Origin: Arthrobacter sp. PAMC 25486
GTDB taxonomy: Bacteria; Actinomycetota; Actinomycetes; Actinomycetales; Micrococcaceae
NCBI RefSeq assembly: GCF_000785535.1
Contig: NZ_CP007595.1
Span: 4,424,439 to 4,488,438, forward strand
Length of the DNA: 64,000 nucleotides
Direction of reading: 5' to 3'
The notes beneath the pieces were generated by a model. That model worked only from the letters and a program-made list of their open reading frames with translations, was not told the DNA's origin and searched no databases. The position numbers and the translations under genes are program-made. This document shows positions 1 through 64,000 of the stretch, in pieces. The first letter of the stretch is position 1. Each line of letters opens with the position of its first letter.

Positions 1-1
1 G

Positions 2-1273
2 TCCTCAGATTTAGAGCCAGTGTACGTCCCCCACGATGAGCAGCGGTGGGTGCAGGAAGCAGCAAAGACCAGTTTCCGCACCGTTTTTGAACGTGACAGG
101 GCCCGGGTGTTGCATTCCTCGGCGCTGCGCCGGCTTGGGGCCAAGACCCAGGTGGTGGCCCCCGACACCGACGACTTCGTCCGGACCCGCCTGACCCACA
201 GCCTTGAAGTGGCGCAGATTGGCCGCGAACTGGGCCGGGTGCTGGGCTGCGACCCCGACGTGGTGGACACCGCCTGCCTGGCCCACGACCTTGGCCACCC
301 ACCCTTCGGCCACAACGGCGAATCGGTCCTGAACGGCCTCTCCCACACCATCGGCGGCTTCGAGGGCAACGCCCAGACCCTGCGCCTGCTCACCCGGCTG
401 GAATCCAAGGTGTTGACGGCCGACGGCGGATCGGCCGGCCTGAACCTGAGCCGCGCCTCCCTCGACGCCTCCTCAAAATATCCATGGCTTGCTGCGGATG
501 CGCCGCTGATCGACGGCTCGCGCACCAGCAAGTTCGGCGCCTACACCGACGACCTGCCGGTCTTTGCCTGGCTGCGCGAAGGCGCCCCGGAAGGCAAGAC
601 ATGCATCGAGGCGCAGGTCATGGACCTCTCCGATGACATCTCGTACTCCGTGCATGACGTGGAGGATGCCATCGTCGCCGGGCACGTGCAGCTGAAGTGG
701 CTGGCGAACCAGGACCAGCGCAACCGTGTCCTCGGCTACACGCAGCAGTGGTACCTGCCGTCGGTGGGGACCGCCGAAATTGACGCGGCACTGCTGCGGC
801 TCGAGGCCACCCCCGTGTGGGTCCGCCACGCCGACGGCAGCCGCCGCTCCATGGCGGCCCTGAAGGACATGACCAGCCAGCTCATCGGCCGGTTCTGCCA
901 AAGCGCCGTCACCGCCACCCAGGCCATCTATGGGACCGGCCGGCTGACGCGTTACGCGGCGGACGTCGTCGTGCCTCACGAGACCATGCTGGAAATCGCC
1001 GTCATGAAGGGCCTGGCCACCACCTTTGTCATGACCACCGACCACCGCCAACCCATCTACCAGCGCCAGCAGGACATCCTGGGCGAGCTGGTCGCCGCGC
1101 TCAATGCCACCGGCGACGCGCACCTGGAGACCATGTTCGCCGAGGATTGGCGTGACGCGGACGACGACGATGCCCGGCTTCGGGTGGTCATCGACCAGAT
1201 TGCCTCACTCACCGATGTGTCGGCGCTTGCGCTGCACGAGCGGCTCGTAGGCACCGAACGCACGCTGTTGTAG
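2..1273 (+). CDS. dgt: Deoxyguanosinetriphosphate triphosphohydrolase-like protein, 5' truncated
   Basis: Cytoplasmic HD-domain enzyme that splits dNTPs into deoxynucleoside and triphosphate, controlling dNTP pools. The frame stays open to the first bases of the window, and no ribosome site precedes the GTG at 20, so the true start lies upstream; about 423 codons are visible. The HD metal ligands are seen in RLTHSLEV and AHDLGHPPFGHNGE, and the preceding DTDDFVRTRLTHS block is typical of the family. It lies 51 bp upstream of dnaG on the same strand, the usual actinobacterial arrangement. Substrate range (dGTP only or all dNTPs) cannot be read from sequence. Confidence 0.93.
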   Translation, partial: SSDLEPVYVPHDEQRWVQEAAKTSFRTVFERDRARVLHSSALRRLGAKTQVVAPDTDDFVRTRLTHSLEVAQIGRELGRVLGCDPDVVDTACLAHDLGHPPFGHNGESVLNGLSHTIGGFEGNAQTLRLLTRLESKVLTADGGSAGLNLSRASLDASSKYPWLAADAPLIDGSRTSKFGAYTDDLPVFAWLREGAPEGKTCIEAQVMDLSDDISYSVHDVEDAIVAGHVQLKWLANQDQRNRVLGYTQQWYLPSVGTAEIDAALLRLEATPVWVRHADGSRRSMAALKDMTSQLIGRFCQSAVTATQAIYGTGRLTRYAADVVVPHETMLEIAVMKGLATTFVMTTDHRQPIYQRQQDILGELVAALNATGDAHLETMFAEDWRDADDDDARLRVVIDQIASLTDVSALALHERLVGTERTLL

Positions 1274-1285
1274 CCCTGTGCACAA

Positions 1286-1302
1286 CCGGCGTCACTCGCC
1301 GG
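1286..1302 (+). other. Short hairpin between dgt and dnaG
   Basis: A 6-bp GC stem (CCGGCG / CGCCGG) with a 5-base loop lies just after the dgt stop and upstream of the dnaG -10 box. No U-tract follows, so it is at best a weak terminator, or an element overlapping the dnaG promoter. Confidence 0.35.
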
Positions 1303-1312
1303 CAATCTCACG

Positions 1313-1318
1313 TAAACT
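1313..1318 (+). promoter_or_regulatory. Candidate -10 box of a leaderless dnaG transcript
   Basis: TAAACT fits the actinobacterial TANNNT -10 pattern and ends 6 bases before the GTG start of dnaG. A transcript would therefore start at or next to the start codon. No Shine-Dalgarno sequence precedes the GTG, which agrees with leaderless translation. No clear -35 is visible. Confidence 0.5.
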
Positions 1319-1324
1319 GGCGGG

Positions 1325-3313
1325 GTGGCTGGCCTGATAAAACGTGAAGATATTGATGAGGTGCGTACCCGCACCGACCTCAAGGAAATTGTTGATGCCT
1401 ACGTCACCTTGAAATCGGCGGGAATTGGTTCATTCAAGGGGTTGTGCCCCTTTCATGATGAACGCAGTCCGTCATTTCATGTGCGGCCGCAGATGGGGTA
1501 TTTTCATTGTTTCGGTTGCCAGGAAAGCGGCGACGTCATTTCCTTTATCCAGAAAATGGATCATATTTCCTTTTCCGAGGCCGTGGAAAAACTGGCCGGG
1601 CGCATTGGCTATGAATTGCGCTACGAGGATGGTGGCACAGGGCCGCGCCGTGAGGACATCGGCCGCCGGCAGCGCCTGCTGGATGCGCACAAGATCGCGG
1701 GGGAGTTCTTTCGTGAACAGCTGCTCACTCCCGCCGCAGCAACAGGGCGCCAGTTCCTGAACGAGCGAGGCTTTGACCGTGATGCGGCCGAACACTTCGG
1801 CGTGGGCTTTGCCCCGCAAGGCTGGGATGCGCTGCTCAAACACCTCACCAGTAAAGGTTTTACGCACGATGAATTGAAATTGACGGGCATGTTTTCCGAA
1901 GGCAACCGGGGCATTTATGACCGCTTCCGCGGCCGGCTCATGTGGCCCATTCGCGACATTGCCGGGGACACCGTGGGCTTTGGTGCACGAAAGCTTTTTG
2001 AGGACGACCAAGGTCCCAAATATCTCAATACCCCCGAAACCACGCTGTATAAGAAATCCCAGGTGTTGTACGGGATCGACCTGGCCAAGAAGAGCATTGC
2101 CTCAAAGCGCCAGCTGGTGGTGGTTGAGGGTTACACCGATGTGATGGCCTGCCACCTTGCCGGTGTCGACACCGCCGTGGCCACCTGTGGCACGGCGTTC
2201 GGCGCCGACCATATTAAGGTGGCCCGGCGCCTGCTCTCCGACGATGGCAGCGGTGGCGAAGTGGTGTTCACCTTCGATGGTGACGCCGCCGGGCAAAAGG
2301 CTGCGCTGAAGGCCTTCGATGAGGACCAGCGATTTGTGGCGCAGACGTTTGTGGCCGTCGAGCCCTCCGGCGCGGACCCCTGTGAGCTGCGCCAAAACAA
2401 GGGCGACGAGGCGGTGCATGCGTTGATTCGTTCCCGCCGGCCGCTGTTTGAGTTTGCCATCCGCACCACGTTGGCAAAATTTGACCTGAGTACCGTCGAG
2501 GGGCGCGTGAGCGGTTTGCGGGCCTCCGCCCCGGTGGTGGCATCCATTCGCGACGGCTCCACCCGTATGGGATACAGCCAGGAACTGGCCGGCTGGCTGG
2601 GGTTGGCCGACCCCAACGAGGTGCTGCGCGCGGTGAAGAACGCCGAGCGCCGTTCACACACCCAGCCGGAGACCAGGGGGGCGGGCCACGGGCAGGCGCG
2701 TGCCGCCGTCGTGCATGGGCAGGCGCAAGGGCAAGCGCACGGACAAGCGCAAGGGCAAGCGCACGGGCAGGCGACGGGTCAGGCACATGGCCAGGAGGGC
2801 GCAACGGCACCTGCGGCCGAGCCTGCCCCTGCCGTCATTGCGCGCCCGGATCCGCGCGATCCGCAGGGCCGCATGGAGCGGGAGGCCCTCGAAGTGGTGC
2901 TGCAGCAGCCAGGTCTGCTGTCGGCCGGAAATTGGCAGCATTTTGCCGCCACGGAGTTCGTGGTTCCCGCTTACAGGGCCATTCAGGAGGGCATCGGGCA
3001 CGCCGGTGAGTCGGTGGCGGCCACCTCGCAATGGTTGGAGGCCGTGCGGGCGAATGTGCCGCCCGAACTGGAATCCCTGGTGGCGGAATTGGCGCTCAGC
3101 CCCCTGCCGGCAACGGGCGAGGAGACCCTCGCCAGATACTGCCGGGACATTTTGCGCAGGCTGTTCGAGCTGCAAATCACGCGGTTGAAGGAAGAGCGGC
3201 TGGGCGCCTTGCAACGCATGGATCCTGCCGTGGACCCTGAGGGCTACCGGCTGCTCCAACGCGAGCTGATGGAACTGGAAATGGCCCGCCGGCAGCTGCG
3301 CGGAGACAACTAG
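1325..3313 (+). CDS. dnaG: DNA primase DnaG
   Basis: Makes RNA primers at the replication fork. Domain order: CHC2 zinc finger (C41, H44, C62, C65), TOPRIM catalytic core (about residues 265-350, with VVEGYTDVMA and FTFDGDAAG carrying the acidic metal ligands), then a helicase-binding C-terminal domain. Length (662 aa) is slightly above the usual 600-640 because of a Gly-Gln-Ala-His repeat linker at about residues 464-492, built from 12-bp units and placed between core and helicase-binding domain. The GTG start is chosen from the conserved N-terminus and a -10 box 6 bases upstream; no ribosome site is visible. Confidence 0.97.
   Translation: MAGLIKREDIDEVRTRTDLKEIVDAYVTLKSAGIGSFKGLCPFHDERSPSFHVRPQMGYFHCFGCQESGDVISFIQKMDHISFSEAVEKLAGRIGYELRYEDGGTGPRREDIGRRQRLLDAHKIAGEFFREQLLTPAAATGRQFLNERGFDRDAAEHFGVGFAPQGWDALLKHLTSKGFTHDELKLTGMFSEGNRGIYDRFRGRLMWPIRDIAGDTVGFGARKLFEDDQGPKYLNTPETTLYKKSQVLYGIDLAKKSIASKRQLVVVEGYTDVMACHLAGVDTAVATCGTAFGADHIKVARRLLSDDGSGGEVVFTFDGDAAGQKAALKAFDEDQRFVAQTFVAVEPSGADPCELRQNKGDEAVHALIRSRRPLFEFAIRTTLAKFDLSTVEGRVSGLRASAPVVASIRDGSTRMGYSQELAGWLGLADPNEVLRAVKNAERRSHTQPETRGAGHGQARAAVVHGQAQGQAHGQAQGQAHGQATGQAHGQEGATAPAAEPAPAVIARPDPRDPQGRMEREALEVVLQQPGLLSAGNWQHFAATEFVVPAYRAIQEGIGHAGESVAATSQWLEAVRANVPPELESLVAELALSPLPATGEETLARYCRDILRRLFELQITRLKEERLGALQRMDPAVDPEGYRLLQRELMELEMARRQLRGDN
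2714..2801 (+). repeat. 12-bp in-frame tandem repeat in dnaG (GQAH/GQAQ)
   Basis: About seven units of four codons reading Gly-Gln-Ala-(His/Gln/Thr), in frame, in the linker ahead of the DnaB-binding domain. Units near the centre are almost identical at DNA level, which suggests recent slippage expansion. Confidence 0.85.
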
Positions 3314-3375
3314 CAAGGGTGCGCCGCCCCGATTTCACAACTGGGCAACCCTTTGTTATTGTTGTTCCTGCACGA

Positions 3376-3451
3376 TCCCCTATAGCTCAATTGGCAGAGC
3401 GTTCGACTGTTAATCGAAAGGTTCCTGGTTCAAGTCCAGGTGGGGGAGCCA
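3376..3451 (+). tRNA. tRNA-Asn (GTT), copy 1
   Basis: 76-nt cloverleaf with encoded CCA. Acceptor TCCCCTA pairs with TGGGGGA (one T-G pair), D stem GCTC/GAGC, anticodon loop CTGTTAA with GTT (Asn), T stem CCTGG/CCAGG with loop TTCAAGT. Identical to the second copy 118 bp downstream. Confidence 0.97.
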
Positions 3452-3459
3452 AGGCGATA

Positions 3460-3505
3460 TTGTCTGACGGTTTTGTTGTGAAACCGTCAGACAATTATTG
3501 CTTTT
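3460..3505 (+). terminator. Strong terminator between the two tRNA-Asn genes
   Basis: Perfect 14-bp stem (TTGTCTGACGGTTT and its complement) with a 7-base loop, followed by a T-rich stretch. It should end the first tRNA transcript, so the second tRNA copy probably needs its own promoter in the AT-rich stretch at about 3495-3565. Confidence 0.85.
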
Positions 3506-3569
3506 CGTGCGCAGGAATGTTCGGTTTTGATTTCAACCGCAAATTACTGCTAAGATTTACTTGCCTCAT

Positions 3570-3645
3570 TCCCCTATAGCTCAATTGGCAGAGCGTTCGA
3601 CTGTTAATCGAAAGGTTCCTGGTTCAAGTCCAGGTGGGGGAGCCA
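3570..3645 (+). tRNA. tRNA-Asn (GTT), copy 2
   Basis: Identical in all 76 bases to the first copy, including the encoded CCA. The first bases after both genes are also similar (an ATTGTCT core), which suggests the tRNA was duplicated together with part of its 3' flank. Confidence 0.97.
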
Positions 3646-3665
3646 AAGAGACATTGTCTCTGACC

Positions 3666-3707
3666 AAAAGGACCCCCGCACTTCAGCTGAAGTGCGGGGG
3701 TCCTTTT
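3666..3707. terminator. Bidirectional terminator between tRNA-Asn and the MFS gene
   Basis: A 42-base perfect palindrome: a 21-bp arm starting AAAAGGACCCCCGC and its exact complement with no spacer. It has A-runs on one side and T-runs on the other, so it can end the tRNA transcript (plus) and the converging efflux-pump transcript (minus, stop at 3719). Confidence 0.9.
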
Positions 3708-3718
3708 GTTGTTTGGTG

Positions 3719-4939
3719 CTAGATTTGCGGCACCATCCGGGGCCGCACGATGAGCCACAGCGCGGCAATGGCCAGCAGGATGCAGCCGCCCATGATGATG
3801 GCCATGGGTGTTGCTGTTGTCACACCAATGAAGCCCACAACCGGGGTGATGATGCCGGCGAAGCCGAAGGTGGTGGCTCCGAGCAGCGAGGCTGCGGTGC
3901 CGGCCTGGCTGCCATTGCGGGCCAGCCCCATGACCTGGACGGAGGGGAACATGAACCCTGTGGCGCAAATGAAGAACCACAGCGGCACCATGACACCCCA
4001 CAGTCCAAGGCCCAGCTGGTCACAGACCACCATGGCGATGGCGGCAGCCACCTGCGCCACCGTGGCCCAGGCGATGACCCACTGCGGACCGGTGTGGCGC
4101 ATGATGCGGGAGGCAATCTGAACACCAGCCACCACACCCAGGGAGTTCACCGCAAAGAGGTAGCCATACTGTTGGGGTGTGAAGCCAAAGGTGTCCTGAA
4201 AGAGGAACGTGGAGGCCGACAGATAGGTGAACAAGGCGGCAAAGTTGAAGCCGCCCACGACCAAGGTGCCCACAAAGATCCTGTCACTGAACACGACCTT
4301 ATAGCGGTCGGCGACGCTCACGCCGTCGGACTGCCGCTTTTCAGGAGGCAGGGTCTCGACGATGAACACGAAGGCGGCCACCACCACCAACGCGCCATAC
4401 CCGGCCAGGAACCAGAAGATGCCAGGCCAATGCATGATGCCCAGCAGTTGCGAGCCGATCACGGGGGCGAGAATGGGGGCCATGCCGTTGACGAGGGCCA
4501 TGCGGGAGAGCATCCGCACCAGCTGGTAGCCGCCAAAGAGGTCGCGCACCATGGCCATCGCCACGACACCGCCGCCGGCCGCGCCGATGCCCTGCAGTAC
4601 GCGGAAGACGCCCAGCATGGTGATGTCGGTGGACAGTGCCGCACCAATCGAGGCGCCCACATGCAAGGCGGTCGCCAGGATCAGCGGCATCCGGCGGCCA
4701 AACTTGTCGCTGAAGGGCCCCACAATGAGTTGCCCGGCCGCAAAGCCGATGGTGGTGGCCGTCAGGGTCAGCTGGACCGCCGTGGCGCTGACGCCCAGCT
4801 CCTCGCCAATGATGGGAAAAGCCGGCAGGTAAAGATCGATCGTGAACGGTCCAAGGGCGGTCAGCAGCCCCAGCACCAGAACGTAGATGAGCTTTTGCCG
4901 GCGGGACAGCGCGTCCCCGGGGTGGGTCAAGTTGGTCAA
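3719..4939 (-). CDS. Bcr/CflA-type multidrug efflux MFS transporter
   Basis: Proton-driven inner-membrane exporter of the major facilitator superfamily, drug:H+ antiporter group with 12 membrane segments. Seen: the TM1 motif FTIDLYLPAFP typical of Bcr/CflA proteins, the MFS loop motif GPFSDKFGRR between TM2 and TM3, and the TM5 region RVLQGIGAAGGG. The 406-aa length is normal. A TTG start is taken because AAGGA lies 8 bases upstream. It converges on the tRNA-Asn genes through a shared bidirectional terminator. Substrate is unknown; bicyclomycin, sulfonamide or an endogenous metabolite are the family precedents. Confidence 0.88.
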   Translation of the reverse strand: MTNLTHPGDALSRRQKLIYVLVLGLLTALGPFTIDLYLPAFPIIGEELGVSATAVQLTLTATTIGFAAGQLIVGPFSDKFGRRMPLILATALHVGASIGAALSTDITMLGVFRVLQGIGAAGGGVVAMAMVRDLFGGYQLVRMLSRMALVNGMAPILAPVIGSQLLGIMHWPGIFWFLAGYGALVVVAAFVFIVETLPPEKRQSDGVSVADRYKVVFSDRIFVGTLVVGGFNFAALFTYLSASTFLFQDTFGFTPQQYGYLFAVNSLGVVAGVQIASRIMRHTGPQWVIAWATVAQVAAAIAMVVCDQLGLGLWGVMVPLWFFICATGFMFPSVQVMGLARNGSQAGTAASLLGATTFGFAGIITPVVGFIGVTTATPMAIIMGGCILLAIAALWLIVRPRMVPQI

Positions 4940-5261
4940 CTAAGGAATCCTTGCAAGAAATCATGTGCGTGCGAATGAAGAACAGGCGTCGAATGCTGTG
5001 CCCAGAGTTTATGGTATGCGGAAAATGCCCCAACCAAGCACGACGGCTTTACTTGTGTTCCGCTTCACAAGAACCAACAACTCCGGGACGAGCTTTACTA
5101 TTCCGCAACAAAGTACCGGCTTGGCGGGACCCGCCGCCGCGCCGATGGATGGTAATTTTGACCATACGGCAATGTTCGTCAAACGGACGCTGCAAAGATT
5201 TCGGGTTCGTGCACTCCTTGGCTCGCAAGTGGCACGAACCCTCATTAAGAAGGCGGTCTCA
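4940..5261. other. Divergent intergenic region with a leader hairpin
   Basis: 322 bp between the divergent efflux-pump and holin-like genes. An open frame runs through it from 4965 into the plus-strand gene, but it lacks protein-like features and a ribosome site, so I treat it as non-coding. A 10-bp perfect inverted repeat (GGGTTCGTGC at 5203-5212, complement at 5232-5241) ends 5 bases before the ribosome site of the downstream gene. It could be a regulatory hairpin or an operator. Confidence 0.5.
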
Positions 5262-6101
5262 GTGACGGATGCGCAAACGGACGTGCATGTCGCGTCGGAG
5301 GGAAACCGAACGGCTGACGGGTCAACGCTCGTGGAGGCACTTAAAACCACTGCCAGGCTTGTCCCGCGCCAGCTGAACGACGAAGTTGAATTGGCCAAGC
5401 TGGAACTCGGGGACAAGAAATCACGCCTCGGCGGGATTGCCGTGTTCGCGGGAACTGCCCTGGTGTTCCTGGTGCTGCTGGTCATCGCCCTGACGGTCGC
5501 CGGGATCGCCGGGCTGGCCACCGTCATGCCGCTGTGGCTGTCGGCGTTGCTCGTGAGCGCCGGCCTGCTGGTGGTCATTGGCATCTGTGCCCTGGTGGCC
5601 TACAAGAAATCCAAGGCCCTGCTGCCGATCATTCCGGAGCATGCGTGGCGAGGCATCCGCCACGACCTGGGCATTGCCCGTCATGGCCGCGACTTTGACC
5701 CGGGGACCCTTGACGCGCCGGTGCTGACCCGCGCTGAAAAGAAGGCACGCGACGCACAGGCCGCCGAAGACAAGGCCCGGGCCGCTGCGGAACGGGTTGC
5801 CAAGGAGGCCGAGCACGGACCCCAGGCCAGCACCTCCGAGCTGATTAAGCGTACGGAAGCACGCCGGGCGCACCTGCTCGATCTGCGCGAGGAGCTGGTG
5901 GAGGAGGCCGACGTCAAGAAGCAGGCAGGCTATTTCCTTGACACAGCCAAGAACAAGGCCATGGATAAGGTCAACCGGTTCACCGGCGGCACCGCCAGTC
6001 AGGCGACAGCGCTGGTGAAGGAGCGGTGGAAGCCACTTGCTGTCCTTGCCGGATCGGGCACCCTCTGTATCGTGTTGTTGCGAAAGTTGATAAAGAAATA
6101 G
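5262..6101 (+). CDS. Holin-superfamily-like / DUF3618-like membrane protein
   Basis: 279-aa membrane protein of unknown role. It has a soluble N-terminus, two adjacent membrane segments at about residues 55-78 and 85-108 (the layout of actinobacterial 'phage holin family' proteins), a charged Ala/Glu/Lys-rich coiled-coil-like middle (about 165-230), and a final membrane segment at about 257-273 ending in KLIKK. Despite the family name there is no phage gene nearby; members are ordinary chromosomal envelope proteins in this group. GTG at 5262 is chosen because AAGAAGG lies 8 bases upstream; the frame is open further upstream but that part is not protein-like. It precedes a phospholipid synthase gene by 90 bp. 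Confidence 0.7.
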   Translation: MTDAQTDVHVASEGNRTADGSTLVEALKTTARLVPRQLNDEVELAKLELGDKKSRLGGIAVFAGTALVFLVLLVIALTVAGIAGLATVMPLWLSALLVSAGLLVVIGICALVAYKKSKALLPIIPEHAWRGIRHDLGIARHGRDFDPGTLDAPVLTRAEKKARDAQAAEDKARAAAERVAKEAEHGPQASTSELIKRTEARRAHLLDLREELVEEADVKKQAGYFLDTAKNKAMDKVNRFTGGTASQATALVKERWKPLAVLAGSGTLCIVLLRKLIKK

Positions 6102-6191
6102 CTCCGCCCAGCAAGGACACACGGGAGCGCACGGACGCAGCCTTGATTGACACGGCCATTGCACGCACAACTATCAGGGGAGGTGACTGAC

Positions 6192-6803
6192 ATGCCCGAA
6201 AACTCACGGACCTACATGGATAGCTCCAATGCGATCTTCACCATCCCCAATGTCATCACCATCGTCCGGTTCCTCGGCACCCCCTTGTTCGTCTGGCTGG
6301 TGCTGGCCCGGCAGGAATACGGTTGGGGCGTTTTCGTCCTGGCCATGATGGGCTGCACCGACTGGATCGACGGATTTGTTGCCCGCAAGCTGAATCAAAC
6401 GTCCCAGCTGGGCCGGGTCATGGACCCGCTGGCTGACCGGGTGGCCCTGGTCGCCGTCGTCATCACCATGGTCCTTGCCGGCTTCCTGCCCCTGTGGCTG
6501 CTGCTGCTTTTGGTGATTCTCGACGCCGTCCTGCTGGCGGTCACGCTGTACTACTTCCGGGGAGACGCGGACCTGAAGGTCACCTTGCTCGGGAAGACCC
6601 GGACTGCGGCGCTCATGATTGGCACGCCGATGCTGCTGCTGGCCAAGGCGCTCGATTCTGATTTCACTGCCATACTGGCCTGGGTGTTCCTCGGCGCCGG
6701 CATGGTCATGCATGTCATTGCGTTTACCCAATATCTGGTTTTAGTGCTTGCCAAGCACCGTGAGCTGCACCTGCCGGACGGTGGCAGGGCGGGCCACCCA
6801 TGA
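6192..6803 (+). CDS. CDP-alcohol phosphatidyltransferase
   Basis: Integral membrane enzyme that transfers a phosphatidyl group from CDP-diacylglycerol to an alcohol acceptor. The full family signature D-x2-DG-x2-AR-x8-G-x3-D-x3-D is visible (DWIDGFVARKLNQ followed by GRVMDPLAD). Several hydrophobic helices follow, and the 203-aa length fits the PgsA-like group. The ATG is picked for the strong site AGGGGAGGTGA just upstream; a longer frame from a TTG at 6147 lacks one. The acceptor (glycerol-3-phosphate, inositol phosphate or phosphatidylglycerol) cannot be assigned. The stop overlaps the next gene by 4 bases. Confidence 0.88.
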   Translation: MPENSRTYMDSSNAIFTIPNVITIVRFLGTPLFVWLVLARQEYGWGVFVLAMMGCTDWIDGFVARKLNQTSQLGRVMDPLADRVALVAVVITMVLAGFLPLWLLLLLVILDAVLLAVTLYYFRGDADLKVTLLGKTRTAALMIGTPMLLLAKALDSDFTAILAWVFLGAGMVMHVIAFTQYLVLVLAKHRELHLPDGGRAGHP

Positions 6804-7702
6804 TGTGGGTTGCCGTGGTGTGTGCCGTGGCAGGAGCCTTTTTCCTTGCCTTCGGCGCACAACGCCAGGGCAGCGCCGTCAGTAACAACACCGGAGGACT
6901 AGCCCTGGGCGGCTCGGGGTTCGTGCGGCTGCTGTCCAACCCGCGCTGGGTTTTGGGACTGCTCCTACTCGGTGTGGGAACCGCACTGAATGTTGTGGCA
7001 CTGACCCTTGGCACCTTGACGGTGGTGCAGCCCATCGGGGCCATCGCCCTGGTGATCACCACCATCGTCAACTCCCGCGACCAAGGGATCAGGCTCAACC
7101 GTGCAACAGTGGTTTCCATCACCGCATGTGTCGCAGGCAGCGCCCTGTTTGTGCTGATGGCGGTGAATGTTGTCCGTGAAAACACGCACGTCACCGTCAC
7201 GCAAGAGCTGACGGTGGTACTGCTGCTGTCCATCGTGGTGATCTTCTTCGGCGGCGCCCTGGTCTTGTTTAAGCAGCGGCTCAAATCATTTTTCTACATC
7301 ATCGGCTCGGGCATGCTGTTCGGTTTCGTGGCGGTCCTGACACGCATCATCTCCAAACAGATCTTTGACCCGAACGGTCTTTATCTGCTGAACGTCCAGT
7401 GGTACTCGGTCATCGCCATCGCCGCTGCTGGCGGACTGGGCAGCTGGTTCGTGCAAAGCGCTTACGCCAACGGGCCTCCGGACTTAGTCATTGCGGGCCT
7501 GACTGTGATCGACCCCATAGTGGGCATCGCCATTGGAATAGCCATTTTGGGTGAGTTGCGCGACGACGTTCCGCCAGTCGTTGCAATTGCCATGGCAGGT
7601 GCCGCGATCCTTGCTATCGTTGGGGTTATCGCGTTGTCCAGACACCACCCGGACGTGGTCAAACGGCGTCGAGCTGCAAAAAAGGAACAACGTAAGCAAT
7701 GA
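6800..7702 (+). CDS. DMT-superfamily (EamA/NIPA-like) membrane transporter
   Basis: 300-aa protein with about nine hydrophobic segments in two half-repeats, as in drug/metabolite or NIPA-type transporters. The Gly/Pro-rich VVQPIGAIALVI block and the second-half EamA-like VIDPIVGIAIGIAILGE support this. The C-terminus is short, cytosolic and basic (RRRAAKKEQRKQ). It starts inside the stop of the phosphatidyltransferase (ATGA) and its own stop region runs into the glycosyltransferase gene, so the three are probably one transcript. Substrate unknown; in this context it might handle a lipid or a cation. Confidence 0.75.
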   Translation: MMWVAVVCAVAGAFFLAFGAQRQGSAVSNNTGGLALGGSGFVRLLSNPRWVLGLLLLGVGTALNVVALTLGTLTVVQPIGAIALVITTIVNSRDQGIRLNRATVVSITACVAGSALFVLMAVNVVRENTHVTVTQELTVVLLLSIVVIFFGGALVLFKQRLKSFFYIIGSGMLFGFVAVLTRIISKQIFDPNGLYLLNVQWYSVIAIAAAGGLGSWFVQSAYANGPPDLVIAGLTVIDPIVGIAIGIAILGELRDDVPPVVAIAMAGAAILAIVGVIALSRHHPDVVKRRRAAKKEQRKQ

Positions 7703-7743
7703 GCCGGCCACAGCCAGGCACCCAGCCAACAGGAGTTTTATCT

Positions 7744-8949
7744 GTGACATCCACCCCGAGTGAAAGCGCCCAAAAACCGCTCACCATCTTGATCGCGGCC
7801 GACACCTACCCGCCGCACATCAACGGGGCCGCGCAGTTCTGCCTCCGCCTGGCGACGGGGATGACAGCCAGAGGACACAACGTTCATGTGATGGCCTGCC
7901 GTGAAGACGGCGGCCCCATGTTCACCGAGCAGCGCCCCGAAGCAACCGTCCACCGCCTGCGTTCCCGCCCGGTGCCCACGCACGAATACTTCAGGATCTG
8001 CCTGCCGTGGGAAATCAAGAGGGACATTGCCGCACTATTTGATGTGATCAAGCCGGATGTGGTGCACGTGCAAAGCCACTACATGATCGGTGAGCACGTG
8101 GTGTACGAGGCAGCACGCCGCGGCATCCGGATCATTGCAACCAACCACTTCATGCCGCAAAACCTGAACCCGTTCCTGCCGTTCCCGCAGTGGTTCAAGA
8201 ACATTGTGGGCCGCGTGTCATGGCGTGACATGGGCAAGGTGATGAGTCGGGCCGATGTCGTCACCACGCCTACGCCGCTGGCGGCAAAGGCCATGCATGA
8301 GCACGCCTTCCTGCGCAAGGTGCTGCCGCTCTCCAACGGCATCGAATCCGGCAACTATGAGCTGGCCGAGGGTGAGAGCATTCCCCGCAACGAATTCCCC
8401 ACCGTGGCGTTTGTTGGCCGTCTCGCTGAGGAAAAGCACATTGACGTCCTGATCGACGCGATCGCCAAGACCCCGGTGGAATTGAACCTGCAGTTGGTTG
8501 TTGTTGGCGGCGGCGAGGTCAAGAACGCGCTCAAGGTGCAAAGTGAAAAGTTGGGGCTGTCCTCAAGGGTCAGCTTCACCGGACTCATCAGCGACGAGGA
8601 ACTGCGCGAGATTTACCTCAAGGCCGACCTCTTCGTCATGCCCGGCACCGCCGAACTGCAGTCATTGGTCACCCTTGAAGCCATGAGCGCCTCCACCCCC
8701 GTGGTGCTGGCCAACGCCATGGCCCTGCCCCACCTGGTCGACGAAGGTGTGAACGGCTACCTGTTCACACCCAACGACAGCGAAGACCTGGCGCAGAAGA
8801 TCACCACCATCATGCAACTCTCACCCGAGGACAGGGCGGCCATGGGCGAGGCCAGCCACAGCATGGTGGCCCGCCACGGCCTGGCCAAGACACTTGACAC
8901 CTTCGAAGACATATATCGTGGCGGAAGCTACGAGGATCACGCAGTTTAG
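7744..8949 (+). CDS. GT4-family glycosyltransferase
   Basis: Retaining glycosyltransferase with the GT-B fold; similar actinobacterial enzymes mannosylate phosphatidylinositol or other membrane lipids. The N-terminal acceptor domain has DTYPPHINGAAQ. The C-terminal donor domain starts near VAFVGRLAEEKHID and carries the E-x7-E type segment GTAELQSLVTLEAMSAS. Start: the frame opens at an ATG overlapping the previous stop (7699), but GTG at 7744 has AGGAG 9 bases upstream and matches the point where homology should begin (401 aa). It lies downstream of the CDP-alcohol phosphatidyltransferase and DMT genes, so a glycolipid role is plausible. Confidence 0.85.
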   Translation: MTSTPSESAQKPLTILIAADTYPPHINGAAQFCLRLATGMTARGHNVHVMACREDGGPMFTEQRPEATVHRLRSRPVPTHEYFRICLPWEIKRDIAALFDVIKPDVVHVQSHYMIGEHVVYEAARRGIRIIATNHFMPQNLNPFLPFPQWFKNIVGRVSWRDMGKVMSRADVVTTPTPLAAKAMHEHAFLRKVLPLSNGIESGNYELAEGESIPRNEFPTVAFVGRLAEEKHIDVLIDAIAKTPVELNLQLVVVGGGEVKNALKVQSEKLGLSSRVSFTGLISDEELREIYLKADLFVMPGTAELQSLVTLEAMSASTPVVLANAMALPHLVDEGVNGYLFTPNDSEDLAQKITTIMQLSPEDRAAMGEASHSMVARHGLAKTLDTFEDIYRGGSYEDHAV

Positions 8950-9020
8950 GCGCTGAGCTATTAGTATTGTGGGAGTGCTTTTCCCAGTTGCGTATTCTTA
9001 CGGGGCGAAGCACCCTGCAC

Positions 9021-9094
9021 GGGGCCATAGCTCAGCTGGTTAGAGCGCGGGACTCATAATCCTAAGGTCCTCGGTTCAAGTCCGAGTGGCCCTA
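9021..9094 (+). tRNA. tRNA with CAT anticodon (elongator Met; Ile2 not excluded)
   Basis: Cloverleaf: acceptor GGGGCCA/TGGCCCT, D stem GCTC/GAGC, loop CTCATAA with CAT anticodon, T stem CTCGG/CCGAG, discriminator A, no encoded CCA. It is not the initiator, because the three G-C pairs in the anticodon stem are absent. CAT-anticodon tRNAs can also be tRNA-Ile2 modified by TilS; I favour Met from overall resemblance. Confidence 0.85.
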
Positions 9095-9101
9095 CGTGTA
9101 T

Positions 9102-9155
9102 AGCCGCAGGTCAGAGACCCTTTTCAGGGATTCTGGCCTGCGGCTTTTTGTTTTT
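9102..9155 (+). terminator. Terminator after the CAT tRNA
   Basis: Stem AGCCGCAGG-T-CAGA pairs with TCTG-G-CCTGCGGCT (one T-G pair), followed by TTTTTGTTTTT. A classical intrinsic terminator. Confidence 0.88.
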
Positions 9156-9162
9156 CAATGCC

Positions 9163-9372
9163 GGGGGTAGTCGTTGCCATCCGCCCCTGGCAGACCGGCC
9201 GCATTTGGCAACGACTACCCCCGCAGCTTCGGAATCCGTCCGTGCCGGCCGCATTTGGCAACGGCTACCCCCGCAGCTTCGGAATCCGTCCGTGCCGGCC
9301 GCATTTGGCAACGGCTACCCCCGCAGCTTCGGAATCCGTCCGTGCCGGCCGCATTTGGCAACGACTACCCCG
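9163..9372. repeat. 50-bp tandem repeat (3.5 units) with an inverted partial copy
   Basis: Units start at 9198, 9248, 9298 and 9348 (the last cut at 25 bases), each beginning GCCGCATTTGGCAACG. They differ only at one A/G position (GACTAC or GGCTAC). A 17-base reverse-complement copy of the ACTACCCCC segment sits at 9163-9179, so the left end can fold back on the array. All six frames are partly open here, but nothing looks coding. It lies between a tRNA terminator and the promoter region of the acyl-CoA dehydrogenase. Confidence 0.9.
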
Positions 9373-9447
9373 GCGCGTGTCCCGGCGCGTGTCCAGCCGG
9401 GCGGTCAGCCATGTGCAATGTTGCGGCCATCACGTCCGGTGCGGTAA

Positions 9448-9463
9448 GTTACTCATCAGTAAC
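9448..9463. promoter_or_regulatory. Palindrome GTTACT-N4-AGTAAC upstream of the acyl-CoA dehydrogenase
   Basis: Perfect 6-bp arms with a 4-base spacer, about 60 bp before the gene start. The form suits a TetR-type repressor dimer, as often seen at fatty-acid oxidation genes. The regulator is not in this window. Confidence 0.5.
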
Positions 9464-9479
9464 ATGTTTGGTGTTGGCC

Positions 9480-9495
9480 GAACAGTTGGCTGTTC
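9480..9495. promoter_or_regulatory. Palindrome GAACAG-N4-CTGTTC upstream of the acyl-CoA dehydrogenase
   Basis: Second perfect 6-bp inverted repeat with a 4-base spacer, centred 32 bp downstream of the first and 28 bp before the start codon. It may be an operator or a leader hairpin. Confidence 0.45.
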
Positions 9496-9523
9496 AGTGA
9501 TGAGTTCAAGCAAAGGAATGCCC

Positions 9524-10714
9524 GTGTCGAAGGCTGCAGTAGATATCAACAACCTCCCGTACGCCGATGGCGACTTCTACGGATTTGAGCAGCTGCTCTC
9601 CGAGACGGAACGGGAACGACTGCACGAAATTCGCGATTTCCTGGCCAAAGAAGTCAAACCCATTGCCATTGATTGCTGGAACCGCGGCGAATTCCCCATG
9701 GAGATCATCCCGAAGCTCGCCGAGCTGGACATCATGAGCCCCGTCCACCGGCAGGGGCACTCCAGCCTCTTTGCCGGACTTGCCCACGCCGAATTCACTC
9801 GCGCGGACGCCTCCATCGCCACATTCATGGGCGTCCATGACGGACTGTTCACCGGCTCCATCGAGGCGTTGGCCTCCAACGAGCAAAAGGCGGCCTGGCT
9901 CCCGGACATCTACGCCCTGAAGAAGATCGGCGCCTTCGGCCTGACCGAACCCCTCGGCGGCTCGGACGTAGCCGGCGGCACGCGCACCACCGCCGTCCGC
10001 GAGGGCGAGAACTGGATCCTGAACGGCGCCAAACGCTGGATTGGCAACGCCACCTTTTCCGACTGGGTTGTCATCTTCGCCCGCGACGTAGCCGACAACC
10101 AGGTCAAGGCGTTCCTCGTCGACACCACCTTGGACGGTTACGGTGCCACGAAAATTGAAAACAAGACGGCCCTGCGCACCGTCCAAAACGCAGACATCAC
10201 ACTTGAGAATGTTGTGGTGCCGCACGAATACAAGCTGGCCGGCGGCAACAGCTTCCGTGACACCAACAAGGTCTTGAAGGTCACCCGCCTCGCCGTTGCC
10301 TGGCAGGCTGTGGGCCAGCAGATGGCCGCCTTTGACGTGGCCCGCCGCTACGCCGTGGAACGCGAACAGTTCGGCCGGCCCATCGCCTCGTTCCAGCTGG
10401 TGCAGGACCAGCTGGTGAAAATGCTGGGCAACACCGTCGCCTCCACCGGCATGATGGTGCGCCTGTCGCAGCTCGAAGACCTGGGCCAGGCGAAGGATGA
10501 GCAGTCGGCGCTGGCCAAGGCGTTCACCACTGCCCGGATGCGTGAAACCGTGGCCATGGGCCGCAGCCTTCTGGGCGGCAACGGCATTGTCACCGACTTT
10601 GAAATGGCAAAGATCTTCGCCGACGCCGAGGCCATCTACTCCTACGAAGGCACCTACGAGATCAACACCCTCGTGACGGGCCGTGCCATCACCGGCATCT
10701 CTGCCATCATCTAA
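9524..10714 (+). CDS. Acyl-CoA dehydrogenase, glutaryl-CoA-dehydrogenase-like group
   Basis: FAD flavoenzyme that introduces the alpha-beta double bond in acyl-CoA. Seen: the FAD/substrate loop FGLTEPLGGSDVAGG, the helix motif AVEREQFGRPIASFQLVQ, and the C-terminal YEGTYEINTL with the catalytic base Glu. The pattern is closest to the glutaryl-CoA dehydrogenase/short-chain group. Start: AAAGGA sits 7 bases before GTG 9524 and directly abuts an in-frame ATG at 9518; ATG 9500 is a third option. I take GTG (396 aa). It ends exactly where the convergent M23 gene ends, with no spacer. Confidence 0.87.
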   Translation: MSKAAVDINNLPYADGDFYGFEQLLSETERERLHEIRDFLAKEVKPIAIDCWNRGEFPMEIIPKLAELDIMSPVHRQGHSSLFAGLAHAEFTRADASIATFMGVHDGLFTGSIEALASNEQKAAWLPDIYALKKIGAFGLTEPLGGSDVAGGTRTTAVREGENWILNGAKRWIGNATFSDWVVIFARDVADNQVKAFLVDTTLDGYGATKIENKTALRTVQNADITLENVVVPHEYKLAGGNSFRDTNKVLKVTRLAVAWQAVGQQMAAFDVARRYAVEREQFGRPIASFQLVQDQLVKMLGNTVASTGMMVRLSQLEDLGQAKDEQSALAKAFTTARMRETVAMGRSLLGGNGIVTDFEMAKIFADAEAIYSYEGTYEINTLVTGRAITGISAII

Positions 10715-11254
10715 TTACGGGTTCAGGGGGAGCAGGACCGAGGGGCGCAGGTCCATGACAAATTGCAGTGGATCAAGGTATTCCTCCCCTCGACGCACGC
10801 CCCAGTGCAGGCAGCTGGCACCGGCGGCGTCGCAGTGCGTGGGCCCCTGCACCAGTCCAACGCTCTGGGCCGCAAGCACCGGATCGCCGGCCTGCAGCGT
10901 GGAGGTGACGGGTTCAAAACTGAGCCGCAGACCGCCGGCAACTGTGATGGTCAGCACCGCCCTGTTAACCACGACGCCGGAAAAACTCACCACCCCAGTG
11001 GTTGGCGCCACCACCGCGGCGCCCTGGGCTGCAGCCAAGTCCACGCCGCGATGTCCGCTCAGCCACGGCTTGGCAGGCGGATCGAAGGTGTGCACCACCG
11101 CAGGTGTCCCTGCCAGCGGCCACTGCCAGGCGAGGGAGGCTGGCAGGGGAGTGGCCGCCGTCGTGCTTAATGCGGCGGGACCGGGCAGGAAGGCCAAGAC
11201 CAGCAGGATTCCGCCCAACATGGACATTTTCCGGGTGGCTGACAGGGTGCGCAT
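10715..11254 (-). CDS. Secreted M23-family (LytM-like) peptidase domain protein
   Basis: Small exported protein with a hydrophobic N-terminus acting as signal peptide (MLGGILLVLAFLPGPAAL), then a lysostaphin/LytM fold. The zinc ligand motif GHRGVDLAA and the final LHWGVRRG are visible. In the usual HxH pair the first His is replaced by Cys (CLH), while the metal-binding second His remains, so activity may be altered. About 179 aa from ATG 11254. No ribosome site is seen there, but a TATTTT -10-like box lies about 32 bases upstream, and the frame further upstream is not protein-like. Stops abut the convergent acyl-CoA dehydrogenase. Confidence 0.75.
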   Translation of the reverse strand: MRTLSATRKMSMLGGILLVLAFLPGPAALSTTAATPLPASLAWQWPLAGTPAVVHTFDPPAKPWLSGHRGVDLAAAQGAAVVAPTTGVVSFSGVVVNRAVLTITVAGGLRLSFEPVTSTLQAGDPVLAAQSVGLVQGPTHCDAAGASCLHWGVRRGEEYLDPLQFVMDLRPSVLLPLNP

Positions 11255-11602
11255 CTGACAATCGTGCGCCCGGAAGCCGGGCAAAAATAGGTCCCTGTGC
11301 CGGAATGTGGACGACGACCCTGGTTGTGTGGGGTGTGGGGGAATGAACTGGTCAGGGGGCATTGCCGCGCTGTAGTAACATTGAGGGAGCAGTGTGCTGT
11401 TTGTGCACTGACTTCGCACACCCCACCCTGATGAGGTATTCGAGAATGATCTTGGATCCTGCTGATGGATTGTGCCCATACGGTCCGCCTCACGGTGGTT
11501 TATGGAATGCGCGATGGGTGTCAGGAGCAATGGAACCTAGTCGGGCAACCGGTTTGGGACCAAGGCTGAACAACCGTAAAACTAACAAGAAGGAGCGTCG
11601 GC
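11255..11602 (+). other. Upstream region and probable mRNA leader of rpsB
   Basis: 348 bp between the divergent peptidase and rpsB. A TANNNT-type box (TAACAT, 11376-11381) could start a leader of about 215 nt before rpsB, a length that would allow S2 autoregulation as known in other bacteria. I could not fold a convincing conserved structure. No gene seen; small frames here lack ribosome sites. Confidence 0.4.
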
Positions 11603-12529
11603 ATGCCCGTCGTAACAATGCGCCAGCTGCTTGACAGCGGCGTCCACTTTGGACACCAGACCCGCCGTTGGAACCCGAAGATGAAGCGATTCATCCTGAC
11701 CGAGCGCAACGGCATCTACATCATCGACCTGCAGCAGTCACTGTCTTTCATTGACCGCGCCTACGAGTTCGTGAAGGCCACCGTTGCACACGGCGGCACC
11801 GTACTCTTCGTCGGCACCAAGAAGCAGGCTCAGGAAGCAATCGCCGAGCAGGCTACACGTGTTGGCCAGCCCTACGTGAACCAGCGCTGGTTGGGTGGCA
11901 TGCTCACCAACTTCCAGACGGTTTCCAAGCGCATCTCGCGCATGAAGGAACTCGAAGAGATCGACTTCGACGACGTTGCCGGCTCAAACCACACCAAGAA
12001 GGAGCTCCTGCTCCTCAAGCGTGAACTCACCAAGCTGCAGACCAACCTCGGTGGTATCCGCAACCTGACCAAGGCACCGTCCGTGATCTGGGTTGTTGAC
12101 ACACCCAAGGAACACCTCGCCATCGACGAGGCACACAAGCTGAACATCCCCGTTGTTGCCATCCTGGACTCCAACTGCAACCCTGACGAAGTTGATTTCC
12201 CGATCCCGGGCAACGACGACGCCATCCGCTCCGTTGCACTGTTGACCCGCGTCATTGCCGATGCTGTTGCAGAAGGCCTGATCGCCCGCAACAACAAGGC
12301 AACCGGCAACGCAGAAGCACCGGCTGAGCCCTTGGCTGAGTGGGAGCGCGAACTCCTCGAAGGCGAAAAGGCTGCTGAAGCACCGGCAGAAGCTGCTGCT
12401 GAAGTTGCTGTTGAGGCACCGGCCGAGGCTGCTGCTGAAGCTGTTGTTGAGGCACCGGCCGAGGCTGCTGCTGAAGTTGCTGTTGAGGCACCGGCAGAAG
12501 CTGCTGCTGAAGCTGCAACCGAGAAGTAA
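11603..12529 (+). CDS. rpsB: 30S ribosomal protein S2
   Basis: Structural protein of the small subunit. The N-terminus ([20 protein letters not shown]) and the core through [14 protein letters not shown] are canonical. ATG start with AAGAAGGAG upstream. At 308 aa it is about 50 residues longer than a typical S2: the tail (residues 259-306) is four near-identical 12-aa Ala/Glu/Pro units encoded by a 36-bp tandem repeat. It begins the rpsB-tsf pair; the 167-bp gap to tsf holds a hairpin that may lower read-through. Confidence 0.98.
12377..12520 (+). repeat. 36-bp in-frame tandem repeat in rpsB (4 units)
   Basis: Units start at 12377, 12413, 12449 and 12485, each reading EAPAEAAAE plus three variable residues (VAV, VVV-like or ATE-like). 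DNA identity between units is high, including third bases, which indicates expansion by duplication rather than selection for composition alone. Confidence 0.92.
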
Positions 12530-12601
12530 AACACTTTTCTTCGGCCCTTGATGGGTTCCACCTGAGGAAATCCATCTCGGCCACACTTAAGGAATCAGAT
12601 G

Positions 12602-12644
12602 CTGGCAGGATCGCACCGCCCACAAGGCGCAGCGGTCCTGCCAG
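12602..12644 (+). other. Hairpin between rpsB and tsf
   Basis: A 9-bp stem (CTGGCAGGA / TCCTGCCAG) with inner GCC/GGC pairing and no U-tract. It may be an attenuator, a processing site or a 3'-end stabiliser of rpsB mRNA. Confidence 0.55.
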
Positions 12645-12696
12645 AACTGGCCTAAACCAGATTTACATACTCAAACATCTACACTGAGGGGTTCAT

Positions 12697-13524
12697 ATGG
12701 CGAACTACACCGCCGCTGATATTAAGGCTCTGCGCGAGCGCACAGGCGCAGGCATGATGGACGTCAAGAAGGCTCTCGACGAGGCCAACGGCGACGCCGA
12801 GAAGGCCATGGAGCTCATTCGCATCAAGGGCCTCAAGGGTGCCACCAAGCGCGAAGGCCGCTCAACCGCTGAAGGCCTCGTTGCCGCAGCCGTTGACAAC
12901 GGTGTTGGTGTCATGGTTGAAGTCAACTGCGAGACTGACTTCGTTGCCAAGGCTGCCCCCTTCATCGAATTCTCCAACAAGGTACTGGCCACGGCCATCT
13001 CTTCCGGCGCAGCCGATGTTGAGACACTGCTGGCAGTTGACGTTGACGGCAAGCCCATGTCCGAGGTTGTCATTGAAGCCGGCGCACTGCTGGGCGAAAA
13101 GGTTGCCATTCGCCGCCTGGCCCGCGTCGAAGGTGCCACGGTTGACGCTTACCTGCACAAGACCTCCAAGGACCTTCCCGCACAGGTTGGCGTGCTCTTC
13201 GCCGTCGACGGTGACAACCAGGAAGTGGCGCACGACGTAGCCGTGCACATTGCTGCCATGTCCCCGACATTCCTGACCCGCGACGAAGTTGCACAGGACG
13301 TCGTTGACAGCGAACGCCGCATCGCCACCGAAACCGCACAGGCAGAGGGCAAGCCGGAAGCTGCCATGACGAAGATCGTTGAAGGCCGCTTGACCGGCTT
13401 CTTCAAGGAGATCGTCCTGGTTGACCAGGCTTTCGCCAAGGATGCCAAGAAGAGCGTTGCCACTGTTTTGGCAGACGCAGGCGTCAAGCCTGTCGCCTTC
13501 GCGCGTTTCCGCGTCGGAGCATAA
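12697..13524 (+). CDS. tsf: Elongation factor Ts
   Basis: Guanine-nucleotide exchange factor for EF-Tu. It has an N-terminal UBA-like domain (ALRERTGAGMMDVKKAL), the EF-Tu contact motif ETDFVAKA, and the two-subdomain dimerisation core. 275 aa is the normal actinobacterial length. ATG start with GAGGGG 5 bases upstream. It is followed by a long hairpin. Confidence 0.98.
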   Translation: MANYTAADIKALRERTGAGMMDVKKALDEANGDAEKAMELIRIKGLKGATKREGRSTAEGLVAAAVDNGVGVMVEVNCETDFVAKAAPFIEFSNKVLATAISSGAADVETLLAVDVDGKPMSEVVIEAGALLGEKVAIRRLARVEGATVDAYLHKTSKDLPAQVGVLFAVDGDNQEVAHDVAVHIAAMSPTFLTRDEVAQDVVDSERRIATETAQAEGKPEAAMTKIVEGRLTGFFKEIVLVDQAFAKDAKKSVATVLADAGVKPVAFARFRVGA

Positions 13525-13574
13525 TTACACATTTCAAGAGCTTCGGGGCAGCTAGCCGCCCCGGCTTGATGTGA

Positions 13575-13615
13575 CGAAGAAGGGGTGACCGCAAACAGCG
13601 GTTGCCCCTTCTTCG
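13575..13615 (+). terminator. Long hairpin after tsf
   Basis: A 17-bp stem (CGAAGAAGGGG-TGA-CCG with its partner, two G-T wobbles) and a 7-base loop. There is no U-run after it, so termination would be of the U-tract-independent type proposed for actinobacteria. Confidence 0.65.
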
Positions 13616-13719
13616 CATGTAACGTCGGATAAGATTTTAGAGGCACCCAGCACAATGGCACGCAGACAGCCGGCGCGGCAGCAAGCAACGCGCCCAGCCA
13701 CGGCCCCATGGAAGGCAAC

Positions 13720-14499
13720 ATGAGCACAAATATTACGCAGACCGAAGAGACCTGTCCCAGCGCCGTCACCGCGGATGACGCTGCAGCGGTACCCGGCAAA
13801 CGCCGTCGTGTGTTGTTGAAGCTCTCCGGCGAGGTCTTCGGGGCAGGCAAGCTCGGCGTGGATCCGGACACCATCCGCGACATCGCCAAGCAGATCGCCA
13901 GCACGGTGGACAAGGTTGAGGTTGCCATTGTTGTTGGCGGCGGGAACTTCTTCCGCGGCGCAGAGCTCTCCGCCTCCGGCATGGACCGCTCACGCGCGGA
14001 CTACATGGGCATGCTGGGCACCGTCATGAACTGCCTGGCGCTGCAGGACTTCCTGGAACAAGCCGGCGTGGACACCCGCGTGCAGAGCGCCATCACCATG
14101 GGCCAGGTTGCCGAGGCCTACATTCCCCGCCGCGCCATCCGCCACATGGAAAAGAGCCGCGTGGTCATCTTCGGCGCCGGCGCAGGCCTGCCCTACTTCT
14201 CCACCGACACCGTCGCAGCCCAGCGTGCGCTGGAAGTCCATGCCGACGTCGTGCTGATGGCCAAAAACGGCGTTGACGGCGTCTACACGGCGGATCCCAA
14301 GAAGGACCCCACCGCCGTCAAGCTTGATTCGCTCAGCTACGATGAGGCCATGGCCCGCGACATCCGCGTCATGGACCAGACGGCGTTCAGCCTGTGCAAA
14401 GACAACAACGTGACCATGCTCGTCTTCGGCATGGAAGGTGAAGGCAATGTTGCCCGCGCCATTCTGGGCGAAGAGCTGGGCACCCTGGTCACCCCGTAA
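13720..14499 (+). CDS. pyrH: UMP kinase
   Basis: Phosphorylates UMP to UDP in pyrimidine synthesis; hexameric amino-acid-kinase fold. Motifs: [15 protein letters not shown] (phosphate binding), [22 protein letters not shown], and [17 protein letters not shown] (uridine/ATP contacts). ATG at 13720 has GGAAGG upstream; an in-frame ATG 12 bases earlier lacks one. It carries about 27 residues ahead of the conserved domain. A TAAGAT box near 13630 could be its promoter, separate from tsf. Confidence 0.97.
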
Positions 14500-14613
14500 G
14501 CCACCCTCGCAGCATGGGCACAGCCGGGGCCCGCTCACGGTAGGATAGTTTCAGAATTGCCGTGGGCATTTGCCGCGGAAAGATTGTGTAGACATTTATT
14601 GAGGGAGAGACGC

Positions 14614-15171
14614 GTGATCGAAGATACCTTGCTCGAAGCCGAGGAAAAGATGGACAAGGCCGTCGAGGTTGCCAAAGAGGAGTTCTCCGCGGTCCGTACA
14701 GGCCGTGCCAACCCCGCCATGTTCCACAAGGTCATGGTTGACTACTACGGGTCTCCGACGCCGTTGCAGCAGCTTGCCGCCTTTGCCGTGCCGGAAGCCC
14801 GCACCCTGCTCATCACACCCTTCGACAAGACCTCGATGCACGACATTGAGCGTGCACTGAGCTCTTCCGAGGTTGGTGCCAACCCTTCCAATGACGGCAA
14901 CGTCATTCGCATCATGATGCCTGAACTGACCCAGGAACGTCGCAAGGAATACGTCAAGATTGTGCGCACCAAGGGTGAAGACGCCAAGATTTCCGTGCGC
15001 AACATCCGCCGCAAGGCCAAGGAGCAGCTGGACAAGCTGGTCAAGGATGGGGACGCCGGTGAGGACGAGGGTGTGCGTGCCGAGAAGGAATTGGACGCGC
15101 TGACCAAGTCCCACACGGAGAACATCGATGAGCTGCTCAAACGCAAGGAAGTCGAGCTTCTCGAGGTCTAA
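14614..15171 (+). CDS. frr: Ribosome recycling factor
   Basis: Splits post-termination ribosomes with EF-G. The 185-aa length is exactly standard. The N-terminal three-helix start (TLLEAEEKMDKAVEVAKEE), the conserved VRTGRANPAMF and the C-terminal helix are present. GTG start with GGGAGAG upstream; the open frame before it (from 14557) is not part of RRF. A TAGGAT box near 14541 may be a local promoter. The stop overlaps the cdsA start by one base (TAATG), indicating coupling. Confidence 0.98.
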   Translation: MIEDTLLEAEEKMDKAVEVAKEEFSAVRTGRANPAMFHKVMVDYYGSPTPLQQLAAFAVPEARTLLITPFDKTSMHDIERALSSSEVGANPSNDGNVIRIMMPELTQERRKEYVKIVRTKGEDAKISVRNIRRKAKEQLDKLVKDGDAGEDEGVRAEKELDALTKSHTENIDELLKRKEVELLEV

Positions 15172-16802
15172 TGAACGACCCCAAGAGTGCGCCGGCCGGT
15201 TCCGAGAAGGAGCCGGCCGCGCTAAATCCAGAGCCAGGTCTGATACCGGCACCCGCCGATTACCAGTTCCCCTCCCGCAAGGCCCGCCACCATGCCGAGA
15301 TGACTGGCATGATTCCCATCATCGTGCCCAATGCCAAGGTGAAGAACGACGCCGGCCCTCGTCAAGGCGCTGATCCCGCCGACACTGTGGCCGGCTCGGG
15401 CAAGGATGCGGCTTCGGTTGTGAAAGCTGCTGCGTCGGGCACGCAAGCCGACGAACCGGGCACGGCTGCCAGGGCTGAGAATGCCAAGGCTAAGGACGAG
15501 CAGGCCACATCTGCGGGCGCGAAGTCTGCCGGCGGCACAGCCCGCGCCAAGGCGAAGCTGGCCAGGGCGAAACCGGCCAAGGCAGCCGAGGCCAAGCCTG
15601 ACGCCAAGGCTGGCGGCGCAAAACCGGCCAAGCCTGCCGACGCCAAGTCTGCCGGCGCCAAACGTGCCGCGTCTGAGGCCAAGGCTGCCGGCGCAAAGCT
15701 GGCCGGCACCAAGCCTCCCGAGCCTGCCGACGCCAAGTCTGCCGACACCAAACCGGCCGTTGACGCCGGGGCGGGTGACGCCGTCGTGCCTGAAATTGCG
15801 AAGACCAAGACAACGCAGCCGGCGGTCAAAAACGAGGCGCCCAGCCCCGTGTCCGCGGCCCAGGTGACGGGCATTCCTGTGGTTCCAGCGGCGGCGGGGG
15901 CCATGGCGACACTGCCGGACGAAGCTGCCGTGAAGAAGGCGCCACGCACCCCCAAGGCTGGACGCGACCTGCCCGCAGCCATCGCCGTCGGGATCACGTT
16001 GCTGGTGCTGGTCATTGCCACGCTGTTGTTTTATCCGCTGGGCTTCGTTGCCCTGGCCACTATTTTTGTTGGCGTGGGCGTGTGGGAGGTGACCCGGGCC
16101 ATCGCCGGCAAGGGGATCATCGCACCGCTCACTCCTGTCATGGTGGGGGCGCTGGCCATGCCGGTGTCGGCCTACTTCGCAGGAGCCGAGGGCCTGCTGT
16201 TTGCACTGGTCGCCGGTGCCGGGGCCACCGTGCTGTGGCGCTCCCTCGATTCCGGGCCCGGCTCCGTCAAGAGCATCATGGCCGGGGTGTTCACGCTCAT
16301 GTGGATCCCGTTCCTGCTGAGCTTCGTTTTCTTGATGCTGCGCGGGGAGGAAGGGCCCACGCTGGGCCTGACCCTTGATCTGGCAGACATGAGCCCCGGT
16401 GTTGTCCAGGTGATCATCATGCTCCTGCTGGTGGTTGCCAACGACACCTTTGGCTATCTGGTGGGTGTGCTGTTTGGCAAGCACCCCATGGCACCAAAAA
16501 TCAGTCCCAAGAAATCGTGGGAGGGTTTCGCCGGGTCACTCGGCGGAGCAACGCTGGTGGCCATCCTGGCCACTGTGTTCCTGCTTGATCAGCCGTGGTG
16601 GGTGGGTTTTGCCCTTGCCGTTGGTATGGTTTTTGCAGGCACCGGCGGAGATTTTGCCGAGTCCATGGTCAAACGTGAACTCGGAGTGAAAGATATGAGC
16701 AACCTGCTCCCCGGCCATGGCGGAGTCATGGACAGGCTCGATTCGATTTTGTTCGCTGCACCCGTGGCATATGCCATCTTTACCGTACTGGGCCGGTTCT
16801 AG
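15171..16802 (+). CDS. cdsA: Phosphatidate cytidylyltransferase with a long low-complexity N-terminal extension
   Basis: Makes CDP-diacylglycerol from phosphatidate and CTP, the precursor of all phospholipids; membrane enzyme. The C-terminal 275 residues hold about eight membrane helices and the complete family signature (SMVKRELGVKDMSN then PGHGGVMDRLDS). The N-terminal half (about residues 60-250) is an Ala/Lys/Pro-rich stretch with recurrent KPADAKSAGAK-type units, predicted cytosolic and disordered; family members are usually 260-300 aa, so it doubles the protein. Translation is coupled to frr by a 1-base overlap. Confidence 0.94.
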   Translation: MNDPKSAPAGSEKEPAALNPEPGLIPAPADYQFPSRKARHHAEMTGMIPIIVPNAKVKNDAGPRQGADPADTVAGSGKDAASVVKAAASGTQADEPGTAARAENAKAKDEQATSAGAKSAGGTARAKAKLARAKPAKAAEAKPDAKAGGAKPAKPADAKSAGAKRAASEAKAAGAKLAGTKPPEPADAKSADTKPAVDAGAGDAVVPEIAKTKTTQPAVKNEAPSPVSAAQVTGIPVVPAAAGAMATLPDEAAVKKAPRTPKAGRDLPAAIAVGITLLVLVIATLLFYPLGFVALATIFVGVGVWEVTRAIAGKGIIAPLTPVMVGALAMPVSAYFAGAEGLLFALVAGAGATVLWRSLDSGPGSVKSIMAGVFTLMWIPFLLSFVFLMLRGEEGPTLGLTLDLADMSPGVVQVIIMLLLVVANDTFGYLVGVLFGKHPMAPKISPKKSWEGFAGSLGGATLVAILATVFLLDQPWWVGFALAVGMVFAGTGGDFAESMVKRELGVKDMSNLLPGHGGVMDRLDSILFAAPVAYAIFTVLGRF

Positions 16803-16859
16803 CGCCAGCACAGTTGTGCTGCCCTGGTGAACCCGAAGAGAAACGTTCAAGGAATGACT

Positions 16860-17459
16860 GTGACTATGGAAGAGAAGACCCGCACCAACTCGAAGTTCAA
16901 GTTGGTCGGTCCCAAGGAAGTGGGCTACAACGTCAAGCAGGTTGACGTCTTTTTGGAGCGGGCTCGCGCCTATTTCCTGAACGCCGACACCCAGGGCAAG
17001 TCCATCACCAGCCATGACGTGCGCACGGCTGCCTTCGACCCGGCCAAGGGTGGCTACAGTGCCCAGGCGGTCGACGCTGCCATGGACAGGATCGAAGACG
17101 AATTTGTGCTGCGCGAAAAGGACCTCCTGATCGCCGCCGAAGGCGAAAAGGCGTGGATGATGAAGATCGGCAAGACCGCATCCGTGCTGCGCGCCAGGCT
17201 CCACCGCCCCGACGGGGAGCGTTTCCGCCGGCCCAGCAAGCGCAACGCGCAAAGCTACAACATTGGCGACGTGGACCTGCTATGCCGTGAACTGCTGGTG
17301 TACATCGAAGACAACGGTGAATTGAGTGTTGACGTCGTCCGCCGTGCAGTGTTTGCCCCGGTCAAGGGCGATCAAGGGTATGAAGAAAGCCAGGTGGACG
17401 CCTTCCTCGACAAGGTCGTTGAGCTGATGGCCGCCATCGACCCGCTCGCCGCAAAGTAA
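16860..17459 (+). CDS. DivIVA-domain repeat protein
   Basis: Small cytosolic protein with two DivIVA-like domain repeats: one beginning FKLVGPKEVGYNVKQVDVFL and one with ELSVDVVRRAVFAPVKG followed by ESQVDAFLDKV. DivIVA-type proteins sense membrane curvature and organise polar growth or division in actinobacteria, but this short form lacks the long coiled coil of Wag31 and its role is unknown. AAGGA lies 6 bases before GTG 16860 and abuts an in-frame ATG at 16854; ATG 16866 is also possible. It follows cdsA by 57 bp. Confidence 0.85.
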   Translation: MTMEEKTRTNSKFKLVGPKEVGYNVKQVDVFLERARAYFLNADTQGKSITSHDVRTAAFDPAKGGYSAQAVDAAMDRIEDEFVLREKDLLIAAEGEKAWMMKIGKTASVLRARLHRPDGERFRRPSKRNAQSYNIGDVDLLCRELLVYIEDNGELSVDVVRRAVFAPVKGDQGYEESQVDAFLDKVVELMAAIDPLAAK

Positions 17460-17913
17460 CACCCGGGCTGCCACACTGGGCCCTCCGGAGAAAATTGCGC
17501 AAACTGACCCCGGGTCTCATGGAGCGGCCCCACGCCCCATGCGCCACAGTTTTGCCACATGCGAAATCGAGTACGGTCTGGAGCCGCACAGTGCATGGAT
17601 AAAACCATGTACGGTGCGGCTCCAGACCTATTATGCGGCTCCAGACCCGTTTCGAGGGTCGGAATATGCCAGCACGAGTGCCCGAGGCCGGGCATCGCGA
17701 CGATACGGGGTTTGAGACAGCAGTTGCTGTTTCAAAGTTGCCAGCCGGGGTTGGAACGCATCGGTTGCTGTTTCAAACATCGACAGGGCATCCGGCCCAC
17801 CAACTCGCAGTTGTTGCTGTCAAAACGCGTTGGGAGAGCAACAACTGCCAGCTCGGTGTCATGTGAGGCCTCGGCTGCATAAAACTGTTGTTTCACAGGT
17901 CTTGAACGGGGCT
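17460..17913. repeat. Repeat-rich intergenic region with two large palindromes
   Basis: 454 bp without a credible gene. It contains a 54-base near-perfect palindrome (17575-17628; outer arms GGTCTGGAGCCGCAC and complement, inner CATGG/CCATG, one mismatch) followed by a third copy of GCGGCTCCAGACC (17635-17647). Next come degenerate copies of a GTTGCTGTTTCAAA motif (about 17723 and 17764) and a perfect 12-bp inverted repeat GCAGTTGTTGCT (17807-17818) with its complement at 17837-17848. The first palindrome could end the DivIVA transcript but has no U-tract. Confidence 0.85.
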
Positions 17914-19410
17914 TCAGCCTGCCTGGCCGCGGGGGTTGTCCACGGCCAGGGGACGCTCCGGCACATGCAGCTTCGTCATGAAGCGGGACGTGGTGGAACT
18001 GCGCCGGTGCTGGCTCGCCTTCGACACCACAATCGTGACCAGGAAAGCCGCCGGCACGGTCCACGCGGCCGGCTGTGTCAGAATCTCGCGCCACGGCGAA
18101 TCACTGCCCAGCTGGGAACCCCACAGCAGTGCCGTGCCGCACAGGATGCCGCCGGTGAGCATGCCCGCCACGGCCCCCACATCCGTGAGCCCGCGCCACC
18201 AGATTCCCAGCAGCAGCAAGGGACAGATGGTGGATGCCGTAAAGGCGAACACCAGGCCCACGCTGCCGGCCAGTGCCAGCGAGTCGGTCATCAGCGCCAC
18301 GCCGAGAGGCACGACGGCGGCCAAAATGGCTGCGATCCGAAACCCCCGCACGCTTCCCCCAAGCATGTCTTGGCTGATCACCCCGGCAAGGGAAACCACC
18401 AGCCCGGAGGTGGTTGACAGGAATGCCGCAAAGGCGCCCGCCACGACCAAGGCCGACAGGATGTCCCCACCCAGTCCGCCCACCAGGGTGCCCGGCAGCA
18501 GCAACACCGTCGCATCAGGGTAGCCGTTCGCTGCCAGATCCGGCAGAAACGCCCTCCCCAGCACGCCGTACACGGTAGGGAACAGGTAAAAGATGGAGAG
18601 CAGCCCCAAAACTATCAGGGTCGTGCGGCGGGCGGCTGCGCCGTCGGGGTTGGTATAAAAACGCACCAAGACGTGGGGGAGGCCCAGCGTGCCAAACAAC
18701 AGGGCCACCAGCAGTGACAGGGTGCGGTAGGTGGAATCCGCGCTGAGCGGACTGGCCGGGGGGAAGAGTTGGGTGTCGGCGGGAAGCGGGGTGCCGGAGC
18801 TGCCGGAGAGCATGAGCAGGATGAATATCGCGGGGACCGCCAGCGCGGTGAGCTTGAGCCAATATTGGAACGCCTGCACAAAGGTGATGGAGCGCATGCC
18901 TCCCGTGACGACAGTGACGCACACGATGACAACGACGACGGCGGCACCCACCCACGACGGCAGGCCCGTGGTGATGCGGATGGTCAGGGCCGCGCCGTGC
19001 AGCTGCGGGACAATGTAAAACCAGCCCACCACCACGACCAGGACGCTCGTGACATAGCGGGCAGTGGTGGAATCCAGCCTCGCCTGCGCAAAGTCGGGGA
19101 TGGTGTACGCACCGGAACGGCGCAGCGGCGCGGCCACAAAGAACAGCAGCATCAGGTAGCCGGCGGTGTAACCGATGGGGAACCAAAGCGCATCAATGCC
19201 GGAGATGACGATGAGTCCGGCAATGCCCAGGAAACTGGCGGCGGAGAGGTATTCTCCGCCAATGGCCGAAGCGTTCCACCACGGCCGCACTGTCCGTGAG
19301 GCAACATAGAAGTCGCTGGTGGTCCGGGAAATCCGCAGGCCATAAAAACCGATCACCGTCGTGGCAATGGAGACAAGGATCAGCGCCGTGTAGCCAATGA
19401 CCGGGTTCAT
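17914..19410 (-). CDS. Sodium:solute symporter family protein
   Basis: Sodium- or proton-coupled uptake of a small solute, probably a monocarboxylate. 498 aa with about 13 membrane segments. The family's early signature is visible (TSDFYVASR, GEYLSAASFLGIAG), and later the conserved LPHVLVRFYTNPD. It lies downstream of a LytS kinase, a LytTR regulator and a 2-TM small protein on the minus strand, with 4-base ATGA overlaps linking the small protein to both neighbours. A second symporter of the same family is divergent at the other side of the kinase. Confidence 0.9.
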   Translation of the reverse strand: MNPVIGYTALILVSIATTVIGFYGLRISRTTSDFYVASRTVRPWWNASAIGGEYLSAASFLGIAGLIVISGIDALWFPIGYTAGYLMLLFFVAAPLRRSGAYTIPDFAQARLDSTTARYVTSVLVVVVGWFYIVPQLHGAALTIRITTGLPSWVGAAVVVVIVCVTVVTGGMRSITFVQAFQYWLKLTALAVPAIFILLMLSGSSGTPLPADTQLFPPASPLSADSTYRTLSLLVALLFGTLGLPHVLVRFYTNPDGAAARRTTLIVLGLLSIFYLFPTVYGVLGRAFLPDLAANGYPDATVLLLPGTLVGGLGGDILSALVVAGAFAAFLSTTSGLVVSLAGVISQDMLGGSVRGFRIAAILAAVVPLGVALMTDSLALAGSVGLVFAFTASTICPLLLLGIWWRGLTDVGAVAGMLTGGILCGTALLWGSQLGSDSPWREILTQPAAWTVPAAFLVTIVVSKASQHRRSSTTSRFMTKLHVPERPLAVDNPRGQAG

Positions 19411-19799
19411 TTTTCATCCACCAGGTCACGGTACTGGTTCTCGTTCTTCGTTGCCGCCCGCACATAGAGCCAGGCACACGCTCCGATGACGGGATATATG
19501 CCGATTCCCAGAATCAGCCACGGCACGGGAATACCGAGGAGGCGGGCATCGCTAAATGTTGGAATCCAGCGCACCAGCGCCCAACACAGCAACAGCGAGG
19601 CCATGAAGCCAGCGGTGACAACCAAGGCCAGGCGCAGTTGTGAGCGGATCAGGGAGCGCACCATGACCTCACCCACGTCCGACTGTTCGGCCACCTCGTC
19701 CGAGACGCTGGTGCGGTGCGAGATGTGTTGCGCCTGGCGCCGGGGTGCAGCGACCCGCACACGTCCCTCAGCTGGCGGGCGGCTGGGGCCGATGGTCAT
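19407..19799 (-). CDS. Small two-TM membrane protein, probable symporter partner
   Basis: 130 aa with two membrane segments (about residues 55-75 and 92-112) and charged termini. It resembles in size, topology and position the DUF485-type small proteins that precede acetate symporters, but the sequence itself is not clearly DUF485. ATG at 19799 overlaps the stop of the LytTR gene (ATGA), and its own stop overlaps the symporter start, so the three are tightly coupled. Likely an accessory or stabilising subunit for the symporter; this is inference from position. Confidence 0.72.
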   Translation of the reverse strand: MTIGPSRPPAEGRVRVAAPRRQAQHISHRTSVSDEVAEQSDVGEVMVRSLIRSQLRLALVVTAGFMASLLLCWALVRWIPTFSDARLLGIPVPWLILGIGIYPVIGACAWLYVRAATKNENQYRDLVDEK

Positions 19800-20521
19800 G
19801 AAATGGGCCGTACCCGTGTAGCTTGCAGGTGTTCCCGCAGTACCGGAACATGCCTCCGGCTGACGGGCAGGACGTTGCTGCCCACCGACACTGTGGGTTT
19901 GGCCGCGCTGAGTTTCAGGGCAGTGACGAACTGCATGCACACCAGGTAGGAGCGGTGAATCCTGAGGAAGCCCGCCTCGGCCCAGCGCAGTTCAAGGTCG
20001 GCGAGGGGGACCCGGATCAAGTAGCTCGCCTCGGCCGTGTGCAGCCTGGCGTAATCGCCCTGGGCCTGCACAAACTTCACCTCGTCGAGTCGGATGATGC
20101 GGCTCGTGCCGCCCTGGTCAACAGTGATCATCTCGACTTCTTCGACGGCGGCCGGATGCGCCACGAGCTCCATGACCCGATCCACTGTCTTGGTCAGCCG
20201 TTCGGGCCGCAGCGGCTTGAGCAGGTAGTCGACGGCGGCGAGCTCAAACGCCTCAAGGGCCCGGTCGTCGTCGGCCGTCACAAACACCACCACGGGAGGG
20301 TTGACGCCGAGGCCAATCACCTCGGCCAGCTCCAGGCCCGACAGGCCCGGCATATGGATGTCCAGGAATACCGCCTCGACCGTGTGCCGGCCCAGCAAAT
20401 CAAGAGCCTCGGCACCGCTCATGGCCCGGTGGATCGTGCCAATGCGCGGATCCCGACCCAAGAGGAAGGCAAGTTCTGCCACGGCGGGAAGTTCGTCGTC
20501 GGCCACCAGGACATTAATCAT
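19796..20521 (-). CDS. LytTR-family response regulator
   Basis: Receiver domain with acidic pocket D8/D9 and phospho-acceptor D54 (VFLDIHMPG), conserved T/K region (FVTADD, LLKPLRPE), then a LytTR DNA-binding domain (KFVQAQGDYARLHT, FLRIHRSYLV). It partners with the histidine kinase encoded 63 bp upstream. LytTR regulators of this type (E. coli BtsR and YpdB are precedents) switch on transport of pyruvate or related acids. Here symporter genes lie both downstream and divergent, making them the natural targets. Confidence 0.92.
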   Translation of the reverse strand: MINVLVADDELPAVAELAFLLGRDPRIGTIHRAMSGAEALDLLGRHTVEAVFLDIHMPGLSGLELAEVIGLGVNPPVVVFVTADDDRALEAFELAAVDYLLKPLRPERLTKTVDRVMELVAHPAAVEEVEMITVDQGGTSRIIRLDEVKFVQAQGDYARLHTAEASYLIRVPLADLELRWAEAGFLRIHRSYLVCMQFVTALKLSAAKPTVSVGSNVLPVSRRHVPVLREHLQATRVRPIS

Positions 20522-20584
20522 GTGGCTAAGCCTAACGGCCGAGGGGCCCCGGGTGGGGAGAAGCGAGTTAGGGCAGCGCTTGCA

Positions 20585-21817
20585 TCAGGCGTCATGGCCG
20601 GGCTGGTTCTTGGGCACCGTCATGGTGATCAGCATGCCGTGGCCCACGCCGGTGTCGATGGTCAGGCCGTGGTCGTCGCCGTAAACCTGGCGCAGGCGGG
20701 AGTCCACATTGCGCAGACCAACATGGGTGCCGTCCTGGTGACCAGCCAGCACCAGCCGCAGCTGCTCAGGGTCCATCCCCACGCCGTCGTCCTCTATTGT
20801 GACCTCCGTGTAGGCGCCCAAATCCCGGGCCACAATCTGAACCAGGCCCTTGCCAACCTTCGCCTCGAGGCCGTGGCGGACAGCGTTCTCCACGAGCGGC
20901 TGCAGGCTGAGGAAGGGGATGACGGTGCTGAGGACTTCGGGGGCAATTTGCAGGCTCACCTGCAGCCGGTCGCCAAAACGGGCGTTCTCCAACAGCAGGT
21001 ACCGGTCGATGCACCGCAACTCCTCGGCAAGCGTGGTGAAATCCCCGTGGCGGCGGAATGAGTACCGGGTGAAGTCGGCAAATTCCACCACCAGGTCGCG
21101 GGCGCGCTGTGGATCGGTGTTGATGAAAGAGGCGATCGCGTTGAGTGAGTTATAGATGAAATGCGGACTGATCTGGGCACGCAGGGCCCGCACCTCAGCC
21201 TCCGCCAGCAGGGTCCGTGAGGAGCTCAGTTCGGCCAATTCCAACTGCGCCGACACCCAGGCCGCCACCTCATTCGTGGCCCGTACCAGCCCCGCCGACG
21301 GCGCCTTGGACAGGATGATGACGGTGCCCACGGCCCGGGAGTCTACCTTCAGCGGGCAGATCACCGCGGCCTTCAGCTCCCCGTCCAGCGGCAGCCCAAG
21401 TTCCTGGCGCAGGGTTTTGTCGAGGGCTGCAACCTGGGTGCGGCCGTTGCGCAGCGCCTTGGCAGCGAGTGCCATGACGACGTCGGACTCGGGTTCCCGG
21501 ACAGCGGCGCCGGTGCCGTCCCAGGCCAGGAGACGGGCGTCGTCGGTCATGGCAAAAGCGGCACAGTTCAGCAGCGTGCGCAACTGCTTGCTGGCTTTGA
21601 GGGCGCCCGCCGGCTCCAACCCGTTGCGCAACTGTTCTCCGGCGGCTGCGGCTGAGTGCAGGGCGGCAAAGGTGGCATGCTCGGCTTCCGTGCCCAGATC
21701 CCGGTACGAGCGTGAGAGCCGGAAACCAACCAGGGACACAATGGCGACGGCGGCCAGCACGGCAGCGATGGCGATGATGAGCAGGAGCGTGGAATCGCTC
21801 AGCACGGGAGAGGACAT
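20585..21817 (-). CDS. LytS-type sensor histidine kinase
   Basis: 410-aa sensor of the His_kinase (LytS/YehU) class. One N-terminal membrane segment (about residues 8-30), a GAF-like middle region, then the phospho-acceptor motif ISPHFIYNSLNAI and an ATPase domain (LQPLVENAVRHG, EDDGVGMD, GLRNVDSRL). It lacks the multi-TM 5TM-Lyt sensor, so ligand sensing is probably cytosolic via the middle domain. Start ATG 21817: no ribosome site, but TAGTGT lies 7 bases upstream, consistent with a leaderless mRNA. The frame continues upstream in a non-protein-like way. Confidence 0.9.
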   Translation of the reverse strand: MSSPVLSDSTLLLIIAIAAVLAAVAIVSLVGFRLSRSYRDLGTEAEHATFAALHSAAAAGEQLRNGLEPAGALKASKQLRTLLNCAAFAMTDDARLLAWDGTGAAVREPESDVVMALAAKALRNGRTQVAALDKTLRQELGLPLDGELKAAVICPLKVDSRAVGTVIILSKAPSAGLVRATNEVAAWVSAQLELAELSSSRTLLAEAEVRALRAQISPHFIYNSLNAIASFINTDPQRARDLVVEFADFTRYSFRRHGDFTTLAEELRCIDRYLLLENARFGDRLQVSLQIAPEVLSTVIPFLSLQPLVENAVRHGLEAKVGKGLVQIVARDLGAYTEVTIEDDGVGMDPEQLRLVLAGHQDGTHVGLRNVDSRLRQVYGDDHGLTIDTGVGHGMLITMTVPKNQPGHDA

Positions 21818-21944
21818 GGAGTAAACACTAGCGGGAGATCGCCGGCCCCCCGATTGCAGGGGATTGTGCCGTTCGGCGCAGCGTCCATGCCGTTCACCGC
21901 GGCACCGGCCCAACGACCCGGAAATGTGAGCTGGCGCACTTCAT

Positions 21945-21960
21945 AGTGAAAGGGATCACA
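21945..21960. promoter_or_regulatory. CRP/GlxR-like site upstream of the DUF485-symporter operon
   Basis: AGTGA-N6-TCACA differs from the TGTGA-N6-TCACA consensus at one position only. A weaker half-matching site (TGTGA-N6-GCACT) lies 20 bp upstream at 21925-21940. The strong site ends 18 bp before the gene start. In corynebacteria the CRP homologue GlxR controls acetate uptake genes. Confidence 0.6.
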
Positions 21961-21977
21961 TCACTCAAGGAGGAATG

Positions 21978-22346
21978 ATGGGTAATTCTGCCCACGCAAG
22001 CAATGAAGGTCCGGTGGACTTTGTAGCGGAACAGAACTCGGAAGAGTTCCAGGAACTTCGCAAGTCCCACAGGAATTTTGTTTTCCCCGTCGCCATCGGC
22101 TTTTTGGTCTGGTATTTCGCGTACGTCCTGTTGGCCGCCTATGCCCACGACTTCATGTCCATCAAGGTCTGGGGCAACATCAACCTTGGCCTGATCCTTG
22201 GCCTGCTCCAGTTCGTCACCACCTTCGGCATCACCACCTGGTATGTCACCTACGCCAACCGCAAGCTCGATCCCCAGGCAGCCGTCATTCGCACCCGCCT
22301 GGAAAGCCAGATCGATGCTGCCGACCAGACCATGGAAGAGGTTTAG
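21978..22346 (+). CDS. DUF485 family membrane protein
   Basis: Two-TM small protein of the DUF485 family, regularly encoded just before ActP-type acetate symporters and thought to assist them. 122 aa; hydrophobic segments at about residues 37-57 and 70-92 and the family-typical N-terminal FQELRKSHRNFVFP are visible. AAGGAGG gives the correct distance to the second of two adjacent ATGs (21978). The symporter start follows 3 bases after its stop. Confidence 0.93.
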   Translation: MGNSAHASNEGPVDFVAEQNSEEFQELRKSHRNFVFPVAIGFLVWYFAYVLLAAYAHDFMSIKVWGNINLGLILGLLQFVTTFGITTWYVTYANRKLDPQAAVIRTRLESQIDAADQTMEEV

Positions 22347-22349
22347 CCC

Positions 22350-24002
22350 GTGAGCCTGTCCTCCGCACTCCTCAATGTTGCACCGCTGGCAAAGTCGCTC
22401 GCCGAGCAAACCAAGGAAAACTCCTGGATCAATATTTTGATCTTTGTTGGATTCGTTGCGATCACCATGATCGTGGTTTTCCGGGCCAGCCGGAACAATA
22501 AAACTGCCGCCGACTACTACGCGGCCGGCCGATCCTTCTCTGGCGGCCAGAACGGTACAGCCATTGCCGGCGACTACCTTTCGGCAGCTTCCTTTCTGGG
22601 CATCACCGGAGCCATCGCCGTCAACGGCTACGACGGCTTCCTCTACTCCATCGGCTTCCTCGTAGCCTGGCTGGTTGCCTTGCTGCTCGTCGCCGAGCTG
22701 CTGCGCAACACCGGTAAGTTCACCATGGCAGACGTGCTCTCCTTCCGTCTCAAGCAACGCCCCGTGCGTATCGCAGCAGCCACCACCACCCTGGTTGTCT
22801 GCTTCTTCTACCTGCTGGCCCAGATGGCCGGCGCCGGAGGACTCGTGTCGCTGCTGCTCGGCCTGGACAACTCGAACAAGGCCGGCCAGAACGTTGTCAT
22901 CGCCGTTGTTGGCGTGCTCATGATCATCTACGTACTGATCGGCGGCATGAAGGGCACCACGTGGGTGCAGATCATCAAGGCGTTCCTGCTCATCATCGGC
23001 GCAGCCATCATGACCATCATTGTGCTGGCAATGCACGGCTTCAACCTCTCAACCCTGTTGGACGCCGCAGTGCAGACCTCCATCAACGAGGGTGGCGTGG
23101 GTGAAGCCCTGCTGAACCCGGGCGCCCAGTACGGCAAGGCCCCGCTGGACTTTGTTTCACTGGCGCTGGCGCTGGTGCTTGGAACGGCTGCCCTGCCGCA
23201 CGTGTTGATGCGCTTCTACACCGTCCCCACGGCCAAGGAAGCCCGCAAGTCCGTGGTTTGGGCCATCTGGCTCATTGGCGGCTTCTACGTCTTCACCCTG
23301 GTCCTTGGCTACGGTGCAGGTGCCTTGATCGGCAAGGACGCCATCCTGGCTGCTCCCGGCGGCGTCAACGCGGCCGCCCCACTGTTGGCGTTCGTGGTTG
23401 GCGGGCCGATTCTGCTGGGCTTCATCTCCGCCGTCGCTTTCGCCACCATCCTCGCGGTCGTGGCCGGCCTGACCATCACGGCGGCAGCATCCTTTGCCCA
23501 CGACATCTACTCCAACGTCATTGTCAAGGGCGAACCCAAGCCGGAGATGGAAGTCAAGGTGGCCCGCCGCACGGTCATCGTGATCGGCGTGGTCGCCATC
23601 GGCGGCGGCATCCTGGCCAACGGCCAGAACATCGCCTTCCTCGTTGCCCTGGCCTTCGCCATCGCAGCCTCGGCAAACCTGCCCACGATCATCTACTCGC
23701 TGTTCTGGAAGAAGTTCACCACCCAGGGCGCACTGTGGAGCATGTACGGTGGCCTGGCTGCAGCCATCATCTTGATCGCGTTCTCCCCGGTAGTCTCCGG
23801 CAACGAGAAGGCCATGATCCCGGGTGCCGACTTCTCCTGGTTCCCGCTGGCCAACCCCGGCATCGTCTCGATCCCGCTGGCGTTCTTCCTGGGCTGGTTG
23901 GGCACTGTGATGGACAAGAACACCGAGGATCCGCGCATCCAGGCCGAGATGGAAGTTCGCTCCCTGACCGGTGTCGGTGCAGAGAAGGCCGTGGACCACT
24001 AA
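22350..24002 (+). CDS. Cation/acetate symporter (ActP-like)
   Basis: Sodium:solute symporter, 550 aa, about 13 TM, for acetate or similar short monocarboxylates (pyruvate, propionate). Motifs: TAADYYAAGRSFSGGQNG and GDYLSAASFLGITGAIA near TM1-TM2, and ALPHVLMRFYTVP in the middle. These are hallmarks of the ActP/MctC group. GTG start with GAAGAGG upstream, cotranscribed with the DUF485 gene. It is divergent from a LytS/LytTR pair and preceded by a CRP-like site. Confidence 0.93.
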   Translation: MSLSSALLNVAPLAKSLAEQTKENSWINILIFVGFVAITMIVVFRASRNNKTAADYYAAGRSFSGGQNGTAIAGDYLSAASFLGITGAIAVNGYDGFLYSIGFLVAWLVALLLVAELLRNTGKFTMADVLSFRLKQRPVRIAAATTTLVVCFFYLLAQMAGAGGLVSLLLGLDNSNKAGQNVVIAVVGVLMIIYVLIGGMKGTTWVQIIKAFLLIIGAAIMTIIVLAMHGFNLSTLLDAAVQTSINEGGVGEALLNPGAQYGKAPLDFVSLALALVLGTAALPHVLMRFYTVPTAKEARKSVVWAIWLIGGFYVFTLVLGYGAGALIGKDAILAAPGGVNAAAPLLAFVVGGPILLGFISAVAFATILAVVAGLTITAAASFAHDIYSNVIVKGEPKPEMEVKVARRTVIVIGVVAIGGGILANGQNIAFLVALAFAIAASANLPTIIYSLFWKKFTTQGALWSMYGGLAAAIILIAFSPVVSGNEKAMIPGADFSWFPLANPGIVSIPLAFFLGWLGTVMDKNTEDPRIQAEMEVRSLTGVGAEKAVDH

Positions 24003-24015
24003 CCGCAGCCTTTCC

Positions 24016-24037
24016 CCGGCCCTGAAGCAAGGGCCGG
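24016..24037 (+). terminator. Weak hairpin after the acetate symporter
   Basis: 8-bp GC stem (CCGGCCCT / AGGGCCGG) with a 6-base loop, 13 bp after the stop. No U-tract, so only a possible terminator. Confidence 0.45.
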
Positions 24038-24210
24038 CGCAGGTCCCGTTCCCGTTGAATTTCGACGGCGGACGGGGCCTTTTGCGTGACCGGCCCGTTT
24101 GTCTGCGGCCCAGTGGGCCAACAGGATGAAAAGCTGCCGCAGTTTGTTCGGGGTGTCCCACACGGCGGCATTCCTGCAGGGTAGGGGCGCCGGCCCGCAC
24201 CACATGCCTG

Positions 24211-24681
24211 CTAGGCCTTCAGTACGCGCCTGAGTAGCGGTGACATCCGGAAGGGGACCAGCTCGTTCATGGCAAGGGACGTTTCGGTACGCTCTACGCC
24301 GGCGCACGCCAGGATCTTGCCGTTGATGCGGAACAAGTCTTCGGCGCCGGTGGAGGCCACACGCACCAGCAGATCTGCGCGGCCGCTGAGCCCATGGGCC
24401 TCAAGCACTTCGGGAATTGCCGCCAGCGAGGTGGCCAGGGCCTGAAGCTGCTGCTGCTGAACGTGAACCGAAATGAAGGCTGTCAGTGGGTAGCCAAGAG
24501 CGTTGGGGCTGATTCTGTGGTCAAAGGGTAGGAAGGCGTGGTGCCGTTCCAGCGCAGCCATTCTGGCCTGCACAGTATTGCGGGACAGTCCCAGCTTTTC
24601 GGCCATGGCAACCACGGTCTGTCGGGGATCCTGGATCAGGGCCAGGAGGATGCGTGCGTCGGTACCGTCAAGAGTAGGCAT
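24211..24681 (-). CDS. Lrp/AsnC family transcriptional regulator
   Basis: 156-aa regulator with an N-terminal helix-turn-helix (LDGTDARILLALIQDPRQ through LGLSRNTVQARMAAL) and a C-terminal RAM/AsnC effector domain. It is divergent from a 2-oxoacid dehydrogenase operon, the same arrangement as BkdR with bkd genes in other bacteria, so branched-chain amino acids are likely effectors (inference). Start ATG 24681 has no ribosome site, but TAGCCT lies 7 bases upstream, a possible leaderless promoter. Confidence 0.9.
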   Translation of the reverse strand: MPTLDGTDARILLALIQDPRQTVVAMAEKLGLSRNTVQARMAALERHHAFLPFDHRISPNALGYPLTAFISVHVQQQQLQALATSLAAIPEVLEAHGLSGRADLLVRVASTGAEDLFRINGKILACAGVERTETSLAMNELVPFRMSPLLRRVLKA

Positions 24682-24764
24682 AATGCGCAGGCTAGCACGG
24701 TCTGGAGGAGCTGGACAGTGCGTTCTGCTCAATTTTTTCCCAAGTTATTGTGCCGGATGCGCCG

Positions 24765-24780
24765 CGTGAGTAGGGTCACA
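24765..24780. promoter_or_regulatory. CRP/GlxR-like site upstream of the 2-oxoacid dehydrogenase operon
   Basis: CGTGA-N6-TCACA, one mismatch from the CRP-family consensus, 44 bp before the E1alpha start and in the intergenic region shared with the Lrp-type regulator. Confidence 0.6.
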
Positions 24781-24824
24781 TGCATAGGAACCATCCCACC
24801 AAAACGCAGGGAGGCGAACACATC

Positions 24825-25967
24825 ATGACTCAAACGCGCCACGAGCCCACAGGCCAGGCCGCCATGAAAATGCACCAGCTCATCACCGCGGACGGAACCC
24901 GCGTGGGCGATGAACTGTTGGACCCATTTGTCCAGGACGTTGACGAGAACACACTCACCTCCCTGTACCGGGACATGGTGGTCATCCGCCGGATCGACGT
25001 GGAGGCCACCGCGCTTCAGCGCCAGGGCCAGGTAGCCCTCTGGCCGCCCATGCTGGGCCAGGAAGCATCACAGGTCGGCTCGGTCCGGGCCGTGGAAAAG
25101 GATGACTTCATCTTCCCCACCTACCGTGAAAACGGTGTGGCCTACATCCGCGGCGCCAAGCTGCCCGGCATCATGGGCACCTGGCGCGGCAACATGAACA
25201 CCGGCTGGGACCCGTATGAAGTCAACATGGCCACACCTCAAATCATCATCGGCGCCCAGACGCTGCACGCCACCGGCTACGCCATGGGCATTGCCATGGA
25301 GGGCAAGGAAGCCATGGCCATTGCCTACCTCGGCGACGGCGCCACCAGCCAGGGCGACGTCCACGAGTCAATGGTGTTCGCCGCCAGCTTCCAGGCCCCC
25401 GTGGTCTTCTTTTGCCAAAACAACCACTGGGCCATCTCCGAACCAGTCGGCCTGCAATCGGCCGTCCCGATCGCCGGCCGCGCCCCCGGCTACGGCATCC
25501 CCGGCCTGCAAGTGGACGGCAACGATGTCCTGGCAGTTCTGGCCGCCACACGCTGGGCCGCCCGCCGGGCCCGCAGCGGAGGAGGCCCCAGCTTCATCGA
25601 GGCCGTCACCTACCGGATGGGCCCGCACACCACCGCCGACGACCCCACCCGCTACCGCGGCGTCACCGAACTGGAGGAATGGGCCGCCAAGGACCCCCTG
25701 GATCGGCTGCGCACGTACTTGCTTAACGCCGGAATGCTCGACGCCGCAGGTGAAGCCGCGATTGCAGCGGACGCCGACGCCGTGGCCGCCGAGCTCCGGG
25801 ATGCCTGCATCAACATCCCCGACCCCGAACCCATGAGCGCCTTTGCGGACATCTACGTTGACGCCCATCCAGTCCTTGACCGTGAACGGGAACAATACCG
25901 GCGGTACCTGGCCTCGTTTGCGGGCCAGCCGGGCGCAGGTCACCAAGTGCAAGGGAGTGCATCATGA
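24825..25967 (+). CDS. 2-oxoacid dehydrogenase E1 alpha subunit (branched-chain/pyruvate type)
   Basis: Thiamine-diphosphate subunit that decarboxylates a 2-oxoacid; first enzyme of a heterotetrameric E1 with the next gene. The TPP motif GDGATSQGDVHE ... CQNNHWAIS is intact, and PMLGQEASQVGSV and MGPHTTADDPTRY are typical. 380 aa from ATG 24825, with AGGGAGGCG 8 bases upstream (an earlier in-frame ATG at 24780 lacks a site and would overlap the CRP-like site). The Lrp-type neighbour suggests branched-chain oxoacids as substrate, but pyruvate or acetoin cannot be excluded. Confidence 0.9.
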   Translation: MTQTRHEPTGQAAMKMHQLITADGTRVGDELLDPFVQDVDENTLTSLYRDMVVIRRIDVEATALQRQGQVALWPPMLGQEASQVGSVRAVEKDDFIFPTYRENGVAYIRGAKLPGIMGTWRGNMNTGWDPYEVNMATPQIIIGAQTLHATGYAMGIAMEGKEAMAIAYLGDGATSQGDVHESMVFAASFQAPVVFFCQNNHWAISEPVGLQSAVPIAGRAPGYGIPGLQVDGNDVLAVLAATRWAARRARSGGGPSFIEAVTYRMGPHTTADDPTRYRGVTELEEWAAKDPLDRLRTYLLNAGMLDAAGEAAIAADADAVAAELRDACINIPDPEPMSAFADIYVDAHPVLDREREQYRRYLASFAGQPGAGHQVQGSAS

Positions 25968-26974
25968 GCAAGTTGAGCCTGACACAGGCCATCAACGCCG
26001 GCCTCCGGCGGGCCATGGAAGAGGACCCGAAAGTGGTGCTGATGGGCGAAGACATCGGCACCCTGGGCGGGGTCTTTCGCGTCACCGACGGGCTGATGAA
26101 GGACTTCGGCTCCCACCGCGTCATCGACACGCCGCTGGCCGAATCGGCCATCATAGGCACAGCCGTGGGCCTTGCCTACCGTGGCTTCCGGCCGGTATGC
26201 GAGATCCAGTTTGACGGCTTCATCTACCCGGGGTTCGACCAGATCGTCTCCCAGGTGGCAAAGCTGCACGCGCGCACCCACGGCAAGGTGCGGATGCCGT
26301 TGACCATCAGGGTGCCCTTCGGCGGCGGAATCGGCTCTCCCGAACACCACTCGGAATCCCCGGAAGCCTACTTTGTACACACCTCGGGGCTTCGCGTCAT
26401 CAGCCCCTCCAACCCGCAGGACGCCTACACCATGCTGCGTCAGGCCATCGCGAGCGACGACCCTGTCCTCTACTTTGAGCCCAAGCGCCGCTACCACACC
26501 AAGGGTGAGGTGGATCTGGACGCGGCACTTTCTGCGGCCCCTCTCATGGGCGCCGCACGTGTGGTGGCGCCAGGCACCGACGTCACGCTCGTCAGTTACG
26601 GGCCGCTGGTGCGCACGGCCCTTGATGCCGCAACCGCAGCGACCGCCGACGGCGTCTCCGTGGAGGTCATCGACCTGCGCTCACTGTCGCCTGTTGACTA
26701 TGCGCCCATTATGGAATCGGTGCGCCGCACCGGCCGCCTCGTCATCGCCCACGAGGCCGGAAAGACCCTGGGCCTCGGCGCGGAAATCGCGGCCACCATC
26801 ACCGAACGCTGCTTCAACTATCTGGAAAGCGCCCCCGTACGCATCACCGGCTTCGACATCCCGTACCCGCCGTCAAAGTTGGAGAAGCACCATCTGCCCG
26901 ACCTTGACCGGATGCTCGACGGCGTCGACCGCGCCTTGGGCCGGACCAACTCCCAGACAGGCATGGAGGACTGA
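25964..26974 (+). CDS. 2-oxoacid dehydrogenase E1 beta subunit
   Basis: Beta half of the E1 component, 336 aa, transketolase-like fold. VVLMGEDIGTLGGVFRVT, PLAESAIIGTAVGLAYRG and FGGGIGSPEHHSESPEAYF (containing the His-rich active-site loop) are visible. The ATG overlaps the E1alpha stop by four bases. The E2 gene starts 1 base after its stop. Confidence 0.94.
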   Translation: MSKLSLTQAINAGLRRAMEEDPKVVLMGEDIGTLGGVFRVTDGLMKDFGSHRVIDTPLAESAIIGTAVGLAYRGFRPVCEIQFDGFIYPGFDQIVSQVAKLHARTHGKVRMPLTIRVPFGGGIGSPEHHSESPEAYFVHTSGLRVISPSNPQDAYTMLRQAIASDDPVLYFEPKRRYHTKGEVDLDAALSAAPLMGAARVVAPGTDVTLVSYGPLVRTALDAATAATADGVSVEVIDLRSLSPVDYAPIMESVRRTGRLVIAHEAGKTLGLGAEIAATITERCFNYLESAPVRITGFDIPYPPSKLEKHHLPDLDRMLDGVDRALGRTNSQTGMED

Positions 26975-26975
26975 C

Positions 26976-28331
26976 ATGATTGCCGAATTCAAGCTGCCCG
27001 ACCTTGGTGAGGGCCTCACCGAATCAGAAATCGTCAGCTGGGCCGTCGCCGTTGGCGACACCGTGGCGCTCAACCAGGTCCTCGGCGAAGTTGAAACCGC
27101 CAAGGCCGTCGTGGAACTGCCCTCGCCCTATGCGGGGACCGTTACTGCCATCACCCACGACCCCGGCACCATGGTGGAGGTCGGCGAAGTGATCATTGCC
27201 TTCGACGTTCCTGACGCTGGTGGTCAAGCTCCGTCCGGCAAGGGGACCTCGTCGGCGCCTGCGGAGGAAGCGCCGAAGCGGATTCCCACTCTCGTTGGGT
27301 ACGGGGCTGACCCCGAGACGTCGGCCGTTCCGGTCCGCAGGCAGCGCGCGTTTGCAACTGTTGGGGCACCTGCTCTGGAGGTCGAAGCAGGGGCTGCCGC
27401 ACCCGCCGCAGCCCCTGCCGGGCCGGTTCAGTTGGACCGGCCGCGGTCCACACCCCCGGTCCGGAAGCTGGCCCGCGACCTCGGCATCGAACTGGACCTG
27501 CTGGCCGGTACGGGGGAGCGGGGGCTGATCACCCGCTCCGACGTCGTCACCTTTGCCGGGGACCACACCCAAGGTGCCGGAACCGCGGTGGCGGGTGCGC
27601 CGTCGTCCATGGAATTGGGGCACACGGGTCAGCGGGAGGTGCGCACACCTATCAAGGGGGTGCAGAAGTTCATGGCCCAGGCCATGGTGCAAAGCGCCTT
27701 CACGGCACCGCACGTCACGGAATTTTTGACCGTCGATGTCACCGCCGGCATGGAATTTTTGGCGAAACTGCGTCTGCGGAAGGAATTTGCCGGGGTCAAG
27801 GTCACGCCACTCACGCTGGCTGCCAAGGCCGTCAGCCTGGCGGTGGCGCGGCATCCGGAGCTGAATTCGCACTGGGATGAGGCCGCGCAGGAGGTGGTCA
27901 GCTTCAATTACCTGAACCTGGGCATTGCCGCGGACACGCCCCGGGGGCTGCTGGTGCCCAACATCAAGGACGTCCAGGCGATGGGGCTGCGCGAGCTCGC
28001 CGGGGCGCTGGGCGGGCTGGCCGAGACGGCCCGGGCGGGGAAGACGCCGCCCGCGGACCTGGCCGGCGGCACCTTCTCCATCACCAACATTGGCGTGTTC
28101 GGCATCGATGGCGGCACACCCATCCTGAACCCGGGGGAGGCTGGAATTCTGGCCCTCGGTGCCGTGCGGAAGCTGCCGTGGGAATATCAGGGGCAGGTGG
28201 CGCTGCGGCAGGTGATGACGTTGAGTTTGTCGTTCGACCACAGGCTGGTCGACGGCGCACGCGGCTCCCGTTTCCTGGCCGATGTGGCTGCCGTGGTGGC
28301 CGATCCCGCCATGGCGTTGGCGCTGGGCTAA
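26976..28331 (+). CDS. Dihydrolipoamide acyltransferase (E2) of the 2-oxoacid dehydrogenase
   Basis: 451 aa. One lipoyl domain (lipoylation site K43 in VETAKAVVELP), an Ala/Pro-rich linker, a peripheral-subunit-binding domain (about residues 150-190, STPPVRKLARDLGIELD), and a catalytic domain with FDHRLVDGA (His and Asp of the active site). A single lipoyl domain is usual for branched-chain-type E2. The E3 (lpd) gene is not in this window. The long open frame upstream overlaps E1beta and is not used. Confidence 0.94.
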   Translation: MIAEFKLPDLGEGLTESEIVSWAVAVGDTVALNQVLGEVETAKAVVELPSPYAGTVTAITHDPGTMVEVGEVIIAFDVPDAGGQAPSGKGTSSAPAEEAPKRIPTLVGYGADPETSAVPVRRQRAFATVGAPALEVEAGAAAPAAAPAGPVQLDRPRSTPPVRKLARDLGIELDLLAGTGERGLITRSDVVTFAGDHTQGAGTAVAGAPSSMELGHTGQREVRTPIKGVQKFMAQAMVQSAFTAPHVTEFLTVDVTAGMEFLAKLRLRKEFAGVKVTPLTLAAKAVSLAVARHPELNSHWDEAAQEVVSFNYLNLGIAADTPRGLLVPNIKDVQAMGLRELAGALGGLAETARAGKTPPADLAGGTFSITNIGVFGIDGGTPILNPGEAGILALGAVRKLPWEYQGQVALRQVMTLSLSFDHRLVDGARGSRFLADVAAVVADPAMALALG

Positions 28332-28449
28332 ACAGGCGGGAAAGTGCGGCCGGAACGCAACGATTCGGCTCTGGCCACTGGCGGCCGGCGGACGTATATT
28401 TGTAGTGACCCCCACTTTGGGAGCCAACTTGTTAAGGAGGTTGGTATCA

Positions 28450-28818
28450 ATGAAGAGGTGGAATCGCTGGCAAGATTATGTTGCCGTGATCGCAGGCCTT
28501 TATGCCGCGCTTTCAACGATGTGGACGACGCAGCAAGGCAGTTCAATGGTCATGATGATTGGCTGCGGCGTGCTGCTGGTGGCAGCCGGTCTCTGGAACC
28601 TGATGAGCCCCGGGCAGACGGCGGCTGAATGGGCCCTTATGGTCCTTGGCGCCCTTTTGTTTGTCTCCCCGTGGATTGCTGGTTACACAGCACACACCGG
28701 AGCAACCTGGACTTCATGGATCGCTGGAGGCGTGGCACTGATCGCAGGTGTTCTGGCATTGCAGCCAAGCATGCACGAACGCACGGACGGTCATCAGGGA
28801 GGTGTGGCGGCACACTAA
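28450..28818 (+). CDS. SPW-repeat membrane protein
   Basis: 122-aa protein with four membrane segments in two repeats; the second repeat carries the SPWIAGYT motif that defines the family, the first a degenerate counterpart (LMSPGQTAAE). Function is unknown. The strong site AAGGAGG lies 10 bases before the ATG. It stands alone after the E2 gene (118 bp away) and before a gene-free stretch. Confidence 0.85.
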   Translation: MKRWNRWQDYVAVIAGLYAALSTMWTTQQGSSMVMMIGCGVLLVAAGLWNLMSPGQTAAEWALMVLGALLFVSPWIAGYTAHTGATWTSWIAGGVALIAGVLALQPSMHERTDGHQGGVAAH

Positions 28819-29159
28819 ACCCATGCCGTTTCATGTGGCGGGCGCGGGGGAACCCCGGCGCCCGCCATCGTGGTTTCCTGCAGGTTGGGTGTCTGACGCC
28901 GATCCCGGTGTCTGACGCCGTTCGTGCCGCGAACCATCGAAGCGCGCCACCAATAGTGCTGTACGCCGCTGGGCCGGCTGCCGCCGCCGGCGTATCAGCG
29001 GCTTTTCGCGCCCAGTGGGCAAATGTGTCAGGCACCGTTGCCGTCCACCATGAATGCGCCCGTAGCCGTGGGCATTCGAACGGGCACGTCAAGGAGCTGG
29101 TGGGCAGGGCCGGAAACGCCGTCGTCCGCGGCGCACTGTGGCCGAGCGTCAATAATGGG
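28819..29159. other. Gene-free stretch
   Basis: 341 bp. Open frames run through it on both strands but have no ribosome site, no recognisable domain and atypical composition. A 14-base segment (GGTGTCTGACGCCG) occurs twice, 21 bp apart (about 28888 and 28909). It may be a decayed gene; nothing firm can be said. Confidence 0.4.
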
Positions 29160-29672
29160 TCACTGCAGGTCTTGATACATCAAGTGCAGGCCAACCAGAC
29201 CCTCCTCGGGATGGTCAAAGGCCTCCGGAACGGTGCCGATGATCTCGAACCCGAGCGACTGCCACAGGTGGACCGCAGGATGATTCGTTTGCACGACGGC
29301 ATTGAACTGGATGCCCCGATAGCCTTCACGTTGCGCCCAGTCGATGACGTACTCACCCAGGGCCCGCCCAACGCCTTGGCCCCGATGGCTTGGGTCAACC
29401 AAAAATGAGGCAGTGGCGATGTGTTGACCGCGTCCTGGCCGGTTGGGGCCCATCTTCGCGGATCCGATGATGCCGACTCCCTCGGTGGCGACGACCGTCT
29501 GGCCGGGTGGCTGTTCCATCCACCATGGCCGGGCCTCTTCGAGCGTCTGGTTGTCCGAGAATGCATATGTTCGCCCCTCCGCCATCGTGACACGGTAGAA
29601 GTCGAAAATGCTGGGCCAGTCTTCGTCGGTGCACGGTCTGATCTCCATGGGAGCTAGTGTAACTGGTGCCAT
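29160..29672 (-). CDS. GNAT family N-acetyltransferase (phosphinothricin-acetyltransferase-like)
   Basis: 170 aa. Acetyl-CoA binding motif A is visible as FLVDPSHRGQGVGRALGEYV, and motif B as HLWQSLGFEIIGTV. The pattern resembles PAT/YncA-type N-acetyltransferases. Start ATG 29672 is chosen because TGGAG lies 8-9 bases upstream; ATG 29648 would remove eight residues. The acceptor is unknown. Confidence 0.82.
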   Translation of the reverse strand: MAPVTLAPMEIRPCTDEDWPSIFDFYRVTMAEGRTYAFSDNQTLEEARPWWMEQPPGQTVVATEGVGIIGSAKMGPNRPGRGQHIATASFLVDPSHRGQGVGRALGEYVIDWAQREGYRGIQFNAVVQTNHPAVHLWQSLGFEIIGTVPEAFDHPEEGLVGLHLMYQDLQ

Positions 29673-29774
29673 AATTGGCGCTCCAGGCACCCAATCCGGA
29701 TCCCGCACGGGGCCGCGAGCCCAGCTGCGCAACGGGTCGGGGCGCAGCCGCACGGGTCGCTGCAGGGCTGTCGG

Positions 29775-30392
29775 CTAAATCCCCGTCAGGCCCGCCCAGG
29801 CCATCGACTCCAGCACCGACCGGGCCGTGCCGTCCGGGACATCGGCGCGTCCCACAGGTAGTCCGTGCAGTTGAACGCTGTGCGGGGTGGAGTTGATCAG
29901 GCCAAAAACCGCATGGGCCTGCAGCCGCCGGACCGAAGCCGCACGGTCGGGATACAGTCGGCCCAACACATCAACCCAAAGCTCCACGTAGGCGCGCTGC
30001 AATGACCTGACGGCGGAGCTGTCGGCGGTGCCCAAACTGTCAAAATCCCTGTCCTGCACGCGGATCACATCCGGCTTCCCCAAGGCAAAGTCAACGTGGA
30101 AGGCCACGAGCGCTCGCAGGGAGGAAACGGCGTCGGGCTCGATGGCAAGCACGGCCCGCCCGCCGGCCAAAAGGTCCTCACTGACCCCAACCAGCAACGC
30201 GCCGAGCAACGCCTGCTTGCCCTCGAAATGCCTATATACAGCAGGACCGCTCACCCCCGCCGCCGACCCAAGATCCTCGATGGAGACGCCGTTGAAACCC
30301 CGCTGGGCGAACAGCGACGCGGCGGAATGCAGCAGCACAGTGCGCCGCTCGGCCTTGGCCAGGGTGCGTGCATTGGCTGGTTGCGTACTCAT
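29775..30392 (-). CDS. TetR family regulator of the carboxylase/CoA operon
   Basis: 205 aa with N-terminal helix-turn-helix (LFAQRGFNGVSIEDLG ... GVSGPAVYRHFEGKQALL) and a C-terminal ligand domain. ATG start with GGAAGGGA upstream. Divergent from the acyl-CoA carboxylase operon with 121 bp between start codons, in which an imperfect palindrome lies at 30449-30470. By analogy with LiuR/KstR2-like TetR regulators it probably represses that operon until an acyl-CoA intermediate binds. Confidence 0.9.
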   Translation of the reverse strand: MSTQPANARTLAKAERRTVLLHSAASLFAQRGFNGVSIEDLGSAAGVSGPAVYRHFEGKQALLGALLVGVSEDLLAGGRAVLAIEPDAVSSLRALVAFHVDFALGKPDVIRVQDRDFDSLGTADSSAVRSLQRAYVELWVDVLGRLYPDRAASVRRLQAHAVFGLINSTPHSVQLHGLPVGRADVPDGTARSVLESMAWAGLTGI

Positions 30393-30422
30393 TTATCCCT
30401 TCCGTTGGATTTGCGCCGGGCT

Positions 30423-30438
30423 TGTGCTGGACATCACA
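30423..30438. promoter_or_regulatory. CRP/GlxR-like site between TetR and the carboxylase operon
   Basis: TGTGC-N6-TCACA, one mismatch from the CRP-family consensus, in the divergent control region. Confidence 0.5.
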
Positions 30439-30448
30439 GAACTGACAG

Positions 30449-30470
30449 ACTAACCTGAAATTCAGTTAGT
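30449..30470. promoter_or_regulatory. Candidate TetR operator
   Basis: ACTAA-C-CTGAA-A-TTCAG-TTAGT: two 10-base arms that are complementary apart from one extra C in the left arm. It lies 44 bp before the carboxylase start and 57 bp before the TetR start, the expected place for the local repressor. Confidence 0.55.
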
Positions 30471-30513
30471 ACTTATTAACTTAGCTCAGTTGCAGTGGGA
30501 AAACGAGGAATCG

Positions 30514-32121
30514 ATGGAGATCTTGCAGAGCCGGGTGGAAGCATCGGGGGAGGCCTTCGCACGCAATGACGCCGCGCAGCGCGCCCTGGTGGAGGAGCTG
30601 CACGGGCATTTGCGCGCCACGGCGCTGGGCGGGCCGGAAAAATCCCGGGAGCGCCACGTTTCCCGCGGCAAGCTGCTCCCGCGGGACCGGGTCAACCACC
30701 TGCTCGATGACGGCAGCCCCTTCCTGGAGATTTCCCCCCTCGCCGCCCACGACATGTACGACGGCGCGTCCCCCGGTGCCGGTGTCATCGCCGGCATCGG
30801 CGTGGTTGAGGGGCGCCACGTCATGATCGTGTGCAACGACGCCACGGTCAAGGGCGGCACGTACTACCCGCTGACGGTGAAGAAGCACCTGCGGGCGCAG
30901 GAGATCGCGCTGGAGAACAGGCTGCCGTGCATTTACCTGGTGGATTCCGGCGGCGCGTTCCTGCCCAAACAGGACGAGGTGTTCCCCGACAAGGAGCACT
31001 TTGGCCGGATCTTCTTCAACCAGGCGCAAATGTCCGCCCGGAAGATTCCGCAGATAGCAGCCGTCATGGGCTCCTGCACCGCTGGCGGCGCGTATATGCC
31101 GGCCATGAGCGATGAGACCGTCATCGTGCGCAACCAGGGCACCATCTTCCTCGGCGGACCACCTCTGGTGAAGGCCGCCATCGGCGAGATCGTCACGGCG
31201 GAGGAGCTCGGCGGCGGGGACGTGCACGCGAGCATTTCCGGCGTCGTCGACCACCTGGCGGAGAACGACGAACACGCGCTCGCCATCATCCGTGACATTG
31301 TGGCCACGCTGCCGCCCAACCCGGCACCAGCCTGGGCGCTCACGGCCCCGCAAGTGCCGGCAGCGGACCCGGAGGAGCTTTACGGTGCCGTCCCCACTGA
31401 CCTCAACACGGCCTATGACATCCGCGAGATCATTGCCCGGCTCGTGGACGGCAGCAAGTTCCACGAATTCAAGAAGCACTACGGCACCACGCTCGTCACC
31501 GGATTTGCCACGCTGCACGGGCATCCGGTGGGGATCGTGGCCAACAACGGCGTGCTGTTCAGCGAATCCGCGTTGAAGGGTGCGCACTTCATCGAGCTGT
31601 GCGACCAGCGCGGCATCCCGCTGCTCTTCCTGCAAAACCTCAACGGCTTCATGGTGGGCAAGGACTACGAGCACGGCGGCATCGCCAAGCACGGTGCCAA
31701 GATGGTCACGGCCGTCGCCACGGCGCGGGTGCCGAAATTGACGGTCATTGTGGGCGGGTCCTTCGGCGCCGGCAACTACTCTATGTGCGGGCGCGCCTAC
31801 AGCCCCCGCTTCCTGTGGATGTGGCCGGCCGCGCGGATCTCCGTCATGGGCGGCAACCAGGCCTCCTCCGTGCTGGCCACCGTCAAACGGGATGCGCATG
31901 AACGGGCCGGGCACGACTGGTCCGCCGAGGCGGAAACCGATTTCAAGGCACCCATCCTGGCCCAATACGAGCACCAGGGGAGCCCCTACTATTCCACCGC
32001 CCGGTTGTGGGACGACGGCGTGATCGACCCCATGGACACCCGCACAGTTTTGGGGCTTGCCCTGGACGTGTGCGCCAGGACCCCGCTGCCCGAGACCTCC
32101 TTCGGTCTCTTTAGGATGTGA
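30514..32121 (+). CDS. Acyl-CoA carboxylase carboxyltransferase (beta) subunit, methylcrotonyl-CoA type
   Basis: Transfers CO2 from carboxybiotin to an acyl-CoA. 535 aa with N- and C-terminal crotonase-like halves: [17 protein letters not shown] forms the oxyanion region of the first, and [16 protein letters not shown] with [11 protein letters not shown] that of the second. These match MccB/AccD1 rather than propionyl-CoA carboxylase. ATG 30514 has GAGGA 6 bases upstream. The position (with biotin subunit, acyl-CoA dehydrogenase, CoA transferase, MaoC and CitE) mirrors accD1 in the mycobacterial leucine cluster, so 3-methylcrotonyl-CoA is the likely substrate. Confidence 0.92.
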
Positions 32122-34298
32122 GCTGCGAAATGACTGAACTTCCCAACACCCCTCCCCTTGACGCCCCTGCCGTTGACACTGCCCCTTTTGGTGCTGTACC
32201 TTTTGCTACCGTGCTCGTGGCCAACCGCGGCGAGATCGCCTGCCGCGTCATCCGCACCCTGAAGGCGCAGGGCATCCGCTCGGTTGCCGTGTATTCCGAG
32301 GCCGACGCCGGAGCCCGCCACGTGCGCGAAGCCGACCTGGCGCTGTGCATCGGACCCGCCCCGGCAGCCGAGAGCTACCTGAGCATTGCGGCCGTCATCG
32401 AGGCCGCCCGCGCATCCGGGGCGCAGGCCGTCCACCCCGGCTACGGCTTCCTGTCCGAAAACCTTGAGTTCGCCAAGGCTTTGGACGCTGCCGGCATCAC
32501 GTTCATCGGCCCCAACATCGAGGCCCTGAACGTCATGGGCGACAAGATTCGCTCCAAGAACCATGTGGCCGCCGCCGGCGTCCCCGTTGTACCGGGCATC
32601 TCCGAACCCGGCCTCACGGACGCTGACTTGATCACGGCGGCCGCGGACATCGGCTACCCGCTGCTCATCAAGCCCTCCGCTGGCGGTGGCGGCAAGGGCA
32701 TGCACAGCGTGTTCACCGCCGGGGAGCTGCCGGCCACCCTGGCCACCGCCCGGCGTGTGGCTGCCGCCTCCTTTGGAGACGACACACTGTTCCTGGAACG
32801 CCTCGTGGCCAACCCGCGCCACATCGAGGTTCAGATTCTGGGCGACAACTTCGGCAACGTCGTCCATCTGGGCGAGCGTGAATGCTCCCTGCAGCGCCGC
32901 CACCAAAAGGTCATCGAGGAGGCGCCCTCGCCGCTGCTGTCCGGAATGGACGACGGCGGAGCCACCCGCGAGCGCATCGGCGCCGCCGCGTGTGCCGCCG
33001 CAGCCAGCGTCAACTACACGGGCGCCGGGACGGTGGAGTTCCTCGTCTCGGACGACCGCCCGGACGAGTTCTTCTTCATGGAGATGAACACCCGACTGCA
33101 GGTGGAGCACCCCGTCACCGAAATGGTGGCCCGCGTCAACGGGGAAACCCTGGACCTGGTGCAGTGGCAGCTGCGCATCGCCGCCGGGGAGAAACTCGAC
33201 TTCACCCAGGCCGATGTCACCCTCGCGGGCCACGCCGTCGAGGCCCGCGTATACGCGGAAAGCCCCGCCGACGGATTCCTGCCGGCCACCGGAACCATCG
33301 TTTCGTTCGATGAATCCGTCGCGGCACGGCCCGGCGTGCGCGTGGACAGCTCGCTGGCGCGGCGGCTGGAAATCACCGCGAACTACGACCCCATGCTGGC
33401 CAAGGTCATCGCCTGGGGCAGCGACCGGCAGGAGGCGCTCTGCCGGCTCGACACCGCACTGGCAGGCTACGTGGTTCTAGGCGTGCCCACGAACGTGGAA
33501 TACTTGCGCCTGCTGATCAACGACCCCGACGTCCAGGCCGGGCGCCTCGACACGAACCTGATCGAGCGCAAACTGCCCGACATGGTGTTCCGCCACGTCG
33601 GTGCCGGAGACTATGCTGCAGGCGCACTCGTCGCCCGGGCAGGAGATGTCGCGCGGGCCTCCGGCCTCGGGGAGGCTGCGCCGGCATCCCCGTGGTCCCA
33701 AACAGACGGCTGGCGCATCGGCGACAGCGCACCCTGGCGCAGCAGCTGGGCGGCACCCGGGCGCACCGGCGTGGTGACGGTCAGCGGCACGGAAGACAAC
33801 AGCGGCACGGAAGGTCCCGGCGTCGTGCGTGTCAGCGGGATCGGTGCGGCGCAGGAAAGCCGGACCGGGGTGGCCTTCAGTGAGTTCGCCGAGATCATGT
33901 GGGACGGCGAGCCACGCCGCTATCAAGTGGCGATGAGCGGCGACACCGTGTTCCTGGGCAGCGGCGGGTGGAGTGTTGCACTGGAACGGCTCGACCGCGA
34001 CGCGGCCACCGCACGTATGCTGGCTGGGATGGAACGCGAGGACGCCGCGGCCGATCCACAGCTGCGCAGCCCCATGCCCGGCACCGTCACCGTCGTCAAC
34101 GCAACCACGGGGGACAGGGTGGAGGCCGGGGCGGTGCTGCTGGCGGTCGAGGCCATGAAAATGGAACACCAGATTGTGGCCCCGATGGCCGGCACCGTGC
34201 ACATTGGCGTGGCCGTGGGTGCGCTGGTCAAGGCGGACCAGATCGTGGCCACGGTGACGCCGGAAGAATTAACTACAACCAGCCCTGAAGGGGAATGA
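32118..34298 (+). CDS. Acyl-CoA carboxylase biotin-carrying (alpha) subunit
   Basis: 726 aa: an N-terminal biotin carboxylase ([19 protein letters not shown]-grasp loop [28 protein letters not shown]), a middle linker, and a C-terminal biotinyl domain with the attachment Lys in [10 protein letters not shown]. It works with the beta subunit in the same operon. The GTG overlaps the upstream stop (GTGA); ATG 32130 is an alternative without a better ribosome site. The linker near residues 545-580 contains a Ser/Gly/Thr-rich duplication ([13 protein letters not shown]). Confidence 0.93.
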
Positions 34299-34300
34299 CA

Positions 34301-35464
34301 GTGCCAAACTTTGAACTCAATGACGAGTACCAGGCTCTCAGCGACATGGTCCGGGACTTTGCCGACAACGTGGTGGCCCCGGTGTCCGCCAAGCACGACG
34401 AGGAACACAGTTTCCCGTACGAGATTACGGCGCAGATGGGGGAGCTGGGCTTGTTCGGGCTGCCGTTCCCGGAGGAGTTCGGCGGCATGGGCGGGGACTA
34501 CTTCGCGCTCTCGCTGGCCCTGGAGCAGCTGGGCAGGGTGGACCAGTCGGTTGCCATCACGCTCGAGGCCGGGGTCTCCCTCGGGGCCATGCCCGTGCAC
34601 CGCTTCGGCACCCAGGCGCAGAAGGAGGCGTGGCTGCCGGAGCTGACCAGCGGCGAGGCGCTCGCAGGCTTTGGCCTGACCGAGCCCGACGCCGGATCGG
34701 ACGCCGGGGGCACCGCCACCAAGGCGCGGGTGGATAACGGGGAATGGGTCATCGACGGCTCCAAGCAGTTCATCACCAACTCCGGCACGTCCATCACGAA
34801 GTTCGTCACCGTCACGGCCGTCACCGGCACCTCGGAGCGGGCAGATGGAAGCGTGAAGAAGGAAATTTCCACCATCATCGTGCCCAACGGCACGCCCGGT
34901 TTCACGGTGGAAAAGGCGTACAACAAGGTGGGCTGGAACGCCTCCGACACCCACCCGCTGACCTTTGCGGGCGCCCGTGTGCCGGAGGAAAACCTGCTCG
35001 GTGTGCGCGGCCGTGGCTACGCGAACTTCCTGTCCATCCTCGACGAGGGGCGCATCGCCATCGCGGCCCTCGCCACGGGTGCGGCACAGGGCTGCGTCGA
35101 CGAGGCCGTCCGCTACGCCAAGGAACGCAGCGCCTTCGGCCACAACATTGGCCACTACCAGGGCATCTCCTTCAAGATCGCCCGCATGCAGACCCGTGCG
35201 CATGTGGCCCGCCTGGCCTACTATGACGCCGCCTCCCGCATGCTGGCCGGCAAGCCCTTCAAGACCGAGGCGGCCATCGCTAAGATGGTCGCAAGCGAGG
35301 CAGCCATGGACAATGCCCGGGATGCCACGCAGGTCTTCGGCGGCTACGGTTTCATCAACGAGTTCTCCGTGGCCCGCCACTACCGCGATTCCAAGATCCT
35401 GGAGATTGGCGAAGGCACCACCGAAGTCCAGCTGATGCTCATCGCCCGCGAACTGGGTTTGTAG
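34301..35464 (+). CDS. Acyl-CoA dehydrogenase, isovaleryl-CoA-type
   Basis: FAD enzyme of about 387 aa for a short branched acyl-CoA. Motifs: GFGLTEPDAGSDAGG, the phosphate-binding AKERSAFGHNIGHYQG, QVFGGYGFINE, and the C-terminal IGEGTTEVQLM with the usual catalytic Glu. In the homologous mycobacterial cluster the equivalent gene is fadE19. Start: AAGGGG lies 7 bases before GTG 34301 and abuts an in-frame ATG (34295) that overlaps the upstream stop. Both are possible; the spacing favours GTG. Confidence 0.9.
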   Translation: MPNFELNDEYQALSDMVRDFADNVVAPVSAKHDEEHSFPYEITAQMGELGLFGLPFPEEFGGMGGDYFALSLALEQLGRVDQSVAITLEAGVSLGAMPVHRFGTQAQKEAWLPELTSGEALAGFGLTEPDAGSDAGGTATKARVDNGEWVIDGSKQFITNSGTSITKFVTVTAVTGTSERADGSVKKEISTIIVPNGTPGFTVEKAYNKVGWNASDTHPLTFAGARVPEENLLGVRGRGYANFLSILDEGRIAIAALATGAAQGCVDEAVRYAKERSAFGHNIGHYQGISFKIARMQTRAHVARLAYYDAASRMLAGKPFKTEAAIAKMVASEAAMDNARDATQVFGGYGFINEFSVARHYRDSKILEIGEGTTEVQLMLIARELGL

Positions 35465-35484
35465 CCCACCAGAAAGGCACCGCC

Positions 35485-36327
35485 ATGATCAACAAAGTAG
35501 TTGCCTCGCCCGCCGCCGCCGTCCATGACATCCACGACGGCGCCTCGCTCGCCGTCGGCGGTTTCGGGCTGTGCGGGATCCCTGTGGCACTCATTCAGGC
35601 CCTGCACGACGCCGAAACGTCCCAGCTGGAGACCATCTCCAACAACTGCGGCGTGGATGACTGGGGCCTGGGTATCCTCCTCGCTGACGGCCGCATCCGC
35701 CGCACCATCTCCTCCTATGTGGGGGAGAACCGCGAATTTGCGCGCCAGTTCCTCGCCGGCGAGCTCGAGGTGGAGCTGACCCCGCAGGGCACCCTCGCCG
35801 AGAAGCTGCGGGCCGGCGGTGCGGGCATCCCCGCCTTCTACACCTCGGCCGGTGTGGGCACGCAGGTATCCGAGGGCGGCCTGCCCCGCAAGTACGACGG
35901 CGCAGGGGGAGTTGAGATTGCCTCGCCGCCCAAGGAGGTGCGCACTTTTGGGACGGCCGAGTTTGTGCTGGAGGAATCGCTGACGCCCGACTTTGCGCTC
36001 GTCCATGCCTGGAAGGGTGACCGCCACGGCAACCTGGTCTTCCACGCCACGGCCATGAACTTCAACCCCTTGTGCGCCATGGCAGGAAAGGTCACCATCG
36101 CCGAGGTGGAGGAACTCGTGGAACCGGGGGAGTTGGACCCCGCAACCGTCCACGTGCCGGGCATCTTTGTCCAGCGCGTGGTCCACGTTCCTGCCGGCAC
36201 ACCGGGCAGCGAGAAACGCATCGAGAAGCGGACGGTGACGGAACCCCAAACGGTCCCCGATCTCGCAAGCTCGGCAGGGGACCCCTCGCGCCCGGGGCCC
36301 CACGCCGCAACCCTACAGGAGGCATGA
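35485..36327 (+). CDS. scoA: 3-oxoacid/acyl CoA-transferase subunit A
   Basis: Alpha chain of a family-I CoA transferase (280 aa), moving CoA from succinyl-CoA or acetyl-CoA to acetoacetate or another acid. Seen: [16 protein letters not shown] (glycine-rich start), [13 protein letters not shown], and the conserved [16 protein letters not shown] with AAAGGC upstream. The C-terminus (about residues 243-280) is Pro/Arg-rich and longer than usual. It acts with the next gene; in the leucine route it would activate acetoacetate, in the itaconate route it would make itaconyl-CoA. Confidence 0.9.
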
Positions 36328-36329
36328 CC

Positions 36330-36983
36330 ATGGCACTTTCGCGTTACGAACTGGCAGCGCGGGTGGCGCGAGAACTGCACAATGGGCAGTACGTGAACCT
36401 GGGCATCGGCATGCCCACCCTGATCCCTAACTACATTCCTGACGGCGTGGAGGTGGTGCTGCACTCGGAGAACGGGTTGCTGGGCATCGGCCCCTACCCG
36501 CTGGAGGCCGAGGTGGATCCGGACCTGATCAACGCCGGCAAAGAAACCGTCACCGTCAACAAGGGTGCGGCCTTCTTCGACTCGGCCATGTCTTTCGGCA
36601 TGGTGCGCGGGGGACACATTGATGTGGCCGTGCTGGGTGCCATGCAGGTTGCCGCCAACGGCGACCTGGCCAACTGGATGATCCCCGGCAAGATGGTCAA
36701 GGGCATGGGCGGCGCCATGGACCTGGTGTTTGGCGCCAAGAAGGTCATTGTCATGATGGAGCACGTGGACAAGTACGGCCAGCCCAAGATCCTGGCCGAC
36801 TGCACCCTGCCACTGACCGGCAAACGCTGCGTGGACCTGATCATCACCGACATGGCAGTCATCGAGGTCACCCCGGACGGACTGGTGCTCAAGGAGCTTG
36901 CCCCGGATGTCACAGTTGAACAGATCGTGGCCGCCACCGGTGCGCCGCTGAACCTCGAGATGCACGATCTGGACACTGTATGA
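36330..36983 (+). CDS. scoB: 3-oxoacid/acyl CoA-transferase subunit B
   Basis: Beta chain, 217 aa. The catalytic Glu lies in SENGLLGIG, the family-I CoA-transferase active-site motif, and [12 protein letters not shown] precedes it. Start: AGGAGG is 7 bases before ATG 36330; an in-frame ATG at 36324 overlaps the subunit A stop but is only 1 base from the ribosome site. The stop overlaps the MaoC start (ATGA). Confidence 0.92.
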
Positions 36984-37525
36984 GTGAGAAACCGCCGGTC
37001 GAGCCTGCGTCTCCTCCGGTCGTGCCTGTCGAGGCCAAGGGGACCCAGGCCCGGACAGTCACCCAGCGCGGGCTGTATTTTGAGGAACTGGAAATCGGTG
37101 TGCTGTACCAACACCGCCCCGGACGCACCATGACGGAAACGGACAACGTCCTGTTTACCACCATGACCATGAACACCCAGGCCCTGCACCTGGATGCGGC
37201 ATGGAGCGAGGGGCAGCCGTTTGGTCAGCGCCTCATGAACTCGATGTTCACGCTCGCCACCATGGTGGGCCAGTCCGTGGCGCAGCTGACTCAGGGAACC
37301 ATCGTGGCCCAGCTGGGCATGAACGACATTTCCTTCCCGCACCCGCTGTTCCACGGCGATACCTTATATACGGAGACCGTCGTGACGGATAAGCGGCTCT
37401 CGGCATCACGGCCGGGACAGGGGATAGTGGTGATGGAACACACCGGACGCAACCAATCCGGCGTCGTGGTTGGACATGCCAGCCGGACCTCACTATTTTG
37501 GCTTCTGCCAACCGAACAAAACTAA
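36980..37525 (+). CDS. MaoC-like (R)-specific enoyl-CoA hydratase
   Basis: 181 aa, hot-dog fold. [20 protein letters not shown] is the family N-terminus, with hydratase residues in the NTQALHLD segment and [12 protein letters not shown] later. The Mycobacterium tuberculosis counterpart in the same cluster (Rv2499c) hydrates itaconyl-CoA and is associated with the CitE-type lyase; here methylglutaconyl-CoA hydration in leucine breakdown is the other likely role. The first 25 residues are Pro-rich and probably disordered. Confidence 0.86.
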
Positions 37526-37573
37526 TCAACCGACCACCCCTGTGCCATCAAAACTTAGGAGCACGTCATTTCC

Positions 37574-38434
37574 GTGAGCCACGCATTCACCATGGGCCCC
37601 ACCCTCCTGTTTGCCCCGGCAGACCGGCCCGAGCGCTTCGCCAAGGCGGCCGAACGCGCCGACGCCGTCATCATTGACCTGGAAGACGCGGTCGCGCCGG
37701 TTGCCAAGGCGCAGGCCCGGGAAAACATGGTGGCCAGCACACTGGACCCGACGAAAACCATGGTGCGCATCAACGCCCTCGACACGCCCGATGCCGCCCT
37801 GGACCTGGCGGCGGTGGCGCGCAGCCCCTACCGGACCATCATGGTGGCCAAGGCCTCCGACCCGGCAGGCGTCGCGGCGCTCGCGGACTTCAACGTGGTG
37901 GTGCTGTGCGAAAGTGCGGCCGGGATCCTGGCTGCCTCCGCCCTGGCGCAGCTGCCCAATGTGGTGGCGTTGATGTGGGGCGCCGAGGACCTCGTGGCCT
38001 CATTGGGTGGAACGTCCAGCCGTTTCACCGCCGGGCTGCGGGCCGGAAGCTACCGTGACGTGGCTATGCTGGCGCGCTCGCAGCTGCTGCTGGCGGCCGG
38101 TGCTTTCGGGAAGGTCGCGATCGACTCCATCTACGCCGACTTTGCCGACCTCGAGGGCCTCGCCGAAGAGTCAGAGGACGCCATGGCCAGCGGCTTCGGT
38201 GCGAAGGCATGCATCCACCCCTCGCAGGTTGCCGTCATCCGGGCTGCCTACCGGCCCTCTGACGACGATGTTGCTGCCGCCCGTGAACTGCTGGCCGCCG
38301 CCGATGCTGCGGGCACCGGCGTGTTCGCGTTCCAGGGCCAGATGGTCGACGGCCCCATCCTCCTCCACGCACAGCAAACCCTGCGCCGGGCCACCCCTGA
38401 CAGCCCAGACGCTCGCTCACATATGGGGCATTAA
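37574..38434 (+). CDS. HpcH/CitE-type CoA-ester lyase
   Basis: TIM-barrel lyase, 286 aa, cleaving a 3-hydroxyacyl-CoA such as HMG-CoA or citramalyl-CoA. Seen: LLFAPADRPERFAKAAERAD, the Mg-ligand region VIIDLEDAVAP, LCESAAGILAA with the second acidic ligand, and KACIHPSQVAVI at the end. The start is uncertain: GGAG lies about 13 bases before GTG 37574, while an in-frame ATT at 37568 has ideal spacing. The last nine codons and stop lie inside the first unit of a 32-bp repeat array, so the C-terminus (DARSHMGH) is repeat-derived. Confidence 0.87.
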   Translation: MSHAFTMGPTLLFAPADRPERFAKAAERADAVIIDLEDAVAPVAKAQARENMVASTLDPTKTMVRINALDTPDAALDLAAVARSPYRTIMVAKASDPAGVAALADFNVVVLCESAAGILAASALAQLPNVVALMWGAEDLVASLGGTSSRFTAGLRAGSYRDVAMLARSQLLLAAGAFGKVAIDSIYADFADLEGLAEESEDAMASGFGAKACIHPSQVAVIRAAYRPSDDDVAAARELLAAADAAGTGVFAFQGQMVDGPILLHAQQTLRRATPDSPDARSHMGH

Positions 38435-38595
38435 TCCCAAACGCTCGCGCAGTTACGGGGCGTTTTTCCCAAACGCTCGCGCAGCAATGGCCAGTCCCGT
38501 CAGTGTGATTCCCCTATGATGGGTCCAATTCGAAACGCTCCTGCAGTAGCGGGGCGGTTTTCGACAACGCTCGATCAGTTGTGGGGTGTCATCGT
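38404..38595. repeat. 32-bp-period repeat array, left arm
   Basis: Units of the pattern ACGCTCGCGCAGTTACGGGG plus a GCGTTTTTCCCAA tail begin at 38409, 38441, 38473, 38535 and 38567. The spacing is exactly 32, with one decayed unit between 38473 and 38535. The whole period is repeat, with no spacers. Bases 38404-38429 recur as a perfect 26-bp inverted copy at 39172-39197. Confidence 0.9.
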
Positions 38596-38662
38596 GGGGA
38601 AAGAACTTCCGGGGAACAAACAAGCGGGCTGGCCGGATCCGGGCCAGGTGACACTTGCCGAC

Positions 38663-39046
38663 ATGAATATCAAGCAGCGGGTCCGTCTTGTTCCATTCGT
38701 GCTGGCGGTCCTGGCCATGCTGTGCAGCATCGTCGGACCCAATGCGGGCTTGTACCTGGCCGGACATTCCCTTGCGCTCGTTGCCGCGCTGGCCGTACCC
38801 GTGAGCTATGGGTGGCTCAGCCGTGGTGCGGGTACGCAGAATAAATCACAGCGGGCGGCCCTCACCGCCGGCCTTTCACTGCTCGCCGTGGTGCTTGCCT
38901 TTGCGGAGGCCGTCATGCTGTCCTATGGCTCAGCCGACGGTGCGGTCGCCGACATTGGCGGGACGTTCCTCTGGCTGGTGGGCGGTGTGGGACTTCTGGC
39001 ACTTTCGGGCCTGGCCGCGTATCAGTGGCCCCGCCAGGGACATTAA
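38663..39046 (+). CDS. Hypothetical four-TM membrane protein between inverted repeat arrays
   Basis: 127 aa from ATG 38663 with four hydrophobic segments, a short Lys/Arg start (MNIKQRVRL) and no recognisable family. The frame is open upstream to 38516, but that part runs through the repeat array and is unlikely to be native. No good ribosome site is seen for any start (GTG 38594, GTG 38648 and ATG 38663 are options). It is flanked by inverted copies of a 32-bp-period repeat and followed by a 20-bp stem hairpin, so it looks like a self-contained unit. Function unknown. Confidence 0.6.
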   Translation: MNIKQRVRLVPFVLAVLAMLCSIVGPNAGLYLAGHSLALVAALAVPVSYGWLSRGAGTQNKSQRAALTAGLSLLAVVLAFAEAVMLSYGSADGAVADIGGTFLWLVGGVGLLALSGLAAYQWPRQGH

Positions 39047-39049
39047 GGA

Positions 39050-39099
39050 ACGGCGGCGGCCGGTGACCTCTTCTGTGAAAGGTCACCGGCCGCCGCCGT
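39050..39099 (+). terminator. 20-bp perfect stem after the small membrane protein
   Basis: ACGGCGGCGGCCGGTGACCT pairs perfectly with its complement at 39080-39099 around a 10-base loop that can form three more pairs. It starts 3 bases after the stop. No U-tract; a U-independent terminator is the likely role. Confidence 0.75.
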
Positions 39100-39149
39100 G
39101 CTTCAACCGGCCGCGGGTGCGACAGCGAACCAGGAAATCCAGCCATTGC

Positions 39150-39230
39150 TGCGCTAGCGTTTCGGGAAAGCGCCCCATATGTGAGCGAGCGTCTGGGAAA
39201 AGCGCCCCATATGTGATCGAGCGTTCAGGA
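39150..39230. repeat. 32-bp-period repeat array, right arm (inverted)
   Basis: Three units in the opposite orientation to the left arm; their GAGCGT ends fall at 39224, 39192 and 39160, exactly 32 apart. It contains the 26-bp perfect inverted match to the left arm. Confidence 0.9.
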
Positions 39231-39240
39231 GTGGGGTGGG

Positions 39241-39816
39241 CTAGGCGTTGACGAGGGCGCCTTCGCGGACCGTCTTCATGGCGCGAGTCCAGGTGATGAG
39301 CTGGTCGAGCATGGGCGCGACCGAGGCTGCCTGGATCTCGGTGGGCTTGAAGGTGGAGAAGTTCTCGAAGTCGGTGAACAGGGAGAACATGCCGGTCTTC
39401 TGCACGTGGGCGACCTGCAGTTCGGAGAGGATGCCGCGCAGGTGCTCCATGGCGCGGACGCCGAAGGCCGAGCCGTAGCCGACCATGCCGGCGGCCTTGT
39501 TGTTGAACTCGACATTCAGGTAGGAGATGGCGTTGGCCAGGGCCGGCTGGACCGAGTGGTTGTACTCGCCGGTGATGAAGATGTAGCCGTCAAACTCGTT
39601 CATCTTCGCTGCCCAGACCTTGGTGTGGTCGTTCTGATAGTTCTGGTAGCCGGCCGGGTAGGCCTCGTCCAGGACGGGCAGGTTGAAGTCCGCGATGTCA
39701 ACGATTTCGTAGTTTGCATCCCCGCGCAGCTGAGCCTGAGCCAGGACCCATTCTGCAACGCCGGTGTTAATGCGGCCGGGGCGGGTGGAACCGGTGACGA
39801 TGGCGATCTTGGTCAT
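39241..39816 (-). CDS. NADPH-dependent FMN reductase family protein
   Basis: 191-aa flavodoxin-like oxidoreductase. FMN-phosphate loop GSTRPGRINTGV and the flavin-ring loop TGEYNHSVQPALANAISYL are intact. ATG start with AAGGAG 7 bases upstream. It is divergent from a MarR-type regulator, with two direct repeats of a MarR-like site in the 129 bp between them. This suggests induction by a redox-active or phenolic compound. Confidence 0.92.
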   Translation of the reverse strand: MTKIAIVTGSTRPGRINTGVAEWVLAQAQLRGDANYEIVDIADFNLPVLDEAYPAGYQNYQNDHTKVWAAKMNEFDGYIFITGEYNHSVQPALANAISYLNVEFNNKAAGMVGYGSAFGVRAMEHLRGILSELQVAHVQKTGMFSLFTDFENFSTFKPTEIQAASVAPMLDQLITWTRAMKTVREGALVNA

Positions 39817-39861
39817 GTGTTTTCTCCTTGAAAATGAGCAACGCGCCACCGTAAGTAAATG

Positions 39862-39922
39862 ACGTGTCAACTAAAACTTGCTGTTTCCATCATGAAGCAG
39901 ACATACTTGATGTGTCAACTAA
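39862..39922. promoter_or_regulatory. Candidate MarR operators (two GTGTCAACTAA repeats)
   Basis: GTGTCAACTAA occurs at 39864-39874 and 39912-39922, 48 bp apart, in the divergent region. Each lies in a small palindrome (TGAC-GT-GTCA for the first, TTGA-TGTG-TCAA for the second). They sit at the FMN reductase and MarR sides respectively, as expected for joint control. Confidence 0.6.
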
Positions 39923-39945
39923 TGCTAAGGAATGTGAGGAAGGCA

Positions 39946-40509
39946 ATGACCCGCAATGATTCCGCGGCCCCGGTCGTGCCGGGGCGAACGCCAGGGCAAA
40001 CTCCGGGGCAAACGCCGCAGCGCCCGCCCGAGCAGCTCCCTCCCGAGGAGACGCACTGGCTCAGCACCCAGGAGCAGGCCCTCTGGCTGGAGTTGCGCGA
40101 ATTCGCCAGCGGCCTCCCGCGCGCCATCGACCGCCAGCTCCTCCAAGACTCCGACGTCTCCGGTGTGGAGTACTCCGTCCTGGCTGTCGTGTCGGAATCG
40201 CCAGGCAAGGTGGTTCGTTCCGGTGATCTTGCCGCCAAGCTGGGGTGGGACCGCTCTCGGGTGTCCCACCTGCTGCGCCGCATGGAAGCCCGCGGGCTCA
40301 TCCATCGCTGCGCCGCGAGTGCCGACGGTCGCGGCCAGGACATCGCCCTGACCGAGGCCGGCTGGGATAAGGTGCGTGGCGCCGCCCCCGGCCACGTCAC
40401 CATGGTGCGCGAAACCATCTTCGATCCCCTGACGCCCGAACAGCAGACACAGCTTTTTGCGGCACTCACCAGCATCCGCCGCGCCGCCGAGGAACGCGGC
40501 CTGTGGTGA
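39946..40509 (+). CDS. MarR family transcriptional regulator
   Basis: 187 aa with a winged-helix domain: VEYSVLAVVSESPGKVVRS, LAAKLGWDRSRVSHLLRRME (recognition helix), and the wing RCAASADGRGQDIALTEAG. The N-terminal 30 residues are Pro/Gln/Thr-rich with a repeated TPGQ. ATG 39946 has GAGGAAGG upstream. Divergent from the FMN reductase it probably controls. Confidence 0.9.
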   Translation: MTRNDSAAPVVPGRTPGQTPGQTPQRPPEQLPPEETHWLSTQEQALWLELREFASGLPRAIDRQLLQDSDVSGVEYSVLAVVSESPGKVVRSGDLAAKLGWDRSRVSHLLRRMEARGLIHRCAASADGRGQDIALTEAGWDKVRGAAPGHVTMVRETIFDPLTPEQQTQLFAALTSIRRAAEERGLW

Positions 40510-40542
40510 CGCCCGCCGCGTAAGTGCGGAATACTTGTAACC

Positions 40543-41757
40543 ATGGCGCATCGTAAAGTGATCATCCTCGGCTCAACAGGTTCCATCGGCACCCAGGCGA
40601 TTGACGTCGTCGAGCAGGCAACCCTTCCCGACGGCAGCCCGCGCTTCAGCGTCACTGCCCTGAGTGCCGGCGGCGGCAACCTCGAATTGCTGGCCGGGCA
40701 GGCTGTTGCGCTGCGGGTGTTGGCTGTTGGCATTTCCACGAACGACGCCGGGACCCTGCGTTCCCTGATTGACTCACGTGCCGCCGCTGTCGGCTTGGCA
40801 GGCTTCGCCCCGGAAATCCTCACCGGCCCGGACGCCTCGACCGTCATCGCCGCGTGGGGCGCGGGCACGACTGACGCGGCCGACGTCGTGCTTAATGGCA
40901 TCACCGGCTCCATCGGCCTGGCCCCGACCCTGGCCGCACTCGGCACCACCGCCATCCTGGCCCTGGCCAACAAGGAATCCCTCATCGTAGGCGGGGAACT
41001 CGTCAAGGCCGCCGCCTCGCCCGGCCAGCTGGTGCCCGTGGATTCCGAGCACTCGGCCCTGGCCCAGGCGCTGCGCTCCGGCACTGCGGGTGAAGTTGAG
41101 AAACTGATTGTCACGGCCTCGGGCGGGCCGTTCCGCGGCCGCAGCCGCGAAGAGTTGGCCGATGTCACTCCGGAACAGGCGCTCAAGCACCCCACCTGGG
41201 ACATGGGCCCCATGGTCACCACCAACTCCGCCACGCTGGTCAACAAGGGCCTGGAGGTCATCGAGGCGCACCTGCTCTTCGACGTCCCGCTGGACCGGAT
41301 CGAGGCCGTGGTGCACCCGCAATCCATTGTTCACTCGATGGTGCAGTTCACCGACGGTTCAACCATCGCCCAGGCCTCCCCGCCGGACATGCGCCTGCCC
41401 ATCGCCCTGGGGCTCGGCTGGCCCGAGCGGGTCCCCGGCGCGGCGACACCCTGTGACTGGACGAAGGCGGCCACCTGGACATTTGAGCCACTCGACAACG
41501 TGGCCTTTCCCGCCGTCGAGCTTGCCAAGGAGGCTGCACGCCGGGGGAGTACCTGCCCTGCCGTCTACAACGCGGCCAACGAGGAAGCCGTCCATGCCTT
41601 TCATGCCGGAAGGATCGCGTTCCTGGATATTGTGGACACCATTGCGCAGGTTCTCAGCGAACACACACCGGAATCGCAGCTCACGCTCCAAAGCGTGTTG
41701 GATGCTGAAGTATGGGCACGCGCACGGACCAACGAGTTGCTGGCCACCAAGGGCTGA
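40543..41757 (+). CDS. dxr: 1-deoxy-D-xylulose 5-phosphate reductoisomerase
   Basis: Second step of the MEP isoprenoid route: converts DXP to MEP with NADPH. 404 aa. NADPH motif [14 protein letters not shown], the [11 protein letters not shown] segment, metal-binding PVDSEHSAL, and the flexible loop GGPFRGRS are all present. ATG start without a clear ribosome site; an AATACT-like box 7 bases upstream might make the mRNA leaderless. It starts the actinobacterial order dxr, site-2 protease, ispG. Confidence 0.97.
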
Positions 41758-41797
41758 GCACTTTTCAACGCAGGTAGTAAAACGCAGGAAGTAAATT

Positions 41798-43126
41798 GTG
41801 ACTGTATTGCTTTTCATTGGTGGCGTGCTCTTTGTCGCCATCGGCATCGCCCTCTCCATCGCCTTGCACGAGGTGGGCCACCTGCTGCCCGCCAAGCTGT
41901 TCAAGGTCCGCGTCACCCGGTTCATGATCGGCTTCGGCCCCACCCTGTGGTCCAAGAAAAAGGGCGACACCGAGTACGGCATCAAGGCCATTCCGGCCGG
42001 CGGCTACGTGGCCATGGTGGGCATGTACCCGCCGAACCCCACCGACGGCAGCGTCCGCCCCTCCAGTACCGGCATGTTCCAGACCCTCGCCACCGAGGCC
42101 CGCAGCGCAGCCCATGAGGAAGTCGGCCCCGAGGACGCCAACCGGGTGTTCTACAAACTGCCCGTGTGGAAAAAGATCATCATCATGCTGGGCGGGCCCG
42201 CCATGAACCTGCTCATTGGTGTGGTGCTCATGGCCGTCCTGCTCATGGGCTTCGGCACCGCCCAGGCCACCACCACCCTGTCCGAGGTCAACGCCTGCCA
42301 AGTCGCGTACGGCGAGCCAGTGCCCACCGACCTCAGCAACTGCACACCCACGCCCGCCGCGGCCGCCGGCCTGCAGCCCGGTGACACGCTTACATCGTTC
42401 GACGGCGTGCCCGTCACCGAGTGGGCGGCCTTCACCGAGAGGGTCCGCGCCTCGGCAGGAAAGAACGTTCCGCTGGTCTATGAGCGTGCCGGGAAGACCG
42501 TCTCCACCACCATCACCCCGGTTTTGACGGCCAGGCCTGTTATCGGAGCCAACGGCATGGCCGAAGTTGACGGCTCCGGAACCACAGTTACGGTGCAGGC
42601 GGGCTTCCTTGGGGTGGGGCCAACCACCGCCCTGGTGAGGGAACCGGCGTCGGCCGTCCTGCCCGCCGTTGGCAATAGTGTCGTTCAAATCGGCGGGGTG
42701 GTCCTTCAGCTCCCGCAGAAACTTGTGGGCGTGGCGCAGGCCGCGTTCAGCTCCGAACCGCGCGACCCTAACGGCCCCATCTCCGTGGTCGGTGTGGGCC
42801 GGGTGGCCGGGGAAGTGGCCGCCATGGAGGCGATTCCCCTGAGCTCCCGGGCGGCAACGCTCATCGGGCTGCTGGCCAGCGTGAACCTTGCCCTGTTCGT
42901 GTTCAACCTGATTCCGCTGCTGCCGCTCGACGGTGGCCACGTGGCGGGAGCGCTGTATGAGGGCGCCCGGCGCAGGGTCGCCAAGGTGTTCAAGCGCAAG
43001 GATCCGGGCCCCTTTGACATCGCCAAGCTGCTGCCGCTGACTTATGTGGCGGCCGTGGTGCTCATGGTGATGGGTGCCCTGCTGATCTACGCCGACATTG
43101 TTAAACCAGTCAATCTTTTCGGCTAG
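41798..43126 (+). CDS. Site-2 protease (RseP/Rip1-like M50 metalloprotease)
   Basis: Intramembrane zinc protease that releases anti-sigma factors or other membrane regulators. 442 aa; zinc motif H24-E-V-G-H28 in the first TM, a PDZ domain in the middle (about residues 180-250, AAGLQPGDTLTSFDGVPV), and the second active-site segment NLIPLLPLDGGHVAG near the C-terminus. GTG start 40 bp after dxr. The Mycobacterium counterpart is Rip1 (Rv2869c), also between dxr and ispG. Confidence 0.95.
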   Translation: MTVLLFIGGVLFVAIGIALSIALHEVGHLLPAKLFKVRVTRFMIGFGPTLWSKKKGDTEYGIKAIPAGGYVAMVGMYPPNPTDGSVRPSSTGMFQTLATEARSAAHEEVGPEDANRVFYKLPVWKKIIIMLGGPAMNLLIGVVLMAVLLMGFGTAQATTTLSEVNACQVAYGEPVPTDLSNCTPTPAAAAGLQPGDTLTSFDGVPVTEWAAFTERVRASAGKNVPLVYERAGKTVSTTITPVLTARPVIGANGMAEVDGSGTTVTVQAGFLGVGPTTALVREPASAVLPAVGNSVVQIGGVVLQLPQKLVGVAQAAFSSEPRDPNGPISVVGVGRVAGEVAAMEAIPLSSRAATLIGLLASVNLALFVFNLIPLLPLDGGHVAGALYEGARRRVAKVFKRKDPGPFDIAKLLPLTYVAAVVLMVMGALLIYADIVKPVNLFG

Positions 43127-43155
43127 GCCCCTTGGTCCCCGGTCTAGTCACTCTT

Positions 43156-43185
43156 AATTGGTTGATTAATTCAAATCAACCAATT
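43156..43185. promoter_or_regulatory. Perfect 12-bp palindrome at the SatD-like promoter
   Basis: AATTGGTTGATT and its exact complement around a 6-base spacer, AT-rich in a GC-rich genome. It covers the likely -35 (TTGATT, 43162-43167) and touches the -10. A strong candidate for autorepression by the helix-turn-helix protein encoded next. Confidence 0.8.
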
Positions 43186-43190
43186 ATGGT
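43162..43190 (+). promoter_or_regulatory. Promoter of the SatD-like gene, probably leaderless
   Basis: TTGATT and TATGGT are separated by 17 bases, and the -10 ends 6 bases before the ATG at 43197. The transcript would start at the start codon. There is no ribosome site. Confidence 0.6.
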
Positions 43191-43196
43191 TTAGTT

Positions 43197-43817
43197 ATGT
43201 ATGTACTGACAATTGACCAACGTGGCAGCCGGACCCACGGCGACAAAGTGCCTGCGCTGCTGGCAGCCCTAGACGATATTGACGTCATCCTGCCCTTCGA
43301 ACGCTCCGTAGGCGATGAAATCCAGGGGCTGCTGGGGGAACCAGGCGCCGTGGTGGAAGCTGCAATGCGGGTGCTGCGCCTGCAGGAATGGTATGTGGGG
43401 CTGGGTGTTGGCAGTGTCGACCTGCCTCTTCCTGCCAGCGCGCGTGAGGCCTCGGGCGCTGCCTTCGTCGCCGCCAGGGAGGCTGTTGAATCGGCGAAAA
43501 AGCTCGGCGACCGGGTGCCGGTGCGTGTGCAGAGCGGCGCGGATGGTGACCGGACCGATGGTGCCTGGGCGGCAGCCGCCGAGGCGGTGCTGGTCCTGGT
43601 CGGTGATGTTGTGCGGGGCAGGTCGGCCGCGGAATGGCGCGTGCTTGACGCACTGGATGCGGCGCCCGGCGTGGCGCAGAAGGACATTGCGGCGCAGCTG
43701 GGGATCACTCCACAGGCCGTCAGCAAGGCGATCGTGCGGTCAGGGCGCCTCGAAGAACTCAACGGCAGGAAGGCCGCCGTGCTGCTGCTCTCCCAACTTG
43801 TCAGTGCCGGGCGCTAG
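43197..43817 (+). CDS. SatD family protein with C-terminal helix-turn-helix
   Basis: 206 aa. The first 120 residues match the SatD pattern (start MYVLTIDQRGS, then FERSVGDEIQGLL), a poorly understood family named from the streptococcal acid-tolerance operon. The last 60 residues form a MarR/Lrp-like helix-turn-helix (VAQKDIAAQLGITPQAVSKA), so it probably binds DNA. A perfect AT-rich palindrome covers its promoter, suggesting autoregulation. The next genes encode a membrane protein and a YciI protein. Cellular role unknown. Confidence 0.8.
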   Translation: MYVLTIDQRGSRTHGDKVPALLAALDDIDVILPFERSVGDEIQGLLGEPGAVVEAAMRVLRLQEWYVGLGVGSVDLPLPASAREASGAAFVAAREAVESAKKLGDRVPVRVQSGADGDRTDGAWAAAAEAVLVLVGDVVRGRSAAEWRVLDALDAAPGVAQKDIAAQLGITPQAVSKAIVRSGRLEELNGRKAAVLLLSQLVSAGR

Positions 43818-43847
43818 TGTGAACAGCACAGTCGGCGGGGCGGCCTG

Positions 43848-43912
43848 AACCACAGGGAACCTGAAGCACGGGCCTTGAACCACAAGGCCCTGGACCATGG
43901 GGAACCGGGTCG
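43848..43912. repeat. Degenerate 15-17-bp direct repeats after the SatD-like gene
   Basis: Four consecutive copies of a pattern like CTGAACCACAGGGAAC (variants TGAAGCACGGGC, TTGAACCACAAGGCC, TGGACCATGGGGAACC) fill the gap before the next gene. No coding sense is seen. Confidence 0.6.
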
Positions 43913-43953
43913 CGTGCTGCTGGGTGGATGACCTACTGAGCGAAGGAGAGCGC

Positions 43954-44556
43954 ATGGATGCACTGTGGATTACCCTGGCGATGGTCCTTGCCGTTGTGGG
44001 CGGCTGGCCGGTCACGGCAGGCATCCTTAAACTTGCCAAGTCTCAAACCATCCGTGCCGTGGACGCCGCTGAGTCGGGGGAGGCGGTGGTGGAGCCCACC
44101 GAAGGCGAACCGGCCACTGTGGAGGAGTCGCCCTCGGGCATTCCCTTGGCTGCCGACGCAGCCACGCCCGCCGGCCCGGATACCGACGCAGGCACGCCCG
44201 CAGGCCCGGATACCGACGCAACCACGCCCGCAGGCCCGGATGTGGGCAGCGGTGGCGAAGGAAGTCGCGCCGATGGAGGCCGCGACGCGCCAGCCCGGGC
44301 GGCACCAGCACGTCCCGGCGGCGAAGTGCTGCGCGGCGGGTTGCTCATTGGGTTTTTGGAGCGGGGAGCCGTGGCGGTAGCCATTTTTTCCGGCCAACCG
44401 GTGGCCATCGCCTACGTTGTCGCCATCAAGGGCCTGGGCAGGTATCCGGAGTTGAAGGAAACTCCTGGCGCCAGTGAGCGCTTCATCATCGGCACCCTGG
44501 CCTCGATGTTGTGGGCTGCCAGCGTGGGTGTGCTGACTAAAGTGCTCCTGCTATAA
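43954..44556 (+). CDS. Membrane protein of the SatD module
   Basis: 200 aa. N-terminal TM (about residues 5-27), a Pro/Ala/Asp/Gly-rich linker (about 45-120), then two C-terminal hydrophobic segments around a conserved-looking RGGLLIGFLERGAVAVAI ... AIKGLGRYPEL ... FIIGTLASMLWA. AAGGAGAG precedes the ATG. The linker holds a 30-bp tandem repeat. Its place between a SatD-like gene and a YciI gene suggests joint function, but none is known. Confidence 0.72.
   Translation: MDALWITLAMVLAVVGGWPVTAGILKLAKSQTIRAVDAAESGEAVVEPTEGEPATVEESPSGIPLAADAATPAGPDTDAGTPAGPDTDATTPAGPDVGSGGEGSRADGGRDAPARAAPARPGGEVLRGGLLIGFLERGAVAVAIFSGQPVAIAYVVAIKGLGRYPELKETPGASERFIIGTLASMLWAASVGVLTKVLLL
44161..44242 (+). repeat. 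30-bp in-frame tandem repeat in the SatD-module membrane protein
   Basis: About 2.7 units start at 44161, 44191 and 44221, coding for ATPAGPDTDA. Nearly identical at DNA level. Confidence 0.85.
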
Positions 44557-44565
44557 GGTGAAAGC

Positions 44566-44859
44566 ATGTCTATTTTCGCCGTTGAATATGTCTATGGTCC
44601 CGAAGCCGAAGAAGCACGGGTGGAGCACCGCCCCAAACACAGGGAGTGGCTGGCCGCCCTGGCCGAGGCGGAGGTTGTCCTGGCATCAGGGCCCTACGCC
44701 GACGGTGCCGGTGCCTTGCTGATTATCAACGCAGCCGATGAAGCTGCCGTGCAGGAGCTCATCTCCCAGGACCCCATGACCGTCGGTGGCGGTGTTACGG
44801 GGCTGAAGATTTCAGGCTGGGACCCGGTCATCGGGCAGCTGAGCAAGTACGTGGGATAA
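44566..44859 (+). CDS. YciI family protein
   Basis: 97-aa ferredoxin-like alpha-beta protein of the YciI/DGPF group. The conserved HRPKHREWL (His and Arg), the ASGPYADGAGALLI core and the final sheet are present. AAGGTGA precedes the ATG. It ends the three-gene SatD insertion and lies 9 bp after the membrane protein. Enzymatic role unknown; some relatives are dehydrohalogenase-like or regulatory. Confidence 0.85.
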   Translation: MSIFAVEYVYGPEAEEARVEHRPKHREWLAALAEAEVVLASGPYADGAGALLIINAADEAAVQELISQDPMTVGGGVTGLKISGWDPVIGQLSKYVG

Positions 44860-44989
44860 GCCTCACTAGTCCTCGCACGGGGCCGATCGAGCCTACAATC
44901 AAAGGTAGTTAGTGCGAGAATCCTATGGTGGTGCCACAAACCTGTTCACCTCCTGCAGTATTAGTTTATTGAACTCCTAGGAGCATATT

Positions 44990-46156
44990 TTGACCTCCGT
45001 CAGTCTTGGCATGCCGCCATTGCCACCGCCCGTGCTTGCGCCCAGGCGCAAAACCCGGCAAATTAAGGTCGGCCCGGTGGGTGTGGGCTCGGATTCGCCC
45101 ATCAGCGTGCAATCCATGACAACCACCCCCACCACGGACATCAACGGAACGCTGCAGCAGATTGCTGAGCTCACGGCGTCGGGCTGCGACATTGTTCGCG
45201 TGGCCTGTCCGTCGCAGGACGATGCCGATGCGCTGCCGATCATTGCCCGCAAGTCGCAGATCCCTGTCATCGCGGACATTCACTTTCAGCCGAAGTACGT
45301 TTTCGCGGCCATCGAAGCTGGCTGTGCCGCTGTGCGCGTGAACCCCGGAAACATTCGCAAGTTTGATGACCAGATCAAGGAAATCGCGAAGGCTGCCAGG
45401 GACCACGGAACCTCCATCCGCATCGGCGTGAACGCCGGTTCCCTGGAGCCGGGCATCATGAAAAAGTACGGCAAGGCAACCCCTGAAGCCCTGGTGGAAT
45501 CCGCTGTCTGGGAAGCCTCCCTGTTTGAAGAACACGGATTCCACGACTTCAAGATCTCCGTCAAGCACAATGACCCTGTCATCATGGTTGCCGCCTATGA
45601 AATGCTGGCCGAACAAGGCGACTGGCCCCTGCACCTTGGCGTGACCGAGGCCGGACCAGCCTTCCAGGGCACCATCAAGTCCGCCACCGCATTTGGCGCG
45701 CTGCTGTCCAAGGGCATCGGCGACACCATCCGTGTTTCACTCTCCGCCCCGCCGGTGGAAGAAATCAAGGTCGGCAACCAGATCCTGCAGTCGCTGAACC
45801 TGCGCCCGCGGAAGCTGGAAATTGTTTCCTGCCCGTCCTGCGGTCGCGCCCAGGTTGACGTGTACAAGTTGGCGGAGGAAGTCACCGCCGGTCTTGAAGG
45901 CATGGAAGTGCCGTTGCGCGTCGCCGTCATGGGCTGTGTTGTCAACGGTCCCGGTGAAGCCCGCGAGGCAGACCTGGGTGTTGCCTCCGGCAATGGCAAG
46001 GGCCAGATCTTTGTGAAGGGAAAAGTCATCAAGACTGTTCCTGAAGATCAGATTGTTGAGACACTCATTGAAGAAGCCATGAGGCTTGCGGAAGAGATGG
46101 AGTCCGACGAGGATGAGCCGACTCTCACGGGTGGCCCCGTGGTTAGCGTCTCCTAG
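44990..46156 (+). CDS. ispG: 4-hydroxy-3-methylbut-2-enyl-diphosphate synthase (flavodoxin)
   Basis: Penultimate MEP-pathway step, a 4Fe-4S enzyme making HMBPP. 388 aa. N-terminal TIM barrel ([41 protein letters not shown]) and C-terminal cluster domain with Cys in [12 protein letters not shown] and [14 protein letters not shown] start supported by AGGAG 6 bases upstream. In the mycobacterial order it directly follows the site-2 protease; here the SatD module is in between. Confidence 0.97.
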
Positions 46157-46175
46157 GGACGCCCGGCACGACCCG

Positions 46176-47006
46176 GTGCGCGTCCTTGTCCACAGCGACA
46201 CGGACGCGCTCCGGGCCCTTATCGCGCGTGACCGCGTAGCCAATGTATTCGTTGACTCGCTCGTCAACCAGCACCGCAGTGCCGTGCCTGTGGCTCCCGG
46301 CGCGTACATGCTCGGCTATTTTATGGACGACGGCGTGAGGCTAGCCGCCGCCTGCTGGGTGGGTTCCAACGTGGTACCGATCGAGGCCACCCCCGAGCAT
46401 GCCGGCTACTTTGCCCGCTGGATGGTGGCTCACTGGCAGCCGCACGCCTCCATCTTTGGTCCAGCCGACGCCACCTTGGCCATCATGACCGAGTTGCAAT
46501 CCACCGGCATTAAAGCCCAAGAAATCCGAACAAACCAGCCATTGTTGACGATTTCCGGCGAACCCATGGTTGCGCCCCATCCGGCGCTGGCCGTCAGCGA
46601 CAGCGAGCAATTTGGTGAAATTCTTGTGGCTGCTGCTGCGATGTTTGAGGAAGAAGTGGGCTACTCACCATTCCTGGGCGGCGAGGCAAACTACCGGCGC
46701 CGGGTGGCCTGGCTGATCAGCAACGGCTATTCGTTCAGCCACGCCGAACCGCTGGGCGAAGTGATCTTTAAAGCAGACCTTGGCGCCGTCACGCAGTACG
46801 CCACGCAGGTGCAGGGCGTCTGGATGAACCCGCGCTACCGCGGCCTGGGGCTCAGCGCCTCCTACATGGCCGGCGTCGTGACCTTGGCGCAGCGCCACGC
46901 GCCCGTCACGAGCCTGTACGTCAACGACTACAACACCACGGCCCGAGCCCTCTATGAACGGGTGGGCTTTGAACAAGTGGGCACCTTCGCCACCGTCCTG
47001 TTCTGA
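46176..47006 (+). CDS. GNAT family acetyltransferase (DUF4081-type), ispG-linked
   Basis: 276 aa: an N-terminal DUF4081-like half (ALRALIARDRVANVFVDSL) and a C-terminal GNAT domain with acetyl-CoA motif VWMNPRYRGLGLSASYMAG and the final VNDYNTTARALYERVGFEQ. The gene follows ispG in many actinobacteria (Rv2867c in M. tuberculosis). The start is uncertain: GTG 46176 is taken from the conserved N-terminus; the frame is open upstream into ispG and no ribosome site stands out. Confidence 0.82.
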   Translation: MRVLVHSDTDALRALIARDRVANVFVDSLVNQHRSAVPVAPGAYMLGYFMDDGVRLAAACWVGSNVVPIEATPEHAGYFARWMVAHWQPHASIFGPADATLAIMTELQSTGIKAQEIRTNQPLLTISGEPMVAPHPALAVSDSEQFGEILVAAAAMFEEEVGYSPFLGGEANYRRRVAWLISNGYSFSHAEPLGEVIFKADLGAVTQYATQVQGVWMNPRYRGLGLSASYMAGVVTLAQRHAPVTSLYVNDYNTTARALYERVGFEQVGTFATVLF

Positions 47007-49490
<2,484 letters not shown>

Positions 49491-50069
49491 ATGTCGCTGA
49501 CACACGCCCTCCTGACCTCGCTGCTGGAAAAGCCGTGCACGGGGGCCGAATTGGCCAGGCGGTTCGATAAGTCACTGGGGCATTTTTGGCAGGCAACCCA
49601 CCAGCAGATCTACCGGGAACTAGGCAAAATGGAGGGCGCCGGGCTTATCGAAGCGCAAGAATTGCCCACGGCCCGCGGCCAGCAACGCCAGTTCCAGGTG
49701 CGTGGGGAGGGCCGGAACGAGCTGCTGCTTTGGTGCGCCCAACAATCGGAACCACGGCCCATCAGGGACGAACTGCTGGTGCGGCTGCGTGCCGCCGCCG
49801 TGTTGGGGACCGTGGACGTCATGGCGCAAATGCGCCGACACCACGGCCTGCACTCAGCAACGCTGCAACGCTATCTCGACATCGCAGGGCAGGACTTTCC
49901 CCAAGATACGCCACGGACTAATGCCGGTGAATTGCAGCTGGCGGTGCTGCGGGCAGGCATCGCGTATGAGCGGTCCTGGCTGGAATGGTGTGACCAGGCG
50001 CTGGCGGACCTGGCCGGCACCGACAGTCAGGGCACGGACGGCCAGGGCGCCGACAGTCAGGAGCTGTGA
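49491..50069 (+). CDS. PadR family transcriptional regulator
   Basis: 192 aa: N-terminal winged helix (LLTSLLEKPCTGAELARRFD, QIYRELGKMEGAGLIEAQ) and a C-terminal helical domain. The ATG is adjacent to the previous stop, so it is cotranscribed with the OYE-type gene. The last 20 residues are a Gly/Thr/Asp/Gln repeat (DSQGTDGQGADSQ). PadR proteins respond to phenolics or other small molecules. Confidence 0.9.
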   Translation: MSLTHALLTSLLEKPCTGAELARRFDKSLGHFWQATHQQIYRELGKMEGAGLIEAQELPTARGQQRQFQVRGEGRNELLLWCAQQSEPRPIRDELLVRLRAAAVLGTVDVMAQMRRHHGLHSATLQRYLDIAGQDFPQDTPRTNAGELQLAVLRAGIAYERSWLEWCDQALADLAGTDSQGTDGQGADSQEL

Positions 50070-50078
50070 CGCTGGCGG

Positions 50079-50834
50079 TCAGGCCGTTTGACGCCGCAGG
50101 GTCAGGGAGGAGAAGAGCAAGCCCGCCACCACAAACGCCGCAATCACCACCAGGTCCACCAGCAGTGCCGAGGTGGGGTTGGAATGAGCAGCCACTTCCT
50201 GCAAGCCGTCCACGGCGTAACTCAGCGGCAGCACATTTGAAATGGCCTCCAACACCCCGTTCATCTGGTCCCTGGCCACAAACAGCCCGCAGAGCAGGAT
50301 CTGCGGAATCACCACAACGGGCATGAACTGCACAGCCTGGAATTCTGTGGTGGCAAAGGCCGAGCACAGCAGGCCCAGGGCCACACCAAGCACCGCCGTG
50401 AGCACCGAAATCAACACCACCCATCCGGCGTTGCCGGCGATCTTCAAACCAAAAATCCAGTACGCCGTGGCCGTTGCCACAAGCGCCTGCAGGGCCGCCA
50501 TGATGGAGAAAGCCAGGGCATAGCCAAACAGCAGGTCTGCCCTGTGGAGGGGTGTTGTCAGCAACCGTTCCAAGGTGCCTGAGGTTCGCTCACGCAGCAT
50601 CGTGATCGAGGTGACGAGGAACATCACCACAAACGGAAAAATGCCCAGCATCATCAGGCCCACACGGTCGAAGGTGCGTGGCTGTCCCGGGGCGAGGGCT
50701 TCGTTTTGATACAGCCAATACACCAGGGCCAACAAGACCGCCGGGACCACCAGGATCAAACCGATGCTGCGGGGGTCGCCCTTGAGCTGTTGCAGCACCC
50801 GGGTGCAGGTAGCCCAGAGCATCGCGGGATTCAT
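50079..50834 (-). CDS. ABC-2 type transporter permease
   Basis: Six-TM export permease of 251 aa. Loop motif SITMLRERTSGTLERLLTTP (the ABC-2 family mark) and the late VLPLSYAVDGLQEVA are visible. The ATG overlaps the stop of the ATPase gene (ATGA). Probably a drug or lipid exporter of the NodJ/DrrB type; substrate unknown. Converges on the PadR gene with 9 bp between stops. Confidence 0.92.
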   Translation of the reverse strand: MNPAMLWATCTRVLQQLKGDPRSIGLILVVPAVLLALVYWLYQNEALAPGQPRTFDRVGLMMLGIFPFVVMFLVTSITMLRERTSGTLERLLTTPLHRADLLFGYALAFSIMAALQALVATATAYWIFGLKIAGNAGWVVLISVLTAVLGVALGLLCSAFATTEFQAVQFMPVVVIPQILLCGLFVARDQMNGVLEAISNVLPLSYAVDGLQEVAAHSNPTSALLVDLVVIAAFVVAGLLFSSLTLRRQTA

Positions 50835-51637
50835 GAGGCCGCCTTCCCGGTGTTGGCGGCCGCGGCTTGGGAGGCCTGGATCAGCCGCAGGAAGGCCAGC
50901 TCCAAATCGTCCGTCTCGCCCTGTATACGCAATTGTGCCGGTGTCAGCTGCTCCAAAAGCAGTCCCTCGCGCAGCAACAACAGTGAATCGCAGTGTCCGG
51001 CCTCCTCCATGACATGGCTGGAAATAAGCAAGGTGGTCCCTTCCTCCGCCATGGCCGCAAACTGCTGCCACAAATCCGCGCGCAGCACCGGATCAAGGCC
51101 CACCGTGGGCTCATCCAGCACCAGCAGGCGTGGCTTGCCCACGAGTGCGCAGGCCAGCGACACCCGGCTGAACTGCCCGCCTGACAGATCAGCGGCCTTG
51201 CGTTTGGCCAGTTCGGAAAGCCCGACGGCGGCCAGCACCGCCTGCGCGTCCGCCCGGTTTGCGCCATGCACGGCACCAAAGTAGCGGACGTTGTCCAGTA
51301 CGCTCAGGTCCCGGTAGACGCTGGGTGCCTGGGTGACGTAGCCGACGTCGTGCCTGTTGCGAGGATCCCCGGCGGGGCGGCCCAGGACCGTGACGGTGCC
51401 GGCGGTGATCTTTTGCACCCCGACCAAGGCCCGCAGCAAGGTGGTCTTGCCGCTGCCGGACGGGCCCAACAAGCCGGTGATGCGCCCCGCGGGGATATTG
51501 GCGGAAATGTTAGCCAGCACAGTATTTTTCCCGCGGCGCACCCGTAAACCCTCGACGCTGACACTGATGGGTCCGTGGGTGCCGGAGGGGTCCGCCGGGA
51601 CCGGGGCAAAGGGTGGTGCGGCTGCTCGGTGGGACAC
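50831..51637 (-). CDS. ABC transporter ATP-binding protein
   Basis: 268-aa ATPase partner of the permease. Walker A GPSGSGKTTL, signature LSGGQFSRV, Walker B LLVLDEPTVGLDP, switch His in LLISSHVMEEA. GTG start with AGGAGG 6 bases upstream. DrrA-like subgroup. The two-gene set has no own regulator; the PadR gene is convergent. Confidence 0.95.
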   Translation of the reverse strand: MSHRAAAPPFAPVPADPSGTHGPISVSVEGLRVRRGKNTVLANISANIPAGRITGLLGPSGSGKTTLLRALVGVQKITAGTVTVLGRPAGDPRNRHDVGYVTQAPSVYRDLSVLDNVRYFGAVHGANRADAQAVLAAVGLSELAKRKAADLSGGQFSRVSLACALVGKPRLLVLDEPTVGLDPVLRADLWQQFAAMAEEGTTLLISSHVMEEAGHCDSLLLLREGLLLEQLTPAQLRIQGETDDLELAFLRLIQASQAAAANTGKAAS

Positions 51638-51844
51638 GGTGCCTCCTGGACTGCCGGTGCGGATGCTCTGACTTCAAACTAGACCCGGGGCAGGAGACTG
51701 TCCAGCGCCGACGGTCCATGGCGCATGCGTTGTTGGCGCCGCCGGGACGGGTGTGCCAGAGTCAGCCTCGAACCGGTAGATTGGTACTTGGCCGTCCATG
51801 CCATGGCGGCAGCTACCAACGTCAAGAAAAAGGAAAATTCGCCC

Positions 51845-53638
51845 GTGGCCCTTCGCCTTTCCACCCTCTTTCTCCGCACCCTGCGTGAAGATCCCGTCGA
51901 CGCCGAAGTGGACAGCCACAAGCTGCTGCTGCGAGCCGGCTACATCCGCCGCGCGGCACCGGGCATTTACACCTGGCTTCCGCTGGGCCTGCGCGTACTG
52001 CGCAAGGTTGAAGCCATTGTGCGTGAAGAGATGGATGCCATTGGCGCCCAGGAAGTCCATTTCCCCGCCCTGCTGCCCCGCGAACCGTACGAGACCACGA
52101 ACCGCTGGCAGGAATACGGAGACAACCTCTTCCGCCTCCAGGACCGCAAGGGCGTCGACCTTCTGCTGGCCCCCACGCATGAGGAAATGTTCACGCTGCT
52201 GGTCAAGGACCTGTACTCCTCCTACAAGGACCTGCCGCTGAGCCTGTACCAGATCCAGAACAAGTACCGCGACGAGGCCCGCCCCCGCGCCGGCCTGCTC
52301 CGTGGCCGCGAGTTTGTCATGAAGGATTCCTACTCCTTTGACATTGACGACGCCGGACTGGACGCCAGCTACATGGCTCACCGTGGTGCTTACTTGCGTA
52401 TCTTTGAGCGCCTCGGCCTGGCAGTCATCCCCGTGGCGGCCACCGCCGGCGCCATGGGCGGTTCCAAGAGCGAAGAGTTCCTGCACCCCATGGACGTTGG
52501 TGAAGACACCTTTGTGCGTTCACCCGGCGGCTACGCAGCCAACGTTGAAGCGGTCACCACGGTCGTGCCGGCCGAGATCGACTTCAGCAACGCCCCCGCA
52601 GCCGTGGTGCGTGACACCCCGGACACCCCCACGATCGACACGCTGGTGGCCGCAGCCAACGAACTGGCACCGCGTGCAGCAGGCGAATGGAGTGCCGCCG
52701 ACACGTTGAAGAACGTTGTGCTGGCTGTGGACCTGCCCACAGGCGAACGCCAGATCGTGGTTGTCGGCCTGCCCGGCGACCGCGATGTCGACCTGAAGCG
52801 CATCGAAGCCAACATTGGTGGGCATCTGGAAATCGGCGGCGAAGTTGCTGTCGAAGCGGCCGGCGAAGCCGACCTGAAAAAGCACCCGGGCCTCATCAAG
52901 GGCTACATGGGGCCCGGCCTGGCACTCGACGCAGCCGTCCTCGGTGCCGAATCAGCCACCAAAATCCTGTACCTCGTTGACCCCCGCGTTGTCTCCGGGA
53001 CCAGCTGGATCACCGGCGCCAACGAAGAAAACAAGCACGTGTTCGGCCTGGTTGCCGGCCGCGACTTCACCTGGGACGGCACTGTTGAGGCCGCCCAGGT
53101 TCGCGAAGGCGATCCGGCACCCGACGGTTCCGGTCCGCTGGAAGCCGCCCGCGGCATCGAAATGGGCCACATCTTCGCGCTGGGACGCAAGTACGCCGAA
53201 GCTTTGGACCTGAAGGTTTTGGATAAGAACGGCAAGCTGGTAGTTGTCACCATGGGCTCCTACGGTGTCGGTGTCACCCGCGCCGTTGCAGCCCTGGCCG
53301 AATCCAACCACGACGACAAGGGCCTGATCTGGCCCTCCCAGGTGGCACCCGCCGACGTCCATGTCGTGGCTGTCGGCCGCGGCGAGGAAATCTACGCAGC
53401 CGCCGAACAGCTCACCGCCGACCTTGAAACCGCTGGGCTGGACGTCATATACGACGACAGGCCCAAGGTTTCCCCCGGCGTGAAGTTCGGCGACGCCGAG
53501 CTCATCGGCGTCCCCACCATCCTGGCCGTGGGCCGGGGACTCGTGGACGGCGTTGTGGAGATCAAGAACCGTGCCACCGGCGTTGCCGAGAACGTGGCAG
53601 TGGCCGACGCCGTGGCGTACATTCTCGACCAGCGGTAA
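51845..53638 (+). CDS. proS: Prolyl-tRNA synthetase
   Basis: Bacterial-type class II synthetase, 597 aa, charging tRNA-Pro. Motif 1 region ([19 protein letters not shown]), motif 2 ([14 protein letters not shown]), a large editing insertion (about residues 225-400), motif 3 ([14 protein letters not shown]) and the anticodon-binding C-terminus. GTG 51845 has AAGGA about 9 bases upstream and gives the family-typical start [15 protein letters not shown]; the frame is open to 51725, but that part is not conserved. Confidence 0.97.
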
Positions 53639-53817
53639 TTCGCTCAGGACCCGGCGCGCACTTCCGCCAGCCGCCCCTCGCGGGCCGTAAGATTTCTCGC
53701 ACGTTTACCGACTTCGTTCCTCAGCCGGTGCCCGTGCGTGGAAATCCATCCCCGCTCCGGGGCTGCAGGCTCTCGTGTGCGCCGGGTCCTTCGACGTCCG
53801 CAGAAGGGCAACAAGCA

Positions 53818-54621
53818 ATGGTTTCCGGACTTGAAGACATCACCACGGCCACGATCCTGTTGGTCATCGTGGCGGGCTTCGCCGCGGGCTGGATCGACGC
53901 CGTCGTGGGTGGCGGCGGCCTCATTCAGCTGCCCGTGATGTTGATGATCCCGGGAATCACGCCCGTGCAGGCGCTGGCCACCAACAAAATGGGCTCCATT
54001 TTTGGTACAGCCACGAGCTCCATCACGTATTACCGGCGCGTGAAACCAGACATGCGCACCGCCCTGCCCATGGCCGGTGTGGCGTTGCTGGGGAGTGTGG
54101 GCGGGGCAGTGGTGGCGGCGAGCCTGCCAGGTTCCGTGTTCAAACCCATCATCGTCATCGCCCTCGTGGCTGTCCTGTTGTTCACGGCGTTCAAGCCCAG
54201 CCTCGGTGAATTCACGGCGTTGCGCCATTCAGGACGCACGCACTATGTGGTGGCGGCCTGCATCGGCGGGATCATCGGCTTTTACGACGGCCTGATCGGT
54301 CCGGGCACGGGCTCGTTCCTGATCATCGCCATGGTCAGCCTCATGGGTTATGCATTTCTGGAGGCCAGTGCCAAGGCAAAAATCGTCAACCTGGCCACCA
54401 ACGCCGGCGCCTTGATGTTCTTCCTCCCCCACGGTTCACTGCTGTGGGGTGTGGGCCTGATCCTGGGCGGGGCCAACATGGCCGGCGGCTATCTCGGGGC
54501 GCGCACGGCCGTGAAGCAGGGCAGCAAGTTCATCCGGGCGGTTTTCCTGGTGGTTGTGGGCGTGCTGATCATCAAACTCGGCATCGACGTGTGGCTGGAA
54601 AACATCGTAGGGGCCTCATAG
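53818..54621 (+). CDS. TauE/SafE family (sulfite-exporter-like) permease
   Basis: 267 aa with about eight TM segments in two inverted halves, each with the family GGGG(L)I-type motif: AVVGGGGLIQLPVMLM in the first, and FYDGLIGPGTGSFLIIAM in the second. Such proteins move sulfite, sulfoacetate or similar anions. ATG 53818 is chosen by homology; AAGGG lies about 10 bases upstream. Converges on the phosphotransferase gene with 27 bp between stops. Confidence 0.88.
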   Translation: MVSGLEDITTATILLVIVAGFAAGWIDAVVGGGGLIQLPVMLMIPGITPVQALATNKMGSIFGTATSSITYYRRVKPDMRTALPMAGVALLGSVGGAVVAASLPGSVFKPIIVIALVAVLLFTAFKPSLGEFTALRHSGRTHYVVAACIGGIIGFYDGLIGPGTGSFLIIAMVSLMGYAFLEASAKAKIVNLATNAGALMFFLPHGSLLWGVGLILGGANMAGGYLGARTAVKQGSKFIRAVFLVVVGVLIIKLGIDVWLENIVGAS

Positions 54622-54648
54622 CGGCGGGCAGCTAACACGGCCTGTGGG

Positions 54649-55728
54649 CTAATACAGCCGGTGGAGTGCGTGCGCGTCCGGCAGTCCCGGGAGCGTCCGT
54701 CCCGCCATGGTGCTGGCAACCCACAGCGAACGTTTCGCGTCGTCGGGCAACGAATCCGCAAAGTAGCTCAGCGCATTTTCCACCTCGCGCAGCACAGCCC
54801 ACTGGGCGCACAGTTCCTCATCAAGACCGGCAGCCTGTGCCAACGCTGCAGCACGACGGCGGAGCCCGGCTGCTGCGTTGAGCGCCGGCAAATCCTCGAG
54901 CCGGTTCCACAGACAAGGTGCCACAGCGAATTCGCCATCACCCACCTGAACTTGGGGGTCGATGGCCAGATACTGTCCGGAACGCGGTTGTCCCGATCCC
55001 GGTTGTCCTGATCCCGGTTGTCCTGATCCCGGTTGTCCTGATCCCGGTTGTCCCGATCCCGGTTGTCCCGATCCCGGTCTGGCCAGAATGTTTTGGTAGT
55101 GCAGATCGGTGTGGACCAGGACATCGTTGCTGCTGCGCCGGCCCACGGCGCCGCGCGTGTGGCAGACCTCCAGAGCCGCTTCCAGCAGCCAGCGCGGGAA
55201 GGGCTCCCCAAGGTCGGTCCAGGCCTGGGGCAGTTCGTCGCTATACCTCTCGGCGGTGGCAGCGATGTGTGGCAGCAGCCGCCATTCGGGGCGGTCATCG
55301 GGGTGGATGCTCAATTCCTGGACGACTCCGCCCCAGAGCGGGATGGCCTCCTCCATGGGCAATTCCATGAGGGAGCGTTGCTCATCGAGGCGTTCCAGCA
55401 GCATGGCACCCAGCGAATCATCGTTAGCAAGCAGGCGCACCGACCCTGAGCCGTTCCACAGTGTCAGGGCCAGGGGTTCCAGCAGGGCTTCCTCGTGGGG
55501 GAAAACCACTTTCAAGGCCGCCTGCACGCCTTGGGCGGTGACCACCGGAACCACCACACCGGTGTGCCCGTGCCAAGGCAGACCATGGGGTGGCAGGGCC
55601 AACTCCAGTTGCCATTGTTCCAGCGCCTGTTCAATGAAACCGCGGACGTCGCCCAGCCACAGGCGCCCTCGGGCGGTTTGGCGGTGGCGGCGGCGCAGCG
55701 CTTCGGGGATCTCAAATCTGATGGACAC
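54649..55728 (-). CDS. Aminoglycoside/streptomycin phosphotransferase-like kinase with a GSGQP minisatellite
   Basis: 359-aa kinase-fold protein of the APH(6)/streptomycin kinase group. Catalytic loop VHTDLHYQNILA (D208, N213) and the metal-binding Asp in YLAIDP (D257) are present. Between them, where the loop is normally a few residues, sit six GSGQP units (residues 219-248) encoded by a 15-bp tandem repeat. The C-terminal half matches the family (WNRLEDLP). GTG 55728 is used; no strong ribosome site. Whether it phosphorylates a drug or an endogenous sugar is unknown. Confidence 0.82.
   Translation of the reverse strand: MSIRFEIPEALRRRHRQTARGRLWLGDVRGFIEQALEQWQLELALPPHGLPWHGHTGVVVPVVTAQGVQAALKVVFPHEEALLEPLALTLWNGSGSVRLLANDDSLGAMLLERLDEQRSLMELPMEEAIPLWGGVVQELSIHPDDRPEWRLLPHIAATAERYSDELPQAWTDLGEPFPRWLLEAALEVCHTRGAVGRRSSNDVLVHTDLHYQNILARPGSGQPGSGQPGSGQPGSGQPGSGQPGSGQPRSGQYLAIDPQVQVGDGEFAVAPCLWNRLEDLPALNAAAGLRRRAAALAQAAGLDEELCAQWAVLREVENALSYFADSLPDDAKRSLWVASTMAGRTLPGLPDAHALHRLY
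54985..55074. repeat. 15-bp minisatellite inside the phosphotransferase gene
   Basis: Six head-to-tail copies of CGGTTGTCC(C/T)GATCC starting at 54985, 55000, 55015, 55030, 55045 and 55060. Only one C/T position varies. The unit is five codons, so copy changes keep the reading frame. Confidence 0.97.
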
Positions 55729-55738
55729 AGTAATGAGC

Positions 55739-56470
55739 TTAGCCAAGCCAACCGCTGGAGCCGAGCAGGCTGCCGATCGCAAAGGTGGCGCCCAGGGCCA
55801 ACGCCCCGCCCAGCACCACACGGGCGGCGGCCTTGACGCGTGAACCCCCGCCGATCATGGCTCCGATCCAGCCTGTGATTCCCAGTGCCAGCAGCACCGC
55901 AACGAAGGTGACCGGCACGCGCAAACCTTCTGGCGGCAGCAGGATGGCCAGCATTGGCAGGACGGCGCCGATGGTGAAGGCGATCGCCGAAGCGAAGGCG
56001 GCATGCCAGGGGCTGACCACCTCGTCTTCATCAAGGTTGAGCTCGGCCTGCAGGTGCGCGCCCAAGACGTCATGGACGCTCAATTCTGCGGCAACCTGGG
56101 CAGCGGTGGCCGAAGAGAGGCCCTTCTCCTGGTAGCTGTGGGCCAGCCTGGCCAGACTTTCCGCAGGCGCACGATTAAGTTCATCTTGTGTGGCTGCGAT
56201 CATGGCCTTTTGGCTGTCGCGCTGGCTGCTGACCGAGACGTACTCACCCAGGGCCATGGAGATCGCGCCACCCACGAGGGCGGCCAGTCCGGCGGTGATG
56301 ATGGGGCCGGTTCCACCGGTCGCCCCGGCAACACCGACCACGACGGCGGCAACGGAGACGATTCCGTCATTGGCGCCCAAAACTCCTGCCCGCAGCCAGT
56401 TCAGCCGCTGGGCAATTTCCCCTGTTTTTGACAGCGCCCGCGGCGGGGACAGCTGTTGTGATTGCTTCAT
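55739..56470 (-). CDS. VIT1/CCC1 family iron/manganese transporter
   Basis: 243 aa with five TM segments. N-terminal NWLRAGVLGANDGIVSVAA and GAISMALGEYVSVSSQRD are the family marks; the cytosolic middle with Glu-rich metal sites (about residues 95-150) is followed by three C-terminal TM segments. Likely exports Fe2+ or Mn2+ from the cytosol. It starts 10 bp upstream of the phosphotransferase gene on the same strand, so they may be cotranscribed. Confidence 0.92.
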   Translation of the reverse strand: MKQSQQLSPPRALSKTGEIAQRLNWLRAGVLGANDGIVSVAAVVVGVAGATGGTGPIITAGLAALVGGAISMALGEYVSVSSQRDSQKAMIAATQDELNRAPAESLARLAHSYQEKGLSSATAAQVAAELSVHDVLGAHLQAELNLDEDEVVSPWHAAFASAIAFTIGAVLPMLAILLPPEGLRVPVTFVAVLLALGITGWIGAMIGGGSRVKAAARVVLGGALALGATFAIGSLLGSSGWLG

Positions 56471-56571
56471 GATTCAAGCAAATCACTGCGTCCACAATGC
56501 CGCCAGCAAGGAAAGGATGCCCTCGCGAAGGCATGGCTATCCTCAATCAGAGCGACTTTTTGGCAAGTGTT

Positions 56572-58644
56572 CTAGGTGCCGGAACCCATGCCCGCCAGGG
56601 CTCCAACGCTGCCGCCCCACCCAGCCTGGGCATCAGCGGAATCCACCAGCCAGGCCACGGCCATCTCGCGCAGCTGTGTGGTGTTGGCGGAAGGAACGCC
56701 GGCGGTGGCTGGCGTACCCGTTGTTGCCGTTGCAGTGGAGGGGGCCGTGCTCACCGCTGCCAGGTCGGCAAAGACTGCAGCGAGTTCGCCCTCCAAGGAA
56801 GCCAGTGCCGCTGCAGGATGCGTTGTGAAGTCTGCAGCGAGGGTAAAACCAGGCACCAGCGAGGTGCCTGGCAGGCAGCGCACCTCAAGCTCGGCATTCA
56901 GCGACGTCAGTTTCGCCTCATGCCGGGCCAACAATGCCGTGCCCCGCTTGAGCTGGGCTTCACTGAGGTGCGGCGTGGCCACTTGGTAGGCGTAAATCGC
57001 CTTTTGCTCACCTTCTGCCGCGGCGAGCAGGGCAGCATCAACACTTGCCCCGGGACGCGGATCCAATGTGGAGCTGCACTCCGGGGCATCAGGTACCGGA
57101 AAATTCACGGATGCCGGCAGAGCCGGGGAGTCGACCGGGGTCAGGTCTGCGGCGGCCGCCACCGCCTGGCTGCGCAGCAATTGGCTGGTTCCCACGGCGG
57201 CAAAGACCCGCCCCATGGCATGGTCGGCACCCACGGCGTCCTGCAGCAGGGCCTCGCCGTTGGTGCGCAATCCAAGCACCAAAGCCTCCACGGTGGCTGG
57301 GGCAAGAGCGGTTGCCGCGGCCGTGGCAGTTGCCGTTCCCGGTGGCAGACCGTCGCTCAACGCAGCGCCCTGGGCGGCCAAATCTGTTGCCGTTTGGGCC
57401 AGCAGTTCCTGGACTTCCTGCTTGTTTCCGGCTGTGCCAAGCTCGGCGGCCTGCTCAAGCAAGGAGTTCGTGGCTTCCCAGGCGGCCTGCCGGTCCACCT
57501 CGGTGTGCGACGGTCCGGCATGGTTGTCGGCCGTGCTGGAGAGGACCGTGCCCAAACCCAGGATCACGGCCGAGATGACCAGCAGGAACAACAGTCCGCG
57601 CAAGGCGCCTGTCAGTCGGCCACGCTTCCTGGCAGGTTTGGCAGGTGCTGCGGATGCCGCGTCCACAGTTTTTTCGGTTGGCTTTGTGGCAGCTGCCGAG
57701 GTCTCGGTTTTTGGTGGCACGACGGCGGAGCCCAGCTGTTGTTCCGCCAGTCGCCTTTCGCGTCGGGACTGGGGGAGTGGCTCTTCTCCCGGCTTCCCGT
57801 CCTCGCCCACCTCAGCGGCCGCCGGCGTAGTTTCCGCAAGCTCGGCCGGTGCAACGATGCCGGCAGCAACGTCAGGATCAACGTCGGGACCGGCCTCAGG
57901 CTCAACTGCCGGGGCGTCCGCTGTTTCCGGCTCATCCACTGCGGCCGAGTCCGCCTCGGCAGCAACCTCCGGTGCGGCACCCGCGGGGTCGTCAACCTCG
58001 AGCCCCTGGGCGGCAGTGGGTTCCTGAACCTCCACCTCGGCCCTTGCCTGGGCCCCAGACTCAGCGTCCACCTCAGCCTCGGCAGCTTCGTCAGTCTGTG
58101 TCTCGACGCCACCGGCGACCCTGGCAGCATTCTCAACGTCAGTTTCGGCAGTGGCTGCAGCGTCAGCCGCCGGCTCAACCGCAACCGCAGCCTCGGTCTC
58201 AATCCGGGCCTCAGCAGGAGAAACGGACTTAGCCGTCACCCCGGTATCGGGTTCAACGTCAGCCTCTGCAGTAACCTCAGCTTCCGGCTCAACCTGAGTC
58301 TCAGCCTCGGTATGGGTCTGCACCTCAGCATCGGCCGCCTTCTCAGCCTCAGCCTCGGCGGGCGCCGTCGGCGTTTCGTTGCCCGACTCCACCTCAGCGG
58401 CAGGTGCCGTCGGAGGCAGGGGTGTGTCTCCGGCGTCGTGCGCGGGAAGGGTGGATGGCACAATCATTCCCGCAGCATCCACCACCAACACGGCCGGGGT
58501 AGCAGTTTTAGCCGGGGCGCCTGCGGGGGCAGTGGCGCGGCGGGGGGCCTTGCGCCGGGGGTTGACGGGCTGCTCCGTCGCTGCGCCGTCGGTGGTGGCG
58601 GGGAGGGAAGCATCGGGCCCGGTCTCAGGCAGTGGATTGGTCAC
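56572..58644 (-). CDS. Large membrane protein with acidic N-terminus and DUF4439-like C-terminal domain
   Basis: 690 aa. The N-terminal ~330 residues are Ala/Glu/Val/Asp-rich low complexity (disordered, highly acidic) with a basic KPARKRGRL stretch. One TM follows at about 352-372 (GLLFLLVISAVILGLG), so the acidic part is cytosolic and the rest extracellular. The C-terminal ~150 residues resemble DUF4439, a ferritin-like four-helix domain (LAAAEGEQKAIYAYQVATPHL). GTG start, divergent from rimP, a common actinobacterial neighbourhood. Function unknown. The plus-strand frame opposite it is a composition artefact. Confidence 0.8.
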   Translation of the reverse strand: MTNPLPETGPDASLPATTDGAATEQPVNPRRKAPRRATAPAGAPAKTATPAVLVVDAAGMIVPSTLPAHDAGDTPLPPTAPAAEVESGNETPTAPAEAEAEKAADAEVQTHTEAETQVEPEAEVTAEADVEPDTGVTAKSVSPAEARIETEAAVAVEPAADAAATAETDVENAARVAGGVETQTDEAAEAEVDAESGAQARAEVEVQEPTAAQGLEVDDPAGAAPEVAAEADSAAVDEPETADAPAVEPEAGPDVDPDVAAGIVAPAELAETTPAAAEVGEDGKPGEEPLPQSRRERRLAEQQLGSAVVPPKTETSAAATKPTEKTVDAASAAPAKPARKRGRLTGALRGLLFLLVISAVILGLGTVLSSTADNHAGPSHTEVDRQAAWEATNSLLEQAAELGTAGNKQEVQELLAQTATDLAAQGAALSDGLPPGTATATAAATALAPATVEALVLGLRTNGEALLQDAVGADHAMGRVFAAVGTSQLLRSQAVAAAADLTPVDSPALPASVNFPVPDAPECSSTLDPRPGASVDAALLAAAEGEQKAIYAYQVATPHLSEAQLKRGTALLARHEAKLTSLNAELEVRCLPGTSLVPGFTLAADFTTHPAAALASLEGELAAVFADLAAVSTAPSTATATTGTPATAGVPSANTTQLREMAVAWLVDSADAQAGWGGSVGALAGMGSGT

Positions 58645-58802
58645 AACTGTTGATCATCTCATGGGAGCCCGCGGCGGCGCACACCACCGGGGCCTTGCGG
58701 GACGGATGCGTTGATACTCACACTCAAATCGTCCTGCGGCACTGGTGGAAACTCGGTAGTCTATATACCTACAACAACATCAATAGGGAGGCGTGCGTTT
58801 TT

Positions 58803-59432
58803 ATGACGAAGCCAGACAGGCCAAATAAGGCCGCACGCTCAGGGAATTCGCCCTCTGCCGTGGACCCCACAGTCGAGGCGCAGCGGATTCACGCACTCCT
58901 GACGCCCACAGTGGCGGCGGCGGATTTGTTTCTGGAAGAAGTGAAAGTTCACTTTGCCGGCAACCACCGCACAGTTTCAGTGGTTGTTGACCTTCCCGAG
59001 GATGAAATGGGCGGCGTGGGCCTTGACGCCATCTCCGCCATCTCCCGGCAGCTCTCCGAGGTCATGGACACCGACCCCAACGATGACGGCAGCGTCTACG
59101 ACCTGGAAATTTCCTCCCCTGGGGCCACCCGGCCGCTCACTGAACCACGCCACTGGCGCCGGGCATTGGGACGCATGGCCAAGGTCAACGCCTCCGATCG
59201 GGAAAACTTCATGGGCCGCATCCTGGCTGTGGAGGAGGACGGCGTGGTGTTCAAGCCCGAGATTGCCGTGAAGAAGGGTATGAGGCCCAAGCAGGGTGAG
59301 CCCGAAAAGCTCTTGTTCACGGCGATCCGCCGTGGTGTTGTGGAACTGGAATTCGCCCGCCTCGACGAGGCTGAGCTTGATTTGGAATTTGAACCAACCG
59401 ACGGCGACGCGGTTGCTGGAGAGGGAAGCTGA
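58803..59432 (+). CDS. rimP: Ribosome maturation factor RimP
   Basis: Needed for 30S maturation. 209 aa: N-terminal alpha-beta domain ([24 protein letters not shown]), the conserved [17 protein letters not shown], and a C-terminal SH3-like domain with an extended acidic tail. GGGAGGCG lies about 11 bases before the ATG. First gene of rimP-nusA-ylxR-infB; nusA starts 2 bases after its stop. Confidence 0.96.
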
Positions 59433-59434
59433 CC

Positions 59435-60406
59435 ATGGACATTGATATGAGCGCACTGCGTGAATTGGAGCGTCAGAGGGAAATTCCCCTGGATCTGCTC
59501 ATCCCCACCATCGAGCAGGCCCTGCTGATGGCGTACTACAAGTCTCCGGGTGCCCACGAGGAAGCCCGTGCAGAGCTTGACCGCAAGAGTGGCCACGTGA
59601 CCATCTGGGCGGCCGAGATTGACGACGACGGCGCCCGCATCGGCGAATTTGAGGACACTCCCAAGGGGTTTGGCCGCATCGCTGCCAGCACAGCCCGCCA
59701 GATCATTCTCCAACGCCTGCGCGACGCTGAAGACGACGCCGTTGTCGGCGAGTTCCGCGGCAAGGAAGGCGAGCTGGTCTCCGGCCAGATCCAGCAGGGC
59801 AACAACCCCAACATGATCCAGATCGACCTGGGTGCTGTTGAAGGTGTGCTGCCGCCCAACGAGCAGGTGCCCGGTGAGGACTACCGCCACGGCAACCGCA
59901 TCCGCACCTTCGTTGTTGAGGTCCACCGCGGTTTGAAGGGCCCCTCCATCACGCTGTCCCGTTCGCACCCCGGACTGGTCCGCAAGCTCTTTGAAATGGA
60001 AGTTCCCGAGATTGCGGACAACACGGTGGAAATCGTGGCATTGGCCCGCGAAGCAGGCCACCGCAGCAAGATGGCAGTCCAGGCCAACAAAGCCGGCGTC
60101 AATGCCAAGGGCTCCTGTATCGGCGAAATGGGCTCACGCGTGCGTGCAGTCATGACGGAGCTGAACGATGAAAAGATCGACATTGTTGATTTCAACGAGG
60201 ATCCAGCCATCTTTATCGCCAATTCCCTCTCACCGTCGAAGGTGATTTCAGTCACCATCATCGATGAGGCGGCACGCTCTGCACGGGTCGTTGTCCCTGA
60301 TTATCAGCTGTCTTTGGCCATTGGCAAAGAGGGTCAGAACGCCCGCCTTGCCGCCAAGCTCACGGGCTGGCGCATCGACATCGTCTCCGACGCCGCAGCG
60401 GTTTAG
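59435..60406 (+). CDS. nusA: Transcription termination/antitermination protein NusA
   Basis: RNA-polymerase-binding elongation factor. 323 aa, the short actinobacterial form: N-terminal RNAP-binding domain, S1 domain (about residues 105-180), and two KH domains ([20 protein letters not shown] and [19 protein letters not shown]). No C-terminal acidic repeats. GAGGG upstream of the ATG. Coupled to rimP. Confidence 0.97.
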
Positions 60407-60504
60407 GTCTGCGACGCGGCGGCGCGGTAGAATAAGAAGAACCGGGCCTAAAACCGCCCTGACACCCAAAACCTGAAAGCACAGCAGAATTGGCAAAGGA
60501 AGCA

Positions 60505-60822
60505 ATGGCAGCGCAGGATTCTTCAGCGCACGCCGAGCTTACGTTGCCCAATCCGGCTGTCCGGACATGCATTGGATGCAGGAAGGCCACAGCCCGGGAC
60601 CAACTCATACGGCTGGTCAGGTCAACGAACGGCACCGGTGAAACGGTGGCATTGGTTGATGTGCAGGCCCGTATGCCTGGCAGGGGAGCATGGCTGCACC
60701 CCGGTCTGGAATGTTGGCGGCTGGCCATCAAACGCCGAGCCATTGGCCGGGCCCTTCCGGGGGTCACCAATGTGCACGCAGTTGAATTGTTCGCCGAAGA
60801 GGGCCTGCCCACGCAGGCCTGA
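60505..60822 (+). CDS. YlxR (DUF448) family RNA-binding protein
   Basis: 105 aa. The family mark RTCIGCRKATARDQLIRLV and the later GRGAWLHPGLECWRLAIKRRAIGRAL are clear. YlxR binds RNA or the RNase P RNA in other bacteria; always found between nusA and infB. ATG 60505 has AAAGGA upstream; a TTG at 60490 is also in frame. Confidence 0.92.
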   Translation: MAAQDSSAHAELTLPNPAVRTCIGCRKATARDQLIRLVRSTNGTGETVALVDVQARMPGRGAWLHPGLECWRLAIKRRAIGRALPGVTNVHAVELFAEEGLPTQA

Positions 60823-61012
60823 AGATACGAACCCTAAATTGTCCCTTTTGCGAAAGCGGGTCAGAAAACCGATGGAAACCCGATGAGTACCCAGCGATGA
60901 GTGCCCAAAAATGAGCAATCTGATGTGCTCACACCCCGCCCATTCCGGCATGGAATGGCGCAGTAAGAATTAAGGTTCGTACCTGTCCGGTGCGGGCCTA
61001 GACAGGAGAAAT

Positions 61013-63961
61013 GTGGCCAAGGCCCGCGTCCACGAGCTTGCAAAAGAGCTCGGTATCACCTCTAAAGAAGCACTCGGCAAGTTGACCGAGATGGGCGAAT
61101 TCGTTCGCTCAGCGTCTTCCACCATTGAGGCCCCCGTCGTAAGGAAACTTCGCGACGCATTCCCCACGGCAGCCAAGCCTGCCGACTCTGCTCCGGCCGC
61201 GCCGGCAGCACAGACTAAAACTGCTGAAACCAAGGCAGCTGCCCCCGCGGCTGCTGCAAAGAACGGTGCCCCGGCAGTTGTGCCCGGCCCGAAGGCTCCG
61301 GCTGCGAAGCCGGGCGCCAAGAGTGCACCGGCGCCGGCCGCGCCTGTCGCAGCAACACCCGCTGCGGCGGTTGCTCCTGCGCCGGCTGCTCCTGCAGCTC
61401 CCGTGGCGGAAGCCCCGGCTGCACAGGCTGCTGCGCCGAAGGCTGCAACACCCGGTGCCCCGCGCCCCGGCAACAACCCCTTCGCAACGTCACAGGGCAT
61501 GCCCCGTTCCGGCAGCCGCAACGAGCGCACCGACAACCGTGGCGGCGACAACCGCACCGACAACCGTGGCGGCGACAACCGCACCGACAACCGTGGCGGC
61601 GAAAACCGTGCACCGCGTCCTGCGGGGGCCGGTGCTCCGCGCCCCGGCAACAACCCCTTTGCACCCTCGCAGGGCATGCCCCGTCCGGGTGCTCCCCGCA
61701 GCGCCGAAGCCGGTGCCGCTGGTCCCCGTCCCGGTGGTCCCCGTCCTCCGGCAGGTGCACCCCGCCCAGGTGCACCCCGCCCGGCTGGTGCAGCCGGTGC
61801 CGGTGGTCCCCGTCCGGGTGCCCCGCGCCCCGGTGGTGCGGCCCGTCCGACTCCCGGCATGATGCCCAACCGCACCGAGCGCCCTGCTGCGCCCGGTCGC
61901 GGAACTGACCGTCCCGGTGCTCCGGGCCGCGGTCGTCCGGGTGCTCCCGGAGCCACTCCGGGTGGCGCACCAGGCGGCGCTCCCGCCGGTGGTGGCTTTG
62001 GCAAGGGTGGCCGCGGTCGCGGTGGCACCCAGGGTGCCTTCGGCAAGGGCGGCGCAGGCCGTGGCAAGCAGCGCAAGTCGAAGCGTGCCAAGCGCCAAGA
62101 GCTGGAGCAGATGAGTGCTCCTTCACTGGGCGGCGTATCGGTACCCCGCGGTAACGGCACCACCGTTATCCGTTTGCGTCGTGGCGCGTCCATCTCGGAC
62201 TTTGCCGACAAGATCGAGGCAAACCCGGCAGCACTGGTGACGGTGCTGTTCCACCTCGGTGAAATGGCAACTGCGACACAGTCACTGGACGAAGACACCT
62301 TCGCCCTGTTGGGCACCGAGCTGGGCTACAAGGTCCAGGTCGTGTCCCCCGAGGATGAAGAGCGCGAACTGCTCAGCAGCTTCGACATCGACTTCGACGC
62401 GGAGCTTGAAGCTGAAGGCGACGAAGACCTTGAAGTTCGTCCCCCCGTTGTCACCGTCATGGGTCACGTCGACCACGGTAAGACACGCCTGTTGGACGCG
62501 ATCCGCAAGTCGGACGTTGTTGCCGATGAGCACGGTGGCATCACCCAGCACATCGGTGCCTACCAGATCGTGCACGAGCACGAAGGTACAGATCGTAAGA
62601 TCACCTTCATTGACACCCCCGGCCACGAGGCGTTCACCGCCATGCGTGCCCGAGGGGCGAAGGTCACCGACATCGCCGTGCTGGTTGTCGCAGCGGACGA
62701 CGGCGTCATGCCGCAGACCATTGAGGCGCTCAACCACGCCCAGGCCGCCGGTGTACCGATTGTGGTCGCAGTGAACAAGATCGACAAGGAAGCAGCCAAC
62801 CCGGAGAAGATCCGTGGCCAGCTGACCGAATACGGCCTGGTTCCTGAAGAATACGGTGGCGACACCATGTTCATTGACGTGTCAGCCCGCAATGGCATCA
62901 ACATCGAGGAACTCCTCGAAGCTGTGCTGTTGACAGCCGACGCTGCCCTGGACATGCGCGCCAACCCGAACAAGGACGCCCGAGGCATCGCGATTGAAGC
63001 CAACCTGGACAAGGGGCGCGGTTCCGTGGCTACTGTTCTGGTTCAGTCCGGTACCTTGCACGTCGGTGACACCATTGTTGCCGGCACCGCCCACGGCCGT
63101 GTCCGTGCGATGTTCGATGAGAACGGTGACGCCATCACCGAGGCTGGACCCTCACGTCCGGTCCAGGTTTTGGGTCTGTCCAACGTTCCCCGTGCAGGTG
63201 ACACGTTCTTCGTTACCGGGGATGAGCGTACGGCCCGCCAGATCGCTGAAAAGCGTGAAGCAGCAGACCGCAACGCCGCACTGGCCAAGCGCCGCAAGCG
63301 CATCAGCCTGGAAGACTTCGATCAGGCCGTTGCAGACGGTAAGGTTGACACCCTTAACCTCATCCTCAAGGGTGACGTGTCCGGTGCTGTTGAAGCACTG
63401 GAAGACTCGTTGCTCAAGATCGATGTTGGCGAAGGCGTGCAGCTGCGCGTCATCCACCGCGGTGTCGGTGCCATCACGCAGAACGACGTCAACCTGGCCA
63501 CCGTGGACAACGCCATCATCATCGGCTTCAACGTCAAGCCGGCCGAGCGCGTTGCCGAACTGGCTGACCGTGAAGGCGTCGACATGCGCTTCTACTCGGT
63601 CATCTATGGCGCCATTGATGATATTGAGCTGGCTCTCAAGGGCATGCTCAAGCCTGAGTACGAGGAAGCCGAACTCGGTACCGCCGAAATCCGCGAGGTA
63701 TTCCGCTCTTCCAAGCATGGCAACATCGCTGGTTCCATCGTCCGTTCCGGCATCATCCGCCGTAACACGAAGGCTCGCGTGCTTCGTGCCGGGAAGATCA
63801 TTGGCGACAACCTCACCGTTGACTCGCTCAAGCGCTTCAAGGATGACGCAACCGAAGTCCGCACCGACTTCGAGTGTGGTATCGGTTTGGGATCGTTCAA
63901 CGACCTGCAGGCCGAGGACATCATCCAGACGTTCGAAATGCGCGAGAAGCCCCGCGTGTAA
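61013..63961 (+). CDS. infB: Translation initiation factor IF-2
   Basis: GTPase that places initiator tRNA on the ribosome. 982 aa: IF2N subdomain ([19 protein letters not shown]), a long Ala/Pro then Gly/Arg/Pro linker (about residues 55-360), basic [11 protein letters not shown], then G domain (G1 [11 protein letters not shown]3 DTPGHEAF, G4 NKID), and C-terminal domains C1-C2. The linker holds three RTDNRGGDN units and several GAPRPG-like runs. GTG with AGGAGAAAT upstream. The next gene is outside the window. Confidence 0.98.
61526..61606 (+). repeat. 27-bp in-frame tandem repeat in infB (3 units)
   Basis: Units start at 61526, 61553 and 61580 and code for RTDNRGGDN (residues 172-198), the last one with Glu for Asp. 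Followed by Gly/Pro/Arg runs of similar, less regular structure. Confidence 0.9.
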
Positions 63962-64000
63962 CAGCTTCGCCCATTACTGAGCCGGCTGGGCGCCCACCTG

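Follow-up and report, generated by a model that had tools for sequence, protein, structure and literature searches.

The two inverted repeat arrays around a small membrane-protein gene in our window, the 64,000-nucleotide stretch of the Arthrobacter sp. PAMC 25486 genome that was analysed, belong to a dispersed family of repeat arrays at the 3' ends of genes. A typical array starts just past a stop codon, has the orientation of the gene closed by that codon and is built of 12-bp boxes at a 32-bp pitch. Many arrays lead through a short loop into an inverted array, and a half-unit often stands at the end. Such arrays occur in the strain's own genus and in at least one other genus of its family. 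Where genomes must be told apart we use codes: G000 is the strain's own genome (4.59 Mb, one contig), G001, G002 and so on are comparison genomes, and L-numbers are loci.

A scan of the window for the 12-bp box RACGC-N5-CA finds five copies on the forward strand and three inverted copies (Table 1). The pitch is 32 bp save for a single step of 62 bp in the left run, from 38472 to 38534. The scan confirms the inverted 32-bp-period repeats that a preliminary description had placed around the membrane-protein gene. The repeats are where it had put them, with positions shifted by one base, and the exact 32-bp spacing that it gave holds within each run but not for the left side as a whole, which includes the 62-bp step. 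Its 26-bp perfect inverted segment (38404-38429 and 39172-39197) is indeed exact, and the hairpin and four-TM gene that it described lie between the arms. Matches to the unit pattern with up to 3 mismatches number five in the window, against 0.06 expected from shuffles. The arms at 38409-38491 and 39142-39224 are 83% complementary over 83 nt, and in both of them the third box continues into a matching half-unit (AACGCTCGCGCAGCAATGGC versus AACGCTAGCGCAGCAATGGC). The second forward pair of boxes has no counterparts of its own on the right side. The left array lies at the 3' end of citE: final citE codons lie within the first box, which the frame traverses, and the stop is inside the array (window 38408-38434). 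In several relatives (e.g. G002, G013, G015) the stop at the citE end lies, by eye, ahead of the array. The right array, at the 3' end of the FMN reductase gene, is oriented along that gene.

Table 1. Genes, arrays and hairpin in the citE to FMN reductase region, in window coordinates.
Feature	Position	Strand	Details
citE-like gene, HpcH/HpaI aldolase family	37574..38434	+	Pfam PF03328, 3.2e-24; match in 23/23 genus genomes
Left array	38408..38491	+	full 32-bp units at 38408 and 38440 (boxes 38408-38419, 38440-38451); terminal half-unit at 38472 (box 38472-38483) with matched GCAATGGC
Second forward box pair, 62 bp past the left array's last box	38534..38597	+	boxes 38534-38545, 38566-38577
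Small membrane-protein gene, between the arms	38663..39046	+	127 aa; ATG 38663; four hydrophobic peaks
Terminator-like hairpin 3' of the membrane-protein gene	39043..39106	+	stem 39043-39069 / 39080-39106, 27 nt, 89%
Right array	39142..39225	-	full units 39214-39225, 39182-39193; terminal half-unit 39150-39161 (1 mismatch)
NADPH-dependent FMN reductase-like gene, convergent to citE	39241..39819	-	Pfam PF03358, 2.3e-30

Elsewhere in G000 the repeat likewise lies between genes. Among the loci listed, a 22-position weight matrix gave 183 intergenic and 7 coding matches, and a strict pattern applied to an evenly spaced sample (800 kb plus the window) gave 25 intergenic and 1 coding. The 53 listed intergenic regions with at least two units divide into 26 convergent and 27 tandem spaces (12 ++, 15 --) with none divergent, against a background of 88 divergent gaps among 396 in the evenly spaced sample; the exceptions are two single units in divergent spaces. 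The arm order is + then - throughout the multi-unit regions, with one exception (- then +). Many G000 arrays start no more than about 30 nt from the stop codon, and one-arm arrays in tandem spaces follow the direction of the upstream gene (14 versus 2). In G001, G021, G031, G105 and G175 the corresponding count is 13 versus 0 and the median distances from first box to stop codon are 4-30 nt, the exceptions being four regions called divergent and one G031 region ordered - then +. Box matches in G021 are 15 coding versus 76 intergenic. A recognisable half-unit, with at least 6 of 7 head letters, closes 49 of 87 arrays.

The pitch is kept although the letters vary. Of 94 pairs of same-strand neighbours, 89 stand exactly 32 bp apart, 2 at 31 and 3 at 33, and the linkers of those 89 pairs carry 712 differences. 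When only one-strand regions are taken, all 41 of 41 are at 32 bp. For G021 the loci were collected with a pattern open to 26-33 bp, and 38 of 39 neighbours are at 32 bp; in G001, G031, G105 and G175 the pitch is uninformative because the loci were picked with a 32-bp pattern.

A second distance, D, runs from the start of a + box to the end of the - box that faces it. Facing pairs were selected by pattern alone, irrespective of array or gene-end context. A first look at D (n=30) suggested steps of about 10.5 bp, with off-step values of 26, 35, 65, 204 and 221. The test pattern admits every D from 25 to 55, and the step classes 38-40 and 49-51, which derive from the first look, where G000, G021 and G031 had shown steps, cover six of the 21 possible distances between 35 and 55 bp, which gives the share expected by chance. 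The counts cover 127 of the 131 pattern sites, all but 4 in G008, and two runs with nesting pairs were left out. Among the 75 of these 131 sites listed for the first set, D is 29-31 in 52, 38-40 in 9 and 49-51 in 4. At D of 35 or more, 13 of 14 listed genus sites fall in the two step classes, or 7 of 8 without G000 and G021. Seven further genus genomes (52 sites) gave 9 of 10, or 9 of 11 if G001, a near-twin of G022, is counted, and six genomes of the other genus gave 11 of 12, or 9 of 10 without G031. Merging loops at least 70% alike leaves 12/13, 8/9 and 5/6 (p 3e-6, 3e-4 and 0.009). The long loops of the genus are mostly dissimilar (14 sites in 13 clusters, 10 in 9), whereas 7 of the 12 long-loop sites in the other genus share one loop type (ACTTTC and its inverse) and are thus not independent. 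Reversed-pattern controls were zero in 22/23, 7/7 and 3/6 genomes. Further off-step values are 43, 46 and 36, the 46 of G001 and G022 being a run of CAG triplets; two G021 sites with D 29 are identical in sequence.

The spacing seems to move in helical steps while the sequence varies, as in a DNA-phased array. The period is roughly resolved: a scan is high at about 9.5-12.5 bp with its top near 11, and a linear fit gives 9.9, from only two peaks. The suggestion in the preliminary description that a unit spans three helical turns and is the substrate of a putative repeat-binding protein gained support from the pitch (89/94 and 41/41) and from the ten-bp facing steps. Bendability with a 10.7-bp period was rejected as an explanation, as it is not common to G001 and G031.

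The repeat is abundant in G000. The unit, with up to 3 mismatches, has 193 + 202 matches against 51 + 65 for a reversed control, and two units in tandem have 43 + 40 against 0 + 0. The G000 loci analysed were those among the matches listed, which makes any count a lower bound; at least 50-60 loci carry arrays, relative to about 3,700 genes (extrapolated from 694 genes in 864 kb). Another word, RACGCCGCAGCA-ccttccgggg with its variants, is found at the same pitch at L182, L191, L192, L220, L222 and position 238816, so that two words seem to coexist in this genome. Among the matches listed, array sites look denser at about 1.55-2.28 Mb and 3.0-3.47 Mb.

Beyond G000, 10 of the 22 other genus genomes contain the tandem-unit pattern, and none of 35 from outside the genus does. 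We searched 149 genomes of the family, among them 8 of the genus's 23, with a word-free pattern of three box heads spaced 32 bp apart. It matches in 45 of the 149, many at control level. Clear excess appears in the strain's own genus (G000, 57 versus 5 in the control; G002, 49 versus 26; G019, 15 versus 0; G001, 14 versus 0). A second genus shows it too (G031, 23 versus 4; G175, 6 versus 0), but there G082 gave 3 versus 3. Rfam returned five matches in 37500-40500 at E up to 1, each under its gathering score. No description of the repeat in Arthrobacter was found in titles and abstract openings, with most subscription literature outside the search. A table of PMC12306157 has a row for Arthrobacter livingstonensis with the figures 5,512 and 705.

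The site after citE allows one array position to be followed between species. A citE match is present in all 23 genus genomes, and in 11, the strain's own included, a facing reductase lies within the fetched locus. The preliminary description proposed to compare this interval between strains. By eye, all 11 intervals contain facing arrays, also in relatives that lack the four-TM gene, mostly with a different word. The words at this site include AACGCTCCCTCAC (G007), GACGCGGTATCAC (G014), AACGCCGCATCAC (G015) and AACGCTCTCGCAG (G013); in G002, G010 and G012 the arrays are less regular by eye. Where the gene after citE is convergent both arms are present, and where it runs in the same direction (G001, G022, G021) there is the sense arm only. 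By eye, no array follows citE in G003, G005, G011, G016 and G017. Left and right boxes have a mean best match of 0.84 within a genome versus 0.66 between genomes, with 0 of 20000 permutations as high, although G002 (0.40) runs counter to this likeness. The comparison indicates that the box word drifts between species while site and geometry persist. The citE-downstream sequence of Arthrobacter wenxiniae NZ_JAAMFM010000007.1 (L242) equals that of G018 by eye, which places A. wenxiniae in the genus. Twelve of 80 named citE loci were viewed, this one among them; the other 11 have no such array after the gene, by eye, and include Pseudarthrobacter, Kocuria, Micrococcus, Nesterenkonia, A. oryzae and A. 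agilis and, at about 51-62% identity, are possibly not orthologues.

The gene between the arms in the window had suggested a mobile or regulated cassette with repeat ends, the facing arrays being the ends of an element that carries the four-TM gene. Such a cassette would account for two observations, namely that none of the 10 syntenic relatives was found to have an intact copy of the gene here and that G004 (L103) has a different frame of 361 codons between matched arrays. The latter may encode a DUF559-type protein. However, facing arrays stand at the same site in relatives without the gene, and in 8 of the 11 genomes only 100-393 bp separate the citE and reductase protein matches. The 127-aa product of the gene falls in no Pfam or NCBIfam family above cut-off, and a peptide-pattern search of the genome contigs found no relatives; G000 carries a paralogue (G000:C1:2795587, 53%), and the gene is matched in 10 of the 22 other genus genomes. 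At 16 other loci with a homologue, 15 have no phased array within 1 kb and L051 has one on one side only, so that none has arrays on both sides, and the repeat stands at dozens of other gene ends. G013 keeps decayed pieces of the gene between its arms, together with a stretch similar to the terminator-like hairpin. Searched with a single element, 72,556 plasmid records and 50,697 phage records gave no match, on which ground a phage or plasmid origin was also rejected. A MITE or mobile cassette would have TIRs moving as a unit, empty sites and target duplications; the arrays do not behave in this way, with target duplications sought by eye. We rejected the cassette, which we now regard as highly improbable. 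The opposite possibility raised in the preliminary description, a repeat simply scattered at random intergenic places, is half right: the repeat is scattered, but in an orderly way and frequently as inverted pairs. Most simply read, the facing arrays were there first and the gene entered between them later; two or more gene insertions seem to have occurred in the citE-reductase interval.

How might the arrays work? We propose that a putative sequence-specific DNA-binding protein would sit on neighbouring boxes along a single face of the duplex, with a spacing of three turns between boxes of one array and of a whole number of turns across the dyad. That the boxes would be read on duplex DNA by such a protein is suggested because the facing distance moves in steps near ten bp. 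The bound protein would most likely mark or block the transcription unit's end, acting either as a polar roadblock or as a boundary that keeps convergent genes apart, and the box word would drift between species, presumably together with the protein, as the geometry stays. A protein-occupied polar array at gene ends is in our judgement the most likely way of working, and we give it about an even chance, with both binding and the effect on transcription inferred from sequence. Weighing against it are the off-step distances, the exceptions to the gene-end rule and the small share of genes with listed arrays. As for arrays taking the place of ordinary terminators, a strong local hairpin occurs in 11 of 25 array spaces versus 36 of 54 array-free spaces, a non-significant difference (p 0.08). 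More tentatively, and with rather less confidence, we suggest that this genus and at least one related genus may possess an undescribed gene-end system, in which a fast-evolving DNA-binding protein on phased boxes stops or insulates transcription downstream of selected genes, the words being species-specific and the geometry fixed.

The sense polarity and the closeness to the stop codon would also suit an RNA element. Here the transcribed arrays would fold, and facing arms would form a long hairpin that ends or protects both convergent mRNAs. Sense orientation, stop-codon closeness and the lack of multi-unit arrays in the divergent spaces of G000 all agree with this, some two-arm spaces fold strongly (L075 10554-10727, z -12.8), and the arms of one element share words (0.69 versus 0.49 shuffled, p 0.0015). 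Yet full units that would pair in the stem resemble one another no more than unmatched ones do: the covariation signal for a stem, initially p 0.0015 and p 0.007 with rank-matched linkers, was gone once half-units were excluded, and we rejected it. A stem would also leave unexplained why one-strand arrays still hold the 32-bp pitch (41/41) and why the facing distance shifts in steps near ten bp. By eye, the inner hairpin is followed by no T-run on the sense strand in the G000 elements viewed. Nor is there a clear C-over-G skew suggestive of Rho loading; a Rho-like composition was discarded, with C 0.32 / G 0.27 in units versus 0.32 / 0.29 in array-free ends. On balance we consider an RNA element unlikely. 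One caveat to the helical steps is that the facing boxes are perfect short hairpins in many elements, and a bias of hairpin origin could mimic such steps.

The arrays might instead have no function of their own and be a selfish or passively copied repeat, similar to REP/BIME, that was inserted or converted at gene 3' ends, with copying making the words alike within each genome. This would fit words that are species-specific at many loci, the presence of the repeat in one genus plus at least one other of the family, and the loop types common within the other genus. Two kinds of mobile gene touch on the same idea. A two-ORF element, presumably of the IS3 family, lies inside a box at two G000 loci (L197 ~2520 and L205 ~2538), with GCTC on both sides by eye; a third copy adjoins a half-box (L219 / L021), and in the evenly spaced sample 2 of 3 IS3-type copies are in or beside boxes (L074 and L087, not L067). 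Boxes are targets for this element, just as REP repeats are for some IS elements (PMC1525189). The Y1 transposase family (Y1_Tnp, PF01797), the one protein family compared with the distribution of the arrays, is found in G000 and G019, two of the three genomes richest in tandem units. However, it is absent from 21 of 23 genus genomes, including G021 with its 30 tandem matches, and no exact box was found within the locus of either Y1 gene (~3.4 kb each); a RAYT/REP origin was rejected on that distribution. Passive copying would moreover not predict loop-length steps among unlike loops, and the site after citE is kept across species despite the change of word. We consider passive copying unlikely, to about the same degree as an RNA element. 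The related loops of the other genus and the Y1 gene in the strain's own genome led us to raise its weight and to lower that of the protein-occupied array and of the undescribed gene-end system.

Among known repeat systems, REP/BIME elements come closest in position. As described by Di Nocera et al. 2013 (PMC3733652), the GTAG and CGTC superfamilies are short repeats dispersed near gene 3' ends in convergent and unidirectional spaces, occur as inverted pairs and are partly species-specific; HT dimers are absent, under-represented or negligible, and the CGTC REPs have no dedicated transposase. The main text of that paper contains "helical" and the stems "actinobact" and "micrococc" 0 times. The arrays described here are also intergenic at gene 3' ends, paired in layout and seldom divergent, but their unit is not palindromic, and head-to-tail copies at the 32-bp pitch are the rule. 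A REP unit is a palindrome of 20-40 bp with a GTAG or CGTC tag; the consensus here, AACGCTCGCTCACATACGGGGCATTTTTCCCC, has by eye no such stem beyond GGGG/CCCC in the linker, and one-arm arrays exist, although its reverse complement ends GCGTY, a CGTC-like end. The RAYT association, which concerns the GTAG class only, is likewise missing, with Y1_Tnp in 2 of 23 genomes. We class the arrays as a variant within the dispersed 3'-end repeats, separate from REPs.

Other systems share single traits. RIBs of E. coli are reportedly linked to IHF, and, as the main text of PMC3733652 has it, E. coli REPs are targeted by gyrase. In both, as putatively here, a DNA-binding protein meets a repeated element at the 3' end of a transcription unit, but the arrays are phased and carry species-specific words, with nothing pointing to IHF or gyrase. 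In eukaryotes, Reb1 and TTF-I sites are polar, repeated, protein-binding roadblock terminators after genes, which is the way of working proposed for the arrays; this is an analogy only, the protein here being putative. DNA uptake sequences of Neisseria and Pasteurellaceae are genome-wide words with dialects, often in inverted pairs after genes. The arrays resemble them in layout but have fewer copies and are phased. CRISPR loci seem to differ in layout, the one aspect compared, in that identical repeats with unique spacers lie beside cas genes, whereas here 12-bp boxes with related linkers lie at many gene ends.

If the protein-occupied array is correct, letters that change between species under a spacing locked to the helix would offer a direct handle on a gene-end protein, for which an array could serve as bait, and it would bear on the old question of the level, DNA or RNA, at which REP-like repeats act.

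Two further repeats were noticed in the window. One convergent space (3314-3718) contains, by look, two near-identical tRNA-gene-like copies, and 9195-9371 is a tandem repeat of 50-bp period with 3.5 copies and 98% matches.
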